Assembly (NCBI RefSeq): GCF_001750145.1
Contig: NZ_CP015732.1
Location: forward strand, 558,001 to 622,000
DNA: 64,000 nt
Source: Arthrobacter sp. U41
GTDB taxonomy: Bacteria > Actinomycetota > Actinomycetes > Actinomycetales > Micrococcaceae
Direction: 5' to 3'
The number at the start of each line of letters is the position of its first letter. Within the stretch, counting starts at the first letter, position 1. The position numbers and the translations under genes are program-made. Shown in pieces: positions 1-64,000 of this stretch. The notes under the pieces were generated by a model, which searched no databases, was not told where the DNA came from, and saw only the letters and a list, made by a program, of their open reading frames with translations.

Positions 1-437
1 ACGGGTGACTGCGACGCCCACCAGCCCAGAACCGGCGTCACCAGGAAGTTTCCGCGGGGAAGTGCCAGTTCCGGCATCACGCCGAGGACCTCGACGCCGG
101 CCGGATCCAGCCCGGTTTCCTCTTCTGCTTCCCGCAGGGCGGCGCCGATGACGGATTCGCCCGGGTCGATGCCGCCGCCGGGGAACGCGACCTGGCCCGG
201 ATGGTCATCCAGGGTATGGGCGCGCTGCAGCAGCAGAACATCCAGATCGGCCGGCGCCAGGAGTTTGATCGAGGTCGCCGGGACATCATCGAGGGAGCCG
301 AAAAGCATCAGCACGGCCGCCCGGCGGATCCGCCCTCCGGACTCGACGGGGATTTCCCGCCAGCGCGGATCGGGCGGCGGCGCCGTTCCGGCCTCCACCG
401 CGGCCACCAGATCGATGAGGTCCTGGCGGGCCGTCAC
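1..437 (-). CDS. Nudix hydrolase, CoA-pyrophosphatase-like (3' end outside window)
   Basis: The reverse strand encodes at least 145 residues with a complete Nudix box at about residues 88-110: G-x5-E at GGIDPGE, then REAEEETGL. Just before it, LLLQR...[10 protein letters not shown] matches the extra motif that marks CoA diphosphatases of the NudL type, which split CoA into phosphopantetheine and 3',5'-ADP. The GTG start at 435-437 overlaps the nth stop codon as GTGA, so the gene is translationally coupled to nth. The C-terminus lies beyond position 1. The CoA substrate rests on the UPF0035-like motif only. Confidence 0.85.
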
Positions 438-1309
438 AGCGGCCTCCGCTGGGATTCCATCCGGATTTCCGCTGCCCGGTGTGTCTCTGCGAGGAGCTTC
501 GACAGCAGCTCCTCCTGCCCCGGTGCCAGTTCGTACTTCAGCAGCTTCTTCGCCTTCTCCGGCTCCGTCTCCCCCATCCCGTAGCTCGGGCACCAGTTCG
601 CCACGGCGCAGGCGCCGCAGGCCGGTTTGCGGGAATGGCACACGCGCCTGCCGTGGAACACCACCCGGTGCGAGAGCAGGGTCCAGTCCCTGGGCTCGAA
701 CAGTTCCGCGACGTCGGCCTCGATCTTGACCGGGTCATCGGACTCCGTCCAGCCAAAGCGCTTCGAGAGCCGGGCAAAGTGCGTATCCACCGTGATCCCG
801 GGAATGCCGAACGCGTTGCCCAGCACCACGTTCGCGGTCTTCCGCCCGACGCCGGGGAGCGTCACCAGGTCGGCCAGACGGCCCGGCACCTCGCCGTCGA
901 ACTCATCCACGAGCCGGTTGCACAGCGCCGTCAGGTTCCGGGTCTTGGCGCGGAAGAATCCGGTGGGCTTGATGATGGCCTCCAGCTCCGCCGGGTCCGC
1001 CTCCGCCATGCTCCGCGCGTCCGGGTAGCGGGCGAACAGCAGCGGCGTGATCTGGTTGACCGTCACGTCCGTGGTCTGTGCCGACAGCACCGTGGCCACC
1101 AGAAGTTCAAAGGGGCTGCGGAAATCGAGTTCCGCGTGCGCGTACGGATACTGCTCCGCCAGCGCCTTGTTGATCCGGCGGGCGCGCCGTTTCAGGCCCA
1201 GCAGGGTCTCCCCGGCCGCGCGCGGGCGGGGACTTCGGGTGCCGGGACCCGCGCCCTTGGTGCCGGGAGTGGCGCCGCCGGGCACTGGGTTACTGGACTC
1301 GATGGCCAC
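434..1309 (-). CDS. nth: Endonuclease III (DNA glycosylase/AP lyase)
   Basis: Base-excision-repair enzyme that removes oxidised pyrimidines and cuts the abasic strand. The helix-hairpin-helix reads [14 protein letters not shown] (about residues 151-164) with the catalytic Lys at about 157, and the catalytic Asp is in VDTHFAR (about 175). A 4Fe-4S loop follows with Cys at about 224, 231, 234 and 240 in C-x6-C-x2-C-x5-C spacing. The product is 291 residues from a GTG start, longer than E. coli Nth (211) because of a Gly/Pro-rich N-terminal extension of about 35 residues; a later start is possible. It lies 8 bp after the upstream membrane-protein gene and overlaps the Nudix gene by 4 bp. Confidence 0.96.
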
Positions 1310-1317
1310 GCGGCTGG

Positions 1318-2721
1318 CTAACCGCGTTCGATGTTGCTGAGGTCGCGGAGCAGGCCCACGCGGCCGTCGGTGTGCTGGACCAGGAACTCGTGTCCCCGGT
1401 CCTCAAGGGCGAGCACCCAGCCGCCGGGCTCGATCACGAAGGCCGGTGCGCCGCTGTGCTCGTCCACGGCGGTGCGCGGCTGGGCGACGGCGAACCAGAA
1501 TGCCTCGTAGACAGGCTCGGCCGAGTGTTCCTCGGGGCGGCTTGCAGGGTCAACGGTGGCGCCGATCGGCTCCTGATGGCGCACCTGCGGGTTCACGGTG
1601 GTGGGGGCACTGTTACCCGCGGCTGCCGGAATGTCGGCGGCGCGGGTTTCCTCAGCCGCCGCAGCGGCCCGGGCCTGCGCGTCCGGAACCGTCACGCCGG
1701 CTGGGGTGTTCGCGGCAGGAGTGTTCGCAGCAGGGGTGTTCGCAGCAGGGGTGTTCGCGGCAGGAGGCACGACGGCGGCCGCCTGGGTCCGCTCGGCGGC
1801 CGACGGTGCCTCCGGTGCGGACGCGGCGGGCATGCGGCCCGTGACCCGGGTTTCCGGGGAGCTGGCGACCGGGGCGGGCGCGGCAGCCTGCGCCGGCGCT
1901 TTGGCGGCGGCCTGCGTCGACGCTGCGGGGCGAGCTGCGGCACCGGCTGCGGCACCCGCTGCTGCTCCCGCCGCTGAGGCTGAGGCTGCGCCGGCAGCCG
2001 GGGCCCCGGCGCCGGACTTCCCGCCGGAGGTCATCCGCTTCGCCCAGCCGGAGACCACGCTGGTGCCGGCGGCCTTCGGCGCATGCTCGTCCTTGTCTTC
2101 CGCCGGCGCCTTGGGGGCGCGGGGCTTGCGGACGGGGACCGCCGCCTCGCGGGCCACGACGTGGGCAGGGGCCTCTGCGCGGTCCAGGAAATCACCCGCG
2201 AAAAAGGGGATCAGGCGGCCCAGCACGGTGGCCGAGAGAAGCCCGAGGGCACCGGCGAGGCCCAGCAACATGCTGGGGACGTAGGCGCCCGCGACGGCAA
2301 GGAAGAAGAACGCGACAGCGAAGGACGCCACCACGGAGCCGAACTGGTCCACCGACAGGGAACCGATCCGGATCTTCGTCCCGGGGCTGAGCCGGCGCGC
2401 CACGAACAGGGCGGCAACGACCACCGGCAGCAGGATCCCGAGGCCCAGGAAGAACAGGCTGCCCAGGTTCCACAGGTTGTAGCGGACGGCAAACATCGGG
2501 ATCAGCGAGGCAGCAAAGAGAATCAGCGTCGAGCCGAAGACAGTGAGGTCGCGGATGGTGAAGGGCCCGAGGACCGCCTCGTTCTTCTTGCCGGCCGCCT
2601 TGCTGTTTGCCTTGTCCACCGTGAAACGGGGTGCTTCCCCGTAGCCGGCAGACCGGTCCGCCCCGCCGTTGCCCTGACTTTGGGCGGACGGCTTCAGCTG
2701 CCCGTTTGCGTGCTCGTTCAT
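1318..2721 (-). CDS. Membrane protein with Ala/Pro-rich low-complexity linker
   Basis: About 467 residues. The ATG at 2721 was chosen over upstream in-frame starts because AAGGAG sits 8 nt before it. After a hydrophilic N-terminus come about four hydrophobic segments (residues 60-175). A long Ala/Pro/Thr-rich region follows, containing a tandem ANTPA repeat, and then a folded-looking C-terminus that includes the segment [12 protein letters not shown]. No catalytic motif is visible. The gene heads a probable operon with nth and the Nudix gene. I do not recognise the family beyond an actinobacterial conserved membrane protein; the linker suggests a tether between membrane and a small terminal domain. 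Confidence 0.8.
1706..1765. repeat. Four tandem 15-bp repeats encoding ANTPA
   Basis: Four head-to-tail 15-bp units lie inside the coding region of the 1318-2721 membrane protein. They encode ANTPA units on the reverse strand. Units 1 and 4 are identical, and so are units 2 and 3, with two third-position differences between the pairs. Such in-frame units can change copy number by slippage without breaking the reading frame. Confidence 0.9.
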
Positions 2722-3128
2722 TCGGTTCTCCTTAGCATGGCGGCACTCTGGACAGCACCGTCTAACGGCAGGACGAGCAGGGGCCATGAGCGGTCCCGTC
2801 GCCTCCATCGGATGTCACAACTTCATCTCAGCCTAGTCAAGTGGCTGGCCGATCACTAGCTGACAAGCCGGGGACAGGGCCACGGACTGGAGCCCGGTTT
2901 CCGTGCGCCGGCCGCCCCTGCGACCATTCGTCGCTTAACAAACACCGCTCACGGTTCGGTGTGTGACGGGGCACACGTTGGAGGCCGCGCAGGCGTTAGT
3001 GTGTATTTCGGAACAGCTCTTTGCGGTACGTCCGTGACCAGCCGATGCCCGACGACGCGCAAGCGGCCCGGCGCTGCGGCGGAACGGACGCACCCCGCAG
3101 CACGGATCGATGAATGATGAGGTTCACC
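2722..3128. other. Divergent intergenic region upstream of acs
   Basis: This 407-bp gap separates the reverse-strand membrane protein from acs. I see no gene in it. It must hold both promoters, and it contains the Crp/GlxR-like site at 2960-2975. I could not assign convincing -35/-10 boxes. Confidence 0.6.
2960..2975 (+). promoter_or_regulatory. Candidate Crp/GlxR operator upstream of acs
   Basis: The 16-mer TGTGTGACGGGGCACA has TGTG and CACA half-sites in the spacing of the Crp/GlxR consensus (TGTGA-N6-TCACA), with mismatches at the inner A and T. It lies about 155 bp upstream of the acs start. A GlxR-like regulator is encoded at 11020-11697, and acetate activation is a classic cAMP-receptor target in other bacteria. 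Binding is inferred, not shown. Confidence 0.45.
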
Positions 3129-5159
3129 ATGTCCCAGCAGACACCCGGCTCCACGACGACGCAGGCTCCCCAGCGCGATGCCTTCGAAAACCTGTCGCAG
3201 GAGAACCGCAAGTTCGCCCCTTCCCCCGAGTTCGCCGCCAACGCGGTGGTTACCGCCGCAGAGTACGCCGAGGCCGACGCCGACCGGCCCGCCTTCTGGG
3301 CGAAGCAGGCCCGCGAAATGCTGAGCTGGAGCAAAGACTTCAGCCAGGCCCTGGACTGGTCCAACCCTCCCTTCGCGAAGTGGTTCGTCGGAGGCGAGGT
3401 CAACGCGGCCTACAACGCGCTGGACCGCCACGTCGAAAACGGCCACGGGGACCGCGTCGCCATCTACTTCGAAGGCGAACCGGGCGATACCCGCACCTAC
3501 ACCTACGCCCAGCTCACCGACGAGGTCAAGAAGGCCGCCAACGCCTTCGAGTCCCTCGGCGTCGCCAAGGGCGACCGGGTGGCCGTGTACCTGCCGATGA
3601 TCCCCGAGGCCGTCATCACCCTGCTGGCCTGCGCCCGCATCGGCGCCATCCACTCCGTGGTCTTCGGCGGCTTCTCCGCCGAGGCGCTCCGGTCCCGGAT
3701 CGATGACGCCGAGGCCAAGCTCGTCGTCACCGCGGACGGCACCTACCGCCGCGGCAAGCCCAGCGCGCTCAAGCCCGCCGTCGACGAGGCGCTGGCCCAC
3801 GAGGGAGACGGCTCCGGGCACACCGTTGAGAACGTCGTCGTCGTCAAGCGCAACGGCCAGGACGTCGACTGGCACGAGGGCCGGGACCACTGGTGGGACG
3901 ACACGGTCGGGACCGCCTCCGCCGAGCACACCGCCGTCGGACATGACTCCGAGCACCCGCTCTTCATCCTGTACACCTCCGGCACCACCGGCAAGCCCAA
4001 GGGCATCCTGCACACCACCGGCGGCTACCTCACCCAGACCGCCTACACGCACAAGGCCGTCTTTGACCTCAAACCGGAAACCGACGTCTACTGGTGCACG
4101 GCCGACGTCGGCTGGATCACCGGCCACTCGTACGTCGCCTACGCCCCGCTCATCAACGGCGCCACCCAGGTGATGTATGAAGGCACCCCGGATTCCCCGC
4201 ACCAGGGCCGCTGGTGGGAGATCGTGGAGAAGTACAAGGTCTCCATCCTCTACACCGCCCCCACCGCCATCCGGACGTTCATGAAGTGGGGCAAGGAGAT
4301 CCCCGCGAAGTCGGACCTCTCCTCGATCCGCGTCCTGGGCTCCGTCGGCGAACCCATCAACCCCGAAGCATGGATGTGGTACCGCGAGGTCATCGGCGGC
4401 AACGCCGGCAAGAACGGCGAGCGGAAGGAACACCCGGCGCCGATCGTGGACACCTGGTGGCAGACCGAAACCGGCGCGCAGATGATCGCCCCGCTGCCCG
4501 GGGTGACGGCCACCAAGCCCGGCTCCGCCCAGGTCCCGCTGCCCGGCATCGCCGTGGACGTCGTGGACGAGGCCGGCGAGTCCGTGCCCAACGGCTCCGG
4601 CGGCTACCTCGTGATCCGCGAGCCGTGGCCGGCCATGCTGCGCGGCATCTGGGGCGACCCGGAGCGGTTCAAGGAAACCTACTGGTCCCGCTTCGAGACC
4701 ATGTACTTCGCCGGTGACGGCGCCAAGAAGGACGAGGACGGCGACATCTGGCTGCTCGGCCGGGTCGATGACGTGATGAACATTTCCGGCCACCGCCTCT
4801 CCACCGCCGAAATCGAATCCGCCCTGGTGTCCCACCCCGCCGTCGCCGAGGCCGCCGTCGTGGGCGCCGCGGACGAGACCACCGGCCAGTCGGTCGTCGC
4901 CTTCGTGATCCTGCGCGGGGACGCCGTGGACACCGGAGACGCGATCGTGCAGGAACTCCGGAACCACGTCAGCAAGGAGATCGGGCCGATCGCCAAGCCC
5001 AAGACCATCCTGGTGGTGCCCGAACTGCCCAAGACCCGCTCGGGCAAGATCATGCGCCGGCTGCTCAAGGACGTCGCGGAAGGACGCGAAGTCGGCGACG
5101 CCACCACCCTGGCCGACAACACCGTCATGGCCCAGATCGCGCACTCGCTGAGGAAGTGA
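3129..5159 (+). CDS. acs: Acetyl-CoA synthetase
   Basis: AMP-forming acetate:CoA ligase of about 676 residues, the usual length for Acs. The adenylation P-loop is [11 protein letters not shown], followed by [14 protein letters not shown], the WQTETG motif, and the hinge region [11 protein letters not shown]. Near the C-terminus [11 protein letters not shown] carries the Lys that is reversibly acetylated in this family. I chose the ATG at 3129 over the in-frame ATGs at 3114/3117 because a GAGG sequence lies 6-7 nt before it. A Crp/GlxR-like site upstream suggests cAMP-dependent control. No acetylase or deacetylase gene is nearby. Confidence 0.97.
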
Positions 5160-5202
5160 GCACGGACCCGGGCCGGGCCGTCCAAGGCAGAACGTTGCCG
5201 CG

Positions 5203-6444
5203 ATGACGGATGCGTGTGACGTGCTGGTGGTCGGCGCCGGCCTGGCCGGGTTGCAGTGCGCCCGGGACCTGCAGGCCGCCGGGCGCGAGGTGCTGGTCTG
5301 GGAAGCCTCCGACGACGTCGGAGGCAGGATACGGACCGACCGGATCGACGGCTTCCTCGTGGACCGCGGGTTTCAGGTGCTCAATCCCGCCTACCCCGCG
5401 GTCCGGCGGTGGGTCGACGTCGAGGCCCTGGCACTGCAGACCTTCGGCGCCGGCCTCCGGGTCCGAAGGCGGGACTCCCTCGCGGTCCTCGCCCACCCCG
5501 TGCGCGAGCCCGGCCTGATCCTGCGGACCCTGCGCAGCGGACTGCTTGATCTCCGGTCTGTCGCGGGGCTGCTGCGCTGGGCCACCCCGGCGTTTGCCGG
5601 ACCCCGGCGGCATCCCGGCAGCGACTGTCCGCTGCGGGACGCCCTGGACCGGGCCGGATGCTCCGGCGAACTCCGCAGGGTCGTGGACCAGTTCCTCGCC
5701 GGAGTCCTGCTGGAGGACGAGGGAAGCACTTCCAACGAATTCGCGCTGCAGCTTGTGCGGGTCTTTGCGACCGGGGTGCCGGGATTGCCGCGCGACGGTA
5801 TGCAGGCCCTCCCCCGGCAGCTGGCGGAGCAGCTCACCACCCCGGTCCGAACCTCGACCCGGGTGGCGTCGATCACTCCGGATGGCGGCGCGGCCCTGGT
5901 CGCCGCCGGGGAGTCCAGGATCCGGGCCCGCCACGTCGTCCTCGCCGCCGATCCGGTCCACTCCGCCGAGCTGTCCGGCAGCGACGTGCCGGCGATGAAG
6001 GGGGTCCTGACGCACTGGTTCGCTGCCGACGAGGCGCCCAGCGGGGCGGACATGCTCCACGTCGACGGCCGCGCCCCTGCGGGCGGGCCGCTGGTCAATG
6101 CTGCCGTCATTTCCAACGCGGCGCCGAGCTACGCCCCCGCCGGGCGGCACCTGATCCAGGCATCCGCGCTGTTGGGCCCGGGCCGGCCGGTGCCGACTGA
6201 GGACGACGTCCGCCGCCACGCCGCGGAGCTTTTCAGCTCATCCACGGCCGGCTGGGAGCTGGTGGCGAGGCATGAGGTCCCGCATGCCCTGCCCCTGCAG
6301 CCGCCGCCGCTGCGCTCCCTGCAGCCGCTGGAGGGCCCTTCCGGGCTGATCATCTGCGGCGATCACCGGGAGGCCGCTTCCATTAACGGCGCCCTCGTCA
6401 GCGGCCACCGTGCCGCACTCGCTGTCCTCGGACGACCCGGGTGA
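5203..6444 (+). CDS. FAD-dependent amine-oxidase/phytoene-desaturase-like oxidoreductase
   Basis: 413 residues. The N-terminal dinucleotide-binding fold VLVVGAGLAGLQCARDL is followed by the glycine-rich VWEASDDVGGRIRT, as in flavin amine oxidases and carotenoid desaturases. The C-terminal FAD-contact segment reads GLIICGDHREAASINGA. The substrate cannot be read from the sequence. The stop overlaps the GTG start of the next gene (GTGA), so it is likely co-translated with an SRPBCC protein, a pairing that hints at handling of a hydrophobic ligand. Confidence 0.85.
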   Translation: MTDACDVLVVGAGLAGLQCARDLQAAGREVLVWEASDDVGGRIRTDRIDGFLVDRGFQVLNPAYPAVRRWVDVEALALQTFGAGLRVRRRDSLAVLAHPVREPGLILRTLRSGLLDLRSVAGLLRWATPAFAGPRRHPGSDCPLRDALDRAGCSGELRRVVDQFLAGVLLEDEGSTSNEFALQLVRVFATGVPGLPRDGMQALPRQLAEQLTTPVRTSTRVASITPDGGAALVAAGESRIRARHVVLAADPVHSAELSGSDVPAMKGVLTHWFAADEAPSGADMLHVDGRAPAGGPLVNAAVISNAAPSYAPAGRHLIQASALLGPGRPVPTEDDVRRHAAELFSSSTAGWELVARHEVPHALPLQPPPLRSLQPLEGPSGLIICGDHREAASINGALVSGHRAALAVLGRPG

Positions 6445-6857
6445 CCTTCTCCGTCTCGCGCCGGGTCGCCGCGCCCGTGGCGGACGTCTGGGCCCTGCTC
6501 ACCGATACCGCGAAGTGGCCGGCCTGGGGGCCGTCGATCACCGGCGTCGAGCCGGCCACGGCCGGAGCTCTCGCGGCCGGAGGGCTCGCGCTCGGCAGCC
6601 GCGGCAAGGTCCGCACGGTCCTGGGCGCGTCACTGCCCTACACCGTGACAGCCTTTGAGCCCGGACGGTACTGGTCCTGGTCCGTGGCGGGGTTCCCGGC
6701 CACCGGCCACCAGGTCATTCCGCAGGAGGGCGGCTGCCTCGTCACCTTCACCGTCCCCTGGTGGGCGCCCGTCTACCTTCCGGTGTGCGCCCTGGCGCTT
6801 CGTCGGATCGAGCGGCTCGCGACACGTCAGGGACCCATGCCGCCGCCCGCTCCGTAA
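6441..6857 (+). CDS. SRPBCC (START-like) small-ligand-binding protein
   Basis: 138 residues beginning MTFSVSRRVAAPVADVWALLTDTAKWPAWGPSI... in character: a first strand, the helix with VWALLTD and W-P-x-W, then alternating strands, as in polyketide cyclase/START-like helix-grip folds. It starts with GTG overlapping the upstream FAD oxidoreductase stop by 4 bp. The ligand is unknown; partnership with the oxidoreductase is inferred from coupling. Confidence 0.75.
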   Translation: MTFSVSRRVAAPVADVWALLTDTAKWPAWGPSITGVEPATAGALAAGGLALGSRGKVRTVLGASLPYTVTAFEPGRYWSWSVAGFPATGHQVIPQEGGCLVTFTVPWWAPVYLPVCALALRRIERLATRQGPMPPPAP

Positions 6858-6871
6858 CTGTCAGCCCGGGC

Positions 6872-7849
6872 TCAGTCGCCGGAGCAGGCCCTGACGAGGA
6901 CCGCCTCGAAGTTGGTTGCTGCGGGGGTGGTGAATTTCCCGTTGACCAGGGCGAGGGTATCGCCGAACAGGGCCGCCGTCGTCGGGATGTCGAAGTCCTT
7001 GCTGGTGATGACCTCCTCCACCTCGCCCTTGGCCAGCGACCCGTTCAGGTCGATCCTGCTGACCTGGTTCAGGAAGTTCTGCACGGCCCAGAGGGTGTCG
7101 TCACGGATGACGATCCCGTCGGCGTTCGCCACGGTGACCGGGGCGCCGGAGGAGTCAGTGACCTTGATCAATTTGTTCGACCCGTCGTCCGGGTCCACGG
7201 TGTAAAGGGCCCCGCGTCCGGAGTGGGCGACGACCAGCGTGTCCCCGTCGTCGGCGGCGGCGATCCCGTTGAGGTTGAACCCCTCGTCCACGGTGCCGGC
7301 AGGGGCGTCGAGGGCCAGAGTCCGGGCGTCTCCGGGTTTCCCGTCGCGGCCGACCGGGATCCGGTAGAGTTCACCGGCGCGGGAGTTGGTGAACCACGCG
7401 CCGTCGCGGGTCAGGGTGACGTCGTTGATGAAGCTGGCACCGGCCGGAGCCAGCTCGTAGACCTTCACGGTTTCCTTCGTCTCCAGGTCATAGACGTAGG
7501 CCTGGCCGGTGGCCCCGCCGGCGACGAAGAGAAGGTCGTTGTCCCGGTCGACCTTCATGCCCAGGGCTGCCCGGCCTTCGGGCGCCGTGATGAACAGTCT
7601 TGCCGTGCCTTTGTCGATATCTCCCCGGAAGATGTTGCCGTTGAGCCGGTCGCCGGCGAAAAACGTACTTCCCTCCCCTGCGGCGATGCCTTCGGCACCG
7701 GTGGCGCCGGGGAGCCTGATGACCGAGGACCGGTCATCGCTGTCCGCGCCGGAGGCGGTGGCCGGCGGCGCCGGCACGAGGAACGCCGCGCCGGCGAGAA
7801 TGCATACGGCGAGCCGGCGGATTGATTTTCCTGCCTGGATGTTGCGCAT
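6872..7849 (-). CDS. Secreted ScyD/ScyE-like NHL/SMP-30 beta-propeller protein
   Basis: About 325 residues from the ATG at 7849, preceded by GGAG 7 nt upstream; a much longer open frame upstream has no support and overlaps aroQ. The N-terminus is a signal peptide (two Arg, then a hydrophobic core ending near ATASG). The rest consists of repeated beta-propeller-like blades such as [32 protein letters not shown] and [16 protein letters not shown]. These resemble the ScyD/ScyE family. No catalytic residues can be assigned. It converges on the SRPBCC gene. Confidence 0.8.
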
Positions 7850-8036
7850 GATGTGCTCCGAGATCGGGCTTTCCGCGCGGGCTGACCAGTACGGGAGCTC
7901 CGCACGATGGTCCTTCCAGTTTAAGCAGGCGGGCCGGTGCGTGCCAGAGCCGGCCGGCGGCCCTCGGGCTGTCATTTGCGGGCCGGTTCCGCGGCCGGGG
8001 CGGCAGCCGGGAACGCAACGCGATACATTGGCAGGC

Positions 8037-8510
8037 ATGAGCGAAGCCACCCCCGACGGCGCCCGCCGCGGCACCATCCTGGTCCTTAACGGACCCAACC
8101 TGAACCTGCTCGGCACCCGCGAACCCGAGAAATACGGCACCGCCACCCTGGCCGACGTCGAACAGCTCGCCAAGGACACCGGCGCGGCGCACGGACTCGA
8201 CGTCGAGTGCTTCCAGTCCAACCACGAGGGGGCCCTCGTGGACGCCATCCACGCCGCCCGCGGCAAGGCCCTCGGCATCGTCATCAACGCCGGCGCGTAC
8301 ACGCACACCTCGGTCGCCATCCGGGACGCCATCTCCGCGGTGCAGCTGCCCGCCGTCGAGGTCCACATCACCAATGTCCATGCCCGCGAGGAGTTCCGGC
8401 ACCATTCGTACCTCTCGGACATCAGCAAGGCCGTGATTGCCGGCGCGGGGATCCTGGGCTACCGGTTCGCCGTCGAGTATCTTGCCGGGCTGCAGGCCCG
8501 CCGGGACTGA
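8037..8510 (+). CDS. aroQ: Type II 3-dehydroquinate dehydratase
   Basis: 157 residues, the usual length for dodecameric type II dehydroquinases, which catalyse the third step of the shikimate pathway. The signature [20 protein letters not shown] contains the catalytic Tyr. [15 protein letters not shown] and the [17 protein letters not shown] segment supply the active-site Asn and His. The ATG at 8037 begins a short extension before the conserved domain. The other aro genes are not in the window. Confidence 0.96.
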
Positions 8511-8512
8511 GC

Positions 8513-9580
8513 ATGTCCTCCGATGCTCCCGGCGGGGGCGGTCCCGGTGAGCCCGGTCCCGGCGGCGGCGAATCGGCCACCGCCGAGTGGTACCGGCACT
8601 TCGGCACCGTGGACGCGCCGGGAAATTCCGCGTGTTACGCGCAATGGTCGGTCGGTATCGCGGATGACCCGGAACTGATCCGGCGGATCACCGAGTGGCC
8701 GTACAACAAACGCCAGCCCCTGCTGATGCTCGCGGCCGCCCGCTTCCTTGGCGCGCGGATCAGCTCCTACCCGGCCTTCCGGGGGTTCCTGGACTCCCGC
8801 TGGGAGGACATCTCGCGGATCGTGCTCACCCGCGCCACCCAGACCAACGAAGCCGGGCGCTGCGCCACGCTGCTGCCGTCCCTGGCGCAGATCGCAGCCG
8901 CCGGCGGGCGCCCGCTGGCGCTCCTGGAGGTGGGGGCCTCAGCCGGGCTCGCCCTTTTCCCGGACCGCTACGGCTATGAGTACGGCGCCGGAGCCGGGGT
9001 CACGCGGCTGGCCCCGGCCGGCGCCGCCCCCGGCACTTACCCTGTCCTGGGCTGCACCGTCACCGGCCCGGTTCCGTTCCCGGCGGAACTCCCGCAGGTG
9101 GTGTGGCGGGCGGGGATCGACCTTAACCCGCTCGATGTCCGGAACCCCGACGACGTCGCCTGGCTCGAAGCGCTCATCTGGCCGGAGCAGGAGTTCCGCC
9201 GAGAGCGGCTGCGCCGGGCGATCGCGATTGCCCGCGACGACCCGCCGCTCCTGGTGGCCGGGGACCTCAACGACCGGCTCCCCGCCCTGGCCGCGCAGGC
9301 GCCGGCCGAGGCCACGCTGGTGGTCTTCCACAGCGCGGTCATGGCCTATCTCGATGCCGCGGCCCGGGACCGGTTCCGCGGCACCATGTCGCGGCTCGCC
9401 GCCGAACGCGGCTGCCACTGGCTTTCCAACGAAGGGCACACGGTGATCATCCAGGCGGATGGCTCCAGCGTGGTCCCCGAAATGGACGAGTCCCGGCTCC
9501 GCGGCCGTTTCCTGCTGCTGCACAATGGCCGGCCCGCCGCGATCGCCGGCCCGCACGGCCAGAGCCTGGAATGGCTCTAG
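8513..9580 (+). CDS. DUF2332 family protein
   Basis: About 355 residues, starting 2 bp after the aroQ stop. Conserved stretches of the DUF2332 family are visible: CYAQWSVGIADDPELI, LLMLAAARFLGA, LLEVGASAGLALFPDRYGY and LVVFHSAVMAYLD. The GASAGL segment recalls a nucleotide- or SAM-binding loop, but no activity is established for this family. Tight spacing to aroQ suggests co-transcription. Confidence 0.85.
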   Translation: MSSDAPGGGGPGEPGPGGGESATAEWYRHFGTVDAPGNSACYAQWSVGIADDPELIRRITEWPYNKRQPLLMLAAARFLGARISSYPAFRGFLDSRWEDISRIVLTRATQTNEAGRCATLLPSLAQIAAAGGRPLALLEVGASAGLALFPDRYGYEYGAGAGVTRLAPAGAAPGTYPVLGCTVTGPVPFPAELPQVVWRAGIDLNPLDVRNPDDVAWLEALIWPEQEFRRERLRRAIAIARDDPPLLVAGDLNDRLPALAAQAPAEATLVVFHSAVMAYLDAAARDRFRGTMSRLAAERGCHWLSNEGHTVIIQADGSSVVPEMDESRLRGRFLLLHNGRPAAIAGPHGQSLEWL

Positions 9581-9629
9581 CGGGCGCTTCTGCTGTGCCG
9601 GAGGGGCCGGGGCGGTTCCGCAGGCGCTG

Positions 9630-10814
9630 CTATTTCTGGATGCACTGGCCCGGGGAGACCGCGCTGCCGAGGCCCGGCGCCTGGGCGGCCACCGGTCCCA
9701 GATCGGTCATGGTGATGGCGTAACCCAGGGAGGATTCTTCGGTGGCCTTGGCGAAGATCACTCCGGCGACCCGGCCGTCGGTGGTCAGCAGCGGGCCGCC
9801 CGAGTTGCCCGGCTGGACGTCCCCGGCGATCCGGTACACGTCCTCCGGCTCGGGGTTGTTGCCGTAGATGTCCGGGACCAGCACCGTCGTAATGTCCTGC
9901 ACGGTGGCGGGTTTGGACTGGAACGGGCCGCCGTGCGGGTAGCCGGCAAACGCGGCCGGGCTGCCGGCGGGCAGTTCGGCGCTGAGCGGCAGCGGCGCGG
10001 AGCGGAGACCGTCCACGGCCACGACGGCGAGGTCATGCTGGCTGTCGAAATACACCACGCGCCCGGGCAGGGCGCCGCCGCCGGGGATCTCCACGACCGG
10101 TTCGGGCACGCCGGCGACCACGTGGGCGTTCGTCACGACCCGGCCGGGCGAAACCACGAATCCGGTTCCGGTCTGGTTCTGTCCGCACTGGTAGGCGGTG
10201 CCGGCGATCTTCAGGACCGAAGCCGCGGCGGTGTTCAGGGCGGGGGTGTCGGTGCTGGCATCCGGGACGGTCACCGGAGGGGCCTCTCCGATTCCCTCGA
10301 ACAGGGTGGGGATGCCCTCGCCGATCACGGCGGACCGCAGCTGGGCCATCGATGATTTCAGCGGTACGGGGGTCACCCCGTCGATGAAGCGGATCACCTT
10401 GGACTCGGCGAGCGGCTGGGAGACGAAGGGAACGCCGAGTGCACCGATGCTGAAGGACAGCATCGACATCACCAGGGCGGCCACGACCACGTTGACGCCC
10501 CCGCCGGCCAGGCGGTCCACGGACCGGAGCGGCCTGATCCTGACGACGCTGCGGATCCTGTGTCCGATTGCGGTGCCCAGCCCGTGCCCCAGGACCATCA
10601 GCAGCACTGCGGTGGCGATGATCGCCGTGAGGCGCCAGCCGCTGTCCTCCACCAGGCCGCTGACAATGGGGACGGACACAAAGGCGGCCACGGCGCCTGC
10701 CGCGAACCCGGCGATGCCGCCGACGGTGACCAGGAAGCCGTTGCGCAGGCCATGGAGCAGGTAGGACAGCAGGGTCAGAATCAACACAAGGTCCAAGATC
10801 GTCAAGCCGAACAC
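9630..10814 (-). CDS. marP: MarP-type membrane serine protease (CvpA domain + trypsin-like domain)
   Basis: About 394 residues. I chose the GTG at 10814, 5 nt after AAGGAG, over a TTG 3 nt upstream. The first 165 residues are a CvpA-like membrane domain with four hydrophobic segments. The periplasmic protease domain has the triad His in VVTNAHVV (about 228), Asp in HDLAVVAVDG (about 262) and Ser in GNSGGPLL (about 337). One Cys at AYQCGQ and one near the C-terminus (PGQCIQK) could form the regulatory disulfide known from mycobacterial MarP, which protects against acid and oxidative stress. Confidence 0.93.
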   Translation of the reverse strand: MFGLTILDLVLILTLLSYLLHGLRNGFLVTVGGIAGFAAGAVAAFVSVPIVSGLVEDSGWRLTAIIATAVLLMVLGHGLGTAIGHRIRSVVRIRPLRSVDRLAGGGVNVVVAALVMSMLSFSIGALGVPFVSQPLAESKVIRFIDGVTPVPLKSSMAQLRSAVIGEGIPTLFEGIGEAPPVTVPDASTDTPALNTAAASVLKIAGTAYQCGQNQTGTGFVVSPGRVVTNAHVVAGVPEPVVEIPGGGALPGRVVYFDSQHDLAVVAVDGLRSAPLPLSAELPAGSPAAFAGYPHGGPFQSKPATVQDITTVLVPDIYGNNPEPEDVYRIAGDVQPGNSGGPLLTTDGRVAGVIFAKATEESSLGYAITMTDLGPVAAQAPGLGSAVSPGQCIQK

Positions 10815-11019
10815 CAATGCTCCTTATAGGCAGGTAAGCCCCAATTCTACCGGCGCCCGCTGACAGTTTCCCGAGCGCGGCCGGCGGCCGGAGGCAGGGC
10901 GCATCCTCGCCCGGGCACGACGTTTGGGGCGTTTCGGTGCCAAGTACGTCACAGAAGCTCCAAAATTCTGAAACAATGGCTGAAGCGCCCCAGCCGACAC
11001 AGTTTAGACAGGAGATTTC

Positions 11020-11697
11020 ATGGATATCGAGGTATTGCGCCGCGCCCCCCTTTTTGCCACGCTCGACGACGAGGCGTTCCGTCTGCTGACGGACGAACTC
11101 ACCGAGGTGGACCTCTCACGCGGAGCCTCGGTATTCCGGGAAGGCGACCAGGGCGACCAGCTCTACTTCATCGTCTCCGGCAAGGTTAAGCTCGGACGCA
11201 CGTCCCCGGACGGCCGGGAGTCACTGCTCGCCATCCTCGGCCCGGGCGAGCTGTTCGGCGAAATGGCGCTGTTCGATCCGAGCCCGCGTACCGCCACGGC
11301 AACGGCCGTCTCGGAAACGCGTCTGGCCGGGCTGAAGAACGAGAGCCTCAACGCCCTGCTGCGCACCCGCCCGGAGGTTTCGGCGCAGCTGCTGCAGGCC
11401 CTGGCCCGCCGCCTGCGCCGCACCAACGATTCCCTCTCCGACCTAGTCTTCTCCGATGTCCCGGGCCGAGTGGCCAAGGCGCTGCTGGACCTGGCGGACC
11501 GCTTCGGCCGTCCCGCGACCGACGGCGTCCTGGTGGCCCACGAGCTCACCCAGGAAGAACTGGCCCAGCTGGTCGGAGCATCCCGCGAAACCGTCAACAA
11601 GGCCCTCGCCGAATTCGTGCAGCGCGGCTGGCTGCGCCTGGAGGCCCGCGCCGTCGTCATCCTCGACATGCAGCGCCTCCGGCAGCGCTCGCGCTAG
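11020..11697 (+). CDS. crp: Crp/Fnr-family cAMP-responsive regulator, GlxR-type
   Basis: 225 residues. The cyclic-nucleotide-binding domain includes the phosphate-binding cassette GELFGEMALFDPSPRTATA, with the Glu and Arg used for cAMP. The C-terminal winged helix contains LTQEELAQLVGASRETVNKALAEF, whose recognition helix is that of actinobacterial GlxR/Crp. ACAGGAG precedes the ATG by 6 nt. It is expected to bind TGTGA-N6-TCACA-like sites, and such a candidate lies upstream of acs. It is followed by a terminator hairpin. Confidence 0.94.
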   Translation: MDIEVLRRAPLFATLDDEAFRLLTDELTEVDLSRGASVFREGDQGDQLYFIVSGKVKLGRTSPDGRESLLAILGPGELFGEMALFDPSPRTATATAVSETRLAGLKNESLNALLRTRPEVSAQLLQALARRLRRTNDSLSDLVFSDVPGRVAKALLDLADRFGRPATDGVLVAHELTQEELAQLVGASRETVNKALAEFVQRGWLRLEARAVVILDMQRLRQRSR

Positions 11698-11714
11698 ACC
11701 CGTCTGCCAGCAAA

Positions 11715-11751
11715 CCGAAGGCCGGCCCGTGGAAACGGTGCCGGCCCTCGG
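11715..11751 (+). terminator. Hairpin terminator after the Crp gene
   Basis: CCGA...GGCCGGC CCGT-GGAA-ACGG T GCCGGCC...TCGG forms a long GC-rich stem-loop 18 bp after the stop codon, followed by GTGTTT. The weak T-tract is typical of actinobacterial terminators. Confidence 0.7.
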
Positions 11752-11781
11752 TGTTTAAGCCTCCCGGTCTCCCCTGCCCCT

Positions 11782-12000
11782 GGGACATGTCCAGTCCCCG
11801 CGTCCACGGGCGGGCACAATGCCAGCATGTCCACTGGCCCGGGCCAGCACGGAACATGTCCAGCCATAAGAGCGGGGTAAGCACGGGACATGTCCGGTCC
11901 CCGCGTCCACGGGCGGGCACAATGCCAGCATGTCCACTGGCCCGGGCCAGCACGGAACATGTCCAGCCATAAGAGCGGGGTGAGCACGGGACATGTCCAG
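11782..12000. repeat. Two tandem 103-bp units plus a partial third, rich in ACATGTCC
   Basis: Unit 1 (11782-11884) and unit 2 (11885-11987) are 103 bp each and differ at only two positions; a third copy stops after about 12 bp at 11988-12000. Each unit begins with the palindrome GGACATGTCC and carries two further ATGTCC motifs and a CTGGCCCGGGCCAG palindrome. The array fills the space between the convergent Crp and Nudix genes. It shares the core GGACAT-N10-TGCCC (on the reverse strand) with the elements at 16978-17056 and 25185-25309. Confidence 0.9.
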
Positions 12001-12037
12001 TCGTGGAGCGTGGTCCAGGCATACACGCCCCGGCGTG

Positions 12038-12949
12038 TCAGCGTTCGCGCTGGGGTTCACCGGCGACGGTCTTGGCCGCCTCGACCTCGAGCATCAGCTG
12101 GCCGTCTTCCTCGACAAGCGTCGGCTGGTAGACGTGGGCCTTGCGCTTGTAGCTCAGGTAGGCGATGCAGCCGTTGGCCGCGGCCATCTTCTCGAGCATG
12201 ATCTCCGAACCGGGAACCAGGAGCTGGCCCAGCGTGCGCCCGAGCGTGTTTTCCTGGCCCACCTCGTCGCCGAGCGCGGTGGTGTTCCGCTCCTCGATGA
12301 CCTTGCGGGCACAGACCCAGCGGCCCCATACTCCCTTGCTGGCCAGCAAGGAGGGCTGCTGGTTCATCGGCACGGTGGCCGCGAAGTAGCGGGTGTTGAA
12401 GCGGCGGTGCGCGAAGTCCGGGCTGAGCCAGTTGACCAGGGGCTTGAGCAGGTCGGTCCGCACCGAGAGCCCGCGCTTGGCGAGCACATCGGTGAAGGAC
12501 TTCTCCTGCTCCGCCACGGCCACCCGGGCCCGCATCCATTCCGCCGAGGAAGTCCCCTCCACGGTGGTGGACAGGTCCGGCCCGGCCAGGAGGATGCCGG
12601 TTTCCTCGAACAGTTCACGGATGGCACCCACCACATGGCGGCGCGCCAGTCCGACGTCGGGGGTCCCCATGTGCTCGGCCCAGTACTGCGGCGAGGGGCC
12701 CAGCCAGCCGACGGCGTCGTCGTCGGACGCCTCCAGCGAGCCGCCCGGAAAGGCGAGAACGCCCAGCGGTGACGAGCCGGGCCGGTATCCCAGCCAGGTC
12801 TCCAGGCCCGTGGGCGAGTCACGCAGCAGCACCACCGAGGACGCGAAGCGGGGCGCGCGGGGCGTCCGCTCGCCGTGTTCCATCCAGCTGCGCGCCGCCC
12901 CCCCAAGATCCGGGGGAAGGGCAAACAGGCGACGGGCTAACTGAGGCAA
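12038..12949 (-). CDS. Nudix hydrolase with an insertion in the Nudix box
   Basis: 303 residues from a TTG start at 12949; an ATG at 12883 would give 281. The Nudix box is split: GGSLEASDDD, an insertion of about 25 residues, then AIRELFEETGI, an arrangement seen in NUDT7/NUDT19-like and related long Nudix proteins. The Glu residues of REL-x-EE that bind metal are present. The substrate is unknown; acyl-CoA or a nucleotide derivative would fit the family. It follows the RidA gene by 17 bp on the same strand. Confidence 0.85.
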   Translation of the reverse strand: MPQLARRLFALPPDLGGAARSWMEHGERTPRAPRFASSVVLLRDSPTGLETWLGYRPGSSPLGVLAFPGGSLEASDDDAVGWLGPSPQYWAEHMGTPDVGLARRHVVGAIRELFEETGILLAGPDLSTTVEGTSSAEWMRARVAVAEQEKSFTDVLAKRGLSVRTDLLKPLVNWLSPDFAHRRFNTRYFAATVPMNQQPSLLASKGVWGRWVCARKVIEERNTTALGDEVGQENTLGRTLGQLLVPGSEIMLEKMAAANGCIAYLSYKRKAHVYQPTLVEEDGQLMLEVEAAKTVAGEPQRER

Positions 12950-12966
12950 GGAGCTGACCGGCCCTT

Positions 12967-13536
12967 CTAGGCGAATTCGGCGATCAGTTCGACTTCAACT
13001 GGGGAGTCGAGCGGAAGCACCGCAACGCCGACGGCGGAGCGTGCGTGCTGGCCGGCGTCGCCGAGCACCTTGCCGAGCAGTTCGGACGCGCCGTTGATGA
13101 CACCGGGCTGGCCGGTGAAGGACGGGTCGGAGGAGACGAAGCCGACAACCTTGACGATCCGCGTGATGCGGTCAAGGTCACCGATAACGCTTTTCACGGC
13201 GGCCAGGGCGTTGACGGCGCAGACGGCGGCGTACTGCTTGGCCGCTTCCGGCGAGACGGTGGCCTCGTCCGAGGCGCCCTCGGTGCCGGAGGACACCTTG
13301 CCCGTCGCTTCGAGCTTGCCGTTGATGAACGGCAGCTGGCCGGAGGTGTAGACGTGGTTTCCGGAGATCACGGCAGGGACGTAGGCGGCAACCGGGATGG
13401 CAACCTCCGGCAGGGTCAGGCCAAGCTCGGCGAGGCGCTGTTCGACGGCGGACGACGCGCCCGTTCCGGCGCTGCTGTGGGCCGGCGCTCCGGACACCGC
13501 GGAGGCGCCCGGAACGGCCGATGCTGGGGTGCTCAT
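12967..13536 (-). CDS. ridA: RidA family protein (enamine/imine deaminase-like)
   Basis: 189 residues: about 40 residues of Ala/Ser-rich N-terminal extension, then a full RidA/YjgF domain. Recognisable parts are VYTSGQLPFINGKL, the central CAVNALAAVKSVIGDLDRITRIVKVVGFV, and ARSAVGVAVLPLDSPVEVE, where the Arg corresponds to the substrate-carboxylate-binding Arg of RidA. RidA hydrolyses reactive 2-aminoacrylate. It begins 2 bp after the DUF4177 gene stop, so the two are probably translated together. Confidence 0.9.
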   Translation of the reverse strand: MSTPASAVPGASAVSGAPAHSSAGTGASSAVEQRLAELGLTLPEVAIPVAAYVPAVISGNHVYTSGQLPFINGKLEATGKVSSGTEGASDEATVSPEAAKQYAAVCAVNALAAVKSVIGDLDRITRIVKVVGFVSSDPSFTGQPGVINGASELLGKVLGDAGQHARSAVGVAVLPLDSPVEVELIAEFA

Positions 13537-13538
13537 GG

Positions 13539-13694
13539 CTACTGCTTCTCCCGCTTCAGGTAGGCAACCAGGCCGTTTCCTTCGGGCCCGGGGACAACCT
13601 GGACAAGCTCCCAGCCGTCGTCACCCCACTGGTCCAAAATCTGCTTTGTGGCGTGGATAATGAGCGGAATCGTGGCGTACTCCCATTTGGTCAT
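13539..13694 (-). CDS. DUF4177-like small protein
   Basis: A 51-residue protein that starts MTKWEYATIPLIIHATKQIL in character and continues with DQWGDDGWELVQVV. The WEY...W-GxxGWELV pattern is that of DUF4177 proteins, whose role is unknown. Its stop lies 2 bp before the RidA start. It is divergent from the penicillin-binding protein gene, with a shared promoter gap of about 37 bp. Confidence 0.85.
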   Translation of the reverse strand: MTKWEYATIPLIIHATKQILDQWGDDGWELVQVVPGPEGNGLVAYLKREKQ

Positions 13695-13731
13695 GAGCTA
13701 AAGCCTAGTCCTTGCCGGTAAAGTGGAAAAC

Positions 13732-16014
13732 ATGGCGACTGGTAAGAACCCTTTATTTGACACGGCCACCACCCTCGGAAAGATTCTTCTTTTCCTGGGC
13801 GTGAGCGCCATTTGCGGCGTCCTGGTGGCGGGACTGCTGGTCCCTGCGGCCGCCGTCACCGGCAGCTCGGCCAGCGGCTCGATCAAGTTCTTCGAGACCC
13901 TCCCGGCTGAACTGCAGGTGGACCCGCCGAGCCAGTCGACGTCGATCCTGGCCTCCGACGGCAGTGTGATCGCCAACCTCTTCGCGGAGAACCGCACCCG
14001 GGTTCCGCTCGAACAGATGTCGCCGTTCGTCAAGGACGCCGTCATCGCCATTGAGGACAGCCGCTTCTACGAGCACGGCGGCGTGGACACCACCGGCATC
14101 ATGCGTGCCCTCGTCAGCACGGCCCGCGGCAACAGGCAGGGTGCCTCGACCATCACCCAGCAGTACGTGAACAACGTCATCAACTCCTCCCTCGAGGCCG
14201 AGGGCAAGGGCGACGAGGTCCTCCTGAACGGCGTGAACAAGGGCGTCGGGGACAAGCTGCGGGAAATGAAACTCGCCATCGCCCTGGAGAAGAAATTCAC
14301 CAAGGAACAGATCCTCGAGGGCTACCTCAACATCGTGTTCTTCAACCGTGACGCCTACGGCATCGAGGCCGCCTCCAAGTTCTTCTTCAGCACCACCGCC
14401 AAGGACCTGACGCTGCCGCAGGCCGCGCTGCTGGCCGGCCTGGTCAACAGCCCGTCCTACTTCGACCCGATCAACAATCCGGAGAATGCAAAGGTCCGCC
14501 GCGACCTGGTGCTCCAGTCCATGCTGACCCAGGGCAAGATCCAGCAGGCCGCCTACGACGCCGCCGTGGCCACCCCGGTGGAAACCAAGGTCACGCCGGC
14601 CCGCCAGGGATGCGCCTATTCGGCGTCGGCCCCGTACTTCTGCGACTACGTGCTGCACCTGCTGCTCAACAACCCGTCCTACGGCGCCGACGCGAAGGAA
14701 CGCGAGCGCAAGGTGTTCCGCGGCGGCCTGACCATCAAGACCACGCTGGACCCGAAGGCCCAGGCCGTGGCCCAGGCCCAGGTGGAGGCCTCCGCCGGGG
14801 AGAACCCGGATAAGTGGGGCGCCTCGCTGGTCTCCGTGCAGCCGGGCTCGGGCAAGATCGTCTCGATGGCCCAGAACACCCAGTTCCTGGAGGCCGAAGG
14901 AAAGTTCAACAACGTCATCAACTTCAACGTCGACATGAAGGATTCCCAGGGCAACGACCTCGGCGGGCTCGGCGGCTTCCAGCCCGGCTCCACGATGAAG
15001 CCGTTCACCTTCGCCGCATGGCTCAACGAGGGCAAGTCCATGAACACCGTCCTCAACGGTTCCGTGCGCCGGTACCCGCTGAATTTCAAGTGGAAGAACA
15101 CCTGCCCCACCCCGGTGGACGGCGCCTACAACACGGCGGAAAAGCGGCTCGGCGCGGCCGATGACCTGCAGAACGCCGAAGAGGGCTATTACAAGAACAT
15201 GAGCGTCGTCGACGGCCTGGCGAACTCCATCAACACCATGACATTCGCCACGGCGGCGGGGGTGGACCTGTGCGGTATCCAGAAGATCGTCGACGCCGCG
15301 GGAATCCACGCGGGCCAGACCAACGACCCCGTTCCCATGACGCGCCTGTCCAACCTGATCGGCGCGACCCAGACCTCGCCGCTGACCACGGCCAGCGCGT
15401 TCGCCACCTTCGCGAACGACGGCAAGTACTGCGAGCCGATTGCCATTGAGTCCGTGACTGACGCGAGCGGGGCCCAGCTGCCGGCCCAGGCCACGAGCTG
15501 CCGCGATGCGATCAAACCCGAAGTTGCCCGCGGCGTGAGCTTCGCGCTGCAGGAAGTCCTCAACCGAGGCTCCGGCTCGCTGATCAAGCCGCGGATCTCC
15601 ACCCGGACCAGCTTCCCGATCGCGGCCAAGACCGGCACCAACGACCCCAACAACTCCACCTGGGTGGTCGGCTACACCAGCGGCCTGGCAACGGCGTCCT
15701 GGTTTGGCGACGCGCTGGGCGGCCAGGACCGGCCGGGACGCAACCTGACGCTCAACGGCCAGTTCTACAAGGCCATTGACGGCTACATGATCGCGGGCCC
15801 GCAGTTCTCCAACTACATGACCCAGGTGGCCCCGGGCTACGGCACCAACCCGTTCACGGCCCCGCCATCGAACCTGGTGACCGGTCCGGCCCCCTCGCCG
15901 GCACCCAAGCCGTCGACGCAGTCGACGCCGGCTCCGTCCAGTCCGGCACCCATTGATCCGGCACCGGCTCCGTCGGAAACCAAGCCCGGCAACGGCGACA
16001 AGCCCAGCCCGTGA
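13732..16014 (+). CDS. Class A penicillin-binding protein (transglycosylase/transpeptidase)
   Basis: About 760 residues; a GTG at 13723 would add three. One N-terminal membrane anchor lies at residues 12-40. The GT51 glycosyltransferase domain has EDSRFYEHGGVD (about 108) and ASTITQQYVNN. The transpeptidase has STMK in QPGSTMKPFT (about 420), S-x-N in NSINTM (about 499) and KTG in AAKTGTN (about 633). The tail is Pro/Ser/Ala-rich. The protein polymerises and cross-links peptidoglycan outside the membrane. Its stop overlaps the GTG start of the metallophosphoesterase. Confidence 0.96.
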   Translation: MATGKNPLFDTATTLGKILLFLGVSAICGVLVAGLLVPAAAVTGSSASGSIKFFETLPAELQVDPPSQSTSILASDGSVIANLFAENRTRVPLEQMSPFVKDAVIAIEDSRFYEHGGVDTTGIMRALVSTARGNRQGASTITQQYVNNVINSSLEAEGKGDEVLLNGVNKGVGDKLREMKLAIALEKKFTKEQILEGYLNIVFFNRDAYGIEAASKFFFSTTAKDLTLPQAALLAGLVNSPSYFDPINNPENAKVRRDLVLQSMLTQGKIQQAAYDAAVATPVETKVTPARQGCAYSASAPYFCDYVLHLLLNNPSYGADAKERERKVFRGGLTIKTTLDPKAQAVAQAQVEASAGENPDKWGASLVSVQPGSGKIVSMAQNTQFLEAEGKFNNVINFNVDMKDSQGNDLGGLGGFQPGSTMKPFTFAAWLNEGKSMNTVLNGSVRRYPLNFKWKNTCPTPVDGAYNTAEKRLGAADDLQNAEEGYYKNMSVVDGLANSINTMTFATAAGVDLCGIQKIVDAAGIHAGQTNDPVPMTRLSNLIGATQTSPLTTASAFATFANDGKYCEPIAIESVTDASGAQLPAQATSCRDAIKPEVARGVSFALQEVLNRGSGSLIKPRISTRTSFPIAAKTGTNDPNNSTWVVGYTSGLATASWFGDALGGQDRPGRNLTLNGQFYKAIDGYMIAGPQFSNYMTQVAPGYGTNPFTAPPSNLVTGPAPSPAPKPSTQSTPAPSSPAPIDPAPAPSETKPGNGDKPSP

Positions 16015-16958
16015 CCGGGCTTGACTCGCTGGCAGGCCGCGCCCGGAGCATCGGGCGCGGCCTCGCCGTAACCGCCGCCGCCGGTGCCGTGGCGGGTGCC
16101 GCCGCCACCGGATACGGTCTGTGGGAGAAGAACCAGTTCGTCCTGCGCGAAGAGACCCTGCCGATCCTCCCGCCCGGCTTCGGCCCGATCCGGGTGCTGC
16201 ACCTGAGCGACATCCACTTCGTGCCCGGCCAGCAGCGGAAGGCCGCCTGGCTGTCCTCGCTCGCGGAACTGGAACCGGACCTGGTGGTCAACACCGGCGA
16301 CAACCTCAGCCACGTCAAAGCCGTGGAACCCCTGCTGGAGTCGCTGCGCCCGCTGATGAAGTTCCCCGGCGTCTTCGTCCCCGGCTCGAACGACTACTTC
16401 GCCCCGCGGCTGAAGAATCCGGCGTCGTACTTCCTGGGGCCGTCCGGCAAGCCCAAGGACCCTGCCCCGCTGGACTGGCCGCGACTCCGCGCCGCCTTCG
16501 GCATGGGCGGCTGGGTGGACCTGACCAACCGCTGCCAGTCGCTGATCATCAGGGGCCTGCGCGTGGACTTCTCCGGCGTCGACGATCCGCACCTGGGCCT
16601 CGAACGGTACGCCGGCTGGCCCCGGGGCACCAAGGGCCAGGACAGCAGGCCGCACCTCCGCGTCGCCGTTATCCATGCCCCGTACCAGCGCGTCCTGGAC
16701 CATTTCACCGAGGACGACGCCGACCTGCTGCTCGCCGGGCACACCCACGGCGGCCAGATCTGCGTCCCGGGCTTCGGTGCCCTGGTGGCCAACTGCGACC
16801 TGCCGACCTGGCGCGCCAAGGGCCTGCACGACTGGGACAGCAAGGGACACACGACGCCGGTCAACGTCTCCGGGGGCATTGGCACCTCGCGCTTCGCCCC
16901 GGTCCGGATCGCCTGCAAGCCCGAGGCCGTGCTGCTCACGCTCACTGCGCGTTCCTGA
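16011..16958 (+). CDS. Membrane-anchored metallophosphoesterase
   Basis: 315 residues with an N-terminal hydrophobic Ala/Gly-rich segment that probably anchors it. The calcineurin-like metal-binding motifs are in order: LSDIHF (about 66), VVNTGDNLSH (about 93), PGSNDYF with Asn-Asp in place of the usual Asn-His (about 124), and AGHTHGGQI (about 243). The family hydrolyses phosphoesters; YkuE-like members act on lipids. GTGA overlap with the upstream cell-wall synthase gene suggests an envelope role. Confidence 0.9.
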   Translation: MTGLDSLAGRARSIGRGLAVTAAAGAVAGAAATGYGLWEKNQFVLREETLPILPPGFGPIRVLHLSDIHFVPGQQRKAAWLSSLAELEPDLVVNTGDNLSHVKAVEPLLESLRPLMKFPGVFVPGSNDYFAPRLKNPASYFLGPSGKPKDPAPLDWPRLRAAFGMGGWVDLTNRCQSLIIRGLRVDFSGVDDPHLGLERYAGWPRGTKGQDSRPHLRVAVIHAPYQRVLDHFTEDDADLLLAGHTHGGQICVPGFGALVANCDLPTWRAKGLHDWDSKGHTTPVNVSGGIGTSRFAPVRIACKPEAVLLTLTARS

Positions 16959-16977
16959 TCCCGCTGCCCGCCCCGCT

Positions 16978-17056
16978 GGACATGCCCTCCCCCGGGCTCC
17001 GCGGGTGGGCATATCGGGCTTATGTCCGCTCGCCGCGCCCGGGAATGGGCATGTCC
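16978..17056. repeat. 79-bp intergenic element with GGACATGCCC/GGGCATGTCC ends
   Basis: The element begins with GGACATGCCC and ends with its exact reverse complement GGGCATGTCC. Inside, the reverse strand carries GGACAT-N10-TGCCC-ACCCG, the core shared with the repeats at 11782-12000 and 25185-25309. It sits between the metallophosphoesterase and the ABC exporter operon. It could form a long cruciform or act as a protein-binding site; no coding potential is evident. Confidence 0.75.
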
Positions 17057-17144
17057 CGCGCGCCGGCGATGGCCTAGGGTAGTTGCTACAGGAAACTACA
17101 TCCAGTTGCGTTAGATATTCGCACGTGCCTTTGAAGAAGCAGAC

Positions 17145-18977
17145 ATGGCCCAGCAGACCTCATTTTTTTCCTCCATCAGCCGTCTCTATCCCCACATCAA
17201 GCCGATCATTCCGCGGCTTGTCCTGGGCCTGCTCTGCGCCCTGTTCGCCAGCGTCGTGGCCCTGGCCATCCCCCAGGTGCTGCGGGTGCTGGTGAACGAG
17301 TCACTCCAGCCCGGCGGCAGCACGGACGCGGTCTGGATCGCCTCCCTGCTCATCCTGGGCCTCGGCATCACCGAAGCCGGCCTCGTGGCGCTGCGCCGGC
17401 AGTTCGTGATCAACCCCGCCACCACGGTCGAGACCCGGATGCGGGTTTCCCTGTACGGCCATCTGCAGGATCTGACGGTCTCCTTCCACGACCGCTGGGG
17501 CTCCGGGCAGCTGCTCTCCCGCGCCATGACGGATCTGAACTTCCTGCGCCGCTGGATGGCCTTCGGCGCCATCATGCTCGTGGTCACCACCCTGACCGTG
17601 GTGATCGGCGTCGTGGTCATGTTCTCCATGAGCTGGCAGCTGGCGCTGATCTTCCTGGCCGCCGCGGTGCCCATCATGATCTATGGCTTCCGCTTCCGCA
17701 CCCGCTTCAGCAAGGTGGCCCGCCGCAGCCAGGACCAGGCCGGTGACCTTGCCACCACGGTCGAGGAATCCGTGCACGGGATCCGGGTGCTCAAGGCGTT
17801 CGGCCGCAGCCGCGAGGCGCTGGAGAACTTCAATGAACAGGCCGAGGAGCTCCGCCGGACGGAGATCGCCAAGGCCAAGCACCTGGCCACCTTCAGCCTG
17901 GTTGTTACCCTGCTGCCCGAGCTGGCCCTCGGTGCCGGACTTGTCGTCGGCATCCTGCTGGCCTCCGCCGGCGAGCTGAGCATCGGCGCCCTCGTGGCCT
18001 TCTTCGCCACCGCCGCCGTGATCGCCACCCCGGTCGAGTTCTCCGGCATGCTCCTGGCCATGGCCCTCACCGCGAAGTCCGCTGTCGACCGGCACTTCGA
18101 GGTGATGGACTCGGCGAACACCATCACCAGCCCGGAGCATCCCCGCCGCCCTGCCGAACTGAAAGGCGCCCTCAGCTTCAAGGACGCCACGTTCGCCTAC
18201 GAGGACGCCCCGGACAACCCGATCCTCAAGGACATCAGCCTGGACATCAGACCCGGCGAGACCATGGCCCTGGTGGGAATCACCGGCAGCGGCAAGAGCG
18301 CGCTGCTGCAGCTGGTTCCCAGGCTCTACGAGGTCACCGGCGGTGCCATCACCATCGACGGGGTGGACCTGCGCGAGTTCAGCGTTGAGGAGCTCCGCAC
18401 GGTCGTCGCCGTCGCGTTTGAGGACACCACCTTGTTCTCCAGCTCGGTCCGCGACAACGTCATGCTCGGCGCCCCTTCCAGCCTGCCGGCCGGGCGCTTC
18501 GAGGAGGCGCTGGAGGAGGCGCTCGACGTCGCCCAGGCCCACTTCGCCTACTCCCTGCCGGAGGGCCTGGACACCCTGATCGGAGACGAGGGGCTCAGCC
18601 TTTCCGGCGGCCAGCGGCAGCGCATCGCCCTGGCCCGCGCCATCGCCGCCCGGCCCAGGGTCCTGGTCCTGGACGATCCGCTTTCCGCCCTTGACGTCCA
18701 CACCGAGGAACTGGTCGAGACCCGGCTGCGGGAGGTGCTCTCCGACACCACGACGCTGATTGTGGCCCACCGGCCGTCCACCGTGGCGATGGCGGACCGG
18801 GTGGCCCTGCTGGAGGACGGCCGGATCACCGCCGTCGGGACGCACACCGAACTGCTCGCGGAGAACCGCCATTACCGCCACGTGATCGCCAGCCTCGACC
18901 CGGAACCGCGGGACCTGGACTCCGATCTGCTCGACTCCGAACTGTCCGGCCTCGGCGCCGAGGAGATTTCCCGATGA
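17145..18977 (+). CDS. ABC exporter half-transporter, subunit with degenerate ATPase site
   Basis: 610 residues: a six-helix transmembrane domain (about 15-310), then a nucleotide-binding domain with Walker [11 protein letters not shown] (about 377), signature [10 protein letters not shown] (about 484), Walker [13 protein letters not shown] (about 506) and the H-loop VAHRPS. The residue after Walker B is Asp, not the catalytic Glu, and the Q-loop Gln is replaced by Glu (AFEDTTLF). This is the pattern of the degenerate partner in heterodimeric exporters such as TM287/288. It overlaps the next gene by ATGA. The cargo is unknown. Confidence 0.92.
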
Positions 18978-20803
18978 GCAGCGCAACCTTCGGCACCGCG
19001 AACGAGGACAACGCGCACCTGTCCAAGAGCGAGAGCAAGACCGTCAGGCGCCGCTCGCTGTCCCTGCTCGGTTCGCTCATCCGCCCGGTCCGCCGGCGGT
19101 TCTGGCTGACCATCGCCGCGGTCGTGCTGTCCCAGGCGGCACGCGTCGCCGGGCCCGCGCTGATCGCGTTCGGCATCGACCGGGCCCTGCCGGCCCTGCG
19201 CGCGGGCGACAACCTCCCGCTGCTGCTCACCGGCGCCGCCTACCTCGCCGCGGCCGTCGCGACGGCCTGCCTGACCGCCCTGTACGTGACCTCGACGGCG
19301 AGGCTGAGCCAGGCGATGCTGCTGGACCTGCGCGTCCGGGTCTTCCGGCACACCCAGCGGCTCAGCCTGGAATTCCACGAAAAGTACACCTCGGGGCGCA
19401 TCATTGCCCGGCAGACCTCGGACCTGGAGGCGCTGCGCGAACTCCTGGACTCAGGGATCAGCTCGCTGGCCTCGGGGATGCTGTTTATGGTGTTCACGGC
19501 CGCGACGGTGTTTGCCCTGGACTGGCGCAGCGGGCTCCTGGTGCTGGCCGCCGGCGTGCCGATGTTCTTCCTGGCCCGCTGGTACCAGAAGCACTCCCAG
19601 ATCGCGTTCCGCGAATCGCGCGTCGTCTCGGCCCGGCTGATCGTGCACTTTGTGGAAACCATGACCGGCATCCGCGCGGTCAAGGCGTTCCGGAAGGAAC
19701 GCGAAAACGCCGCACGCTACGCCGAACTCTCCGAGGACTACCGCAAGGTCACGGTCCGCTCCATCAACCTCAACGGCATCTTCCAGCCCGGGCTGGTGCT
19801 GATCGGCAACGTCTGCGTCGCCGTCGTCCTGCTCTTCGGCGGCTTCCGGGTGCTCGACGGCGAGCTCGCCGTCGGTGTGCTGCTGGCCCTGATCCTGTCC
19901 ACCAAGCGTTTCTTCCAGCCGGTGGACCAGATGGCCATGTTCTACAACTCCTTCCAAAGCGCCCAGGCGGCGCTGGAGAAGGTTTCCGGCCTGCTGGAGG
20001 AGGTCCCCACCGTCCGGCCGCCCAAGAACCCGGTGGCCCTGCTCGATGCCAGGGGGACCATCGACTTCAAGGGAGTGGAATTCCGCTACGGCGACGGCCC
20101 CGTCATCATCCCCACGATGGACCTGCACATCCCCGCCGGCCAGACCGTGGCGCTGGTGGGCCAGACCGGCGCCGGCAAATCCACCTTCGCCAAGCTGATC
20201 GCCCGCTTCTACGACGTTTCCGCCGGCTCCCTGACGCTCGACGGCGTGGACCTGCGGGAGCTTGCGACGGCGGATCTGCGCCGGAACGTCGTGATGGTCA
20301 CCCAGGAGGCCTTCCTGTTCAGCGGCTCCGTGGCGGACAACATCGCCCTGGGTCGGCCCGAGGCGCCCCGGGAGGAGATCGAGGCGGCCGCCAGGGCCGT
20401 GGGCGCGGACGATTTCATCCGGCAGCTCCCGGAAGGCTACGACACCGACGTCAACAAACGCGGCGGCCGCGTCTCCGCGGGGCAGCGCCAGCTGATCAGC
20501 TTCGCCCGGGCCTTCCTGGCCCGGCCCGCCGTGCTGATCCTGGACGAGGCCACGTCCTCGCTGGACATCCCGTCCGAGCGGCTCGTGCAGGCCGGCCTCG
20601 CCGGGCTGCTGCAGGGGACCGGCACCGCCACCGGCCGGACCGCCCTCATCATCGCGCACCGCCTTTCAACGGTGGAGACTGCCGACCGGGTCCTCGTGAT
20701 CCTCGACGGGCGGGTCGTCGAGGACGGCACCCCGGAGCAGCTGATCGGCGGCGGCGGCCGCTTCGCGCAGCTGCACGGGGCCTGGCAGGATTCGCTGGTC
20801 TGA
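18974..20803 (+). CDS. ABC exporter half-transporter, partner with catalytic Walker B
   Basis: 609 residues with a six-helix membrane domain and a C-terminal ATPase. Walker A is [10 protein letters not shown] (about 396), the Q-loop is MVTQEAFLF, and Walker [13 protein letters not shown] (about 520) keeps the catalytic Glu. The signature is degenerate: RVSAGQRQL instead of LSGGQ. Together with the first subunit this gives one consensus site (this Walker B plus the partner's LSGGQ) and one degenerate site. The ATGA overlap fixes the start and supports obligatory heterodimer formation. Confidence 0.93.
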
Positions 20804-20924
20804 GCCCTCGTTGGGCCGTGCGGTTCGGTGCCGGAGGCTCCCCGGGGTCCGGTGAGGGTTTGTGTTGCGGGGACTCCGTCAGCCCGATTTCGCATCCGGG
20901 CCCCCGATCGGATACTCTTGTGAA

Positions 20925-20941
20925 GTTGCTTTTGAAGCAAC
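20925..20941 (+). other. Perfect 7-bp stem-loop just before tRNA-Pro
   Basis: GTTGCTT-TTG-AAGCAAC is a perfect inverted repeat ending 4 bp before the tRNA. It would lie in the tRNA precursor leader and could influence RNase P cleavage or folding; that role is inferred. A GGATACT upstream (about 20910) is a possible -10 box. Confidence 0.6.
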
Positions 20942-20945
20942 GGAT

Positions 20946-21022
20946 CGGGATGTGGCGCAGCTTGGTAGCGCGCGTCGTTCGGGACGACGAGGTCGCAGGT
21001 TCAAATCCTGTCATCCCGACCA
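20946..21022 (+). tRNA. tRNA-Pro(CGG)
   Basis: 77 nt with the CCA encoded. The acceptor stem CGGGATG pairs with CATCCCG and the discriminator is A. The D-arm is GCGC...GCGC. The anticodon stem CGTCG/CGACG frames the loop TTCGGGA, whose anticodon is CGG (reads CCG, proline). The T-arm is GCAGG-TTCAAAT-CCTGT. A terminator hairpin follows within 5 bp. Confidence 0.97.
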
Positions 21023-21026
21023 ACCA

Positions 21027-21060
21027 AGAAGAGGGTCTTCCATCTGGAAGGCCCTCTTCT
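21027..21060 (+). terminator. Terminator after tRNA-Pro
   Basis: AGAAGAGGG-T-CTTCC, loop ATCT, GGAAG-G-CCCTCTTCT is a near-perfect 15-bp stem, followed by TTTG. It starts 5 nt after the encoded CCA. Confidence 0.9.
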
Positions 21061-21136
21061 TTGCGTGACGGGACTTTTCCGCGTTCGGGCCGATGACCCG
21101 GTCATCCGGGCGGCCTTCGCCGCGGTCAACAAAAAA

Positions 21137-21174
21137 CAGCCCCGGGACACGGTTCGAACCGTGTCCCGAGGCTG
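21137..21174 (-). terminator. Rho-independent terminator of the VGNWPDPM peptide gene
   Basis: The stem CAGCC...GGCTG encloses a 26-bp perfect palindrome centred on GGTTCGAACC. On the reverse strand it is followed by a run of six T, so it is a strong intrinsic terminator 21 bp after the peptide gene stop. This supports the peptide gene being a real, separately transcribed unit. Confidence 0.9.
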
Positions 21175-21194
21175 TGAAGCCAGGCTTCTCTTCG

Positions 21195-21413
21195 TTACAT
21201 CGGATCGGGCCAGTTGCCGACATTGGTTGAGTAAGTCATCGGGTCGGGCCAGTTACCCACGGCCTGAGGCGCATTCATGGGATCCGGCCAGTTGCCAACA
21301 GCGGTGAATCCGGCCTCGTTAACGATGGAACTAGCGGACAGAACGGCCGGGGCCGCAGCTGCAAATGCGAGTGCGCCCGCCAGGACGGCGCCGGCTGCAA
21401 TCTTCTTCAACAT
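21195..21413 (-). CDS. Secreted pro-peptide with three identical VGNWPDPM octamers (candidate pheromone)
   Basis: 72 residues. The ATG at 21413 is chosen because GAGG lies 6 nt before it; a TTG at 21425 overlaps that site. Residues 1-27 form a signal peptide (MLKKIAAG, an Ala/Leu core, LSA|SS). Then VGNWPDPM occurs at 39-46, 52-59 and 65-72, spaced by NAPQA and TYSTN; the last copy ends at the stop codon. Codons differ between copies at Val, Gly, both Pro and Asp, always synonymously, while the spacers are unrelated, so the octamer is probably the functional product. The gene is divergent from a helix-turn-helix/TPR regulator and has its own terminator. A role as an exported signalling peptide is inferred. 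Confidence 0.85.
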   Translation of the reverse strand: MLKKIAAGAVLAGALAFAAAAPAVLSASSIVNEAGFTAVGNWPDPMNAPQAVGNWPDPMTYSTNVGNWPDPM

Positions 21414-21470
21414 AGAGTTCCTCAATATGAGTCGGGGTCCTTACCAAGTCAGCACTACCCTTGTTGACAC

Positions 21471-21484
21471 ACATTGTAAAATGT
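21471..21484. promoter_or_regulatory. Inverted repeat over the peptide-gene -10 box
   Basis: ACATT-GTAA-AATGT is a perfect 5-bp inverted repeat with a 4-nt centre that covers the presumed -10 box of the VGNWPDPM gene. Its position suits an operator for the divergent regulator at 21543. Binding is a guess. Confidence 0.45.
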
Positions 21485-21503
21485 TTTCCACAGGTACTGT
21501 CAA
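21473..21503 (-). promoter_or_regulatory. Promoter of the VGNWPDPM peptide gene
   Basis: Reading the reverse strand, the consensus -35 TTGACA (21503-21498) is followed after 19 nt by TACAAT (21478-21473). The spacing is slightly long. Transcription would start near 21466 and give a leader of about 53 nt. Confidence 0.6.
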
Positions 21504-21511
21504 GCATTTAG

Positions 21512-21517
21512 TATAAA
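21512..21517 (+). promoter_or_regulatory. Candidate -10 box of the HTH-TPR regulator
   Basis: TATAAA lies in an AT-rich stretch about 26 bp before the GTG start, with AGGAGG at 21532-21537. The -35 region (about 21489-21494) is weak and would overlap the opposing peptide promoter, so the two promoters may compete or be switched together. Confidence 0.5.
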
Positions 21518-21542
21518 TAATGTCCGGAATTAGGAGGCATCC

Positions 21543-22811
21543 GTGGGGAACGGATTCGGGGAAAAACTCCGAGCGGAACGGCTGGAACGCGGCCTGACGC
21601 AGGCGGAGCTGGGCCGGGATCTGTACTCCCCCAGCTACATCTCCCTGCTGGAGACCGGACGCCGGGAACCGACCGCGGATGTGATCGAAGAGCTGGCCCG
21701 GCGGCTGGAACTGGCCCCCAAGGCGCTGGAAGCCTGGAGCCAGCCGGTGTCGGTCAGCGACGCCGAATACGTCCTTGCCGGCCTGTACGCCCGCCAGGCC
21801 TGGGACCTGCGCGACTACCCGCTGGCCGCGACGCACGCCGCGGCGGCTGCGCAAATCGCCCTCGAGGCCAAAAACACCAGCGCCTGGTGGAACATGAGCT
21901 ACATGCAGGCAGAATGCCTGATCAAACAGGGCCTGTGGCAGGAGTGCAAGGACATCGTCCAGCGTCTCCTGGACCACCCGATGGCCGCCGAGTCGGCCGG
22001 CCTTGGGGTCAGGGCGCGGCAGATGCTCGCCGCAGCCTCACAGGGACAAGGGCAGCTGACCGCCGCCGTCGAACACGCGCAGGAAGCGGTGCGGCTCTGC
22101 GCCGAGCTGCCCAAGGGCTCCACCCTGATTATTGGCGCGCTGCGCGCCCTGATCGGCGCGCTGGCCGAAAGCGGCCGGCTGGATGAGGCCTGGGAGTACT
22201 GCCAGGCCATGAACGAGCACATGGATGACCATTCCATGACCCAGCTCGCCGGCGAGGTCGCCTGGGTGATCGGCAACGTGGCTTTCATGCGCCATGACTA
22301 CCAGGAGGGCATCAAGTACCACGAGCGGGCGTCGCAACTGCTCTCCCCCGCGAACGACATTGACCTCTGGGCGCGGTTCAACAAAGCCTCCGCCGCCGTC
22401 CGCCTGTCTTCCGGGATCGTCGAGCCGGAGACACTTACCTCGATCGAACGCGCCGAACTGGCGCTCTCCATCGTCGGCGGCAACAAGACGGATCAGCTCG
22501 AAGTGGCGTTCATCCGAGCCCGCTGGCTCTACCTCACCGGGGACATTGTGGCCGCGGTCCAGAAGCTGCGCGAGATCCACGCCGACAAGGACGTACTGGC
22601 CAAGCACACTGCCGGAGAGGTTTCGCTGCTGCTCGGCAAGGCGCTCAAGGCCGCCGGCGAATCCGACGAGGCCCTCGTCTACCTCGAGGAGGCCCAGAAG
22701 GAATTCAGCGCGGCCGGCGCCTCGGACCGGGTCCAGCAAGCGATGGACGCCGTGCTGGAAATCCGGCTGGCGCAGCGCCGCGCCCAGGCCGCGGCCTCAT
22801 CCGGGACCTAG
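21543..22811 (+). CDS. Helix-turn-helix/TPR regulator, RRNPP-like (candidate peptide receptor)
   Basis: 422 residues from a GTG preceded by AGGAGG at 5 nt. Residues about 6-60 form a Xre-type helix-turn-helix: KLRAERLERGLTQAELGRDL, then SYISLLETGRREPTADVIEELARRL. The remaining 350 residues are helical pairs with TPR character, for example AWDLRDYPLAATHAAAAAQI, GVRARQMLAAASQGQGQLTA, EGIKYHERASQLL and ALVYLEEAQKEFSAAG. Size and order match NprR/PlcR-type receptors, in which exported and re-imported peptides bind the TPR groove. Its divergent neighbour encodes a secreted triple-repeat peptide. Function as a peptide receptor is inferred from this context; a peptide-independent TPR regulator is the alternative. 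Confidence 0.85.
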   Translation: MGNGFGEKLRAERLERGLTQAELGRDLYSPSYISLLETGRREPTADVIEELARRLELAPKALEAWSQPVSVSDAEYVLAGLYARQAWDLRDYPLAATHAAAAAQIALEAKNTSAWWNMSYMQAECLIKQGLWQECKDIVQRLLDHPMAAESAGLGVRARQMLAAASQGQGQLTAAVEHAQEAVRLCAELPKGSTLIIGALRALIGALAESGRLDEAWEYCQAMNEHMDDHSMTQLAGEVAWVIGNVAFMRHDYQEGIKYHERASQLLSPANDIDLWARFNKASAAVRLSSGIVEPETLTSIERAELALSIVGGNKTDQLEVAFIRARWLYLTGDIVAAVQKLREIHADKDVLAKHTAGEVSLLLGKALKAAGESDEALVYLEEAQKEFSAAGASDRVQQAMDAVLEIRLAQRRAQAAASSGT

Positions 22812-22830
22812 GCGGGCTGCCTGCGAAAGC

Positions 22831-23817
22831 CTAGGCGAACGTGCGGCCGGTGAGCTTTTCGTAGGCCTCGACGTAGCGGCTGCGGGTGCGGGCGACGACG
22901 TCGGCCGGCAGCGCCGGCGGCGGCACGTCCGCGGCCTTGTCCCAGCCGGATTCGGCCGAGGTCAGCCAGTCACGGACGTACTGCTTGTCATAGGAGGGCT
23001 GTGCCCTGCCCGGCTCGTACTGGGCCGCATCCCAGAACCGTGAGGAGTCCGGGGTGAGCACCTCGTCGCCGAGCGTGATGATGCCGGTGGCGGCGTCGAA
23101 GCCGAACTCCACCTTGGTGTCAGCGAGGATGATGCCGCGGCCCCGGGCGATCTCCTCGGCCCTGGTGTAGATCTCCAGGGTGAGCTCGCGCAGCCGGGCG
23201 GCGATGTCCTCGCCGACCATCTCCACGACGGCGTCGTAGGTGATGTTCTCGTCATGCTCTCCCACCTCGGCCTTTGCGGAGGGGGTGAAGATGGCCTGGT
23301 CCAGCCGGGACCCGTCCACCAGGCCCTCCGGCAGGGGGATGCTGCACACGGTGCCGGACTGCCGGTACTCCAGGAGTCCGGAGCCGGTGAGGTAGCCGCG
23401 GGCGATGCATTCGACCGGGAACATGTCCAGTTTCTTGCAGATCATGGCGCGGCCTTCCACGGCGGCGGGCACACCGGCTTCGACCGTGGACGCCAGCACG
23501 TGGTGCTCCACGCCGAGCTGTTCGAACCACCACAGGCTCAGCTGGGTCAGGATGCGGCCCTTGTCCGGGATCTCAGTGGCGAGGACGTGGTCGTAGGCGC
23601 TGATCCGGTCGCTGGCGACGACGAGGACGCACTCCTGGCCGATGCGCTCCGTGATGGATGCATCCGCCGGAATGTAGAGATCGCGCACCTTGCCGGAGTA
23701 AATGTGCTTCCAGCCGGGCAGATCCAGCGTCTCGGTCTCCAGACCGCCCTTCGGCGCAGACGGGGCGGGTGCGGTGGGCGCCGGGGCTTCGGGCACGGCG
23801 GAGTCGGGATCGGTCAT
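22831..23817 (-). CDS. purC: Phosphoribosylaminoimidazole-succinocarboxamide synthase
   Basis: 328 residues. SAICAR synthase of purine synthesis joins CAIR with aspartate using ATP. Visible motifs are IYSGKVRDLY (phosphate-binding Lys), VASDRISAYDHVL, LPEGLVDGSRLDQAIFTPSAKAEVGEHDENI, read in two parts, and LADTKVEFGFDAATG. The first 35 residues form a Pro/Ala-rich extension absent from shorter homologues. It starts 2 bp after purD ends and ends near the HTH-TPR gene, with which it converges. Confidence 0.96.
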   Translation of the reverse strand: MTDPDSAVPEAPAPTAPAPSAPKGGLETETLDLPGWKHIYSGKVRDLYIPADASITERIGQECVLVVASDRISAYDHVLATEIPDKGRILTQLSLWWFEQLGVEHHVLASTVEAGVPAAVEGRAMICKKLDMFPVECIARGYLTGSGLLEYRQSGTVCSIPLPEGLVDGSRLDQAIFTPSAKAEVGEHDENITYDAVVEMVGEDIAARLRELTLEIYTRAEEIARGRGIILADTKVEFGFDAATGIITLGDEVLTPDSSRFWDAAQYEPGRAQPSYDKQYVRDWLTSAESGWDKAADVPPPALPADVVARTRSRYVEAYEKLTGRTFA

Positions 23818-23819
23818 GC

Positions 23820-25130
23820 TCAGGCCTTCGCTTTCGATGCAGCGGGGGCGCCGGGCGTCTGCACTTTGATCTCGCCGCGGGCCGCTTTGCCGCCAATGTC
23901 GGTGCGGAACTGGCCGCCGTCCAGCTGGACCAGTTCGACGCCGTCGTAGGCACGTTCCCGGGCCTCGACGAGGTCGGCGCCCAGCGCCACCACGGCGAGG
24001 ACCCGGCCGCCGGCCGAGACAACCTTGCCCTCGTCGTCGAGCTTGGTGCCGGCGTGGATCACATGCACGCCCTCGATCGACTCGACTTTCTTGAGCCCGC
24101 GGATCCGGTCGCCGGTTCGCGGGGTGTCCGGGTAGTTTTCGGCGGCGACGACGACGGCGACGGCGGTTTCCTTGGACCAGCGCAGCGGCTGGACCTTGTC
24201 CAGCTCGCCCTTGGCGGCCGCCATCAGCAGGCCGCCGAGGGGGGTCTTGAGGCGGGCGAGCACGGCCTGGGTTTCCGGGTCGCCGAAGCGGACATTGAAT
24301 TCGATCACGCGGGTGCCGCGGGAGGTCAGGGCCAGGCCGACGAAGAGCACGCCGACGAACGGGGTGCCGCGGTGGGCCATCTGGTTGACCGTGGGCTGGG
24401 CGACGCGGTCGATGACTTCCTGGACGAGGCCTTCGGGGGCCCATTCCAGCGGGGTGTAGGCGCCCATGCCGCCGGTGTTGGGGCCCTCGTCGTTGTCGAA
24501 GATCCGCTTGAAGTCCTGGGCCGGGGAAAGTGCCACGGTGTTGAGCCCGTCGCAGAGAACGAAGACGGAGACCTCGGGGCCGTCCAGGAATTCCTCGATC
24601 ACCACGGTGCCGCCGGCGTCGAAGCAGGTCTGGGCGTGCGCCAGTGCCTCGTCCCGGTTGTTGGTGACGACAACGCCCTTGCCTGCGGCGAGCCCGTCGT
24701 CCTTGACGACGTAGGGGGCGCCGAAGGTGTCGAGCGCGTCGGCGGCTTCCTCGGCGTTGCTGGCCACCCGGGCCATGGCGGTGGGAACGCCGGCCTCGGC
24801 CATGACTTCCTTCGCGAAGGCTTTGGAGGCTTCGAGCTGGGCCGCGGCCTTGCTCGGGCCGAAGACGGGAATCCCGGCGGCGCGGACGGCGTCGGACACT
24901 CCGGCGGCAAGCGGCGCCTCGGGGCCGACCACCACAAGGTCAACGGTGAGCTTGGTGGCCAGGGCCGCGACCGCGTCGGGATCGTTCGCATCGATGGGGT
25001 GTGTGGGAACCAGTTTGCTGATGCCGGCGTTGCCCGGGGCCGCATGGACCTCGGACACATTCGGGTCAGCAAGCAAGGACCGGACAATGGCGTGTTCGCG
25101 GCCGCCGGGGCCGATTACTAGTACCTTCAC
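23820..25130 (-). CDS. purD: Phosphoribosylamine-glycine ligase (GAR synthetase)
   Basis: 436 residues from a GTG start at 25130. An ATP-grasp enzyme that ligates glycine to phosphoribosylamine. The start VKVLVIGPGGREHAI, the ATP-grasp segments KDDGLAAGKGVVV and EEFLDGPEVSVF, and the family signature FNVRFGDPETQ are present. The C-terminus is an Ala/Lys-rich tail. It is immediately upstream of purC, forming a purDC operon. The repeat element at 25185-25309 lies in its 5' flank. Confidence 0.96.
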   Translation of the reverse strand: MKVLVIGPGGREHAIVRSLLADPNVSEVHAAPGNAGISKLVPTHPIDANDPDAVAALATKLTVDLVVVGPEAPLAAGVSDAVRAAGIPVFGPSKAAAQLEASKAFAKEVMAEAGVPTAMARVASNAEEAADALDTFGAPYVVKDDGLAAGKGVVVTNNRDEALAHAQTCFDAGGTVVIEEFLDGPEVSVFVLCDGLNTVALSPAQDFKRIFDNDEGPNTGGMGAYTPLEWAPEGLVQEVIDRVAQPTVNQMAHRGTPFVGVLFVGLALTSRGTRVIEFNVRFGDPETQAVLARLKTPLGGLLMAAAKGELDKVQPLRWSKETAVAVVVAAENYPDTPRTGDRIRGLKKVESIEGVHVIHAGTKLDDEGKVVSAGGRVLAVVALGADLVEARERAYDGVELVQLDGGQFRTDIGGKAARGEIKVQTPGAPAASKAKA

Positions 25131-25184
25131 AGTTCCCAAGGGTACTTTGTGGACCCGGCAGGCTCCTAAGCTGTGACCCGGACC

Positions 25185-25309
25185 GGACATGCCCAGTGCT
25201 GGCCGCGCCCACTGCCGAACCACCGCGACCGGACATGCCCAGCGCCTGCCGCGACCACTGGACATAGTGCCACCATGCCCATCCCTGCACCCCAGGGGAG
25301 GGCATGTCC
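25185..25309. repeat. 125-bp intergenic element with GGACATGCCC/GGGCATGTCC ends
   Basis: The element starts with GGACATGCCC, has a second direct copy at 25231-25240, and ends with the reverse complement GGGCATGTCC at 25300-25309. The core GGACAT-N10-TGCCC-ATCCCTG (25260-25280) matches the reverse-strand cores of the repeats at 11782 and 16978. It lies between the divergent purD and molybdopterin oxidoreductase genes, so it could affect both promoters. Confidence 0.75.
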
Positions 25310-25357
25310 CGCCGCCGCGGCGGCAATCCGCGGCCCCGGCGGCTCCGAAGACAAGAT

Positions 25358-27028
25358 ATGGAGAAGCCCAGCACACCAACGCCCCGCGCGGAAGAACTCA
25401 GCATCGGGAACCCCGACCGGACGCAGCCCGGCAAGCACCGGGGCGGGACGCGGCTGTCCGGACCCACCGCCCTTGCCGCGCTGGCCGGGGTGGCCGCGGC
25501 CGCCGTCGTCCTGTCCGTCGCCGAACTGATCGGCGCGTTCTTCACCGCGCGGGCGACACCGGTGATCGCCCTCGGCTCGACCTTCATCGACTTCACACCG
25601 TCGTGGATGAAGGATTTCGCGATCGCCACCTTCGGCACCAATGACAAGCTCGCCCTGTTCGTCGGCATGGCGGTGACCATCCTGGCCCTCGCCGGCGTCC
25701 TGGGCATCGTGGCGTACCGGAAGTGGGCCCTGGGCGTTGCCGGGGTGCTGCTGATGGGGGCCGTAATCGTCACGAGCGTGGTGACCCGGGCCGGCGTGCA
25801 GCCGCTGGACGCGATCCCCTCGCTGATCGGAACCGCGGCCGGGCTCATGGCGCTCCGCGTCCTGATCACGATGCTGAGGCGGACCCAGCAGCGGCCGGAT
25901 CCCGAGCCGGACCACGGGGTTGACCCGGACCTGGCCGCACAGGATCCGCACCGTCCCGCCACCAGCCGCCGCGCGTTCTTCGCCGCGACCGGGATCACCG
26001 CCGCGGCCTCAGCCGTCGCCGCGACCGGCGGACGCCTGCTCAGCGCGGCCCGCAGCAACGTGGCGCAGGCCCGGGACTCCCTCCAGCTTCCCGCTCCGGC
26101 GAAGCCGGCCCCCGCGGTGCCCGCCGGAGTGCAGTCCTCGGCGCCCGGGGTCACGCCGTGGCTGACGCCCAACAACGACTTCTACCGCATTGACACCGCC
26201 CTGAGCGTGCCCGAAATCAACGTCCAGGACTGGGAACTGCGCATCCACGGCCTGGTGGACCGGGAGGTCCGGCTCACCTTCCAGGACCTGCTCGATGCGA
26301 AGCTGATCGAATCCCACGTCTCGCTGACCTGCGTGTCCAACCCGGTCGGCGGGAACCTGGCCGGCAACGCCAAATGGCTGGGCATGCCCATCCGTGAGGT
26401 GCTCAAAATGGCCGGTCCCAGGGACGGCGCGGACATGGTGCTCTCCACCTCGATCGACGGATTCAGCGCCTCGACCCCGCTGGAGGTCCTCCAGGACGAC
26501 CGCGACGCCATGCTGGCGATCGGCATGAACGGTGAAGCCCTCCCGCTGGAGCACGGGTATCCGGTGCGCATGGTCGTCCCGGGCCTGTACGGCTTCGTCT
26601 CCGCCACCAAATGGGTGGTGGACCTGGAAGTCACCCGTTTCGCGGACAGCAAGGCCTACTGGACGCAGCGCGGCTGGTCCGAGCGCGGACCCATCAAGAC
26701 CATGGCCCGGGTGGAAGTGCCGAAGTCCTTCGCCAAGGTCCCGGCCGGGCGGGTCGCGATCGGCGGCACCGCGTGGGCACAGACGCGGGGCATCACCAAG
26801 GTCGAGGTGCAGATCGACAACGGGCCCTGGACCGAGGCGGTGCTCTCCGCGGAGGCTACCGTCATCACCTGGCGGCAGTGGTCCTTTGACTGGGAAGCCA
26901 CCCCGGGCCCGCACTACATCAAGGCCCGCGCCACCGACGGAACCGGCGAGGTCCAGACGGACCAGCGGGCGGATCCGGTCCCCGACGGCGCATCCGGCTG
27001 GCAGTCGCTAATGGTGACCGTGGAATAA
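25358..27028 (+). CDS. Membrane-anchored molybdopterin-dependent oxidoreductase (sulfite-oxidase fold)
   Basis: About 556 residues from the ATG at 25358; an ATG at 25304 falls inside the repeat element and is less likely. Residues 35-185 hold about four transmembrane segments. A twin-Arg-like SRRAFFAATG follows near 203, then the catalytic domain facing outward. SHVSLTCVSNPVGGN contains the Cys expected to ligate molybdenum, and VRMVVPGLYGFVSATKWV belongs to the cofactor-binding region. A C-terminal immunoglobulin-like dimerisation domain follows. The electron partner and substrate are unknown. Confidence 0.88.
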   Translation: MEKPSTPTPRAEELSIGNPDRTQPGKHRGGTRLSGPTALAALAGVAAAAVVLSVAELIGAFFTARATPVIALGSTFIDFTPSWMKDFAIATFGTNDKLALFVGMAVTILALAGVLGIVAYRKWALGVAGVLLMGAVIVTSVVTRAGVQPLDAIPSLIGTAAGLMALRVLITMLRRTQQRPDPEPDHGVDPDLAAQDPHRPATSRRAFFAATGITAAASAVAATGGRLLSAARSNVAQARDSLQLPAPAKPAPAVPAGVQSSAPGVTPWLTPNNDFYRIDTALSVPEINVQDWELRIHGLVDREVRLTFQDLLDAKLIESHVSLTCVSNPVGGNLAGNAKWLGMPIREVLKMAGPRDGADMVLSTSIDGFSASTPLEVLQDDRDAMLAIGMNGEALPLEHGYPVRMVVPGLYGFVSATKWVVDLEVTRFADSKAYWTQRGWSERGPIKTMARVEVPKSFAKVPAGRVAIGGTAWAQTRGITKVEVQIDNGPWTEAVLSAEATVITWRQWSFDWEATPGPHYIKARATDGTGEVQTDQRADPVPDGASGWQSLMVTVE

Positions 27029-27064
27029 CCGGGGTATCCCCGGCAGGCACCATAGACTTGCTGC

Positions 27065-28081
27065 ATGCCCCTGAATTCACACGCCACCTTCACCGTCGAA
27101 TCCGCCGTCGAACTGGCCGTCGTTGAACGCAGCGGCTTTGTGGAGTCCCGGCACATCGGCTCCGCCGTCCTCATCGCCGGGGACGGCAGCGTCGTCACCG
27201 AACTGGGCGACATCACCACCCCGATTTACGCCAGGTCCACGCTGAAGCCGCTGCAGGCCCTCGCCTCCATGCAGGCCGGCGTCCCCCTCCGCGGCGCGCA
27301 GGCGGCGATCGCCTGCGGCAGCCACGTCGGCTCGCTGGACCACATGGACGTCGTCGAGGGCATGCTCAAGGCCGCAGGGGTCAAGGCGGAGCAGCTCCAG
27401 TGCCCGGCGGCCTGGCCCGAGGATGAGACCGCCCGGAACTGGCTGGTCCGTTCCGAGCGGGGCAAGTCCAAGCTCGCCTTCAACTGCTCCGGAAAGCATG
27501 CCGCGTTCCTCTGGGCCTGCACCGAGAACGGCTGGGACACCAACAGCTACCTCGAGCCCAACCACCCGCTGCAGCAGCGCATCCGCTCCGTGATCGAGGA
27601 GTACTGCGGCGAAAGCATCGCCCACCTGGGCATCGACGGCTGCGGCGCCCCCGTCGCCGCCGTCTCGCTGACCGGGCTGGCCCGGGCGTTCTCCAAACTG
27701 GCCAAGGCACCCGGGGACAAACGCTCCAACGCCCGCGCCGCCACGATCGCCACCGCGATGCTGGACTACCCGTGGGCGGTGCAGGGCAAGGGCGAGTGCA
27801 ACACGGTCGTCATGGACGACCTGGGCATCCTCGCCAAGGTCGGCGCCGAGGGCGTGCTCGTGATGGCCACCCCCACCGGGGCCTCCGTCGCCATCAAGAT
27901 CCTCGACGGCAACATCCGGGCCACCACACTCGTCGGGCTGACCCTGCTGGCGGCCGCCGGCGCCGTCGATGTCCCGGAAGTGGCCAGTGTCCTGGACAAG
28001 GTCGTCACCCCGGTGCTTGGCGGCGGCCGGCCGGTCGGCAAAATCCGTCTGGGCCACGCCGTCTCGGCACTGCTCGACTGA
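27065..28081 (+). CDS. L-asparaginase II family protein (Rhizobium-type)
   Basis: 338 residues of the asparaginase II family unrelated to E. coli AnsA/AnsB. Characteristic segments are YARSTLKPLQALA with the Ser-Thr-Lys nucleophile region, IACGSHVGSLDHMDVV, LAFNCSGKHAAFLW and IDGCGAPVAAVSL. The family hydrolyses asparagine to aspartate and ammonia; the activity here is predicted. A sterol-carrier-like gene follows after 2 bp, suggesting co-transcription. Confidence 0.9.
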   Translation: MPLNSHATFTVESAVELAVVERSGFVESRHIGSAVLIAGDGSVVTELGDITTPIYARSTLKPLQALASMQAGVPLRGAQAAIACGSHVGSLDHMDVVEGMLKAAGVKAEQLQCPAAWPEDETARNWLVRSERGKSKLAFNCSGKHAAFLWACTENGWDTNSYLEPNHPLQQRIRSVIEEYCGESIAHLGIDGCGAPVAAVSLTGLARAFSKLAKAPGDKRSNARAATIATAMLDYPWAVQGKGECNTVVMDDLGILAKVGAEGVLVMATPTGASVAIKILDGNIRATTLVGLTLLAAAGAVDVPEVASVLDKVVTPVLGGGRPVGKIRLGHAVSALLD

Positions 28082-28083
28082 CC

Positions 28084-28491
28084 ATGGCCGTAGCCCGACG
28101 CCGGATAGCCATCGATGAGGGCCGCGCCGCCCTCGCCGCGTGGCAGGCATCCCACGCCCTTACCCCGGATGGCGCCGGTCCGGCCGGCCCGGAAGCCGGC
28201 AGCCCCGTCCCCCGCAGCACGCTGGCGACCGCGGTGCGCTATTCCCTGGAGGAGGTCACCGCCCGGGCCCCCGGAAACTCGGTGGAGGTCCGGGTCCCGC
28301 CGTTCGGCGTCACGCAGTGCGTGGAAGGCCCGCGGCATACCCGCGGCACTCCCCCGAACGTCATCGAGTGCGACGCCGCGACCTGGCTGGCGATGGTCAG
28401 CGGGCAGCTGAGCTGGGCGGACGCCGTCGACGCCGGCCGGGTGGCCGCCTCCGGGCTGCGCGCAGACCTGTCCGGGCTGCTGCCGCTGTAG
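28084..28491 (+). CDS. Sterol-carrier-family (SCP2-like) small protein
   Basis: 135 residues from the ATG 2 bp after the asparaginase stop. VEVRVPPFGVTQCVEGPRHTRGTPPNVIEC and the following WLAMVSGQLSW, with a closing GLRADLSGLLPL, match an actinobacterial sterol-carrier-like family in which a lipid-binding fold is predicted. No catalytic residues are apparent. The partner is unknown; linkage to asparaginase is by position only. Confidence 0.75.
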   Translation: MAVARRRIAIDEGRAALAAWQASHALTPDGAGPAGPEAGSPVPRSTLATAVRYSLEEVTARAPGNSVEVRVPPFGVTQCVEGPRHTRGTPPNVIECDAATWLAMVSGQLSWADAVDAGRVAASGLRADLSGLLPL

Positions 28492-28557
28492 GCGGCCTGC
28501 TGCCGCCTGAGCCGGGCCTGCGCCCGTTTCCCCTGCGCCCGTTCCCCCTGCGCTGCT

Positions 28558-29319
28558 CTACCCGCGCCCGATGAACGGCATCCCGGCGGCGGTGATCACG
28601 AGGGACCCGACGCTGGCCGACGGCGGCATCCCGGCCATCAGCAACACCGCACGGGCCGCGTCCTCGACCGGGAAGGTCGGCTCCACGCGGCTGCTGCCGT
28701 CGGCCTGGAGGGCCCCGGAGCCGACGCCGATCTTGTCCATCAGTTCCGTGGCCGTGTTTCCGATATCAATCTGGCCGCACGTGATGCCGAAGCCGCGGCC
28801 GTCGAGTTCGATGCTCTTGGTCAGCCCGGTCATGGCGTGCTTGGTGACGGTATACGCCACGGTCCGGGGCCGGGGTGAATGCGCCGCGATGGAGCCGTTG
28901 TTGATGATCCGTCCGCCCTGCGGCGACTGCGCCTTCATGGCCCGGACGGCAGCCGCGGCGCACAGCATCGAGCCGGTCAGGTTCACCGCCACCGTGGCGT
29001 CCCAGTCGGCCAGGCTGATCTCGTCCACGGAGCCGGCAGGGCCGAACACGCCGGCGTTGTTGAACAGCACGTCCACGCGCCCCCAGCGCTGGAGGGCTGC
29101 GGCGAAAAGCCGCTCGACGTCGTCGGGCGCGGTGACATCGCAGGGAACGGCGAGCGCCTGGGCATGTCCTGCCCCGGTCTCCAGCAGCTGCGCCTCGCGC
29201 CGGCCGGCCAGCACCACCCGGTACCCGTCGGCGAGCATAAGGCGGGCAACTGCCCTTCCGATCCCCGATCCGGCGCCGGTGACTACGGCTACTCGGCCGG
29301 GCAGGTGCTGTCGTGTCAT
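28558..29319 (-). CDS. Short-chain dehydrogenase/reductase
   Basis: 253 residues from the ATG at 29319. Classical SDR motifs are VVTGAGSGIGRA (cofactor binding), VLFNNAGVFGPAG, the Ser in NNGSIAAHSP, and the catalytic YTVTKHAMTG (Tyr-x3-Lys). The residues after the second strand, LAGRREAQL, favour NADP(H). The substrate is unknown. It converges on the sterol-carrier gene. Confidence 0.92.
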   Translation of the reverse strand: MTRQHLPGRVAVVTGAGSGIGRAVARLMLADGYRVVLAGRREAQLLETGAGHAQALAVPCDVTAPDDVERLFAAALQRWGRVDVLFNNAGVFGPAGSVDEISLADWDATVAVNLTGSMLCAAAAVRAMKAQSPQGGRIINNGSIAAHSPRPRTVAYTVTKHAMTGLTKSIELDGRGFGITCGQIDIGNTATELMDKIGVGSGALQADGSSRVEPTFPVEDAARAVLLMAGMPPSASVGSLVITAAGMPFIGRG

Positions 29320-29381
29320 CCGCCCAGCGTATGCCGAGATTCCACGCCATGACAGTTTTCCGCCAACATTGCGGCCAGGGG

Positions 29382-29726
29382 TCATCCCCCGAGCGGCCGG
29401 CCGTCCCCGCTCCGGCCTGCGCGCCCGCCGGGGTGCCGGCCGGCGCGGTAGCCTGACCAGAACGCGAGCGTCAGCAGGCCGAGGCCGACCAGCGCGACGC
29501 CCGCCCATTTCCCCGCATCCATGATCACCAGGCCCTGGCCGGTGAAGACCTGCTGGGACAGCGGGGCATAGGCAAACCAGCCGAAATCCTCCTGGCGCAC
29601 GGGCTGCAAGAGGCAAACCGTACCCGCCGCCAGCAGGGCTGCGGCCAGCAGCGGCACCGCCAGCCGGGCCAGCCGCCGCTGCCGGGGCGGCCCGGCGTCC
29701 TTGTCCCCCGTTGACTTCGTGGACAC
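29382..29726 (-). CDS. Small two-helix membrane protein
   Basis: 114 residues from the GTG at 29726. Two hydrophobic segments are separated by a polar loop: AVPLLAAALLAAGTVCLL, then QEDFGWFAYAPLSQQVFT outside, then AGVALVGLGLLTLAFWSGY. The tail is Gly/Arg-rich. The pattern is common among actinobacterial hypothetical membrane proteins and no function is known. Confidence 0.7.
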   Translation of the reverse strand: MSTKSTGDKDAGPPRQRRLARLAVPLLAAALLAAGTVCLLQPVRQEDFGWFAYAPLSQQVFTGQGLVIMDAGKWAGVALVGLGLLTLAFWSGYRAGRHPGGRAGRSGDGRPLGG

Positions 29727-29804
29727 ACTGTAACCGCTGGTCAGGGACGCGGGTGCGTGTCCGGGAGGACTTGCGCCGGGAAGTCCGGTGAAGCACAGTG
29801 AAGC

Positions 29805-30680
29805 ATGGCAACCACCGCCGGAGACGCCCTGCTGGCCTATCTCACTGAACAGTTCGCTGACCTGCGGCAGCAGGGCCCGGGGGTCCGCGAGAACCAGGCC
29901 GAATCGATCCACAGGATGCGTGTGGCCGCCCGCCGGCTGCGCTCCCTGCTGGCCTCCGGACGGAGGCTGTTCGAGGACGGCGCCGCGGAGGACCTCAGGT
30001 CCGAACTGCGCTGGCTCTCAGGGGCGCTGGGCGCGGCCCGGGACCCCGGCGTGGTGCAGGCACGGCTCCGGGAACTCCTGGCTGCGGAACCCGAAGAGCT
30101 GGTTCTCGGCCCGGCACCCGCGCGGATCGATGAGGAGCTCGACGCCGCCGCCGCTGCCGGCCTGGAGGGTGCCATTGCGGCCCTGGACAGCGAGCGTTAT
30201 GCGCAGCTGTTGCGCGGCTTTGAAGCCTGGCTCAACGCCGGCAGCCTGTCGGAGCGGGCGTCCCGGCCGCCGCGGAAGACCATCCGGAAGCTTGTTGCCA
30301 GGGACGAGAAGCGCCTGCGCCGCGCGGTGGAGGGCCTCCCCGCGGAGGAGGACCGCACCGCCCGGGATGCGGGGCTGCACGAGGTCCGGAAGGCGGCGAA
30401 ACGGCTGCGCTATTCCGCCGAGCTGGCCGCCTCGCTCGGCGGAGCCCGCGGCGCAAGGAAGGCCCGGCGGACGGCCAGGGCGGCGCGCAACATCCAGACA
30501 TCCCTTGGCCTGCATCAGGACAGCGTGGTGGCCAGGGCGCTGCTGGTGGAGCTCGGCACACGCTCGCTGCGCAGCGGCGAAAACGGTTTCAGCTACGGCC
30601 GGCTGCATGCCAGGGAGGAACAGCTGGCCAGCGATGCGGAGGCCGATTTCCTCAGGCAGTGGCGGAAGTCCCCCGCCTGA
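29805..30680 (+). CDS. CHAD domain protein (polyphosphate-binding)
   Basis: 291 residues covering nearly a whole CHAD domain. The two basic helices IHRMRVAARRLRSLL and LHEVRKAAKRLRYSAEL carry the conserved His, Arg and Lys residues known to bind inorganic polyphosphate. There is no CYTH phosphatase domain attached. The protein may locate to polyphosphate granules (phasin-like role), which is inferred from the family. Confidence 0.9.
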   Translation: MATTAGDALLAYLTEQFADLRQQGPGVRENQAESIHRMRVAARRLRSLLASGRRLFEDGAAEDLRSELRWLSGALGAARDPGVVQARLRELLAAEPEELVLGPAPARIDEELDAAAAAGLEGAIAALDSERYAQLLRGFEAWLNAGSLSERASRPPRKTIRKLVARDEKRLRRAVEGLPAEEDRTARDAGLHEVRKAAKRLRYSAELAASLGGARGARKARRTARAARNIQTSLGLHQDSVVARALLVELGTRSLRSGENGFSYGRLHAREEQLASDAEADFLRQWRKSPA

Positions 30681-30693
30681 CGGCTAAGGACCG

Positions 30694-31404
30694 CTAGCTG
30701 CGGCGGACGCGTGCGGCAAGCTCTCCGATGGCGCTGTCCGCGAGGTTGTCCAGGAGCGCCCGCGGGCTCGCGTAAATCTCAACGGCGCCCGCGTCCCGGA
30801 GTTCCGCTTCGCTGGTGCCACCGCATGTCAGCCCGATGGCGGGGATGTCGAGGTTCCCGGCGGCATAGATGTCCCAGACCGCGTCGCCCACGTAGACCGC
30901 GTCCGAAGCGCGCACACCCAGGGCCTTGAGGGCGGCCACGAGAATGTCCGGCGCCGGTTTGCTCTCCTTGGCGTCAGCCGAGCTCGTGGCCGCGTCAATG
31001 ACGGCATCGCCGCCGACCACGGCCCGCAGCACGTCGAGGTCCCGTTCCCGGGCCGAGGACGCCAGTGCCACCGCGAGCCCGCCGTCGTGGCACCGTTCCA
31101 GCAGCTCGCGGGCGCCATCGAGCGGTCTCAGGGAGGGCCAGAAAGTGGAGAACACGGCCGCGTGTGAGGTCATGATCTCGCTGTCGCGGTCCGTGTCCCG
31201 GTCCGCCGGCAACAGCCTGGCGAGGATCCTGTCCCCGCCCATACCGACCGAGCGGTGGATGTCCGCCATCGGCACGTCGTATCCGGCCTGCCGGAAGGCC
31301 TGCCACCAGGCCAGGGTGTGGACGTAGACGGAATCCACGAGGGTGCCGTCGACGTCGAACAGCACCGCAGCCCTGCGCCGGCCGCGGGGCGGGCCGGCGG
31401 TCAC
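30694..31404 (-). CDS. HAD-superfamily hydrolase, phosphoglycolate-phosphatase-like
   Basis: 236 residues from a GTG start. Motif I is LFDVDGTLVDS with both Asp residues; motif II is VALASSARERD; motif III/IV is the Lys in AKESKPAPDILVAAL and YVGDAVWDIYAA. The cap region HTLAWWQAFRQAGYDV is typical of beta-phosphoglucomutase/phosphoglycolate-type members. The substrate cannot be fixed. It converges on the CHAD gene. Confidence 0.9.
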   Translation of the reverse strand: MTAGPPRGRRRAAVLFDVDGTLVDSVYVHTLAWWQAFRQAGYDVPMADIHRSVGMGGDRILARLLPADRDTDRDSEIMTSHAAVFSTFWPSLRPLDGARELLERCHDGGLAVALASSARERDLDVLRAVVGGDAVIDAATSSADAKESKPAPDILVAALKALGVRASDAVYVGDAVWDIYAAGNLDIPAIGLTCGGTSEAELRDAGAVEIYASPRALLDNLADSAIGELAARVRRS

Positions 31405-31462
31405 CGGGGCTGCTGTTTCCTCGGCCGGGGTTCCCGGAGCCGGAAGGCTGTCACTCCCCGAC

Positions 31463-31771
31463 TCAGTGATGGGCCCGCGCTCGCTTTCCGGCTGCCAGCG
31501 ATCCGCCGGACGGGGAGGCTCCGCGGCTGGCGCCGCGGCCGGTCCTTCGGTTCACTCCGGCGAGCGGCCCCATCGGCGCGGACTGCCCGCCGGCGCTGCG
31601 GTCCCGGATCAGCCCCGTGCCGGCGATTTCCCGGGCCTGCGCCACCCCGGCCACGGCGGCCCTTTTGGTCGGAAACGTGACGGACACCGCCATCAGGCTG
31701 CCGGCACCGTCCAGCATCCGGATCCGGTAGCCGCCGTCGGGCGCGTCCACGAGCTCGAAATATCCAGCCAT
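31463..31771 (-). CDS. DUF1508 (YegP-like) small protein
   Basis: 102 residues. The first half is one DUF1508 unit: YFELVDAPDGGYRIRMLDGA, then TFPTKRAAVAGVAQAREIA. The second half is basic, Gly/Ser/Arg-rich and probably disordered. The start is supported by GAGGAG 7 nt upstream. A 12-bp palindrome lies about 42 bp before the start, a motif also found near two other genes in the window. DUF1508 proteins are small and of unknown role. Confidence 0.82.
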   Translation of the reverse strand: MAGYFELVDAPDGGYRIRMLDGAGSLMAVSVTFPTKRAAVAGVAQAREIAGTGLIRDRSAGGQSAPMGPLAGVNRRTGRGASRGASPSGGSLAAGKRARAHH

Positions 31772-31808
31772 CGCAGTCTCCTCACTCCTGTACCCCCGCG
31801 TTGGGATA

Positions 31809-31825
31809 TTAGTAAGTATACTTAT
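31809..31825. promoter_or_regulatory. 17-bp near-palindrome upstream of the DUF1508 gene
   Basis: TTAGTAAGTATACTTAT contains the perfect 12-bp palindrome TAAGTATACTTA. It aligns without gaps to sites at 59749 and 61845 (consensus YYARTAAGYAWRCTKAY), all upstream of reverse-strand genes, so a shared transcription factor is plausible. Confidence 0.5.
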
Positions 31826-31956
31826 CTAAAGTGTGGAGGAAAACCCCAACCCTGGCCGGCGGACCGCGCGACCGCGCAGGTTCCGGCCGGGCCCGGGCCG
31901 CCGGCGCCCCGGAACCGCCGTCGGGCCACGCCTCCCCCGTCGGCGCCGCGTCCTCT

Positions 31957-33750
31957 TCAACGCCCCGGGAACGGGCTGTCGCTGCGGCGCACGTGGTCTT
32001 CGTGCAGCTCCAGCGCGCTCATCACCAGGGCGAAATGGCTGAAGGCCTGCGGCGTATTTCCCAGCTGGCGCCCGTCCTCGATGTTCCATTCCTCGCTGAG
32101 GAGTCCGACGTCGTTGCGCAGCGCCAGCAGCCGCTCGAACAGTTCCCGCGCCTCGTGGTGCCGGCCCGCCCCCAGGAGCGCTTCCACCAGCCAGAACGAA
32201 CAGGCGATGAACACCCCTTCCCCGCCCGGCAGCCCGTCGTCGCACTCCTCCGGCTTGTAGCGGCGCAGGAAACCGTTGTGGGTCAGTTCACGCTGGACAG
32301 CATCAATCGTTCCGATGACGCGCGGGTCATCCGGGGGCAGGAACCCGACGCGCGGGATGAGCAGCAGGCTGGCGTCGAGCTCGGGCCGCCCGTAGGACTG
32401 CACGAAGGTGTTGCGTTCGGCGTCGAAACCCTTGGACAGGACATCGGCATGGATGGTGTCCCGGAGTTCCTCCCAGCGGTCCGCGGGGCCGGTCAGGCCG
32501 AACTCGCGGACGCCCTTGACCATCCGGTCGGCAGCCACCCACGCCATCACCTTGGAGTGGGTGAAATGCCTCCGCGGTCCGCGCATTTCCCAGAGCCCGT
32601 TGTCGGGCCGGTCCCAGGCCGTCTCCAGGTGGTCCATCAGGGCGAGCTGCACGTCCCAGGATTCGTCGGTGCTGGTCAGCAGCGAATTCCGGGTCAGCGA
32701 CAGGCAGTCCAGCACCTCGCCCCAGACATCCAGCTGAAGCTGGCCGGCCGCGCCGTTCCCGGTCCGGACCGGCGGGGAATTCTCATAGCCCCGCAGCCAG
32801 GGAAGTTCCACCTCGGGCAGGCGGCGCTCGCCGTGGATGCCATACATGATCTGCAGGTCCTTGGGGTCCCCCGCCACTGCCCGCAACAGCCAGTCGCGCC
32901 AGGAAGCGGCCTCGTCGGTGTAACCTGCCGCGAGCAGTGCCTGAAGCGTCAGGGTGGCGTCGCGGAGCCAGCAGAAGCGGTAGTCCCAGTTCCGTCCGCC
33001 GCCGAGTTCCTCCGGCAGGGAGGTCGTCACGGCGGCCACGATTCCGCCGGTCGGGGCAAAGGTCAGTGCCTTGAGCGTGATCAGCGAGCGCTGCACGGCC
33101 GCCCGGTAGGGGCCGGTCACGGTGCACTTGGCGGACCAGCGCCGCCAGAATTCCTCTGTCGATGCCAGGACCAGCTCCGGGTCCACCCTGCGGGGAGGGC
33201 ACAGGTGGCTCGGCGCCCAGGCCAGCACGAACGGCACCCGGTCCCCCGCTTTGACGGTGAACTCGCTGATCGTACGCAGCCGTTCACCCCGCAGCGGCGC
33301 GTCGGTCACGAGGTACGCGGCATCGGGACCGGCGATCGCGTGGATCCCGTGCTCGTCGTGGCGGACCCAGGGGACGATGTGGCCGTAGTCGAAGCGAAGG
33401 ACGAGCTCACCGCGCATCCTGACCGTGCCGCGGACGCCCACCACAATCCGCACGATGTCCGCCACCTCGTCCCGGGGCGGCATAAAGTCGATGACCTTGA
33501 CCTTTCCGGCGGGCGTCTCCCACTCGGTTTCCAGGATGAGGGTGTCCTTGCGGTAATGCCTGCGCGTGCATTCGCCGCCGCCCTCGGGCGCCAGCAGCCA
33601 GCGCCCGGCCCTGGGTGCATCCAGCAGCGCGCTGAAGCAGGCCGGCGAGTCGAAGCGCGGCAGGCAAAGCCAGTCGATCGAACCTTCCGTGCTGATCAGG
33701 GCCGCCGTGTGGAGATCGCCGACCAGTGCGTAGTCTTCAATGCGAGCCAT
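31957..33750 (-). CDS. Glycoside hydrolase family 15 (glucoamylase/trehalase-like)
   Basis: 597 residues. The family start RIEDYALVGDLHTAALI and SIDWLCLPRFDSPACF opens the N-terminal beta-domain. The (alpha/alpha)6 barrel contains GGGRNWDYRFCWLRDATLTL and, near the end, SEEWNIEDGRQLGNTPQAFSH, which carries the second catalytic Glu. Actinobacterial members of this group include trehalases as well as glucan 1,4-alpha-glucosidases; the sequence does not decide. There is no signal peptide, so it is cytoplasmic. An inverted repeat GGCAC-TTACA-GTGCC lies directly upstream of the ATG. Confidence 0.92.
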   Translation of the reverse strand: MARIEDYALVGDLHTAALISTEGSIDWLCLPRFDSPACFSALLDAPRAGRWLLAPEGGGECTRRHYRKDTLILETEWETPAGKVKVIDFMPPRDEVADIVRIVVGVRGTVRMRGELVLRFDYGHIVPWVRHDEHGIHAIAGPDAAYLVTDAPLRGERLRTISEFTVKAGDRVPFVLAWAPSHLCPPRRVDPELVLASTEEFWRRWSAKCTVTGPYRAAVQRSLITLKALTFAPTGGIVAAVTTSLPEELGGGRNWDYRFCWLRDATLTLQALLAAGYTDEAASWRDWLLRAVAGDPKDLQIMYGIHGERRLPEVELPWLRGYENSPPVRTGNGAAGQLQLDVWGEVLDCLSLTRNSLLTSTDESWDVQLALMDHLETAWDRPDNGLWEMRGPRRHFTHSKVMAWVAADRMVKGVREFGLTGPADRWEELRDTIHADVLSKGFDAERNTFVQSYGRPELDASLLLIPRVGFLPPDDPRVIGTIDAVQRELTHNGFLRRYKPEECDDGLPGGEGVFIACSFWLVEALLGAGRHHEARELFERLLALRNDVGLLSEEWNIEDGRQLGNTPQAFSHFALVMSALELHEDHVRRSDSPFPGR

Positions 33751-33896
33751 GGCACTTACAGTGCCACACCCGCTTGCCCGGGGATAGGATCCGAAGATCC
33801 GGAAACGGAACTCCGGAAGTCCGTCCCCACAGGCCAGCCGGTGGGCGGGCCGGGGAAGGTCCGGCGGGCACGGCCGGACGCGAAAGGGGGAGCCGG

Positions 33897-34637
33897 ATGA
33901 ACAGCGGAACCGTGCATATCGGAACCAGCGGCTGGAGCTACGACCACTGGGAGAACGTGCTCTACCCTCCCGGACTGCCCGCCCGGGACCGGCTGGCGTA
34001 CTACGCGGCCCGTTTCACCACGGCGGAGCTCAATGCCAGTTTTTACCGCTGGCCCAGGGACACCTCCTTCGCCAGCTGGCGGCGGCGGCTTCCGCCCGGG
34101 TTCCTGCTCTCCGTCAAGGCCCCGCGGGGACTGACGCACGGGAAGAAGCTCTACGCACCGGAGGTGTGGATCGAGCGGATTGCCCGGTGCTGGCACGAGC
34201 TCGGTGAGAAGCGCGCGGTGCTGCTGGTCCAGCTCCCGCCGGCGTTCGCCCGGGACGACGCACGGCTGGAGTACTTCCTGACGGCGCTGCCCGGCTGGAT
34301 CCGGGTCAGCGTGGAGTTCCGCCATGAAAGCTGGGACCGGCCCGAGGTCTACGCGCTGCTGGAACGCCACGGAGCCGCGTACTGCATCATGAGCGGCGCC
34401 GGACTCCCGTGCGTCCTGCGCGCCACCGCGCCGTTCGTGTATGTCCGGCTGCACGGGCCGGACCGGGACCACCTCTATGGCGGCTCGTACCCGGACAACG
34501 ACCTGCGCTGGTGGGCGGACCGGATCCGCGAATGGCAGGCGGCCGGCCGGGAGGTCTTCGTGTATTTCAACAACGACGGCGGGGGAAACGCCGTGCGCAA
34601 CGCCGACGCCCTGCGGCACCTGCTGGGCGCCGCCTGA
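33897..34637 (+). CDS. DUF72 domain protein
   Basis: 246 residues from the ATG at 33897, preceded by AAAGGGGG. DUF72 hallmarks are HIGTSGWSYDHWENVLYP, AELNASFYRWP, FLLSVKAPRGLTH, VSVEFRHESWDRPEVY and YVRLHGPDRD, ending in VYFNNDGGGNAVRNA. The fold is a TIM barrel; the biochemical function is not settled, although an iron-sulfur or nuclease role has been suggested for the family. Confidence 0.9.
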   Translation: MNSGTVHIGTSGWSYDHWENVLYPPGLPARDRLAYYAARFTTAELNASFYRWPRDTSFASWRRRLPPGFLLSVKAPRGLTHGKKLYAPEVWIERIARCWHELGEKRAVLLVQLPPAFARDDARLEYFLTALPGWIRVSVEFRHESWDRPEVYALLERHGAAYCIMSGAGLPCVLRATAPFVYVRLHGPDRDHLYGGSYPDNDLRWWADRIREWQAAGREVFVYFNNDGGGNAVRNADALRHLLGAA

Positions 34638-34697
34638 GCCGCGGGCATTTTCGGACGCAGTCCCCGGCGGGAGGGGCCCTTGTGGCAGAGTGGAGGC

Positions 34698-35768
34698 ATG
34701 GAACTGGCGTCACAGCAATCACCCCGGCAGCAGCCGGTCACCGGCAACCGGGCTTTCCGCCTGGCGCATCTGGTCTCGGATACCGTCAACCGGGGCCGCC
34801 TGCAGGCGGCCAAACGCTGGCGGTTCATCCCGCAGACCATCGCCTACCAGGGGTACGGCTCCACGGACTGGGTCCGGGTGCTCGGCCGCGTCGTCCTCAC
34901 CAGCAGGCCGAACCCTGGCAGCCGGGAGGAACATGCCGCCAAGAACGGCAACCAGAACATCCGGGGCTGGCGCGCCTTCACTTCCGTCCCGATCCAGTTC
35001 ACCGAGGTGGAGATTGAAATCGGCGGGGTGACCGCCCGCGTGCATGCGGACCGCGGCGGACTGGTGGACACGATCGTCAAGGTGTCCCTGACCCCGGGGT
35101 GGCACACCGCAGTGCTGCGCGCCGAGGGCACCGAGCCCGCGGAGGCGCGGATTTACGTCATCTCCCCGGACACCAAGCTGGGCATTGTCTCGGACATTGA
35201 CGACACGATCATGGTCACGGCCGTGCCCCGGCCGTTCCTCGCGCTCTGGAACACCTTTGTCCTGAACGAGCGCGCCCGGATGGCCACACCCGGCATGGCC
35301 GTGCTGATGGACCGCCTGATGGTCGAATACCCGGAGGCGCCGGTGATCTACCTCTCGACGGGTCCGTGGAACGCCGCGCCCACGCTGGCACGGTTCCTGA
35401 GCCGGAACCTGTACCCCTCCGGCGCCCTGCTGCTCACCGATTGGGGCCTGACCCAGGACCGCTGGTTCCGCAGCGGGCAGGAGCACAAGCGCCGCAACCT
35501 GGAACTGCTTGCCGAGGAGTTCCCGAACATGCGCTGGCTGCTCTTCGGCGACAACGGCCAGCATGACGAATCCATCTACTCGGACTTTGCCCGGCAGCAC
35601 CCCGACAGCGTCGCCGCCGTCGGCATCCGCCAGCTCTCCGCCGGGGAGGCTGTGCTGGCCGGCGGCCACTCGGACACCGGCGACCATACCGGCACGCCCG
35701 TCCCGTGGCTCTACTCCCCCGACGGCGCCGGACTGGCCAAGGGCCTGCTCGACCTGGACCTTCTCTAG
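34698..35768 (+). CDS. App1-family phosphatidate phosphatase-like protein (DUF2183)
   Basis: 356 residues from the ATG at 34698, 4 nt after GGAGG. An N-terminal beta-sandwich-like region is followed by the HAD-like catalytic motif IVSDIDDTIMVT (DxDxT) at about residues 172-183, then VIYLSTGPWNAAPTL and LFGDNGQHDESIYSDFA. Yeast App1 dephosphorylates phosphatidate with this motif; the bacterial substrate is unknown. It is co-directional with DUF72. Confidence 0.88.
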   Translation: MELASQQSPRQQPVTGNRAFRLAHLVSDTVNRGRLQAAKRWRFIPQTIAYQGYGSTDWVRVLGRVVLTSRPNPGSREEHAAKNGNQNIRGWRAFTSVPIQFTEVEIEIGGVTARVHADRGGLVDTIVKVSLTPGWHTAVLRAEGTEPAEARIYVISPDTKLGIVSDIDDTIMVTAVPRPFLALWNTFVLNERARMATPGMAVLMDRLMVEYPEAPVIYLSTGPWNAAPTLARFLSRNLYPSGALLLTDWGLTQDRWFRSGQEHKRRNLELLAEEFPNMRWLLFGDNGQHDESIYSDFARQHPDSVAAVGIRQLSAGEAVLAGGHSDTGDHTGTPVPWLYSPDGAGLAKGLLDLDLL

Positions 35769-35805
35769 CCTGGACCTCCTGTAGCCTGGCTGTCGCCAGC
35801 TGTAC

Positions 35806-37347
35806 TCAGCCGACCGGGTGGGGGCGTTCGACGTCGGACGCCTGCACCGCGGCGCCGACAGCCATGACCTCGGACACCTGCGTTGCGGGAGCATCCTCAA
35901 CGGCGTCCCGGTGCCGGGCGGAGAGCACTTCCTGGAGCCAGTAGTACGAGGCCTTCTTCGTGCGGGTCTGGTTCTTGCGGTCCACGTGCAGCAGCCCGAA
36001 CTGCTGCTTATAGCCGCCGGACCACTCGAAGTTGTCCATCAGTGACCACACGTAGTAACCGCGCAGGTCGACCGACTCCGCCGCGCCCCCCGGTTCCGTC
36101 GCTTCGATCGCGGTGGCAATGTGGTCCGCCAGGTAGCGCACCCGGCGTTCGTCCGGGATGATGAGCCGGCCTTCCGGGTCCCGGATTTCGAGGTCCTCGA
36201 AGCTCGCCCCGCCCTCGGTGATGTAGACCGGGGGAAGGTCGGGGTAGCGCTCAGCCATTTCTGCGAGCGCGACGGCCATGTACTCCGGCTTGATCGGCCA
36301 GCCGTACGCGGTGGTCTCGGTATCCGGGAACGAGGCGATGTGGAACGGGGCGCCCGGAGCGGTGCCGCTCAGGTCATCGCCCATGGCCTCGGCCATGCCC
36401 TTGGGCACGGCGCCCTCGCCCGGACCGGAGGCCACGCGCGTTGGCATGTAGTAGTTGAGCCCGTAGAAGTCCAGCGGCTGCGAGATCAGCTCCATGTCCT
36501 CGCTGGACGGGCTGAACGAGGAGAAGAACGTGGCGGCCCGGATGGCGTCGGGGTACTTCCCGAGCAGGACAGGGTCCGCGTAGAGCCGGTTCTGTGCCAT
36601 GTCCATCAGACCGGCGCTGAGCTTGTCCAGCGGGTTGATCGAGGCGGGCACCATCGGCGAATACACGTTCGTGATCCCGATGCCGCCCGGCACGTTGGCG
36701 GCCCGCAGCGCCTGCAGCGACAGGCCGTGGCCCAGGAGCTGATGGTGGACGCTCGGCAGGGCCTTGAGCATCAGGGCTTCGCCCGGCGCGTGCATCCCCA
36801 GCATGTAGCCGTTGGTGCTGACCGTGGCGGGTTCGTTGACGGTAACCCAGCGGGCCACCCGGTCCCCGTAGGCGGCCGCGGCGATGGCCGCGAACTCCCC
36901 CAGCCGGTAGGCCGTGTCCCGGTTCATCCAGCCGCCGGCCTCGTCCAGCTCCAGCGGTGTATCCCAGTGGTACAGCGTGGCCATCGGTGCGATCCCGTTG
37001 GCCAGCAGCAGATCGATCAGCCGGTCATAGAAGTCCAGGCCTGCCGGATTGACCGGTCCGCTGCCGCCGGGCTGGATGCGTGACCAGGACAGGGAAAAAC
37101 GGTACGAATCGACCCCGAGTTACTTCATCAGGGCCACGTCTTCGGGCATCCGGTGGTAGTGGTCGCAGGCAACCGCCGGGCTGTGTTCCTGCACGATCGA
37201 TCCGGGCCTGGCGGCAAAGACGTCCCAGCCCGAGGGACCGCGGCCGTCCTCATCCAGGGCGCCTTCGATCTGGAACGCCGCCGTCGCCACGCCCAGGGTG
37301 AAGCGCGGTGACAGGAGGGCGGCCAGGTCCTTGGCGGAAGCTTTCAT
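35806..37347 (-). pseudogene. GH1 beta-glucosidase interrupted by one in-frame TAA
   Basis: One frame of 514 codons encodes a family 1 beta-glucosidase. The N-terminal part has [20 protein letters not shown]; downstream come YRFSLSWSRIQPGG, the acid/base motif WVTVNEP, the nucleophile motif YITEGGASFED, and WSLMDNFEWSGGY. Codon 76 (37122-37120) is TAA, directly before LGVDSYRFSLSW, where homologues have an acidic or polar residue. No frame shift is present, and the rest is intact, so the change looks recent. Restart at an internal ATG would lose the first barrel strand. A sequencing error or a phase-variable or readthrough event cannot be excluded. Confidence 0.88.
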
Positions 37348-37465
37348 CAGTGGATTCCCCTACGTAGTTTCAGGCAGTTGACTGATTTTAGGCCGCAGCG
37401 CTTCCCCGCGCCACGACCGGCCGCCGCGTGCCGGGCGGCCACCGGTCCGGAGGGCTCCCGCAGAC

Positions 37466-37855
37466 TCAGTACACCGAGGTCTCAGGTCCGAAGAGGAAAT
37501 CCTTGGCGTGCGCCACGGCCTTCTTGAACGCGTCATTGCGCAGCGCCTGGAGCTGCTCGGTTTCATCCGCCGATGGTTCCAGATAACTCGTGTACCCCGG
37601 CCTCAGCACCCAGATGTCACCGGCCGGCGGCAGGTAGAAGACCCCGAACGAGCGGTGCTGGCTGTCATCGGCGGTCCAGATGGGAACAACCGCGAGCGCG
37701 GCGCCGGTGTCGATGTTGATCCACTGGGCCCGCGGAAGCGGCGCTTCGTGGGCCTCCGGGTCAAGGAACGGGGCTGTCCCCTGGCCCCACCGGGCCTCGA
37801 AGCGCTCGTGGAAGACCGGCATGAGGTGTGAATCGTAGCGGCGCCATGCGCTCAT
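37466..37855 (-). CDS. Conserved hypothetical protein
   Basis: 129 residues, soluble and slightly acidic. It begins MSAWRRYDSHLMPVFHERFE in character and includes YLPPAGDIWVLRPGYTSYLEP. No domain is recognised. The codon pattern is normal for the window. It precedes the pseudogene in the same direction with about 118 bp between them. Confidence 0.65.
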   Translation of the reverse strand: MSAWRRYDSHLMPVFHERFEARWGQGTAPFLDPEAHEAPLPRAQWINIDTGAALAVVPIWTADDSQHRSFGVFYLPPAGDIWVLRPGYTSYLEPSADETEQLQALRNDAFKKAVAHAKDFLFGPETSVY

Positions 37856-37927
37856 GGCCGCCCTCCTTGTCTTGTGCTTGTCTGCTGCGTTCTGGCGCCG
37901 GAATGGTGGCGGGCGCCGGCGCCTGGA

Positions 37928-38323
37928 TCACCATGGCCCGCGTTCCCAGTGCACCGGCGTGACCCGAAACACCGGCTGGTCCGTCCGGTGGCGCCGGACC
38001 GGGACCTCCCGGCCTTCGGCATTTCCGATATTTCGGGTGCTGCCGGCATTTCCGGCTCTTCCGGTCGCTGCGCCGGCCGGGCCGGCGGCGCTCCTGCCCG
38101 GGTCATACTCCGCCCGGGTTTGGGGATTCCGCAGGACCGCGAATGACTCCAGGATCCGACGTACGTCGTCCCCAGCGCCGGGCTCGGTGTCAGCCCCGGC
38201 GGAGGTGCCGACGTCGGGATGGCGGAGGCGCATCAGCGCCCGGAAGGCGCGCTGGATCTCAGCCGGCGTCGCATCCGGGGTCACGTGCAGTGCCGCGTAG
38301 TAACCCCGGGGGTCGCGGTTCAT
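37928..38323 (-). CDS. J-domain (DnaJ-like) protein
   Basis: 131 residues from the ATG at 38323. The J-domain spans residues 7-75 and contains YYAALHVTPDATPAEIQRAFR, read as YxxL...AxxxEIxxAfR, and the diagnostic HPD in RLRHPDVG, followed by ILESFAVLRNPQTRAEYD. There is no zinc-finger or client-binding domain; the tail is Ala/Gly-rich. It would stimulate a DnaK-type chaperone. A small heat-shock protein gene lies just upstream in the same direction. Confidence 0.88.
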   Translation of the reverse strand: MNRDPRGYYAALHVTPDATPAEIQRAFRALMRLRHPDVGTSAGADTEPGAGDDVRRILESFAVLRNPQTRAEYDPGRSAAGPAGAATGRAGNAGSTRNIGNAEGREVPVRRHRTDQPVFRVTPVHWERGPW

Positions 38324-38435
38324 CCCTGTCACCTCCGTCCGGCAGGCCAGGCGGGGACCAGCCGGCGCCGTCCGCGAAGGGGTGCCGCCTGGTCCCCGCA
38401 TTCATCCCCGGGATGGACGGAATCCGCCCGCCCGG

Positions 38436-38858
38436 CTACTTGTTAATCTCCTGCATCTGGTCCTGCGTGTGGCTGATTTCGATCTTCCGCGGTTTGGCCT
38501 TCTCCAGCACCGGAATGCGCAGAGTCAGGACACCGTCGGAGTAGTGCGCCTTAACCTTTTCGGTGTCCAGCGTGTCGCCGAGGATGAGCTGGCGGCTGAA
38601 GACGCCGCGCGGCCGTTCCGCAGCGATCAGCTCAACGTTGGGCTGCGTCGGATCCCGCCGTTCAGCCTTGACCGTCAGCACGTTGCGCTCGATGTCGAGG
38701 TCCACCGAGTCAACGTTGACACCGGGAAGATCGAACGCGACGACGAATTCGCCGTCCTCCTGCCATGCGTCCATCGGCATTGCAGCGGGCCTTGCCGCCG
38801 TTCCGAAGACCTGCTGGGTAAGCCGGTCCAGTTCGCGGAACGGGTCCGTGCGCAGCAC
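38436..38858 (-). CDS. Hsp20/alpha-crystallin small heat-shock protein
   Basis: 140 residues from a GTG start (38858). [14 protein letters not shown] begins the N-terminal arm. The alpha-crystallin domain runs from about 32 to 125 with [49 protein letters not shown] and [21 protein letters not shown], the last holding the conserved G-V-L-x-L-x-x-P. It is an ATP-independent holdase. It is divergent from a MerR-type regulator 68 bp away. Confidence 0.93.
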
Positions 38859-38887
38859 TGGTGCGACACTGATGCAAGAGGAAATCC

Positions 38888-38906
38888 GCCGGCCGGTTAG
38901 GCCGGC
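38888..38906. promoter_or_regulatory. Inverted repeat between hsp20 and the MerR gene
   Basis: GCCGGCC-GGTTA-GGCCGGC is a perfect 7-bp inverted repeat in the 68-bp divergent promoter region. It may be the operator of the adjacent regulator. The HAIR box of HspR (CTTGAGT-N7-ACTCAAG) is not present. Confidence 0.45.
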
Positions 38907-38926
38907 CCATCGAACTTAGGAGAACC

Positions 38927-39220
38927 GTGACGGAACGTGGTCAGGAGCTGGGTCTCTACGCGATCTCCGTGGTGGCCCAGCTCGTCGGGACCGGGCAGCA
39001 GAACATCAGGCTCTACGAACGCAAGGGCCTGCTGAGGCCGGACCGCACCGCAGGGGGAACGCGGCAGTACAGCGACTCGGACCTCGCGGTGCTGCGGCGG
39101 ATCGGCGAACTGCTGGAGGAGGGACTCAACCTTGCCGGTGTGGCCAAGGTGCTGGAGTTGGAAGCGCTCAATGCCCGGCTGCAGAGCGAGCTGGACCGCC
39201 TCCGCTCACGCCGGGGCTAA
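38927..39220 (+). CDS. MerR-family regulator, HspR-like
   Basis: 97 residues from a GTG preceded by AGGAG. The DNA-binding domain starts LYAISVVAQLVGTGQQNIRLYERKGLLRPDRT, given here in parts, and continues with GGTRQYSDSDLAVLRRI. Like HspR it has a short coiled tail (LEALNARLQSELDRL) and no effector-binding domain. Position divergent to hsp20 suggests that it represses or tunes that gene. Its stop overlaps the convergent gene by 4 bp. Confidence 0.88.
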   Translation: MTERGQELGLYAISVVAQLVGTGQQNIRLYERKGLLRPDRTAGGTRQYSDSDLAVLRRIGELLEEGLNLAGVAKVLELEALNARLQSELDRLRSRRG

Positions 39221-39525
39221 CGCCTCCGGCCCGCCGCGATGCGGTGGGATTCCGTGCGGAGCTCGCCCAGTTCCTGCAGATCAATCCGGTCCAGCCGCAC
39301 AAGCACCAGCACCAGTGAACGCTCGTGATGCGGGGTCCAAAAATAAGTGTCAGGCTCCATTCCGGCGAGCGCTTCGCGTTCCTCGGTCTTGACCGTGAGC
39401 ACACCCGCCTCCCAGATCCGGGCCACCAGCGTGGTTGCGAACCAGGCCGGCTGGCCCCAGCTGGTCCGTTCCACCACACCGGGGAGGGCCAGCGCGGCAC
39501 GGCGGACATCTTCTTCGGTGGCCAT
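39217..39525 (-). CDS. MmcQ/YjbR family protein
   Basis: 102 residues from the ATG at 39525; a longer open frame upstream is less likely. The MmcQ/YjbR fold is indicated by ALALPGVVERTSWGQPAW, TLVARIWEAGVLTVKTEERE and YFWTPHHERSLVLVLVRLDRIDL. Members have a double-wing DNA-binding-like fold but no firm function. It converges with the MerR gene, overlapping by 4 bp. Confidence 0.85.
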   Translation of the reverse strand: MATEEDVRRAALALPGVVERTSWGQPAWFATTLVARIWEAGVLTVKTEEREALAGMEPDTYFWTPHHERSLVLVLVRLDRIDLQELGELRTESHRIAAGRRR

Positions 39526-39612
39526 TGCCCCACTGTGGCACCGGCCCCCGGGCGGGGCAAGGCCCCGCACGGGGGAACTGAGGCTTGCAGGGCAGCTGCT
39601 GCCGCCTCGGAA

Positions 39613-40428
39613 TCAGTCCTGGCTGGTATCGGCCTTGGAGAGTTCGCCGGTGATCTGCTCGCCGCGGATGCGGGCTGTCCGCCAGGTGTCCAGGGCGATC
39701 ACCCCGCCGAGGATCATGAACGAAATGGACAGCGAGGCGAGGGCATCCGTCAGCCAGTGGTAGCCCAGGTAGAGCCGGCTCACCGCGGCGAAGAAAATCC
39801 CGACGCCGGCCAGCAGAAAGCCGGCGACCGCGGCCGTGCGGTTGCCGCGGCGGGAGAAGATCAGGAACGCGCCGACCAGCAGGAAGTCACAGGCTCCCAG
39901 GACGTGCCCGGACGGGAAGGAAAAAGTGTAGTCGGCGCCGAACAGCATTAGGTCCACCGGCGGGCGCTGGCGCCCGATGGTGCGGCCGATGATCTGCGCG
40001 AGGATGACGCCGGTCAGCATGGCGCCGGCCAGGAGCATCGGCCGCCAGGCGTGCTTGGCCAGCAGCCCCCAGGCCACGGTGACCACGAGAATGATGATCG
40101 GCAGGGCGACGGGGCCGAAGACGATCGCGAGGAAGATCATGACCGCAGTGAGCGGTTCGGAGCGAAGGGTCAGGAGCCACGAGCGGACGGGTTCGTCGCC
40201 CGCCGTGAGGCCGCCCTGCTGGAGGACTCCGGCAAGGACCGTGAAGAACAGCACGGCGCCAACAACCGTGAGGCCGATCGCTATCCGGTACAGGTTCGTC
40301 CGGTCCTGCTCGCCCATGTAGCGTTCCTCCACCACGAACTTGTCGTGGAAGACCCGCCACCGGCCCGGTGAGCTCTCTGATTTTTCCTGCGCCATTCCAG
40401 CATCCGCCTCTGCACCGTGTGATGACAT
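39613..40428 (-). CDS. PAP2-family membrane phosphatase
   Basis: 271 residues with about six transmembrane segments. The three phosphatase motifs are GRTIGRQRPP, SFPSGH and SRLYLGYHWLTD, which supply the catalytic His and Asp. The family acts on phosphatidate, undecaprenyl pyrophosphate or related lipids at the outer membrane face. The long cytoplasmic N-terminus (about 55 residues) is hydrophilic; an ATG at 40395 is an alternative start. Confidence 0.92.
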   Translation of the reverse strand: MSSHGAEADAGMAQEKSESSPGRWRVFHDKFVVEERYMGEQDRTNLYRIAIGLTVVGAVLFFTVLAGVLQQGGLTAGDEPVRSWLLTLRSEPLTAVMIFLAIVFGPVALPIIILVVTVAWGLLAKHAWRPMLLAGAMLTGVILAQIIGRTIGRQRPPVDLMLFGADYTFSFPSGHVLGACDFLLVGAFLIFSRRGNRTAAVAGFLLAGVGIFFAAVSRLYLGYHWLTDALASLSISFMILGGVIALDTWRTARIRGEQITGELSKADTSQD

Positions 40429-40518
40429 TTCTTTCGTGAAGAATATCCCGCTTCCGGCGCTGGAGGCGCTGGCGGTTTCACGGCGGGCCCGCGGCCCGCT
40501 CCCCGGTAGCCTGAAGCA

Positions 40519-41625
40519 ATGGGTGTCATGAATGAACTGATCAACCCGCGCGTCGTCCGCTCGCTGGAGCGGATCCTGGCCGCGGCCTCACCCGGCTCCA
40601 GCTTCCCCCACCTGGCCGCCACGGCCGGACAACTCGAGGAACTGAGCCTGCGGGAACGGACCGACCTCCTGAGCCGCGCCCTGCTGGCTGATCTGCCTGG
40701 GAACTACGCCGGGACCGCGGCCGTCTTCCGCCGGGCGCTGGAGGATCCCGACTTCACCGGATGGATGATCTGGCCCGTGACCGAGACGGCGGCCACGCTC
40801 GCCCTCGCCTCAACGGAGCCTTACGACGTCGAGGACTGCCTGACGCTGCTCGCTGAGCTGACGCCGCGGCTCACCAGCGAGTTCGCGATCCGGCGGCTCC
40901 TCGCCGCAGACCTGGACCGGGCCCTGGCCGTCATCCAGGGCTGGGCCGCAGACCCTGACTGGCATGTCCGCAGGCTCGCCAGCGAGGGCACCCGGGCCTA
41001 CCTGCCGTGGGCGATCCGCGTTCCCGAGATCACCGACCGGCCCGCAGCCACCCTGCCGATCCTGGACGCCCTGTACCGGGACCCGGTGGAAGACGTCCGG
41101 CGCTCCGTGGCCAATCACCTCAACGATCTGGCCCGCCATGCCCCCGACGAGGTCGTCGCCACGGCTGCCAGATGGATGGCCGCCCCGGACGGGAACACGG
41201 CCTGGGTGGTCCGGCACGGGTTGCGGACCCTGGTCAAGAAGGCCCACCCCGGCGCCTTGGAGCTGCTGGGGTTCCCGCCGGCGTCGCTGGCCGTGACGCC
41301 TCCCCGGCTGGACCGCGCCGTCGTCGAGCTCCCCGGCGAACTCGCCTTCGATTTCGAGGTTTCCAACATCGGGCCGGCAGAGGCGCGGCTCGCCGTCGAC
41401 TACGTGGTGCACTACGCGAAGGCCAACGGCACCCTTGCGGAGAAGGTCTTCAAGATCGGAACGTCCGTCCTTGGGCCGGGCGAGGCCAGGACATTTTCGA
41501 AGCGCCATGCCTTCCGCCAGATGACCACGCGGCGCCATCATCCGGGCGCGCATGTACTGGAACTGCAGGTCAACGGCGTGCGGTATGTCCCGACCGAATT
41601 CCTGGTCCGGACGGACACGGTTTAG
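40519..41625 (+). CDS. HEAT-repeat DNA alkylation repair-like protein (AlkC/AlkD-type)
   Basis: 368 residues. HEAT-like helical repeats fill the first 250 residues, for example LDRALAVIQGWAADPDWHVRRLASEGTR, given in part, and DPVEDVRRSVANHLNDLARHAPDEV. The W-x-V-R-R and R-R-S-V-A-N-H-L-N-D-L segments are typical of the AlkC/AlkD glycosylase group. A C-terminal beta-sandwich (270-368) resembles the extra Ig/CARDB-like domain of longer AlkC proteins. Removal of alkylated bases is predicted from the family. Confidence 0.85.
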   Translation: MGVMNELINPRVVRSLERILAAASPGSSFPHLAATAGQLEELSLRERTDLLSRALLADLPGNYAGTAAVFRRALEDPDFTGWMIWPVTETAATLALASTEPYDVEDCLTLLAELTPRLTSEFAIRRLLAADLDRALAVIQGWAADPDWHVRRLASEGTRAYLPWAIRVPEITDRPAATLPILDALYRDPVEDVRRSVANHLNDLARHAPDEVVATAARWMAAPDGNTAWVVRHGLRTLVKKAHPGALELLGFPPASLAVTPPRLDRAVVELPGELAFDFEVSNIGPAEARLAVDYVVHYAKANGTLAEKVFKIGTSVLGPGEARTFSKRHAFRQMTTRRHHPGAHVLELQVNGVRYVPTEFLVRTDTV

Positions 41626-41640
41626 GCCCTGCGCGGTGAT

Positions 41641-41670
41641 TTGACGGGCCCATAAATATGACGTTATTGT
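41641..41670 (+). promoter_or_regulatory. Candidate promoter of the 69-residue gene
   Basis: TTGACG, an 18-nt spacer and TATTGT form a reasonable sigma-70-type promoter about 48 bp before the ATG at 41718. Confidence 0.45.
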
Positions 41671-41717
41671 CGCTTCAATCATTGGGGCCGACGAATAACC
41701 CAAGAAAGAACAGTGCG

Positions 41718-41927
41718 ATGACGACAACAACCGAGCACATCGAGATCCAGGTCGACAGCCGCGAGGTCCTGGACGAGCGGCTCGAGGACGCCGTGCGCGG
41801 ACTCCAGCAGATCGCCATGGCAACGGGCACGCAGGGCATCCTGCTCACCCGGCACAAGCCGGGCCACTACACGGCGGCGCTGTCCGACCAGGTCCCCTTC
41901 GGCATGACGCGGGAACTCATTAACTAA
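41718..41927 (+). CDS. Small conserved hypothetical protein
   Basis: 69 residues beginning MTTTTEHIEIQVDSREVLDE and ending FGMTRELIN. The middle, LQQIAMATGTQGILLTRHKPGHYTAAL, is amphipathic and compact, with no known domain. The preceding promoter-like sequence and regular codon use support it. Its last three codons and stop lie inside a 24-bp direct repeat that leads into the hairpin element, so the gene end may have been shaped by that repeat. Confidence 0.65.
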   Translation: MTTTTEHIEIQVDSREVLDERLEDAVRGLQQIAMATGTQGILLTRHKPGHYTAALSDQVPFGMTRELIN

Positions 41928-41969
41928 TCTCGACGCGGGGTCACCAACTAATCCCGACGCGGGGTCACT
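41922..41969. repeat. Two 24-bp direct repeats leading into the hairpin element
   Basis: AACTAATCTCGACGCGGGGT-CACC (41922-41945) is repeated with two changes at 41946-41969. The second copy overlaps the left arm of the large hairpin at 41957. The first overlaps the stop codon of the 69-residue gene. It looks like a slippage or partial duplication of the hairpin arm. Confidence 0.8.
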
Positions 41970-42015
41970 TAGCGCCCATCCGGGGCACCAGAATGGGCGC
42001 TAAGTGACCCCGCGT
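41957..42015. repeat. Perfect 23-bp inverted repeat with 13-nt loop (hairpin family, copy 1)
   Basis: The left arm (41957-41979) starts ACGCGGGGTCACTTAGC and is the exact reverse complement of the right arm (41993-42015). The 13-nt loop begins CCGGGGC. A degenerate copy with the same loop length and start lies at 50381-50425. It sits beyond the 3' end of the sugar-acid operon and may terminate transcription from both sides, although no T-tract follows. Confidence 0.92.
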
Positions 42016-42087
42016 TGGTGTTGGGGCGGGGAGCTTCGGCTCCCTCCCGGGACCTTCTTTGGATCCGGCCCTGTCAGGCGGGACCCG

Positions 42088-43317
42088 TCACCAGTCGTGG
42101 ACCGTTCCGTCGACGAGGCGGTTGTAGGGCAGGTAGGCCTGCTGGTAGGGGTAGGCCGCGGCCGCTTCCTCGTTGAATTCGACGCCGATGCCGGGCTTGT
42201 CGCCGGGGTGCAGGTAGCCGTCCACGAACGTCATCGACTGCTCGAAGACCGTGTTGGTCGCGTCGGAGTGCTGCATGTATTCCTGGATCCCGTAGTTGTG
42301 GATCGCCAGGCCCACGTGCAGCTGCGCGGCGAACCCGACCGGGGAAATGTCGGTGGGGCCGTGGAAGCCGGACTTGATCTGGTACTGCGCGGCGAAATCC
42401 ATCACCTTCTTCAGCGGGGAGATCCCGCCGAAGTGCGTGGACGCGGCCCGGACATAGTCGATCAGCTGTTCCTTGATGATGGTCTGGTAGTCGTAGACGG
42501 TGTTGAAGATCTCCCCGATCGCCAGCGGGGTGGTGGTGTGCTGCCGGACCAGGCGCAGCGCCTCCTGGTTCTCCGCCGGCGTGCAGTCCTCCAGCCAGAA
42601 CAGGTCGTACGGCTCCAGCGCCTTGCCCAGCTTCGCGGCCTGGATCGGGGTCATCCGGTGGTGCCCGTCGTGCAGCAGCGGCAGCTCCGGGCCGAACTCG
42701 TTCCGCACCGCTTCGAACACCGAGGGCAGGTGCCGCAGGTACGCCCGGGTGTCCCAGTCCTCCTCGGCCGGGAACGCGCCCCGCCCGGCCGGCTCATAGT
42801 CATACCGCTCCCCCGAGGCCTGCGCCTGCGCCGCGACCCCGTACACGGCCTTGATCCCCGGCACCGCAGTCTGGATCCGCACCGACTTGTAGCCGAGCTC
42901 CAGGTGCTCCCGGACCGAATCAAACAACGACTCCAGGTCCGCGCCCGAGGCGTGCCCGTACGCGCGCAGCCCGTTCCGCGACGCCCCGCCCAACAGCTGG
43001 TACACCGGCATGTTCGCGATCTTGCCCTTGATGTCCCACAGCGCCATGTCCACCGCGGCGATCGCGGCCATCGTCACCGGACCCCGCCGCCAGTACGAGG
43101 ACCGGTACAGGAACTGCCAGGTGTCCTCGATCCGGTGCGGGTCCTTCCCGATCAGCAGCTGCGCCACGTGCTCCTTCAAATACGCGGCCACCGCGAGCTC
43201 ACGCCCGTTCAGGGTCGCATCCCCGATCCCGGTCACCCCGTCCTCCGTGGTAATCCGGAGGGTCACGAAGTTACGGGACGGACTGGTCACGAAGACTTCC
43301 GCGGCAATGATTTTCAC
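42088..43317 (-). CDS. manD: Mannonate dehydratase-type enolase-superfamily enzyme
   Basis: 409 residues from a GTG start. The protein matches the ManD/RspA group: [48 protein letters not shown] (in parts), the metal-binding Asp/Glu segments [11 protein letters not shown] and FWLEDCTP, and IGEIFNT. ManD enzymes dehydrate D-mannonate or D-gluconate to 2-keto-3-deoxygluconate. In this operon it may feed the kinase and aldolase. The assignment to mannonate rather than another acid sugar is tentative. Confidence 0.88.
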
Positions 43318-43388
43318 AGCTGGTCCAGGCTTTCTGTGGTGGTTTTGGTTCGGTGGTTGGCGGGTGCTTGCCGGCGCCGGGCGGGGCC

Positions 43389-44372
43389 CTAGCGTTGGGT
43401 GGTCCCGCTGGGGGTGTCCCCCAGCAGCGCCAGCTCGCCGCGGCGGGGCAGTCCTTCCCAGTCGCCGGCGGTACTGACGGCGAAGGCTCCGGCGAGGGCG
43501 CCGCGCTGCAGGCGGCCGGCCACGTCCTCGCCGTCGAGCAGGGCGGAGAGGTAACCGGCGGTGAAGGCATCGCCGGCGCCCACGGTGTCGATGCTGGTGA
43601 CCGGCACGGCGGGCCTTTCCCACCGCCCCGCCGTGGTGTGGACCCCGGCGCCGGCCGCGCCCCGCTTGACCACCACTTCCCGGACGCCGCGGTGCAGCAG
43701 TTCGGCGGCCATGGCCGGTTCGGCGTCGCCGGACGTGCCGGCGCTCCCGGGCTCCGCGGCGACCAGCCCGAGTTCGTCCTCGGAGGCGATCAGGATGCTG
43801 GCGTGCCGGGCCAGCGGGGTGAGGACGGCCCGCGCCTCGTCCCGGGACCAGAGCTTGCTGCGGTAGTTGACGTCGAGGGAAACGTCCAGGCCTTCGCCGG
43901 CGGCGCGGGCGGCCGCATACTCCACGGCCCGCCGCGCCTCCCGGCTAAGGGCTGCGGTGATTCCGGTGAGGTGCAGGACCCTGGCGCCGCTGCGGAAGAC
44001 CCGGTCGACGTCGTCCCGGTCCAGGGTGGATCCGGCGGAACCGGCGCGGTAGTAGAAGGCCCGGGTGATGTCGGCGGTGCGCTGCTCGAGGAACATCACT
44101 CCGGTGCTGCGGCCGGCATCCTCGCGGTGCTGCACGCCGATGCCTTCGCCCCGGAGCTGCCGGAGGATGAACTCGCCGTGCGGGTCCGCGCCGACGACGC
44201 CGGCCCAGGCCACCCGGTGGCCGAGCCGCGCGACGCCGACGGCCACGTTCGATTCCGCCCCGGCCACGTGCATGCCCAGTGCGCCGCCGGCGGACAGCGG
44301 CCCGGCGGAGCGCAGCGAGACCATGGATTCGCCGAGGGTCAGGAGTTCCGGGGTCCAGTGGTCGGCAATCAC
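43389..44372 (-). CDS. PfkB-family sugar kinase, 2-keto-3-deoxy-gluconate/galactonate kinase-like
   Basis: 327 residues from a GTG that overlaps the aldolase stop (GTGA). The PfkB fold is shown by the N-terminal [31 protein letters not shown] and the C-terminal anion-hole motif [14 protein letters not shown], with the catalytic Asp. Its place between an aldolase and sugar-acid dehydratases argues for phosphorylation of a 2-keto-3-deoxy sugar acid. Confidence 0.88.
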
Positions 44373-45055
44373 GGCAGGGTCGCCGCGGCGGTCCGGCGCT
44401 CGAATTCGGCTGCGAGCGCCAGGAAACCGCGGGCGCGTTCACGGACCGGGGACAGGTCGCCGCCCGAGCCGGCGTCCCCGAAGAGCGGCCCGCCGAGGCC
44501 GACGGCGACGGCCCCGGCCTGCCAGTAGCCCGTCGCCTCGTTGAGCCCCACGCCGCCGACGGCGATGAAGGGGATCCCGGGGAACGGGTCGCGCAGCGCC
44601 TTGAGATAGCCCGGTCCGCCGATGGAAGCGGGGAAGAGCTTGACCGCGGTGGCTCCGCGGGTCATCGCCTCGTAGGCCTCGGTGGGGGTCAGCGCCCCGG
44701 CCAGTACCGGGATTCCGCGGGCGGCGGAGGCCTCGATCGACTCGGCCAGCGCCGGGGTCACGATGAACTGGCCGCCGGCCCCGGCCACCTGCTCGACGTC
44801 CTGCGCGGTCAGCACGGTGCCGGCCCCGACGAAGCAGCCGGCCGGCGCGGCCGCGCGGACCTCGCGGATCGCCGCGAGGGCATCCGGGGTGGTCAGCGCT
44901 ATTTCGACGTAACGGAAGCCCTCCTCCATAGCCGCGAGGGCGGCCTTCGCGGCGGCGCCGCCGTCCGTGCCGCGCACGATGGCGACCAGCCGGGTCTGCC
45001 GGATTCCGGCCAGCAGGGCTTCAGGGGTCAGGTTCTCGCTCAGCTCGTCGGTCAT
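44369..45055 (-). CDS. KDPG/KDPGal aldolase
   Basis: About 228 residues from the ATG at 45055, with GGTGA shortly upstream; an ATG at 45067 overlaps the preceding gene and is an alternative. The TIM-barrel aldolase has RLVAIVRG, the catalytic Glu in YVEIALTTPDA, FVGAGTVLT, and the Schiff-base Lys in AVKLFPASIGG. It splits 2-keto-3-deoxy-6-phospho sugar acids into pyruvate and glyceraldehyde 3-phosphate. It is part of the sugar-acid operon. Confidence 0.92.
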   Translation of the reverse strand: MTDELSENLTPEALLAGIRQTRLVAIVRGTDGGAAAKAALAAMEEGFRYVEIALTTPDALAAIREVRAAAPAGCFVGAGTVLTAQDVEQVAGAGGQFIVTPALAESIEASAARGIPVLAGALTPTEAYEAMTRGATAVKLFPASIGGPGYLKALRDPFPGIPFIAVGGVGLNEATGYWQAGAVAVGLGGPLFGDAGSGGDLSPVRERARGFLALAAEFERRTAAATLP

Positions 45056-45060
45056 GTGGT

Positions 45061-46209
45061 TCACCATTCTGCGAAGGATCCGTCGGGGTGCCGCCAGACG
45101 GGCCCGCGCCAGGCGTGGCCGCGCTTGTCCGCGGCGCGGACCACGGCCTCGTCGATTTCGATGCCCAGGCCCGGGCCGGTCAGGCGTTCGATGTGGCCGT
45201 CCACGAACTGCAGCGGGGACTTGTCCACCACGTAGTCCAGGACTTCGGCGCCCTGGTTGTAGTGGATGCCGATGCTTTGCTCCTGGATCAGGAAGTTCGG
45301 CGTCGCGAAGCCGACCTGCAGGCAGGCGGCGAGGGCCAGCGGGCCCAGCGGGCAGTGCGGGGCGAGCTGGACCTCGTAGATTTCGGCGAGCGAGGCGATC
45401 TTGCGGACCTCGGTGATGCCGCCGGCGTGGGAGAGGTCCGGCTGGGCCACGGCGATGCCGGCCTGCAACGCGGGCAGGAATTCCTGCCGGCTGTAGAGCC
45501 GTTCCCCGGTGGAGACCGGCGTGGTGGTGGAGGAGGTGAACTCGCGCAGCAGGTGGGTGTTTTCCGGGACCACGGGTTCTTCAAGGAAGAATGGCCGGTA
45601 GGGTTCCAGCAGCGGCGCCACCCGCCGGGCGTTGGCGAGGCTGAAGCGGCCGTGGAAGTCGACGGCGACGTCGCGGTGGTCCCCGAGGACCTCGCGGGCG
45701 GCGGCGACGCGGCGGACGACGCCGTCGAGCTCCGCCACGGAGGCGATGGGGCTCATCCTTCCGCTGGCGTTCATTTTCACGGCGGTGAGTCCGACCTCCA
45801 GCTGGGCGCTGATCTGGTCGGCCACCTCGTTGGGCTCGTCCCCGCCCACCCAGCCGTACATCCGGATCCGGTCCCGGACGTGGCCTCCCAGCAGCTGGTG
45901 CACGGGGGTGTTGAAGTGCTTGCCCGCGATGTCCCACAGGGCCTGGTCCAGGCCCGAGACGGCGCTGGCCAGGATGGGGCCGCCGCGGTAAAAGGAGCCC
46001 TTGGTCATCACCTGCCAGTGGTCCTCGATCCGGAGCGCATCCTTGCCGATCAGCAGCTCGGAGAGCTGGTCGACGGCGGTGCGGACCGTTTCGCTGCGGC
46101 CCTCGCAGCTGGCCTCGCCCCAGCCGACGATCCCGCTGTGGGTCTCGATCCGGGCGAAGAGCCAGCGCGGGGCGACGAGGAAGGTTTCAATCCTGCTGAT
46201 CAGTGTCAT
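45061..46209 (-). CDS. dgoD: D-galactonate dehydratase-like enolase-superfamily enzyme
   Basis: 382 residues, the usual size for DgoD. The capping domain has LFARIETHSGIVGWGEASCEGR; the barrel has AVDFHGRFSLANA and FLEEPVVPENTHLL with metal ligands, STGERLYSRQEF, PDLSHAGGITEVRKIA, and the catalytic His in APHCPLGPLALAACLQ. It would convert D-galactonate to 2-keto-3-deoxygalactonate. Together with kinase and aldolase it completes a De Ley-Doudoroff-type route. Substrate specificity is by similarity. Confidence 0.9.
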   Translation of the reverse strand: MTLISRIETFLVAPRWLFARIETHSGIVGWGEASCEGRSETVRTAVDQLSELLIGKDALRIEDHWQVMTKGSFYRGGPILASAVSGLDQALWDIAGKHFNTPVHQLLGGHVRDRIRMYGWVGGDEPNEVADQISAQLEVGLTAVKMNASGRMSPIASVAELDGVVRRVAAAREVLGDHRDVAVDFHGRFSLANARRVAPLLEPYRPFFLEEPVVPENTHLLREFTSSTTTPVSTGERLYSRQEFLPALQAGIAVAQPDLSHAGGITEVRKIASLAEIYEVQLAPHCPLGPLALAACLQVGFATPNFLIQEQSIGIHYNQGAEVLDYVVDKSPLQFVDGHIERLTGPGLGIEIDEAVVRAADKRGHAWRGPVWRHPDGSFAEW

Positions 46210-46216
46210 TGGTGGC

Positions 46217-47098
46217 CTAGCCCTTGGTCGCGCCGGCGGTCATGCCGGAGACGATGTACTTCTGCGTGAAGAGCGCAATGATCATGATCGGGATGGTGAC
46301 GACGGTGGCGGCCGCCATCAGTCCGCCCCAGTCGATGCTGGCGTAGGAGACGAAGTCGAAGATCGCCACCGGCAGGGTCTTGGTCTTCGAGCCGGAGAGC
46401 ACCAGGGCGAACATGAAGTTGTTCCACGAGAAGATGAAGGACAGGATGGCGGCGGTGGCGATGCCGCCGACGGAGAGCGGGAGCGTGATGCGGCGGAAGG
46501 CTCCGATCGGGGTGAGCCCGTCCACCTGGGCGGATTCCTCAAGCTCCAGCGGCATCGAATCGAAGTAGCTCATCATGATGTAGACGATCAGCGGGAGCGC
46601 AACGAACATGTGGCTGAGGATCAGCACCTCGAAGCCGCCGACCATGCGCAGGTTGGAGAACACGTAGTACCAGGGCACCAGCAGGGAGACGCCGGGGATG
46701 ACGCGGGCCATCAGGACCACGAGGGCCGAGCGGTGCATGGTGAACCGGCTCATCGCGTAGGCCGCCGGGACGCCCAGGACCAGGGACAGCACCGTGGAGA
46801 CAAAGGCCACCCAGAAGCTGTTGAAGATGAAGATGAAGTAGTTGTTGCGCTGCAGCACATTGGCGTAGTTCTCGGCGGTGGGCGTGAAGAGCAGCGCCTT
46901 GCCGGTGTCGTAGATGTCCACGTTCGTCTTGAAGGATGCCAGCAGCATCCAGAACAGCGGGGCGACCAGGAACAGCACCACGGCGATCAGGGCCACGACG
47001 CGGAAGACCTTGTAGGCGCGGGTGGCCAGTGGCTTCCGGCGGCGCGGTGCCGGCGCGGGCCGGGCGGCGACGGTTTGGGGGGTGGTCTGGACGGTCAT
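46217..47098 (-). CDS. Sugar ABC transporter permease (MalG-like)
   Basis: 293 residues from the ATG at 47098, which overlaps the stop of the previous permease as ATGA. Six transmembrane segments and the EAA loop ELEESAQVDGLTPIGAFRRI are present. With the MalF-like subunit it forms the membrane channel of a CUT1-type importer. No ATPase gene lies in the cluster, so a shared MsmK/MsiK-type ATPase probably serves it. Confidence 0.93.
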   Translation of the reverse strand: MTVQTTPQTVAARPAPAPRRRKPLATRAYKVFRVVALIAVVLFLVAPLFWMLLASFKTNVDIYDTGKALLFTPTAENYANVLQRNNYFIFIFNSFWVAFVSTVLSLVLGVPAAYAMSRFTMHRSALVVLMARVIPGVSLLVPWYYVFSNLRMVGGFEVLILSHMFVALPLIVYIMMSYFDSMPLELEESAQVDGLTPIGAFRRITLPLSVGGIATAAILSFIFSWNNFMFALVLSGSKTKTLPVAIFDFVSYASIDWGGLMAAATVVTIPIMIIALFTQKYIVSGMTAGATKG

Positions 47099-48048
47099 TT
47101 GCTTACCGCTTTCTTGCGCATGGTCAGCAGCCACATGGAGCCGATGATGATCATAAAGAACAGGATCAGCACCGCGGAGGACAGCCCGTACTGGTTGTAG
47201 TCGAAGCTCAGCCCGTAGGCGTAGACGTTGAGGGTCTCGACCTCGTGGAAGGAACCGCCGCCCTTGCCCTTGGTGGCATAGAGGATGTCAAAGGTCTTCA
47301 GGGCGTCGATGCCCCGGAGCAGGATGGCGACGATCACGGTCGGCATCATCAGCGGCAGGGTGATGTAGAAGAAGCGCTGGAGGGAGTTGGCGCCATCCAT
47401 GCGGGCCGCCTCATCGGGTTCCTCGGAGAGGGAGGTCAGGCCGGCGAGCAGGATCAGCACCACCATCGGGGTCCACTGCCACACGTCCATGAAGATGGTG
47501 GTGCCCAGCGCCGTGTCCTGGCCGGAGAGCCACGGCTGGGGCGGGATGCCGATCATGCCCAGCAGCTGGTTGGCAAAGCCGATGTTGGGATCGAAGATCA
47601 GCCGCCACATCATGCCGACGGCCACGGGGGTGGCCACGAGCGGCAGGAGGATGGCCACCCGGACCCACTTTTCGCCGCGGAACGGGCGCCACAGCAGCAG
47701 TGCGATGCCCATGCCCAGCACGACCTCGCAGACCAGCGCGACGCCGGTGAAGGTCAGCGTGCGGCCGACGGCGGGCCAGAAGCGCTCCACGTCGGACAGG
47801 ACCGTGATGTAGTTCTCCAGGCCGATGAACTCGGAGGCGGCGCGGACGGAGCCCTGCGAGTCGGTCAGGCTCAGGAAGAGAGTCCAGGCCAGCGGGAAGA
47901 CGATCAGGACGCCGACGAAGATCATCGCGGGGGCGGCGAAGAGCCACTTGCGGTGCCGGTTGGCCCACGCGGAGAAGTTCTCACGCGCACCGGGAGGGCG
48001 GCCGGCGCTGCGGGCAGGCGCGCTGCGGGGAGGGTTCAGTACAGACAT
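47095..48048 (-). CDS. Sugar ABC transporter permease (MalF-like)
   Basis: 317 residues with a cytoplasmic basic N-terminus and six transmembrane segments. The EAA-type loop is EEPDEAARMDGANSLQRFFY. It follows the binding-protein gene by 110 bp that hold a stable stem-loop, and overlaps the second permease by 4 bp. Confidence 0.93.
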   Translation of the reverse strand: MSVLNPPRSAPARSAGRPPGARENFSAWANRHRKWLFAAPAMIFVGVLIVFPLAWTLFLSLTDSQGSVRAASEFIGLENYITVLSDVERFWPAVGRTLTFTGVALVCEVVLGMGIALLLWRPFRGEKWVRVAILLPLVATPVAVGMMWRLIFDPNIGFANQLLGMIGIPPQPWLSGQDTALGTTIFMDVWQWTPMVVLILLAGLTSLSEEPDEAARMDGANSLQRFFYITLPLMMPTVIVAILLRGIDALKTFDILYATKGKGGGSFHEVETLNVYAYGLSFDYNQYGLSSAVLILFFMIIIGSMWLLTMRKKAVSK

Positions 48049-48090
48049 GGTTCACCTAAGGAGTTGGGGGTGAAGTGAAGAGCGGGCCGC

Positions 48091-48121
48091 GGCGGGACGG
48101 CAGCAGGGCTGCCGTCCCGCC
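48091..48121 (-). other. Stem-loop between binding-protein and permease genes
   Basis: GGCGGGACGGCAGC-AGG-GCTGCCGTCCCGCC is a perfect 14-bp stem with a 3-nt loop and no T-tract. In this position such hairpins partly stop transcription or protect the upstream mRNA, giving more binding protein than permease; that effect is inferred here. Confidence 0.8.
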
Positions 48122-48158
48122 GGGCTGGAGTGCACTCCGGCGCGTGGCGCGGGGGGCG

Positions 48159-49454
48159 TTATTTCTTTTCGGAATCCAGGAACTTCTGGAAGTCCTCGTG
48201 GGCCGTGTCGGCAGCGGCGGACGCGTCGGCGCCGGTGATGGTGGCAACGATCGGGCCGCCCACGATCTCTCGGGCCTTGCCGACGGTGACAACCTCGGGA
48301 CGGTCGTGGCCGACGCCGTTCTTTGCGCTGGCGGCGATGGCCTCGGCCAGATCCTTCGGGTAGGTGGAGGTGCCTGCGGGATCGGACCAGACGGAGGCGC
48401 GGGGTCCGGGGACACCGGCCTTCTGGGCTTCCAGGGTGCGTTCCTTGCTGGTGGCCCACTGGATGAACTTCCAGGCGTTGTCCTGGTTGCCCGAAGCCTG
48501 GTTAACGGCCAGGCCCCACGACGGGATGTTATACGGCTTGGAACCTGCCGGGCCGGCGGGCAGTGCCGCGAAGCCAACAGTGTCCGCGACCTTGGACTTG
48601 GCCGGGTCGGTGGCGTTCTTGTAGAGCGAGTCCGCCTCGGTGTAGAAGGCGGCCTTGCCCTGGGTGAAGATGGCCATCGCCTCGGGCCAGCTCATGTCGG
48701 TGCTGACATTGGCGGGGCCGTAGTTGCGGATCAGGCCACCGTAGTACGCGTAGGCCTGCTTGGCGGCGTCGGAGTTGACGGCGGACTTGCCGCTGGCATC
48801 GGTGAAGTCGCCGCCGAAGCTGTACAGGAAGCTGGAGAACTGGGTGACCGCGGCGGACTTGCCCGTGCGGGCCACGAAGCCCGCGGTGTCCGGGTTGGAC
48901 GCCTTGATGGCCTTGGCGGCTGCTTCGAGCTCTTCCATGGTCTTGGGAACCTCAAGGCCGGCGGCCTGCAGCAGGTCCTTGCGGTAGTAGAGCACTTCGC
49001 GTTCGGTGATGATCGGGACGCCGACCACCTTGCCGTCAACGGTGGTGGCCTTGACCGGGCCCTCCTGGTAGTCCTTCCAGTCCCAGGTGGCGTCCGAGGA
49101 CACGTTCGAGGTCAGGTCGGCGAGGTAGCCGTTCTTCGCGAACGCCTTGCCCTCCTGCAGCGGGCGGTACATCATGACGTCGATCTCGTCGCTGCCGGCG
49201 TTGAGCTTGACGTTGTACTGGTCAGAGAGCTGGTCTTCGCCAAGCTGGGTCAGCTCCACCTTGAGGCCGCTGGACTTCTCGAATTCCGGAATGGCGGCCT
49301 TAATGCCTTCGGTCCAGACGTGGTTGGCCAGCGTGACCCGCACGGTGCCGGCGGCTTTGGCATCGCTGCTGCCGCTGCCGCCGCTGCAGGCGGTGAGCCC
49401 CAGCGACAGGGCCGCGGCGACAGCCGCGTACTGCATGATCGAACGTCGCTTCAT
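48159..49454 (-). CDS. Sugar-acid ABC transporter substrate-binding lipoprotein
   Basis: 431 residues. The N-terminus is a lipoprotein signal with the lipobox LTAC|SGGSG at about residue 23. The mature protein has the CUT1 binding-protein pattern: KAAIPEFEKSSGLKVEL, the hinge PIITEREVLYYRKDLLQAAG, and MSWPEAMAIFTQGKAAFY. It captures the substrate outside the membrane, likely a uronate-derived sugar acid or its glycoside given the operon. It is the first gene of the operon, divergent from the FadR-type regulator. Confidence 0.92.
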   Translation of the reverse strand: MKRRSIMQYAAVAAALSLGLTACSGGSGSSDAKAAGTVRVTLANHVWTEGIKAAIPEFEKSSGLKVELTQLGEDQLSDQYNVKLNAGSDEIDVMMYRPLQEGKAFAKNGYLADLTSNVSSDATWDWKDYQEGPVKATTVDGKVVGVPIITEREVLYYRKDLLQAAGLEVPKTMEELEAAAKAIKASNPDTAGFVARTGKSAAVTQFSSFLYSFGGDFTDASGKSAVNSDAAKQAYAYYGGLIRNYGPANVSTDMSWPEAMAIFTQGKAAFYTEADSLYKNATDPAKSKVADTVGFAALPAGPAGSKPYNIPSWGLAVNQASGNQDNAWKFIQWATSKERTLEAQKAGVPGPRASVWSDPAGTSTYPKDLAEAIAASAKNGVGHDRPEVVTVGKAREIVGGPIVATITGADASAAADTAHEDFQKFLDSEKK

Positions 49455-49585
49455 TACGACTCCCTTGATTCCTTTAAGGGCTGGGGTGTCACTGTCCAGC
49501 CGGCTGCAAATGCATCTTTACATCTGCTCTGGAAGCGATCTTAGAGAAATAAAGCAGACTTAAACAACCCCTTGCGCCTCACCCG

Positions 49586-49591
49586 TATGAT
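49586..49591 (+). promoter_or_regulatory. -10 box for a leaderless regulator transcript
   Basis: TATGAT lies 6 nt before the ATG at 49598 and no ribosome-binding site is visible, which is the arrangement of leaderless actinobacterial mRNAs. The -35 region is weak. An inverted pair TCTGCT (49523-49528)/AGCAGA (49553-49558) in the same gap is a possible operator element. Confidence 0.5.
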
Positions 49592-49597
49592 TTATTT

Positions 49598-50353
49598 ATG
49601 AAAACCCCAAAGGCGGAGTCCTCAGCTGACCTGCATTCGGTGCTGGTCCACAAGCTGGGACTCGCTATTGCCGAGGGGACGCTGGCGCCGCATTCGATTT
49701 TGCGCCTGGACGAGCTGGAGGCGCAGCACAAGGTGTCACGCTCGGTGGTCCGGGAGGCCACGCGGGTGCTCTCTTCCAAGGGCATGCTGGAATCCCGACG
49801 GCGGCTGGGCACAGTGGTGCAGCCGGAAGACACCTGGAACGCCTACGACCCGCAGGTGATCCGCTGGCGGCTCGCCTCCTCCAGACGGCTGGAACAGCTG
49901 CAGGCGCTGAACGAACTCCGCGGCGCGATCGAACCCCAGGCTGCCCGCCTTGCCGCCGAGCGCGCCTCCTGGGACGCCGGCAGCGACCTGGTCTCCCAGG
50001 CAGCCCGGCTCTGGGCGGCGGGCCAGCGCGGGGACCACGACGAATTCCTGCGGCTTGACATCGAGTTCCACGCCGCAGTGCTCAAAGCGTCCGGCAACCC
50101 CATGTTTTCCCAGCTGCACAACCTCGTCACCGAGGTCCTGACCGGGCGCACCGAGCACGGCCTGATGCCGCACCTGCCGCAGCACGAGGCGCTGCAGCTG
50201 CACGTGGACGTCGCCAGCGCCATCCAGCGCGGCGAGGCGAGTGCGGCGCACGCCGCGATGAGCCGGATCGTGGAGCAATCCTCCGAGGAGATGGGCGACA
50301 TCTGGTCCAGGCACCAACGGCCCGCCGCGCCCGAGCCCGCCGCCACCCCCTAA
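49598..50353 (+). CDS. FadR-type GntR-family regulator
   Basis: 251 residues. The winged-helix domain has LGLAIAEGTLAPHSILRLDELEAQHKVSRSVVREATRVL, quoted in parts as SVVREATRVLSSKGMLESRR. The FCD ligand-binding domain shows the metal-binding residues in DIEFHAAVLKASGN and in LPQHEAL...HVDVASAI. Such regulators commonly control sugar-acid operons and respond to the acid or its keto product. It is divergent from the transport/catabolism operon. It appears to be translated from a leaderless mRNA. Confidence 0.9.
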   Translation: MKTPKAESSADLHSVLVHKLGLAIAEGTLAPHSILRLDELEAQHKVSRSVVREATRVLSSKGMLESRRRLGTVVQPEDTWNAYDPQVIRWRLASSRRLEQLQALNELRGAIEPQAARLAAERASWDAGSDLVSQAARLWAAGQRGDHDEFLRLDIEFHAAVLKASGNPMFSQLHNLVTEVLTGRTEHGLMPHLPQHEALQLHVDVASAIQRGEASAAHAAMSRIVEQSSEEMGDIWSRHQRPAAPEPAATP

Positions 50354-50373
50354 TCCACCCAAGGATCCACCCA

Positions 50374-50425
50374 ACGCGGGGTCACCTAACGCCCATCCGG
50401 GGCGTCTGGATGGGCGCCAGGTGAC
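50374..50425. repeat. Hairpin family, copy 2 (degenerate)
   Basis: ACGCGGGGTCACC opens the element. GTCACCTAACGCCCAT (50381-50396) pairs with ATGGGCGCCAGGTGAC (50410-50425) with two mismatches around a 13-nt loop that begins CCGGGGC. The loop length and start equal those of the copy at 41957-42015. It lies between the convergent FadR-type and epimerase genes. Confidence 0.88.
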
Positions 50426-50451
50426 TGTGAGGATGGTGGCCGCTGGTTTGC

Positions 50452-51324
50452 TCAGTCTTCGGTGGGCGTGGTGCGCAGCGGGTGGTAGTTCCGCCAGCTG
50501 TGCTCCGGCGCGTAGCCGAGCAGGCGTTTGGCCTTGTCGATCGAGAGCAGGGTCTCGTGCTCTCCGAGTTCCTTGACCACGGCCACGTTCGGGAACACCT
50601 CCGCGGCGAGGCCGGCGCTGGAGCGGCTCATCACGGTGTCGGCGTTGGCGATGATGAACGCCTCGAACCCGGGGGTGCCGTGCTCGAGGGCCCGGGCCAC
50701 CGCCTGCGCCCCGTCCCTGCCGTCGATGTAGCCCCAAAGATTCCACTTGCGCAGCTTCGCGTCGGCGTCGAAGCCGGGGAACTCCTCGTAATCCTCCGGG
50801 TCCATCACGTTGGAGAAGCGCAGCCCGGTGATGCTCAGCTCCGGATCCCAGCGGGTGAGCTGGACCGCCATCTGCTCCTCGAGGTGCTTCACCAGCGAGT
50901 AGGTGCTTTCCGGCCGGGCCGGGTACTCCTCGTCGACCGGGATGTAGGGAGGGTCGACGTCGAACGGCAGACCCAGCACCGTCTCGCTGGACGCGTAGAC
51001 AATCTTCTTGATCCCGGCCCGGCGGGCAGCCTGGAACACGTTGTAGGTGGCCTGCATGTTGTTCTCGAAGGTCGCTGCGTCCGGGGCGTGGCCGGGAGCC
51101 GGGATGGCCGCAAGGTGCACCACCGCGTCGAACCCTGCATGCCGGTCCTCAAGGCCCAGGAACACGTCCACCACCTGGCCGTAGTTGCGCAGGTCCACCT
51201 CGGTATACGCGTGTCCGCGCGCGCCGGTGCGGTCCAGATTGGTGACCTCGTGGCCGTCCTCGCCCAGCCGCCGGACGACACTGCGGCCCAGCTTTCCGCT
51301 TCCACCAGTAACAGCAACTCTCAT
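50452..51324 (-). CDS. Extended SDR: NAD(P)-dependent epimerase/dehydratase-like
   Basis: 290 residues with the NAD-binding start VAVTGGSGKLGRSVVRRL and VTNLDRTGARG (Asp after strand 2, favouring NAD), then VVHLAAIPAPGHAP and the catalytic YSLVKHLEEQ. The size resembles uronate dehydrogenase, which would fit next to a sugar-acid operon, but key residues cannot be checked by eye. A hairpin repeat separates it from that operon. Confidence 0.82.
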   Translation of the reverse strand: MRVAVTGGSGKLGRSVVRRLGEDGHEVTNLDRTGARGHAYTEVDLRNYGQVVDVFLGLEDRHAGFDAVVHLAAIPAPGHAPDAATFENNMQATYNVFQAARRAGIKKIVYASSETVLGLPFDVDPPYIPVDEEYPARPESTYSLVKHLEEQMAVQLTRWDPELSITGLRFSNVMDPEDYEEFPGFDADAKLRKWNLWGYIDGRDGAQAVARALEHGTPGFEAFIIANADTVMSRSSAGLAAEVFPNVAVVKELGEHETLLSIDKAKRLLGYAPEHSWRNYHPLRTTPTED

Positions 51325-51498
51325 CGGTACTCCTCGGGTCGTGGGGTTTGTTCCACCCTAGAGGGGGCCGGGGACCGTGCACAGCCCTGGGGACCTCCGC
51401 GGGCCGGGCCGGGCGTGGGTGCCGTGCCGTCCCGGCGCGGTTCCCCGGGTGACTTTTGGCCCTAGGCGCTGCCGGGCGGACCGGGCAGGCTGGGGGCC

Positions 51499-51963
51499 AT
51501 GAACGCTGATCAGCGGATAGTCGTGGGCGTGGATGGATCGGAATTCTCGACGACGGCGCTCCGGCTCGCCGGGCGGATGGCCACGTGTTTGGGGGCGCCC
51601 CTGGAGGTCGTCACCTGTCTGGGCACCTCGGATCTTTTCCTCGCCTCCCACCTGCCCGAAGAGAGCTCCCCCACCACGACCCAGCTGGAAGAATCAGCCA
51701 AGCGGCTCGTTGACCAGTCCCTGGAGCGCGCCTTCGGCGGGACCCTCCCGGAGGGCCTGACCCGGACCGTGAAGTTCGGACCCCCGGCCAAAGTCCTTGT
51801 GGAGGAGAGCCGAAACGCCCAGCTCCTGGTGGTGGGCAGACGCGGCCGCGGCGGCTTCCTCGCGCAGGTCATGGGATCGGTCAGCGGCGCCTGCGCGGCC
51901 CACGCCCACTGCCCGGTGCTGGTGGTCGGCGAGGACGCGGGAGAGCGCCAGGCGGGCGAATGA
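51499..51963 (+). CDS. Universal stress protein (UspA family)
   Basis: 154 residues, one Usp domain. IVVGVDGSEFSTTALRLAGR is the N-terminal strand-helix, and the ATP-binding motif G-x2-G-x9-G-S is GRRGRGGFLAQVMGSVS, followed by CPVLVV. ATP-binding Usps affect survival under starvation and oxygen stress. It overlaps the next membrane protein gene by ATGA. Confidence 0.93.
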   Translation: MNADQRIVVGVDGSEFSTTALRLAGRMATCLGAPLEVVTCLGTSDLFLASHLPEESSPTTTQLEESAKRLVDQSLERAFGGTLPEGLTRTVKFGPPAKVLVEESRNAQLLVVGRRGRGGFLAQVMGSVSGACAAHAHCPVLVVGEDAGERQAGE

Positions 51964-52829
51964 CCCGCAGCCGGTGGCCGGTCCGGGCACTCTGGCTGCT
52001 CACCGGTGCACTGACCCTCCCTGCAGCGGTGACGGGGCTGCTGTTCCCGGAGATCTACCGGGGCGTCGTGCCGGCGGAGCTGCTGCCCGGTGCGGTATCG
52101 CAGGACCTGATGTCCGCCGTCGCGGGCATCACCCTCCCGGTACTCGCGTTCGCCGCGCGGCGCGGGCGGACCAAAGTGCAGCTCGCCGCGCTGGGAGTCC
52201 TGGGCTACCTGTTCTATGCCTACGGCATCTACTCCATCGAGCGGACCTACAACGGCTTCTACCTCGTCTATCTGGCCGTCTTTGCCTTGTCCTTCTGGGG
52301 GATGGTCTTCACAGCGATGGAGCTGCGGGCGGATGGGCCGGTGCGTGCTCGGATACCCAAGGGCATCCGCGTCCTGTCGGCGTCGGGGGCGCTGCTGCAG
52401 CCGCTGATCTTCTATCCGCTCTGGGTTGCCATGCTGCTGCCACTGATGCGGACCGGCGAACAGATCGATTCGCTCTATTCGGTGTTCGTCCTTGACCTGT
52501 GCTTCATCATGCCGGCATTCCTGATTCTGGCGGTCCAGACGTTCCGCGGACGCTGGCCGGGGCTGGTATATTTGCCGGCCCTGTACCTGCTCGGGTTCAC
52601 CCTGATCTTCTCCCTTGCGCTGGGCGAGCTGTTCAAGCCGCTGTTCAACGTCCCCGTGTCGGTGGTGTCCCTGTGGTCCTCGGTGCTGCTGTCCGCACTC
52701 TTCCTGCTGCTGGGAGGGCTGCACCTCTGGAAACTCGAGCTGAATCCCGCCGGCCGCGGGGCCCGGCTCCACGGGACGCACCAACCGGACACCGCGGACG
52801 CCGGCGCCGTTCCCGGTCCGGAACGGTAG
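51960..52829 (+). CDS. Multi-spanning membrane protein of unknown function
   Basis: 289 residues with about eight hydrophobic segments, for example LWLLTGALTLPAAVTGLLF, VLGYLFYAYGIYSIERTYN and WSSVLLSALFLLLGGLHLW. No transporter signature is seen. Translational coupling to the universal stress protein and the following membrane genes suggests a stress-linked membrane cluster. Confidence 0.7.
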   Translation: MTRSRWPVRALWLLTGALTLPAAVTGLLFPEIYRGVVPAELLPGAVSQDLMSAVAGITLPVLAFAARRGRTKVQLAALGVLGYLFYAYGIYSIERTYNGFYLVYLAVFALSFWGMVFTAMELRADGPVRARIPKGIRVLSASGALLQPLIFYPLWVAMLLPLMRTGEQIDSLYSVFVLDLCFIMPAFLILAVQTFRGRWPGLVYLPALYLLGFTLIFSLALGELFKPLFNVPVSVVSLWSSVLLSALFLLLGGLHLWKLELNPAGRGARLHGTHQPDTADAGAVPGPER

Positions 52830-52834
52830 CAGCC

Positions 52835-53275
52835 ATGGCACAGCTGCACGCTTCGGAGCGGACCCGGAGGGCGGAGCAGACCGGACGGCCCGGAAAAATC
52901 ACGGGCTGCTTCTTCTTGTTCACCGGCGGCATCCATTTCGGAATCGTCGCCGCCGGCACCGAGTTCTACCGGCATTTCGCCGACGAAGCCCTGCTGCCTT
53001 TCATCACCGTTGCCTGGCACGAGGTCTTCATGGCCAATCCTGCCGCCTGGGGCATGGCCCTGTCCTTTGGCGAAGTTGCCTTGGGCCTGTTGCTGCTCCG
53101 CGGCGGCGGGTGGGCCACTGCTGGCTGGGTCGGCGTGATCGCGTTCCATCTGGGGCTCTTGCTGTTCGGCTGGGGATTCTGGCTGTGGAGTGTTCCGGCG
53201 CTGGCTTTCCTTGTCCCGTCCGCACTCGCGCACCGGCGCCGTCAGCACCCGCAAGAGAAAGGCCGCTTCCCATGA
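52835..53275 (+). CDS. Small membrane protein of unknown function
   Basis: 146 residues with about four transmembrane segments after a basic N-terminus: ITGCFFLFTGGIHFGIVAAG, AAWGMALSFGEVALGLLLL and FHLGLLLFGWGFWLWSVPAL. A conserved-looking GIHFGIV and AWHEVF carry His residues. It starts 5 bp after the previous stop and overlaps the next gene by ATGA. Confidence 0.7.
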   Translation: MAQLHASERTRRAEQTGRPGKITGCFFLFTGGIHFGIVAAGTEFYRHFADEALLPFITVAWHEVFMANPAAWGMALSFGEVALGLLLLRGGGWATAGWVGVIAFHLGLLLFGWGFWLWSVPALAFLVPSALAHRRRQHPQEKGRFP

Positions 53276-53958
53276 GCCGGTCCCCCGCGTCCACCCGGCT
53301 CCGCGGACCGCTGGCTGCCCTCGCCGCGGCGGCCGCCGCCGCCGGATACGTCCTCGCCCTCCGGCCCCGGCTGCTGACCTGGGGTGCGACCGCCCAGGAA
53401 TCAGCCGGCCCGCTGCCCGGCGACGAACTCGTCCGCACGGCGCGGATGCAGAGCACACGCGCCGTCACCATCAACGCGCCGGCCGCGGGCGTCTGGCCCT
53501 GGCTCGTCCAGCTGGGTGCCGGACGAGGCGGAATGTACAGCTACGACCTGCTGGAAAACGCCGCGGGCCTCGGCATGCACAGCGCGGACCGGATCCTTCC
53601 CGAATACCAGCAGCTCGGCGTCGGCGATGTCATCCCGCTGGGTCCCGACGCGGGTATTCCGGTCCGGCGCCTGGAGAGCGGATCGGTGCTGGCTCTCGGC
53701 GGCAGCATGGATCCGCGCACCGGGAGGATCACCGCTTCCGGCGGGGCACCCGCGGGCCCCCGGCTGGAGCTCGGCTGGACATTTGTGCTGCAGCCCGTCG
53801 ACGAGCGGACCACGCGGCTGCTGTCCCGCACGCGGTACGACTATTCCCCGCTGGCCGTGGGGCTGATCCTCCGGCCCGCGCTGGAGCCCCTGCAGTTCAT
53901 CATGGAACGGCGCATGCTGCTGGGCATCAAGTCCCGGGCCGAGGGCCGCGGCCGATAA
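53272..53958 (+). CDS. SRPBCC-like protein with N-terminal membrane anchor
   Basis: 228 residues. An Ala-rich hydrophobic segment (about 11-28) anchors or exports the protein. Then TRAVTINAPAAGVWPWLVQLGAGRGGMYSYD and WTFVLQPVDERTTRLLSRTRY give the strand-helix pattern of SRPBCC/START-like folds; the longest quoted part is read as two pieces around WPWLVQLG. The ligand is unknown. The ATGA overlap places it in the Usp-led gene cluster. Confidence 0.75.
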   Translation: MSRSPASTRLRGPLAALAAAAAAAGYVLALRPRLLTWGATAQESAGPLPGDELVRTARMQSTRAVTINAPAAGVWPWLVQLGAGRGGMYSYDLLENAAGLGMHSADRILPEYQQLGVGDVIPLGPDAGIPVRRLESGSVLALGGSMDPRTGRITASGGAPAGPRLELGWTFVLQPVDERTTRLLSRTRYDYSPLAVGLILRPALEPLQFIMERRMLLGIKSRAEGRGR

Positions 53959-54072
53959 CCGGCCGGGCCGCGGCGACCATGACCTTGTGCCCTACGCCTG
54001 CGGCCCCTGCGGGCATAGCTTTAATGTTCAGGGGCGGTGCGCAGCCGCCCGCCGACCTCCGGGAGGTAAACG

Positions 54073-54810
54073 GTGAAATCGGCAAAAACAAGCATCATCG
54101 CCGGCATCGCGCTGATGGCGGCCGGCATCCTGCTGCTGCTGGATCTGCTCGGAATCCTCGACAGCGCGGCTCTCGTGTGGCCGCTGATCTTCGCTGCGGC
54201 CGGGACGGTTTTCCTGACCCTGTTCCTCCGCAGCCGGGACAACTGGTGGGCCGCCATCCCCGGCTCGGTGTTCCTGGGCCTGGCGGCGGTCATCCTCATC
54301 ACGCTGCTCGGGCCGAGCTCCGCTGCGGACTGGGGCGGCGCGGTCCTGTTCCTGTTCATGGGCGCAGGCTTCGGCGCGGTGTACGTGCGCGAACGCTCCA
54401 ACTGGTGGGCGCTGATCCCCTGCGGGGTGATGCTGACGCTTGCCCTCGTGGTGGCCCTCCCGCAGGACTGGGAAGGAATGCCGGTTGCCGCCGTCCTGTT
54501 CCTGGGCATGGCTGCCACCTTCGCTGCGCTGTCCCTGGTTCCCGTCCAGCCGGGACCGGGCCCCCTCCCGGGCCAGCCGGCTGCCCTGCCCGGTGAGCCC
54601 GGCGCCGGGGAACCATCACGGATGAAGTGGCCGCTGATTCCGGCAGCCGTTTTGGCCGTGCTGGGGCTCATCTTCGCCCTGCAGGCCACAGTGCTGCTCG
54701 CCGCGAGCGAATTCTTCGTCCCGGCGCTCCTGGTGATTGCCGGGCTGGCGCTGCTGGTCTACGCCTACCGCCACCGGGCCGGCGGCCACCACAAGGTGCA
54801 CGGCGCCTGA
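54073..54810 (+). CDS. Membrane protein, LiaF/DUF5668-like
   Basis: 245 residues from a GTG preceded by GGGAGG. Seven or so short hydrophobic segments occur, starting IIAGIALMAAGILLLLDLLG and ALVWPLIFAAAGTVFLTLF, which resemble the LiaI/LiaF-like transmembrane module of envelope-stress sensors. A Pro/Gly linker lies at about 160-180. No soluble LiaF domain is present, so the role is uncertain. It converges on DUF302. Confidence 0.72.
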   Translation: MKSAKTSIIAGIALMAAGILLLLDLLGILDSAALVWPLIFAAAGTVFLTLFLRSRDNWWAAIPGSVFLGLAAVILITLLGPSSAADWGGAVLFLFMGAGFGAVYVRERSNWWALIPCGVMLTLALVVALPQDWEGMPVAAVLFLGMAATFAALSLVPVQPGPGPLPGQPAALPGEPGAGEPSRMKWPLIPAAVLAVLGLIFALQATVLLAASEFFVPALLVIAGLALLVYAYRHRAGGHHKVHGA

Positions 54811-54814
54811 CGGA

Positions 54815-55228
54815 TCAGGCGCCGCCGGCCAGTTCAGCCATGGCCGCGCGCAGGCGGGTGCCGGCGTCCTCCGCCACCTCGCGGACCGCGGGGGCGTCGC
54901 TGAGCTGCACCATGGTCTGCGGGTCGATCGCATGGACCGTGGTCTCGGCGGCCCCGGTTCCGCGGCGCACCACGACGTTGCAGGGCAGGAGCGCCCCCAT
55001 TTCCGGTTCGGCGGCCAGCGCCCGGCTGGCGAGCATCGGGTTGCAGGCACCGAGGATGACGTAGTCCCCCAGCGCTTCCGCGGCGTCCTCGCCGAGTTTG
55101 GCGGCAAAGGTGGCACGCACATCGATTTCCGAGAGTATCCCGAAGCCCTGGGCGGCGAGCGCCGTCCGCGTCTTTTCGACGGCGTCCTTCCAGCTCAGCG
55201 GGACGACGGCGGTGTAGGTGTAGCTCAT
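54815..55228 (-). CDS. DUF302 family protein
   Basis: 137 residues. The DUF302 pattern is clear: AVEKTRTALAAQGFGILSEID, YVILGACNPMLASRAL, GALLPCNVVVRR and VHAIDPQTMVQL. The fold is a small beta-alpha unit with two Cys (CNP and PCN) that could bind a metal; the role is unknown. It overlaps the upstream fusion gene by 4 bp. Confidence 0.9.
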   Translation of the reverse strand: MSYTYTAVVPLSWKDAVEKTRTALAAQGFGILSEIDVRATFAAKLGEDAAEALGDYVILGACNPMLASRALAAEPEMGALLPCNVVVRRGTGAAETTVHAIDPQTMVQLSDAPAVREVAEDAGTRLRAAMAELAGGA

Positions 55229-56586
55229 GCAGTTGCTCCTGGTGATTGGTCTTTGGTCTGCAGCAGGTAGTCGACGAACCAGTCCCTGGCGAGGATGGCA
55301 GCCGCCGCCAGCGTACCGGGTTCTTCGAAAAGATGGGTGGCGCCCTGGACCACGGCCAGCTGGTTGGGGCAGCGCATCATCGCCTTTGCCTTGCGGTTGA
55401 GCTCCAGCACCTCGTGGTCGTAGCTGCCCACGATAAGGAGCGTAGGCGCCCGGACGGCGGACAGTCTTGGCCCGGCCAGGTCGGGTCGGCCGCCGCGGGA
55501 GACGACGGCGTTTACCCTGGCGGTTGGTTCGGAGGCGGCCCAGAGCGCGGCCCCGGCGCCGGTGCTGGCCCCGAAATAGCCAATGGTGCAGGAGGCCGTA
55601 TCCGGCCGGCTGGCGAGCCAGTCCGTGGCTGAGGACAGGCGGCGGGCCAGCAGTTCGATGTCGAAGACGTTGGCGCGGTTTCGTTCCTCCGCCGGGGTCA
55701 GCAGGTCCAGCAGCAGGGTGCCGAGTCCGGCCTGCTGGAGCACCCCGGCCACATACCGGTTCCGCGGGCTGTGCCTGCTGCTGCCGCTGCCGTGCGCGAA
55801 CAGCACCATGCCCCGGGCCGGGACCGGCAGGTGCAGCTGGCCCTGGAGACGAACCCCGCGCGAGGGGATCTCGACTTCCTCATCGACCTCCGCGGAGTCC
55901 TGCATGCCGGTTGTGGCCGGCTTCCGGGACTCCGGCGGCGAGTTCTCCAGGCGTTTGGCCGCGGCGTCGAGCAGTTGTATCACCTCGTCGTCCTCGGTGG
56001 GCGAGAAATCCCGGTAGTGGTAGCCGACCGCGGAGAACTGGTGTGGCGTGGCGAGGCAGACCACCTCGTCGGGCTCGGTGAGGCTCCTGAGGGTGTCGGC
56101 GGGGGCGACCGGAACTGCCAGGATGACCCTTGCGGCCCCGAGCTGCCGCGCGATCCGGCAGGCGACCCGGGCGGTGGACCCGGTGGCGATCCCGTCGTCG
56201 ACGATCACTGCAATTCGTCCGGTCAGGTCCTGGCGCGTCCGGCCCTTCCGGAACCGGGCTACCCGGTTCTCCAGCACGGTCCGTTCATGGTTCTCGACGG
56301 CCTGCAACTCGGCTTCGCTGACCCGGGCGTGGGCCAGCACGTGTTGTTCCAGAACCCGCGCCCCGCCCTCACCGATCGCGCCCATGGCAAGCTCCGGCTG
56401 GTAGGGAAGTCCCAGCTTCCGGACCACGATGACGTCCAGCGGGGCGTTGAGGGCGGCGGCGACTTCGAAGGCGACCGGGACGCCGCCGCGGGGCAGGCCC
56501 AGGACCACGATGTCCTGGCCCCGCAGGTCCGCGAGCCGCCTTCCCAGTTGCCGGCCGGCGTCGACCCTGTCTTCGAAAATGCTCAT
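55225..56586 (-). CDS. Phosphoribosyltransferase fused to an alpha/beta hydrolase
   Basis: 453 residues in two domains. Residues 1-215 are a type I phosphoribosyltransferase: DIVVLGLPRGGVPVAFEVAA, and the PRPP loop IAVIVDDGIATGSTARVA. Residues 240-453 are a dienelactone-hydrolase-like fold: GMVLFAHGSGSSRHSPRN, the nucleophile elbow GYFGASTGAGAAL, the Asp in LLIVGSYDHEVLE, and the His in VQGATHLFEE. The fusion occurs in several actinobacteria; no activity is known. It is translationally coupled to DUF302. Confidence 0.88.
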   Translation of the reverse strand: MSIFEDRVDAGRQLGRRLADLRGQDIVVLGLPRGGVPVAFEVAAALNAPLDVIVVRKLGLPYQPELAMGAIGEGGARVLEQHVLAHARVSEAELQAVENHERTVLENRVARFRKGRTRQDLTGRIAVIVDDGIATGSTARVACRIARQLGAARVILAVPVAPADTLRSLTEPDEVVCLATPHQFSAVGYHYRDFSPTEDDEVIQLLDAAAKRLENSPPESRKPATTGMQDSAEVDEEVEIPSRGVRLQGQLHLPVPARGMVLFAHGSGSSRHSPRNRYVAGVLQQAGLGTLLLDLLTPAEERNRANVFDIELLARRLSSATDWLASRPDTASCTIGYFGASTGAGAALWAASEPTARVNAVVSRGGRPDLAGPRLSAVRAPTLLIVGSYDHEVLELNRKAKAMMRCPNQLAVVQGATHLFEEPGTLAAAAILARDWFVDYLLQTKDQSPGATA

Positions 56587-57042
56587 CGGTTTGGCTTTCC
56601 AGTCGAGATGTCGGCCGCGGTCTTATCCAGGCGTGCGCTCCGCAGGCTGGGGAATTGACCAGTTGACCGCTCCTTCCCACTATCAGTCAGGAACGCGCCG
56701 GAGGTGAGGGCCATTGTGCCCGGTTTGGCGGGCGCCCCGTCCGGCGCCCGGTGATGCAGCATCTGGCCGGGCGTCGCAGGGTCCGGTCCTCCTCGAGGAG
56801 CAGGCGGGCGCGGTTCCCCTTGCCCAGGGTTCCAGGCCTGCGTACACATGGTTGACGCAGGAAACGAGGGCCCCTTGGGCGTCGGGATGAGTGTGGTCAC
56901 CCAAATCGATACCGGAGGCCCTCGCCTGCACCTCACCGCACGCTATTCACAACGTCGGTGGGAATTGCACCCGGGCTACGTCCGCAAAGCTGAGTCCTTA
57001 CCGTGGTCGGGGCTGGATCGTGGCGTTGCGGGCTGCCGGACG
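56587..57042. other. Gene-free region of about 456 bp
   Basis: I see no gene with a clear start, ribosome-binding site and recognisable domain here, although several overlapping open frames exist on both strands. A stem CCTGCGT/ACGCAGG (56837-56861) with an 11-nt loop is present. The region must contain the promoter of the fusion gene at its left end. Confidence 0.55.
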
Positions 57043-57933
57043 TCAGCCGGCGCAGTAGACGTCAACGAAGTACGTCCGGTCGCCCAGATTGTGATCGGCA
57101 ACTTCGACCGAAACGGTTACTTTTCCGCCGGTGGCTTTGACGGACGATCCATCGGGGCCAGTGACGTGGTCGATGGCGCAGTTGGCCTGATCGGTGAGAC
57201 GGATCAGGTGACGGCCCTGCTCTGCCGCTTCCACGTGTGCCTCGTGGAACGCCAGGATGGCTGGGTTGTATTCGGAGTATTTGGCGTTGGTGGCACCGTT
57301 GGTATCAGTCCACATGGCCAGCATGCCATCGACAGGCTCTGAAACGCCTGGCTTCCAGAACCGGGTGTCGATTTCCACGATCCGGGTATCACGGACCTTG
57401 AAGTTGTCGGTCTTGCTGTAGCGCGGCACAAAGCAGTACTTGTTGCCGGCGGTATTGCAGTTCAACTGTGACGTCGGAGTAACCCAGACCTTGTAGACGC
57501 CCCCGTTGTTTGGGGTGTCGAGGTAGGGGAACAGTTGGACGGTGGCGCCGCCGTCCTCGCCGTCGGAACCGGTTGCGTGGGCGCAGGCACCGGAGGGTGC
57601 AACGCCCTGGATGACACCCGAAGCGTCGACCGTGAACTGCCGGCAGGTCACTGCGTCGGTGGAAAGCAGGGTCTTGCCGGAGGGATCCGTGACCATAAAT
57701 GAGTAGGTGCCTTCCGGAAGCCCGGCGGCGTCGTCGGGTGCATTAATTCCCGGTCCGCCGTTCAGATAGACGTCCTCCTTGGCCTGGTAGATATTCAAAT
57801 TCACCGGAACACCTGAGCTGTCGGTGGTGAATATGGCTCCTGAGAGGGAGGCCGGTGCGGCGGAGGCCGGCAGCGATGGCAACATCAGCGCCGCTGCTGA
57901 TATGACCGCCAGGAACGTGAGTTTACGAAGCAT
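57043..57933 (-). CDS. Secreted protein of unknown function with prealbumin-like domains
   Basis: 296 residues. Signal peptide MLRKLTFLAVISAAALMLPS with cleavage near SAAPA. The mature protein is Thr/Asp/Gly-rich and beta-like; LPEGTYSFMVTDPSGKTLLS and GGVYKVWVTPTSQLN resemble the repeated fold of SpaA/SdrD-type prealbumin-like domains. Six Cys occur (CRQF, GACAH, LNCN, YCFV, NCAID, VYCAG), consistent with disulfides outside the cell. There is no sortase motif. Its G+C content looks lower than that of its neighbours. Confidence 0.75.
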   Translation of the reverse strand: MLRKLTFLAVISAAALMLPSLPASAAPASLSGAIFTTDSSGVPVNLNIYQAKEDVYLNGGPGINAPDDAAGLPEGTYSFMVTDPSGKTLLSTDAVTCRQFTVDASGVIQGVAPSGACAHATGSDGEDGGATVQLFPYLDTPNNGGVYKVWVTPTSQLNCNTAGNKYCFVPRYSKTDNFKVRDTRIVEIDTRFWKPGVSEPVDGMLAMWTDTNGATNAKYSEYNPAILAFHEAHVEAAEQGRHLIRLTDQANCAIDHVTGPDGSSVKATGGKVTVSVEVADHNLGDRTYFVDVYCAG

Positions 57934-58173
57934 TGTCTTTCCCCTATCGGTATCGGTCCGATTGTCCAGATGCCGGTGGGGTAGAACCGGAAAAGACAGA
58001 GCGGATCCGGCCTTAGGGTAGGACCGGCCAGGGCGGGTTTCACGAGTATCCGATACTTGCTACCGGCAACAAAGTACTCGAGTCCCCACTGCCTCTATGC
58101 ATCCGGCGGGGGGCGTGGAGTCGCCCGGCCAAGGGCCAGACCGCACGCGCTTCGAGGTCACGCAGTTTAAGGT

Positions 58174-58902
58174 CTACGCTGTGGGCGCGGCCGGGGACCC
58201 GGCAGGCGGCTCGGCGGCCGGCACCGCCGGGGTCCCGGCGGTGGCATCCAGGATGGTGCGGATCGTGTCCTCGTGAGCCAGGATCCGGAAATGGCCGGCG
58301 GTGTCCAGCTGGACATTCCGGGCGCCCGGCAGCACGCTGCCCTCGGGGATATGCGGATCAAAGAGCCCGTAGACCGAGGTGATGCGCTCGTTGACGCGTT
58401 CCTCCCGGGAGAGCTGCCTTGTCACGGAACTCCGCGGCGAAAACGCGCGCAGGCTCGGCAGCAGCATAAACGAGGCATAGCGCGAGCCGGAGAACGGCGA
58501 GCAGACAGCCACCATGCCCGCGATCCGGCGTTCCCGGTCCAGCTGCATCATCACAAGTTTGCCGATCAGTCCGCCTTTGCTGTGGGCGACGATCATCGTG
58601 TCCGAAAGGTCCTGCTCCCGGATGTATCCGGCAATCAGATCCGCAGCCTTGGGTACAGCAAGCCGGTTCCGGCGCAGCAGAGTGAGCACGTGCACCGGAT
58701 GGCCCGCCTCATGGAGCCGCTGGACCAGCGGCAGCATGAAGCGCCAATCCTCGTAGACTCCCGGAATCACGACCACGGGCCGGCCGGTGCCGCCGAGGAA
58801 ATCGTCCGGGCTGGTCCGGGAAACGGCGCTAAGGAGCTGCCGGCCCGCGGCATAGAGGTAATCCTGGACCCACCAAGCGACGGATTGCAGGACCCTGCTC
58901 AT
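58174..58902 (-). CDS. Alpha/beta hydrolase, lipase-like
   Basis: 242 residues from the ATG at 58902, overlapping the previous gene by ATGA. The fold begins PVVVIPGVYEDWRFMLPLV, the nucleophile elbow is DTMIVAHSKGGLIGKLVMM (AHSKGG), and a His lies in LDTAGHFRILAHEDT. The position of the acid is less clear. The C-terminus is an Ala/Pro-rich tail. It is coupled to a second alpha/beta hydrolase gene, implying joint function on an ester. Confidence 0.85.
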   Translation of the reverse strand: MSRVLQSVAWWVQDYLYAAGRQLLSAVSRTSPDDFLGGTGRPVVVIPGVYEDWRFMLPLVQRLHEAGHPVHVLTLLRRNRLAVPKAADLIAGYIREQDLSDTMIVAHSKGGLIGKLVMMQLDRERRIAGMVAVCSPFSGSRYASFMLLPSLRAFSPRSSVTRQLSREERVNERITSVYGLFDPHIPEGSVLPGARNVQLDTAGHFRILAHEDTIRTILDATAGTPAVPAAEPPAGSPAAPTA

Positions 58903-59699
58903 GCCGGGCGCTCCTGGGGAGTCTCCCTTGCCGCCGGGTGGATCGCGGCGAAGTCCAGGATGGCTCCTGCCACTTCCACGGAGCGGTTGTGCTGCACCAC
59001 GTGCCCGGTGCCTTCGATTTCGAGCAGTTGGCCCCGGGCCGCGTGTGCGGCCAATCGGCCACACCAGTCAGCGGAGGCGACCGGGTCGTCGGCGCCGCGC
59101 ACGACGAGGACGGGCGCGGAGACCCCGGTGATCCGCTCTTCCGTCGGGTAGTCCATCATGACGCGCAGGGTTTTCAGGTACCAGCTCGGGCCGCAGCGGA
59201 AATAGTCCGTGAAGACGATGGCATTCGAGGAGGGGCTTTCGAAGAACAGGCTGTCCCGGCCCAGGGCCAGGGCCTGCTGCACCACGGTGCGGCGCAGTGG
59301 ATCGACCACCGGCCCCATCAGGACAAGCCGGGAAATCCGGCCCGGCTGCTGCAGCGCGGCTTCGATCGCGAACTGGCTCCCCATCGAGTGCCCGACGAGC
59401 ACGAACTCAAGGACGCCCAGCTGCTCCAGGGCACCGAGGATGTAGGTGGCGTGGTCCGCGACGGGGAGGGTTGTCTCGGGGTGGGGCGTGGAACCGAAAC
59501 CCGGCAGGTCGATCGAGTACGTGTCAACAGATTCCGCCAGCAGCCCGTGAAGTCTGCTGAGGTAGCGGTGCGAGACGCCGATTCCATGGATCAGGACGAC
59601 GGCGGTCCGCGCCGGAGCGGGTCCGGCGGGAGCCTTGGATACGAACACATGGCCGAGCTGGCCTGCGGCCTCAATCTCGAAGCGTTCGGGCCTGCTCAT
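58899..59699 (-). CDS. Alpha/beta hydrolase
   Basis: 266 residues from the ATG at 59699. The oxyanion segment VVLIHGIGVSHRYLSRL, the nucleophile elbow VLVGHSMGSQFAIEAAL, the acid in VVRGADDPVASADW and the His in EGTGHVVQHNRS form the complete triad. The substrate is unknown. A TCAGTAAGCATACTGA palindrome lies about 50 bp upstream. Confidence 0.9.
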   Translation of the reverse strand: MSRPERFEIEAAGQLGHVFVSKAPAGPAPARTAVVLIHGIGVSHRYLSRLHGLLAESVDTYSIDLPGFGSTPHPETTLPVADHATYILGALEQLGVLEFVLVGHSMGSQFAIEAALQQPGRISRLVLMGPVVDPLRRTVVQQALALGRDSLFFESPSSNAIVFTDYFRCGPSWYLKTLRVMMDYPTEERITGVSAPVLVVRGADDPVASADWCGRLAAHAARGQLLEIEGTGHVVQHNRSVEVAGAILDFAAIHPAARETPQERPA

Positions 59700-59748
59700 G
59701 GTGGGCTCTTTTCTGTTCAGCGCTTTCTTCCTGCGCCGCGGTCGGCGT

Positions 59749-59765
59749 TCAGTAAGCATACTGAC
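59749..59765. promoter_or_regulatory. 17-bp near-palindrome upstream of the alpha/beta hydrolase pair
   Basis: TCAGTAAGCATACTGAC (arms TCAGTA/TACTGA) matches the consensus YYARTAAGYAWRCTKAY shared with 31809-31825 and 61845-61861. It is 50 bp before the ATG at 59699, in the promoter position. Confidence 0.5.
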
Positions 59766-59778
59766 AAAATGCGGCCGA

Positions 59779-59988
59779 TCAGCGTTCGCGCCTGTCCCGC
59801 TCGCTGAACTCCTCGTCAAGGTCGTAGTGCCTGAACTCGGTTTCCGGGTTCGGCTCGCCGTCCGCGACATATTCGTAATCCAGCTGCCGCTGAACCTGGC
59901 TGTCCAGAACCTGCAACTCTTTGTTTCCCACCTCGCTCAGATCCTCCGGGAACTCATCCTCCGGGGTGAGGTGCAGCTTCTCGGTCAT
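59779..59988 (-). CDS. Small acidic conserved hypothetical protein
   Basis: 69 residues from the ATG at 59988, preceded by GAGAGG. The protein is very acidic, EDEFPEDLSEVGNKELQVLD then YDLDEEFSERDRRER, with the middle QVQRQLDYEYVADGEPNPET. No domain is recognised. An upstream extension in the open frame lacks a ribosome-binding site. Confidence 0.65.
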   Translation of the reverse strand: MTEKLHLTPEDEFPEDLSEVGNKELQVLDSQVQRQLDYEYVADGEPNPETEFRHYDLDEEFSERDRRER

Positions 59989-60212
59989 GGCACGCCTCTC
60001 CGGCCGGAGGTGGACTCGAAAAGCTGTGACCCGGCCGTCTCTAGGATAGCCGCGGCCGGAGAGGGTGGGAATACAGGCGTCGGACACGCGCCAGGGGCTG
60101 CCATGGCTCGGCCGCGGCCGCCGCTGTATCTTGGGCAGGTCAGGACCGTGCGGGCCCGGCAGCGCAGGTGGGCCCGGCCCGCCGATAACCGCCGACGAAA
60201 AGGGAGGAACGG

Positions 60213-60458
60213 ATGAGCACCGAATCCAAGGAACCAGAGGACATCGTCAAGGACGGCGTCGAGGACGCAGACCAGCCGGGGAAGGCGCCGGTAGCCCGCG
60301 AGGAGGGCGCCGAGGCGGCCACTGAGGGCACTGGTGACACCGAGGCGCGGGCCGCTGCGGGGGCCGAAACCGCCAACGAGGCGACGGGGCCGGCCGAGGA
60401 GCAGGATGAAGAGTCAGGTGACGACCGCGGCCTCACCACGGATTCCAGTCCGGACTAA
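60213..60458 (+). CDS. Small acidic disordered protein
   Basis: 81 residues rich in Glu, Asp, Ala and Gly (for example EEGAEAATEGTGDTEARAAA), without hydrophobic core. It has a strong GGGAGG ribosome-binding site and a terminator hairpin after it, so it is likely expressed. The composition resembles small stress-related disordered proteins of actinobacteria; no function is known. Confidence 0.6.
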   Translation: MSTESKEPEDIVKDGVEDADQPGKAPVAREEGAEAATEGTGDTEARAAAGAETANEATGPAEEQDEESGDDRGLTTDSSPD

Positions 60459-60490
60459 CAAGCCGTGACCGACAGCGGCTGCGGGGACTT

Positions 60491-60530
60491 CGGGCAAGGT
60501 CCGGACCCCGGTGGGTCTGGACCTTGCCCG
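60491..60530. terminator. Bidirectional terminator hairpin
   Basis: CGGGCAAGGTCC-G-GACCC-CGGT-GGGTC-T-GGACCTTGCCCG is a near-perfect stem between the convergent small acidic gene and the VOC gene. No long T-tract follows on either side. Confidence 0.8.
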
Positions 60531-60559
60531 GGATCAACACAACCCGGCCGGGTTGCGCG

Positions 60560-60979
60560 CTAAGCCTGGCCCGGCTCTGGGCCGACGTTGACGAGCCAGT
60601 CGGTCCCGAATTTGTCGGTGCACATGCCAAAGATGTCACCCCAGGGGGCCTTCTCCATGGGCACGGTCACCTTTCCGCCGTCGGCGAGCTTGTCGAAATA
60701 GCCGCGCAGCTCGGCCTCGTCGGAACCGCTGAGGGACACGGAGATGCTGCTGCCGGGCGTGTACTCCATCCCGTTGGGCGTGTCGGCGCCCATCAGGACC
60801 ATGCCCTTCTCCGCGATCAGCATGCCGTGCATGATCTTGTCCTGTTCGGCGGGATCCTCGCTGGCGTGATATTCGCCAAAGGTGCTCATGTTCAGTTGAC
60901 CGCCGAAGACCGACTGATAAAAGGACATGGCTTCCTTGGCGTTGTCGCGGAAACTCAGGTACGGGTTCAGCGTGGTCAT
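60560..60979 (-). CDS. VOC-family protein (PhnB/glyoxalase-like)
   Basis: 139 residues with the PhnB-like pattern LNPYLSFRDNAKEAMSFYQSVFGGQL, quoted as two halves around AKEAMSFYQSVFGG, then MHGMLIAEKGMVLMGAD, SISVSLSGSDEAELRGYFDKL and PWGDIFGMCTDKFGTDWLVN. These are the two beta-alpha-beta units of the vicinal oxygen chelate fold. The metal and substrate are unknown. Confidence 0.9.
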   Translation of the reverse strand: MTTLNPYLSFRDNAKEAMSFYQSVFGGQLNMSTFGEYHASEDPAEQDKIMHGMLIAEKGMVLMGADTPNGMEYTPGSSISVSLSGSDEAELRGYFDKLADGGKVTVPMEKAPWGDIFGMCTDKFGTDWLVNVGPEPGQA

Positions 60980-61172
60980 ATCCGTGACTCCTTGCAGCTG
61001 GGGCGCCGGCCGGGATGTGCCGCGTTGCGGCCGTGGCCGGCACGCTTTTACAGGGCATATCCTGCCCCAAATCAGCGGCCCAGGGTAGGTGTCTGCGACA
61101 GGAAGGGACCGGCGGCGGTATGTGCCGCCGTCGGTCCCGGTCCTTATGTCCGTTCGGACCGGCTCCGGCCGC

Positions 61173-61739
61173 TCAGGCCGTCTGTCCGGCGTGCTCGCCC
61201 TCTTCGATTTCCTCCAGCAGCTTGTCGTTGAAGGCGGTAAGGTCGCGCGGGCTGCGGCTGGTCACCAGGCCCTGGTCCACCACCACTTCCTGGTCACTCC
61301 AGTTGGCGCCGGCGTTCTTCAGGTCGGTCTGGAGCGTGTGGTACGAGGTGACGTTCCGGCCGCTGATGACCCCGGCCTCGATCAGCAGCCAGGGGCCGTG
61401 GCATATCGAGGCCACCGGCTTGTGCTGCTCAAAGAAGGCGCGGGTGAACGCCTGGGCGTTCTTATCGGCGCGGAGATGGTCCGCGTTGACGACGCCGCCG
61501 GGGATCACCAGGGCGTGGAAATCGGAGGCGTTGGCCTCCGCGACGGTGAGGTCGACGTCGAACTTCTGCCCCTTCTCGGTGCCGTCGTAGCCCTGGATCT
61601 TCCCGCTCTTGGGCGCCACGAGCGTGGGCTCGCCGCCGGCTTCCTTCACGGAGTTCCAGGGGCTGGTCAGCTCCACCTGCTCCACGCCGTCCGTCAGCAG
61701 GAAGGCGACTTTCTTACCGGCAAGATTGTGCCCTGACAT
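61173..61739 (-). CDS. DJ-1/PfpI family protein (PfpI/YhbO-type)
   Basis: 188 residues from the ATG at 61739 with a GAGGAGG ribosome-binding site. VAFLLTDGVEQVELTSPWNSV carries the conserved Glu; the nucleophile Cys is in ASICHGPWLLIEAG with its neighbour His; SYHTLQTDLKNAGANWSDQEVVVD (in parts) and GLVTSRSPRDLTAFNDKLLEE complete the PfpI pattern. These proteins are reported as proteases, glyoxalases or deglycases that help in stress. A shared 17-bp motif lies about 106 bp upstream. Confidence 0.92.
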   Translation of the reverse strand: MSGHNLAGKKVAFLLTDGVEQVELTSPWNSVKEAGGEPTLVAPKSGKIQGYDGTEKGQKFDVDLTVAEANASDFHALVIPGGVVNADHLRADKNAQAFTRAFFEQHKPVASICHGPWLLIEAGVISGRNVTSYHTLQTDLKNAGANWSDQEVVVDQGLVTSRSPRDLTAFNDKLLEEIEEGEHAGQTA

Positions 61740-61844
61740 GTGTCCTCCTCTGGTACCGGGGAGATCCGCGCGGCCGTTGGACCGGCCGGGATCCTCCATT
61801 CGGTGAGTTGATGCCTTACAGAATTCACTCTAGGAAGCAACAAA

Positions 61845-61861
61845 CTAATAAGCAAGCTGAT
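61845..61861. promoter_or_regulatory. 17-bp near-palindrome upstream of the PfpI-type gene
   Basis: CTAATAAGCAAGCTGAT (part of TAATAAGC-AA-GCTGATTA) fits YYARTAAGYAWRCTKAY, the consensus of the sites at 31809 and 59749. It lies in the 223-bp divergent gap between the PfpI-type and DUF2630 genes, which otherwise shows no gene. Confidence 0.42.
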
Positions 61862-61962
61862 TATGTTTCCCTGGCCTGCAGGAGGGTGGAACCTGCACTC
61901 TGGCCAGCGCGTTGCGGCCTCGCTACGCTGGCGGAAGTACTCCTACCCGAAAGAAGGCCGTG

Positions 61963-62214
61963 ATGGACGAACAACACATCCTGGAACGCATCTCCGCGCT
62001 GGTGGACGAAGAGCAGGCGCTCCGCGAGAAGGCCCCGTCCTCCACCCCGGACTATGAACACGGTCCGGAACACGCCCGGCTCAAGCGGATTGAAGAGGAC
62101 CTGGACCAGTGCTGGGACCTCCTGCGGCAGCGGCGGGCCAAGCTGCAGTACGGCGAAAACCCGGATGAGGCGCAACCCCGCCCCGTCAAGCAAGTGGAAA
62201 ACTACGAGTCCTAG
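61963..62214 (+). CDS. DUF2630 small protein
   Basis: 83 residues. The DUF2630 pattern is ISALVDEEQALREKAP, PEHARLKRIEEDLDQCWDLLRQRRAKLQYG (in parts) and ENPDEAQ; the middle is a likely helical hairpin. The family is short, actinobacterial and of unknown function. It is co-directional with capA. Confidence 0.88.
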   Translation: MDEQHILERISALVDEEQALREKAPSSTPDYEHGPEHARLKRIEEDLDQCWDLLRQRRAKLQYGENPDEAQPRPVKQVENYES

Positions 62215-62236
62215 CTCACCGGCAGGCGGGTGTGCC

Positions 62237-63214
62237 ATGTTGATTGCGCTGTTGGGGGACGTCATGCTGGGCCGGCTCGTGAACGAGCGGCTGCGGCGGG
62301 TCGGCGCCGACTACCCGTGGGGAGATACGGAGTCCGCGCTGGGCACGGCCGACCTCACGGTCGCCAACCTTGAATGCGTCCTCGCCGCGGGCGGGGAACC
62401 GGAAGCGGGGAAGGTCTTCCATTTCCGTTCCGACCCGAAAAACGTGGACTGCCTCCGCGCTGCGGGGATCGGAATGGTGTCGCTGGCCAACAACCATGTG
62501 CTGGACTACGGCGCCGGTGCCTTCCGGGAAATGCTGCCGGCGCTCGATTCCGCCGGCATCCTGCATGCCGGTGCCGGACTGGACCGGGAGGCCGCCCGCC
62601 GGCCGGCGGTGCGGCGCGTCTCGGGGACCGCCGTCGGCCTCATTGCCTTCACCGACAACCAGCCGGACTGGGAAGCGGGCCACGGACCCGGCGTCTTCTA
62701 CGTGCCGGTGGTGGACAGCGACCGCAGGGTGGCGGAACTGCTGGCGCTGGTCCGGCGGACGAAGGCCCGCGTCGGCCTCCTGATCGTCTCGGCCCACTGG
62801 GGGCCAAACTGGGGCTCCGGGGCACCGGCGGAGCACCGCGAGCTGGCGCGGGCACTGATTGAGGCGGGGGCCGACGTCGTCTACGGGCACTCGCCGCACA
62901 TTTTCCGCGGCATCGAGCTGTACCGGAACCGGCCGATCATCTACAGCGCCGGGGACTTCGTGGACGACTACGCGGTGGATCCGCTGGAGCGCAACGACCA
63001 GTCGTTCATCTTCCTGCTGGAGACGGACGCGGCCACGCCCCGGACGCTGCGGCTGTATCCGACGGTGATCACCGACTTCCAGGCCCGCCTGGCGGGCCGG
63101 AGTTCCCGGCAGATCGCGGAACGGATGCAGCGGCTAAGCCGGCACCTCGGGACCGCGAGCAGCTGGGATGCCGGCGGCGGGTTCCTCGAGATTCCGCTCG
63201 CGGCCGCGGGCTGA
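62237..63214 (+). CDS. CapA-family metallophosphatase-like protein
   Basis: 325 residues. The PGA_cap fold is indicated by LIALLGDVMLGRLVNERL, TADLTVANLECVLA, VSLANNHVLDYGAGA, LLIVSAHWGPNWG, EAGADVVYGHSPHIFRGIELY and IIYSAGDFVDDY, which hold Asp, Asn and His ligands of the calcineurin-like group. CapA proteins are linked to poly-gamma-glutamate capsule in Bacillus, but no other capsule genes are present here. The 3' end overlaps the convergent LLM gene by 81 bp. Confidence 0.88.
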   Translation: MLIALLGDVMLGRLVNERLRRVGADYPWGDTESALGTADLTVANLECVLAAGGEPEAGKVFHFRSDPKNVDCLRAAGIGMVSLANNHVLDYGAGAFREMLPALDSAGILHAGAGLDREAARRPAVRRVSGTAVGLIAFTDNQPDWEAGHGPGVFYVPVVDSDRRVAELLALVRRTKARVGLLIVSAHWGPNWGSGAPAEHRELARALIEAGADVVYGHSPHIFRGIELYRNRPIIYSAGDFVDDYAVDPLERNDQSFIFLLETDAATPRTLRLYPTVITDFQARLAGRSSRQIAERMQRLSRHLGTASSWDAGGGFLEIPLAAAG

Positions 63215-64000
63215 GCCGCCGTCCGGCGCCGGTGGGACCGTTCCGATCTCCCGGTTCACGGCCGGCATGATTTCGGTGGCGAGCAGCTCGATGGACCGGG
63301 CTGTCTCGGCAAACGGCAGTCCGCCGAGTCCGATCTGGGCCATGTAGCGGCTGTTCCCCAGGGTCGCATGGATTTCCAGCAGTTTCTCGGTCACCTCCTG
63401 CGGACTGCCCACCAGAAGTCCGCCACCGGGTTCGGTCCAGTTTTCGAAGGTGGAGCGGGGAAAATGGTCCACCGGGCGCGGCATGTTCTGTTCAAAGTAG
63501 GCGCGGCAGTAGGGGTAGAACGTGTCGCGGGCCCGCTGGGACGTCGCGGCCGCGTAGAAGTGTCCGCCGGCCCCGACCTGAAGGGCGGCCGGGTCGTGGC
63601 CGGCGTCGGCGGCGGTCTGGTGGTACAGCTCCACCAGACGCCGGAACCTTGCGGGTCCGGACAGCAGGGCTACAAACAAGGGAAGCCCCAGGCGTCCGGC
63701 CCGCGCGAAACTGGCCGGGGTCCCGCCGACACCCACCCAGACGGGGAGCTTGTCCTGGACCGGGCGGGGCGCGATGTCCATACCGGGAATGCTCTGGGTC
63801 AGCGACCCCTGCCAGGTCACGGCGGCGTTGTCCCTCAGTTCCAGCAGCAACCGCAGCTTCTCCTCGAAGAGGGCGTCGTAGTCCTCCAGTTCGTGGCCGA
63901 ACAACGGATACGACTCGATGAAAGCGCCACGGCCGGCAATGATCTCGGCGCGCCCGTCGGAGATCAGGTCCAGGGTGGCGAACTGCTCGAAGAGCCGGAC
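63134..64000 (-). CDS. LLM-class flavin-dependent oxidoreductase (5' end outside window)
   Basis: At least 289 codons, open to the window edge. RLFEQFATLDLISDGRAEIIAGRGAF, quoted as DLISDGRAEIIAGRG, YPLFGHELEDYDALFEEKL and IAPRPVQDKLPVWVGVGG with FARAGRLGLPLF are typical of bacterial luciferase-like monooxygenases; later KLLEIHATLGNSRYMAQIGLG and the C-terminus follow. It uses reduced flavin. The Arg/Pro-rich tail overlaps capA by 81 bp on the opposite strand. The N-terminus lies beyond position 64000. Confidence 0.9.
   Translation of the reverse strand, partial: VRLFEQFATLDLISDGRAEIIAGRGAFIESYPLFGHELEDYDALFEEKLRLLLELRDNAAVTWQGSLTQSIPGMDIAPRPVQDKLPVWVGVGGTPASFARAGRLGLPLFVALLSGPARFRRLVELYHQTAADAGHDPAALQVGAGGHFYAAATSQRARDTFYPYCRAYFEQNMPRPVDHFPRSTFENWTEPGGGLLVGSPQEVTEKLLEIHATLGNSRYMAQIGLGGLPFAETARSIELLATEIMPAVNREIGTVPPAPDGGSARGRERNLEEPAAGIPAARGPEVPA

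Follow-up and report, generated by a model that had tools for sequence, protein, structure and literature searches.

A probable RRNPP-like peptide pheromone and its receptor in Arthrobacter, read from sequence

Introduction

The locus described here raises the question of whether a small, repetitive protein encoded back to back with an HTH-TPR protein forms a peptide signalling pair in a phylum that is usually credited with signals of another kind. Actinobacteria are credited with small-molecule signals, and intracellular peptide pheromones have been described for the Firmicutes. In PMC10075063 actinobacterial signals are presented as typically small molecules made by enzymes, not encoded peptides, and the in-silico surveys of RRNPP systems in PMC10075063 and PMC9765709 dealt with Firmicutes, the first also with viruses. 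The signature used by RRNPP_detector, as given in PMC10075063, is a receptor of 250–500 aa with TPRs and an exported precursor of 10–100 aa encoded by an adjacent gene. Our literature search, whose scope left aside bioRxiv preprints and most subscription papers, found no report of an actinobacterial RRNPP-type system or of an NWPDPM peptide.

The pair was found in a 64-kb stretch of the Arthrobacter sp. U41 chromosome, which we refer to as the window. We consider it very probable that its 72-aa protein is a secreted pro-pheromone yielding VGNWPDPM-type peptides and that the divergent HTH-TPR protein is the corresponding intracellular receptor and regulator. On the sequence evidence presented below, the best reading of the pair is an RRNPP-like system of peptide quorum sensing in Actinobacteria that uses a new pheromone family.

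Architecture of the precursor and receptor genes

The features of the two genes are as follows.

21195..21413, minus strand: 72-aa pro-pheromone gene (ATG 21411–21413, stop 21195–21197)
21333..21413, minus strand: predicted Sec signal peptide, residues 1–27, ending in APAVLSA (MLKK, hydrophobic stretch and A-x-A-like site)
21276..21299, minus strand: VGNWPDPM copy 1, from the sequence
21237..21260, minus strand: VGNWPDPM copy 2, from the sequence
21198..21221, minus strand: VGNWPDPM copy 3, from the sequence, with the stop codon directly after it
21136..21175, minus strand: predicted intrinsic terminator of the pro-pheromone gene (18-pair stem and T run; folding z −6.8)
21543..22811, plus strand: HTH-TPR receptor gene, 422 aa, GTG start with AGGAGG upstream (Pfam, orthologs)
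21555..21734, plus strand: HTH domain, residues 5–64 (Pfam HTH_31/HTH_3)
21753..22802, plus strand: TPR superhelix, residues 71–420 (Pfam TPR matches, predicted helices, structural alignment)

Translated from its 72 minus-strand codons, the precursor reads MLKKIAAGAVLAGALAFAAAAPAVLSASSIVNEAGFTAVGNWPDPMNAPQAVGNWPDPMTYSTNVGNWPDPM and carries three exact copies of VGNWPDPM with unlike linkers in between. This agrees with the original prediction, as do the ribosome-binding site of its own (GAGGA upstream of the ATG), the terminator, recovered by both pattern and folding, and the divergent 422-residue HTH protein with a TPR region. A mechanical ORF list starts the precursor at a TTG upstream of the ATG, giving 76 aa; the ATG has the GAGGA site and the same start is kept in relatives. 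The signal-peptide call is based on a K/R-plus-hydrophobic (hydropathy) score together with the A-x-A-like site. Three exact octamers occur in only 3 of the 1,020 stop-to-stop frames of at least 30 aa in the window, and the other two frames are a single short tandem repeat near 1318–2808 read on both strands. The precursor matched no Pfam family and no NCBIfam family above cut-off. Database searching returned 330 relatives at E 1e-3 or better, and among the 120 matches listed the named ones bear 'hypothetical protein' or stray automatic labels. Contig C4 has a fourth AAYTGGCCNGAYCC match, rejected as a chance occurrence, on the strand opposite an apparent P-loop ATPase gene.

The receptor matches HTH_31 (1.8e-11) and TPR_12 (1.6e-7) in Pfam and no NCBIfam family above cut-off. 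Both TPR_12 and TPR_14 exceed the Pfam cut-off, which provides the TPRs of the RRNPP signature, and lengths and gene order also agree with it: the receptor (422 aa) and the precursor (72 aa) are within the respective length ranges, and the two genes are divergent and directly adjacent, being 129 nt apart. An AlphaFold2 model of the receptor (pLDDT 92.2) forms a TPR superhelix that aligns to the structures of Rap, NprR and AimR, among other TPR proteins.

Conservation within the genus and selection on the octamer

Orthologs of the receptor are present in all 37 same-genus genomes, with 77–97% identity in the 36 besides its own, and genomes elsewhere in the order gave a weak match in 8 of 22 (best E 3.6e-10). 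A divergent precursor accompanies the receptor in 30/30 of the loci fetched first, the window's own included, and in 39/39 once nine more were added. It is likewise present in 80/80 of the best 80 of 319 named loci (those titled Arthrobacter, Pseudarthrobacter or Paenarthrobacter), 77 of them found by script and the remaining three, with MIKK or MVKK starts, read by eye. These counts are for the 39 and the 80 named loci, with seven further same-genus receptors lying outside them. The prediction proposed looking in relatives for short secreted proteins beside HTH-TPR genes and for covariation of octamer and receptor, and both are seen in Arthrobacter and near genera. Loss of the octamer in close relatives, which would have counted against it, is not seen in the 39/39 and 80/80 same-genus loci, all of which keep it.

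The 39 precursors hold 100 octamer copies, one to four each, in which the GNWPDP core is invariant (100/100). Position 1 is V in 46 copies, I in 52 and T in 2, and position 8 is M in 83, A in 16 and V in 1. The linkers are far more varied, 51 of 61 being distinct. Codon differences between copies of the same precursor amount to 239 synonymous and 3 non-synonymous, and the copies are uniform at position 1 in 38/38 multi-copy precursors and at position 8 in 37/38. Among the named loci a single species deviates, L208, with GIWPDP in three of its four copies. The copies are thus old enough for their silent sites to have drifted, and their amino acids change together, which would be expected if a single receptor reads every copy. 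The same pheromone types are common to different species.

Covariation of the pheromone with three receptor residues

Position 1 of the octamer covaries with three residues of the receptor.

21921..21923, plus strand: receptor I127, covaries with pheromone position 1 (alignment)
21936..21938, plus strand: receptor W132, covaries with pheromone position 1 (alignment; best of 312 variable columns)
22041..22043, plus strand: receptor Q167, covaries with pheromone position 1 (alignment)

Within the genus, V-type pheromones go with I127, W132 and Q167 in 18/18 cases and I-type pheromones with M127, L132 and H167 in 20/20, so that the three columns match position 1 without exception in this discovery set; the single T-type precursor has a receptor of intermediate type, M-L-Q. 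Position 1 has changed about four times on the discovery tree, one of these changes being in a single species (L007). The next genus, which has IGNWPDPM, shows M-L-H in 9/9, bringing the V and I types that match I-W-Q or M-L-H to 47/47. Sixty new same-genus receptors that played no part in choosing the columns (77 less 17 identical to earlier ones) gave 58 matches, 35 of I with MLH and 23 of V with IWQ. Two mixed-copy precursors occur among the 60, one with copies I,I,I,T and an MLH receptor and one with V,V,V,I and the intermediate MLQ. The three loci read by eye are I/MLH, I/MLH and V/IWQ.

Across the bacterial family, in tables that leave out ten receptors whose pheromone begins with P, T, M, Q, A or G, residue 132 is aliphatic in 41/41 I-type receptors and W, F, Y or H in 46/62 V-type receptors, the other 16 having M. 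Of the 312 variable columns in the range 70–399, column 132 separates the V and I types best, and 165, 127, 167 and 164 come next. Counted as independent pairs on the tree, the association runs in the same direction five to six times and never in the opposite one (median p 0.031); with the home genus removed the direction is unchanged and significance is lost (p 0.25). Since the peptide and three residues of the receptor change in step across species, the two proteins are likely to be a cell-to-cell signalling pair.

In the AlphaFold2 model, with helices at 112–129, 132–144 and 152–168, residue 127 is close to where the first helix of TPR 2 ends, residue 132 begins the second helix of that repeat and residue 167 is close to where the first helix of TPR 3 ends. 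These modelled helix positions, on which the proposed location of the peptide in the groove is based, are consistent with the three residues forming one corner of the concave TPR face. Position 8 (M/A) also associates with columns 174, 187, 180, 224, 374, 257 and others, from which nothing is drawn because there are only about two changes in the genus tree.

The wider family and receptors without a peptide

Receptor matches with an E value of 1e-3 or better, a number of weak ones included, occur in 168 of 295 genomes of the family and in 23 of its 32 genera. We analysed 151 receptor rows from a chosen part of the family loci; two loci of other families in the order, L073 and L074, fell below the score limit of the script and are outside these rows. 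In 105 of the 151 the receptor is accompanied by a divergent ORF that looks secreted and carries a W-P motif, and eight more rows have a short ORF without an obvious signal peptide in which G[D/N]WP[D/H] stands at the end or close to it, giving a recognisable peptide gene in 113/151. In genus g53 the precursors are of about 20 residues, end in VG[D/N]WPD and likewise lack an obvious signal peptide. The motif varies by clade, is mostly x-G-x-W-P-x and is found in up to eight copies; the clade motifs include IGNWPDPM, VGNWPDPS, VGIWPNS, FVGNWPDAV, PGIWPD and VWIWPD, and further VGDWPH, VNWWPD, IGWWPD, MGNWPH, VGSWPF and others. The 'WP' precursor of L067 is doubtful, and in L045 the HTH is encoded in another frame.

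For 38 of the 151 receptors a recognisable peptide was not found. Twenty of these adjoin purC, as the receptor does in the window, and 18 of the 20 are one clade of genus g45; since its sister rows L043 and L044 have precursors, the peptide has likely been lost or replaced there. Homologues regularly lacking a peptide were to count against the original prediction; these are seen in this more distant purC-syntenic clade of 18 rows and among other paralogs, and there are none in the 39 and 80 same-genus loci.

Two asparagines are near-invariant where a pheromone gene is present.

22275..22277, plus strand: receptor N245, near-invariant where the pheromone gene is present (family alignment)
22380..22382, plus strand: receptor N280, near-invariant where the pheromone gene is present (family alignment)

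Both are kept in 112/113 receptors with a peptide gene versus 27/38 without (Fisher p 7e-7), an association that loses significance when counted as independent pairs; the peptide-less 18-row clade keeps both.

A branch without the HTH domain

Forty-one rows are receptors without an HTH, starting near the first TPR helix (42 with L058, which is HTH-less though a match start at residue 49 filed it as HTH-bearing). Their own precursor is present in 40/41, the exception, L060_1, having only 216 nt of upstream sequence. These paralogs thus share with Rap the trait of a TPR receptor that lacks a DNA-binding domain and has an adjacent pro-peptide. The window's own genome has such a paralog, L055, with a precursor carrying VNWWPD twice.

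Pfam searches on the relevant side of five such loci identified a GGDEF-EAL protein near L055, L070 and L072, and a histidine kinase and a DUF7793 protein near L056 and L057; a sixth locus, L071, has an aldolase on that side. By tblastn a GGDEF-EAL gene is present at L056, L057 and L071 too, and such a gene is nearby in 27/31 HTH-less loci versus 0/57 HTH loci, the latter having flanks of 1.5–2 kb, shorter than those of 20 of the HTH-less loci. Broken down by flank, it is found in 8/11 HTH-less loci with 2-kb flanks, two of which supplied the query, and in 19/20 with flanks of up to 4 kb, or 18/20 when these are cut to 2 kb. The same search detected no GGDEF-EAL gene in the 64-kb window.

In Rap proteins a bundle of helices at the N-terminus acts on a response regulator. 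One HTH-less paralog was modelled and lacks a bundle of this type, starting at the first TPR helix, with its residue 1 aligned to residue 42 of Rap 4gyo_B. No RRNPP protein was among the matches when PDB sequences were searched with the alignment of HTH-less receptors. The natural reading of the branch, which we infer from its gene neighbourhood, is a peptide-gated c-di-GMP switch that would work through protein contact, the most likely partner being the GGDEF-EAL enzyme encoded nearby. If so, it would link a diffusible peptide directly to c-di-GMP.

The shared intergenic region

The 39 same-genus intergenic regions align over one conserved block.

21464..21503, no strand assigned: conserved intergenic block of about 40 bp; predicted promoter of the pheromone gene, candidate operator for the receptor

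On the minus strand it reads TTGACA (21498–21503), 19 nt, TACAAT (21473–21478) and then TGTCAA (21464–21469), and its core, ACATTGTAAAATGT, is found at two or fewer mismatches in 39/39 same-genus loci, the window's included. The promoter-like boxes that had been claimed for the precursor gave no match under the scanner's rule, but the conserved block has this TTGACA-19 nt-TACAAT layout. Other HTH clades have a similar layout, in some of them with a near-palindrome after the -10-like box, clearest in L041 (CAATTGTTG-T-CAACAATTG). The block may combine the pheromone promoter with an operator for the receptor. Across the genome a single place carries the core at two or fewer mismatches, and the regulon search therefore gave no target genes beyond the shared promoter.

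How the pair may work and alternative readings

In the proposed mechanism the pro-pheromone would be exported by Sec and trimmed by proteolysis on both sides of each octamer copy. Re-import by an oligopeptide permease is possible, since the genome encodes six SBP_bac_5 binding proteins. The peptide would then bind in the concave TPR groove near residues 127, 132 and 167, with N245 and N280 perhaps holding its backbone, and binding would change the contact of the receptor with DNA at the shared intergenic region and so the expression of the pheromone gene, perhaps also of other genes.

The best-surviving alternative is that the small protein has a structural, adhesive or antimicrobial role as a secreted repeat protein, and that its gene is regulated by an HTH-TPR protein that never binds the peptide. 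A precursor that is small, repetitive and probably secreted would suit such a role, and a shared intergenic region allows regulation without a ligand. This reading is nevertheless improbable: position 1 and the three receptor residues change jointly, in the lone switcher L007 and the intermediates L083 and L265 as well, the octamer copies drift synonymously with the peptide kept, and the same gene arrangement recurs in 40 of 41 HTH-less relatives, which have no DNA-binding domain.

We give slightly less credence to a ligand that acts in or on the producing cell, as a timer or maturation signal, with no communication between cells. Self-sensing and quorum sensing are hard to separate by sequence, and the g53 precursors of about 20 residues lack an obvious signal peptide. 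Against this, the precursors of 105/151 receptor rows have a signal-peptide-like N-terminus, and the SHP and PrgQ precursors of the Rgg and PrgX systems, according to PMC10075063, do not use Sec and are exported by PptAB.

It is very unlikely that the receptor mainly eavesdrops on related peptides of neighbours, its own precursor being a competing or decoy source. Pheromone types shared by several species and the 38/151 receptors without a recognisable peptide would fit, the latter being what the eavesdropper idea in PMC9765709 supposes, but position 1 is uniform in 38/38 multi-copy precursors and fits the receptor encoded beside it, as for a cognate signal. Equally hard to credit is covariation by shared ancestry only, for although the columns were chosen after the fact from a 422-residue receptor as the best of many, with only about four position-1 changes in the discovery tree and a pair test that loses significance without the home genus, the three that were perfect there went on to match in another genus (9/9) and in new receptors of the same genus (58/60), and column 132 ranked first of 312 family-wide with 165, 127, 167 and 164 next.

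Beyond the family: class, plasmids and phages

A receptor profile matched 322 of 394 genomes of the class, many by the HTH alone. In an exploratory look at 26 loci from the best-matching genomes outside the family (L159–L184), 16 had a secreted-like small ORF nearby with W-P or a terminal C-C, not always in the divergent position; examples of the motifs are DISWP (three copies), DIGWP (two copies), SIEWP, LNWPKCC, NVWCC and ILTCC. Such a motif is present in 16/30 nearby small ORFs versus 2/24 elsewhere in the same loci, a small control, and among 29 small ORFs of the window three have WP and none CC. A plasmid of Streptomyces sp. Mut1 has an HTH-TPR gene next to a small ORF that carries DIGWPVA three times; five of 17 plasmid matches were examined and the other four had no such ORF. 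A two-copy DIxWP pattern gave two matches in 296 class genomes, one at a known locus, because the pattern is too strict. No receptor match was found in 50,697 phage records at E 1e-5. On balance we lean towards peptide-TPR pheromone signalling being old and widespread in Actinomycetes, with a superfamily of secreted W-P (GNWPDPM, DIGWP, DISWP) and C-C (NVWCC, ILTCC) precursors beside intracellular TPR receptors, in a transcriptional and an HTH-less c-di-GMP branch.

Significance and comparison with known systems

If the pair works as proposed, a major soil phylum has a peptide language of its own. It would also offer a natural specificity switch, V or I in the peptide against residues 127, 132 and 167 of the receptor, with intermediates included, and its tandem precursors would be a clean case of coevolution between pheromone and receptor. 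The original prediction regarded a three-copy pro-peptide as unusual within RRNPP systems, a view that does not hold, as multi-copy propeptides are not foreign to them; what is unusual here is that multi-copy precursors are so usual in the genus, the phylum itself and the HTH-less branch beside c-di-GMP enzymes.

NprR–NprX, an RRNPP system of the Bacillus cereus group, belongs to another phylum, and the Arthrobacter pair differs from it in its x-G-x-W-P-x pheromone family, its back-to-back genes and a receptor with about 13% identity to NprR over the structural alignment. PlcR–PapR resembles the Arthrobacter pair in joining an HTH-TPR regulator to an adjacent pro-peptide, although PapR is a single-copy precursor, unlike the multi-copy one found here. 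A PlcR profile matches receptor residues 4–207, the HTH and first TPRs, at 9.3e-11, and PlcR is at Foldseek rank 7; with 293 aa in its solved chain it has fewer TPRs than the 422-aa receptor. This match and the structural similarity would fit descent shared with the RRNPP receptors of Firmicutes, but other TPR proteins match equally well or better. Rap–Phr serves the sporulation phosphorelay, whereas the neighbour of the Arthrobacter HTH-less branch is a GGDEF-EAL c-di-GMP enzyme. In the arbitrium system AimR–AimP the receptor is phage-borne, unlike the Arthrobacter receptor with its lack of a match in the 50,697 phage records. Gamma-butyrolactone signalling is a cell-density system of Actinobacteria. 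That system is of the same phylum as the Arthrobacter pair, and signals of this phylum, as described in PMC10075063, are typically small molecules made by enzymes and not encoded peptides.

Related receptor loci

Some TPR receptor loci carry two receptors in tandem (loci L060, L063 and L064), an apparent duplication of the pair, and in L063 and L064 these have differing pheromones, for example KVGNWPD and MIDNWPN. A GGDEF-EAL gene is found near TPR receptors that lack the HTH and have pheromone genes of their own (L055, L056, L057, L070-L072, L273 and L275-L292). Some loci of this set are also close to a DUF7793 protein and a histidine kinase, and one member of the set lies in the genome of the window:

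C1:2063792-2068811: HTH-less TPR receptor locus (L055)

Secreted-like small ORFs that encode products with CC at or close to the C-terminus adjoin HTH-TPR genes outside the bacterial family (L167, L174-L177, L179-L181, L183) and likewise in other families of the order (L073, L074). Their endings include VWCC, ILTCC, PTCC and QGCCG, and they possibly represent a second actinobacterial pheromone class.

Other features of the genome

20946-21019, +: tRNA gene (Rfam RF00005), past the pheromone terminator
21014-21073: inverted repeat at the tRNA gene, possibly the terminator of that gene
within about 1318-2808, -: a frame of 496 aa that contains the short tandem repeat PAANT; the antisense repeat AGVFA is the opposite-strand reading of this repeat
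C4 (a small contig), around 42350: what appears to be a KAP-type P-loop ATPase gene, with smaller genes after it (L034), which we take to resemble a Qat-like defence cassette

Short precursors

Eight loci (L062, L112, L116, L119, L122, L124, L125 and L126) have precursors of only ~20-30 residues with no obvious signal peptide, seven of which carry VG[D/N]WPD directly at the stop; these precursors are like the SHP-type short pheromones.
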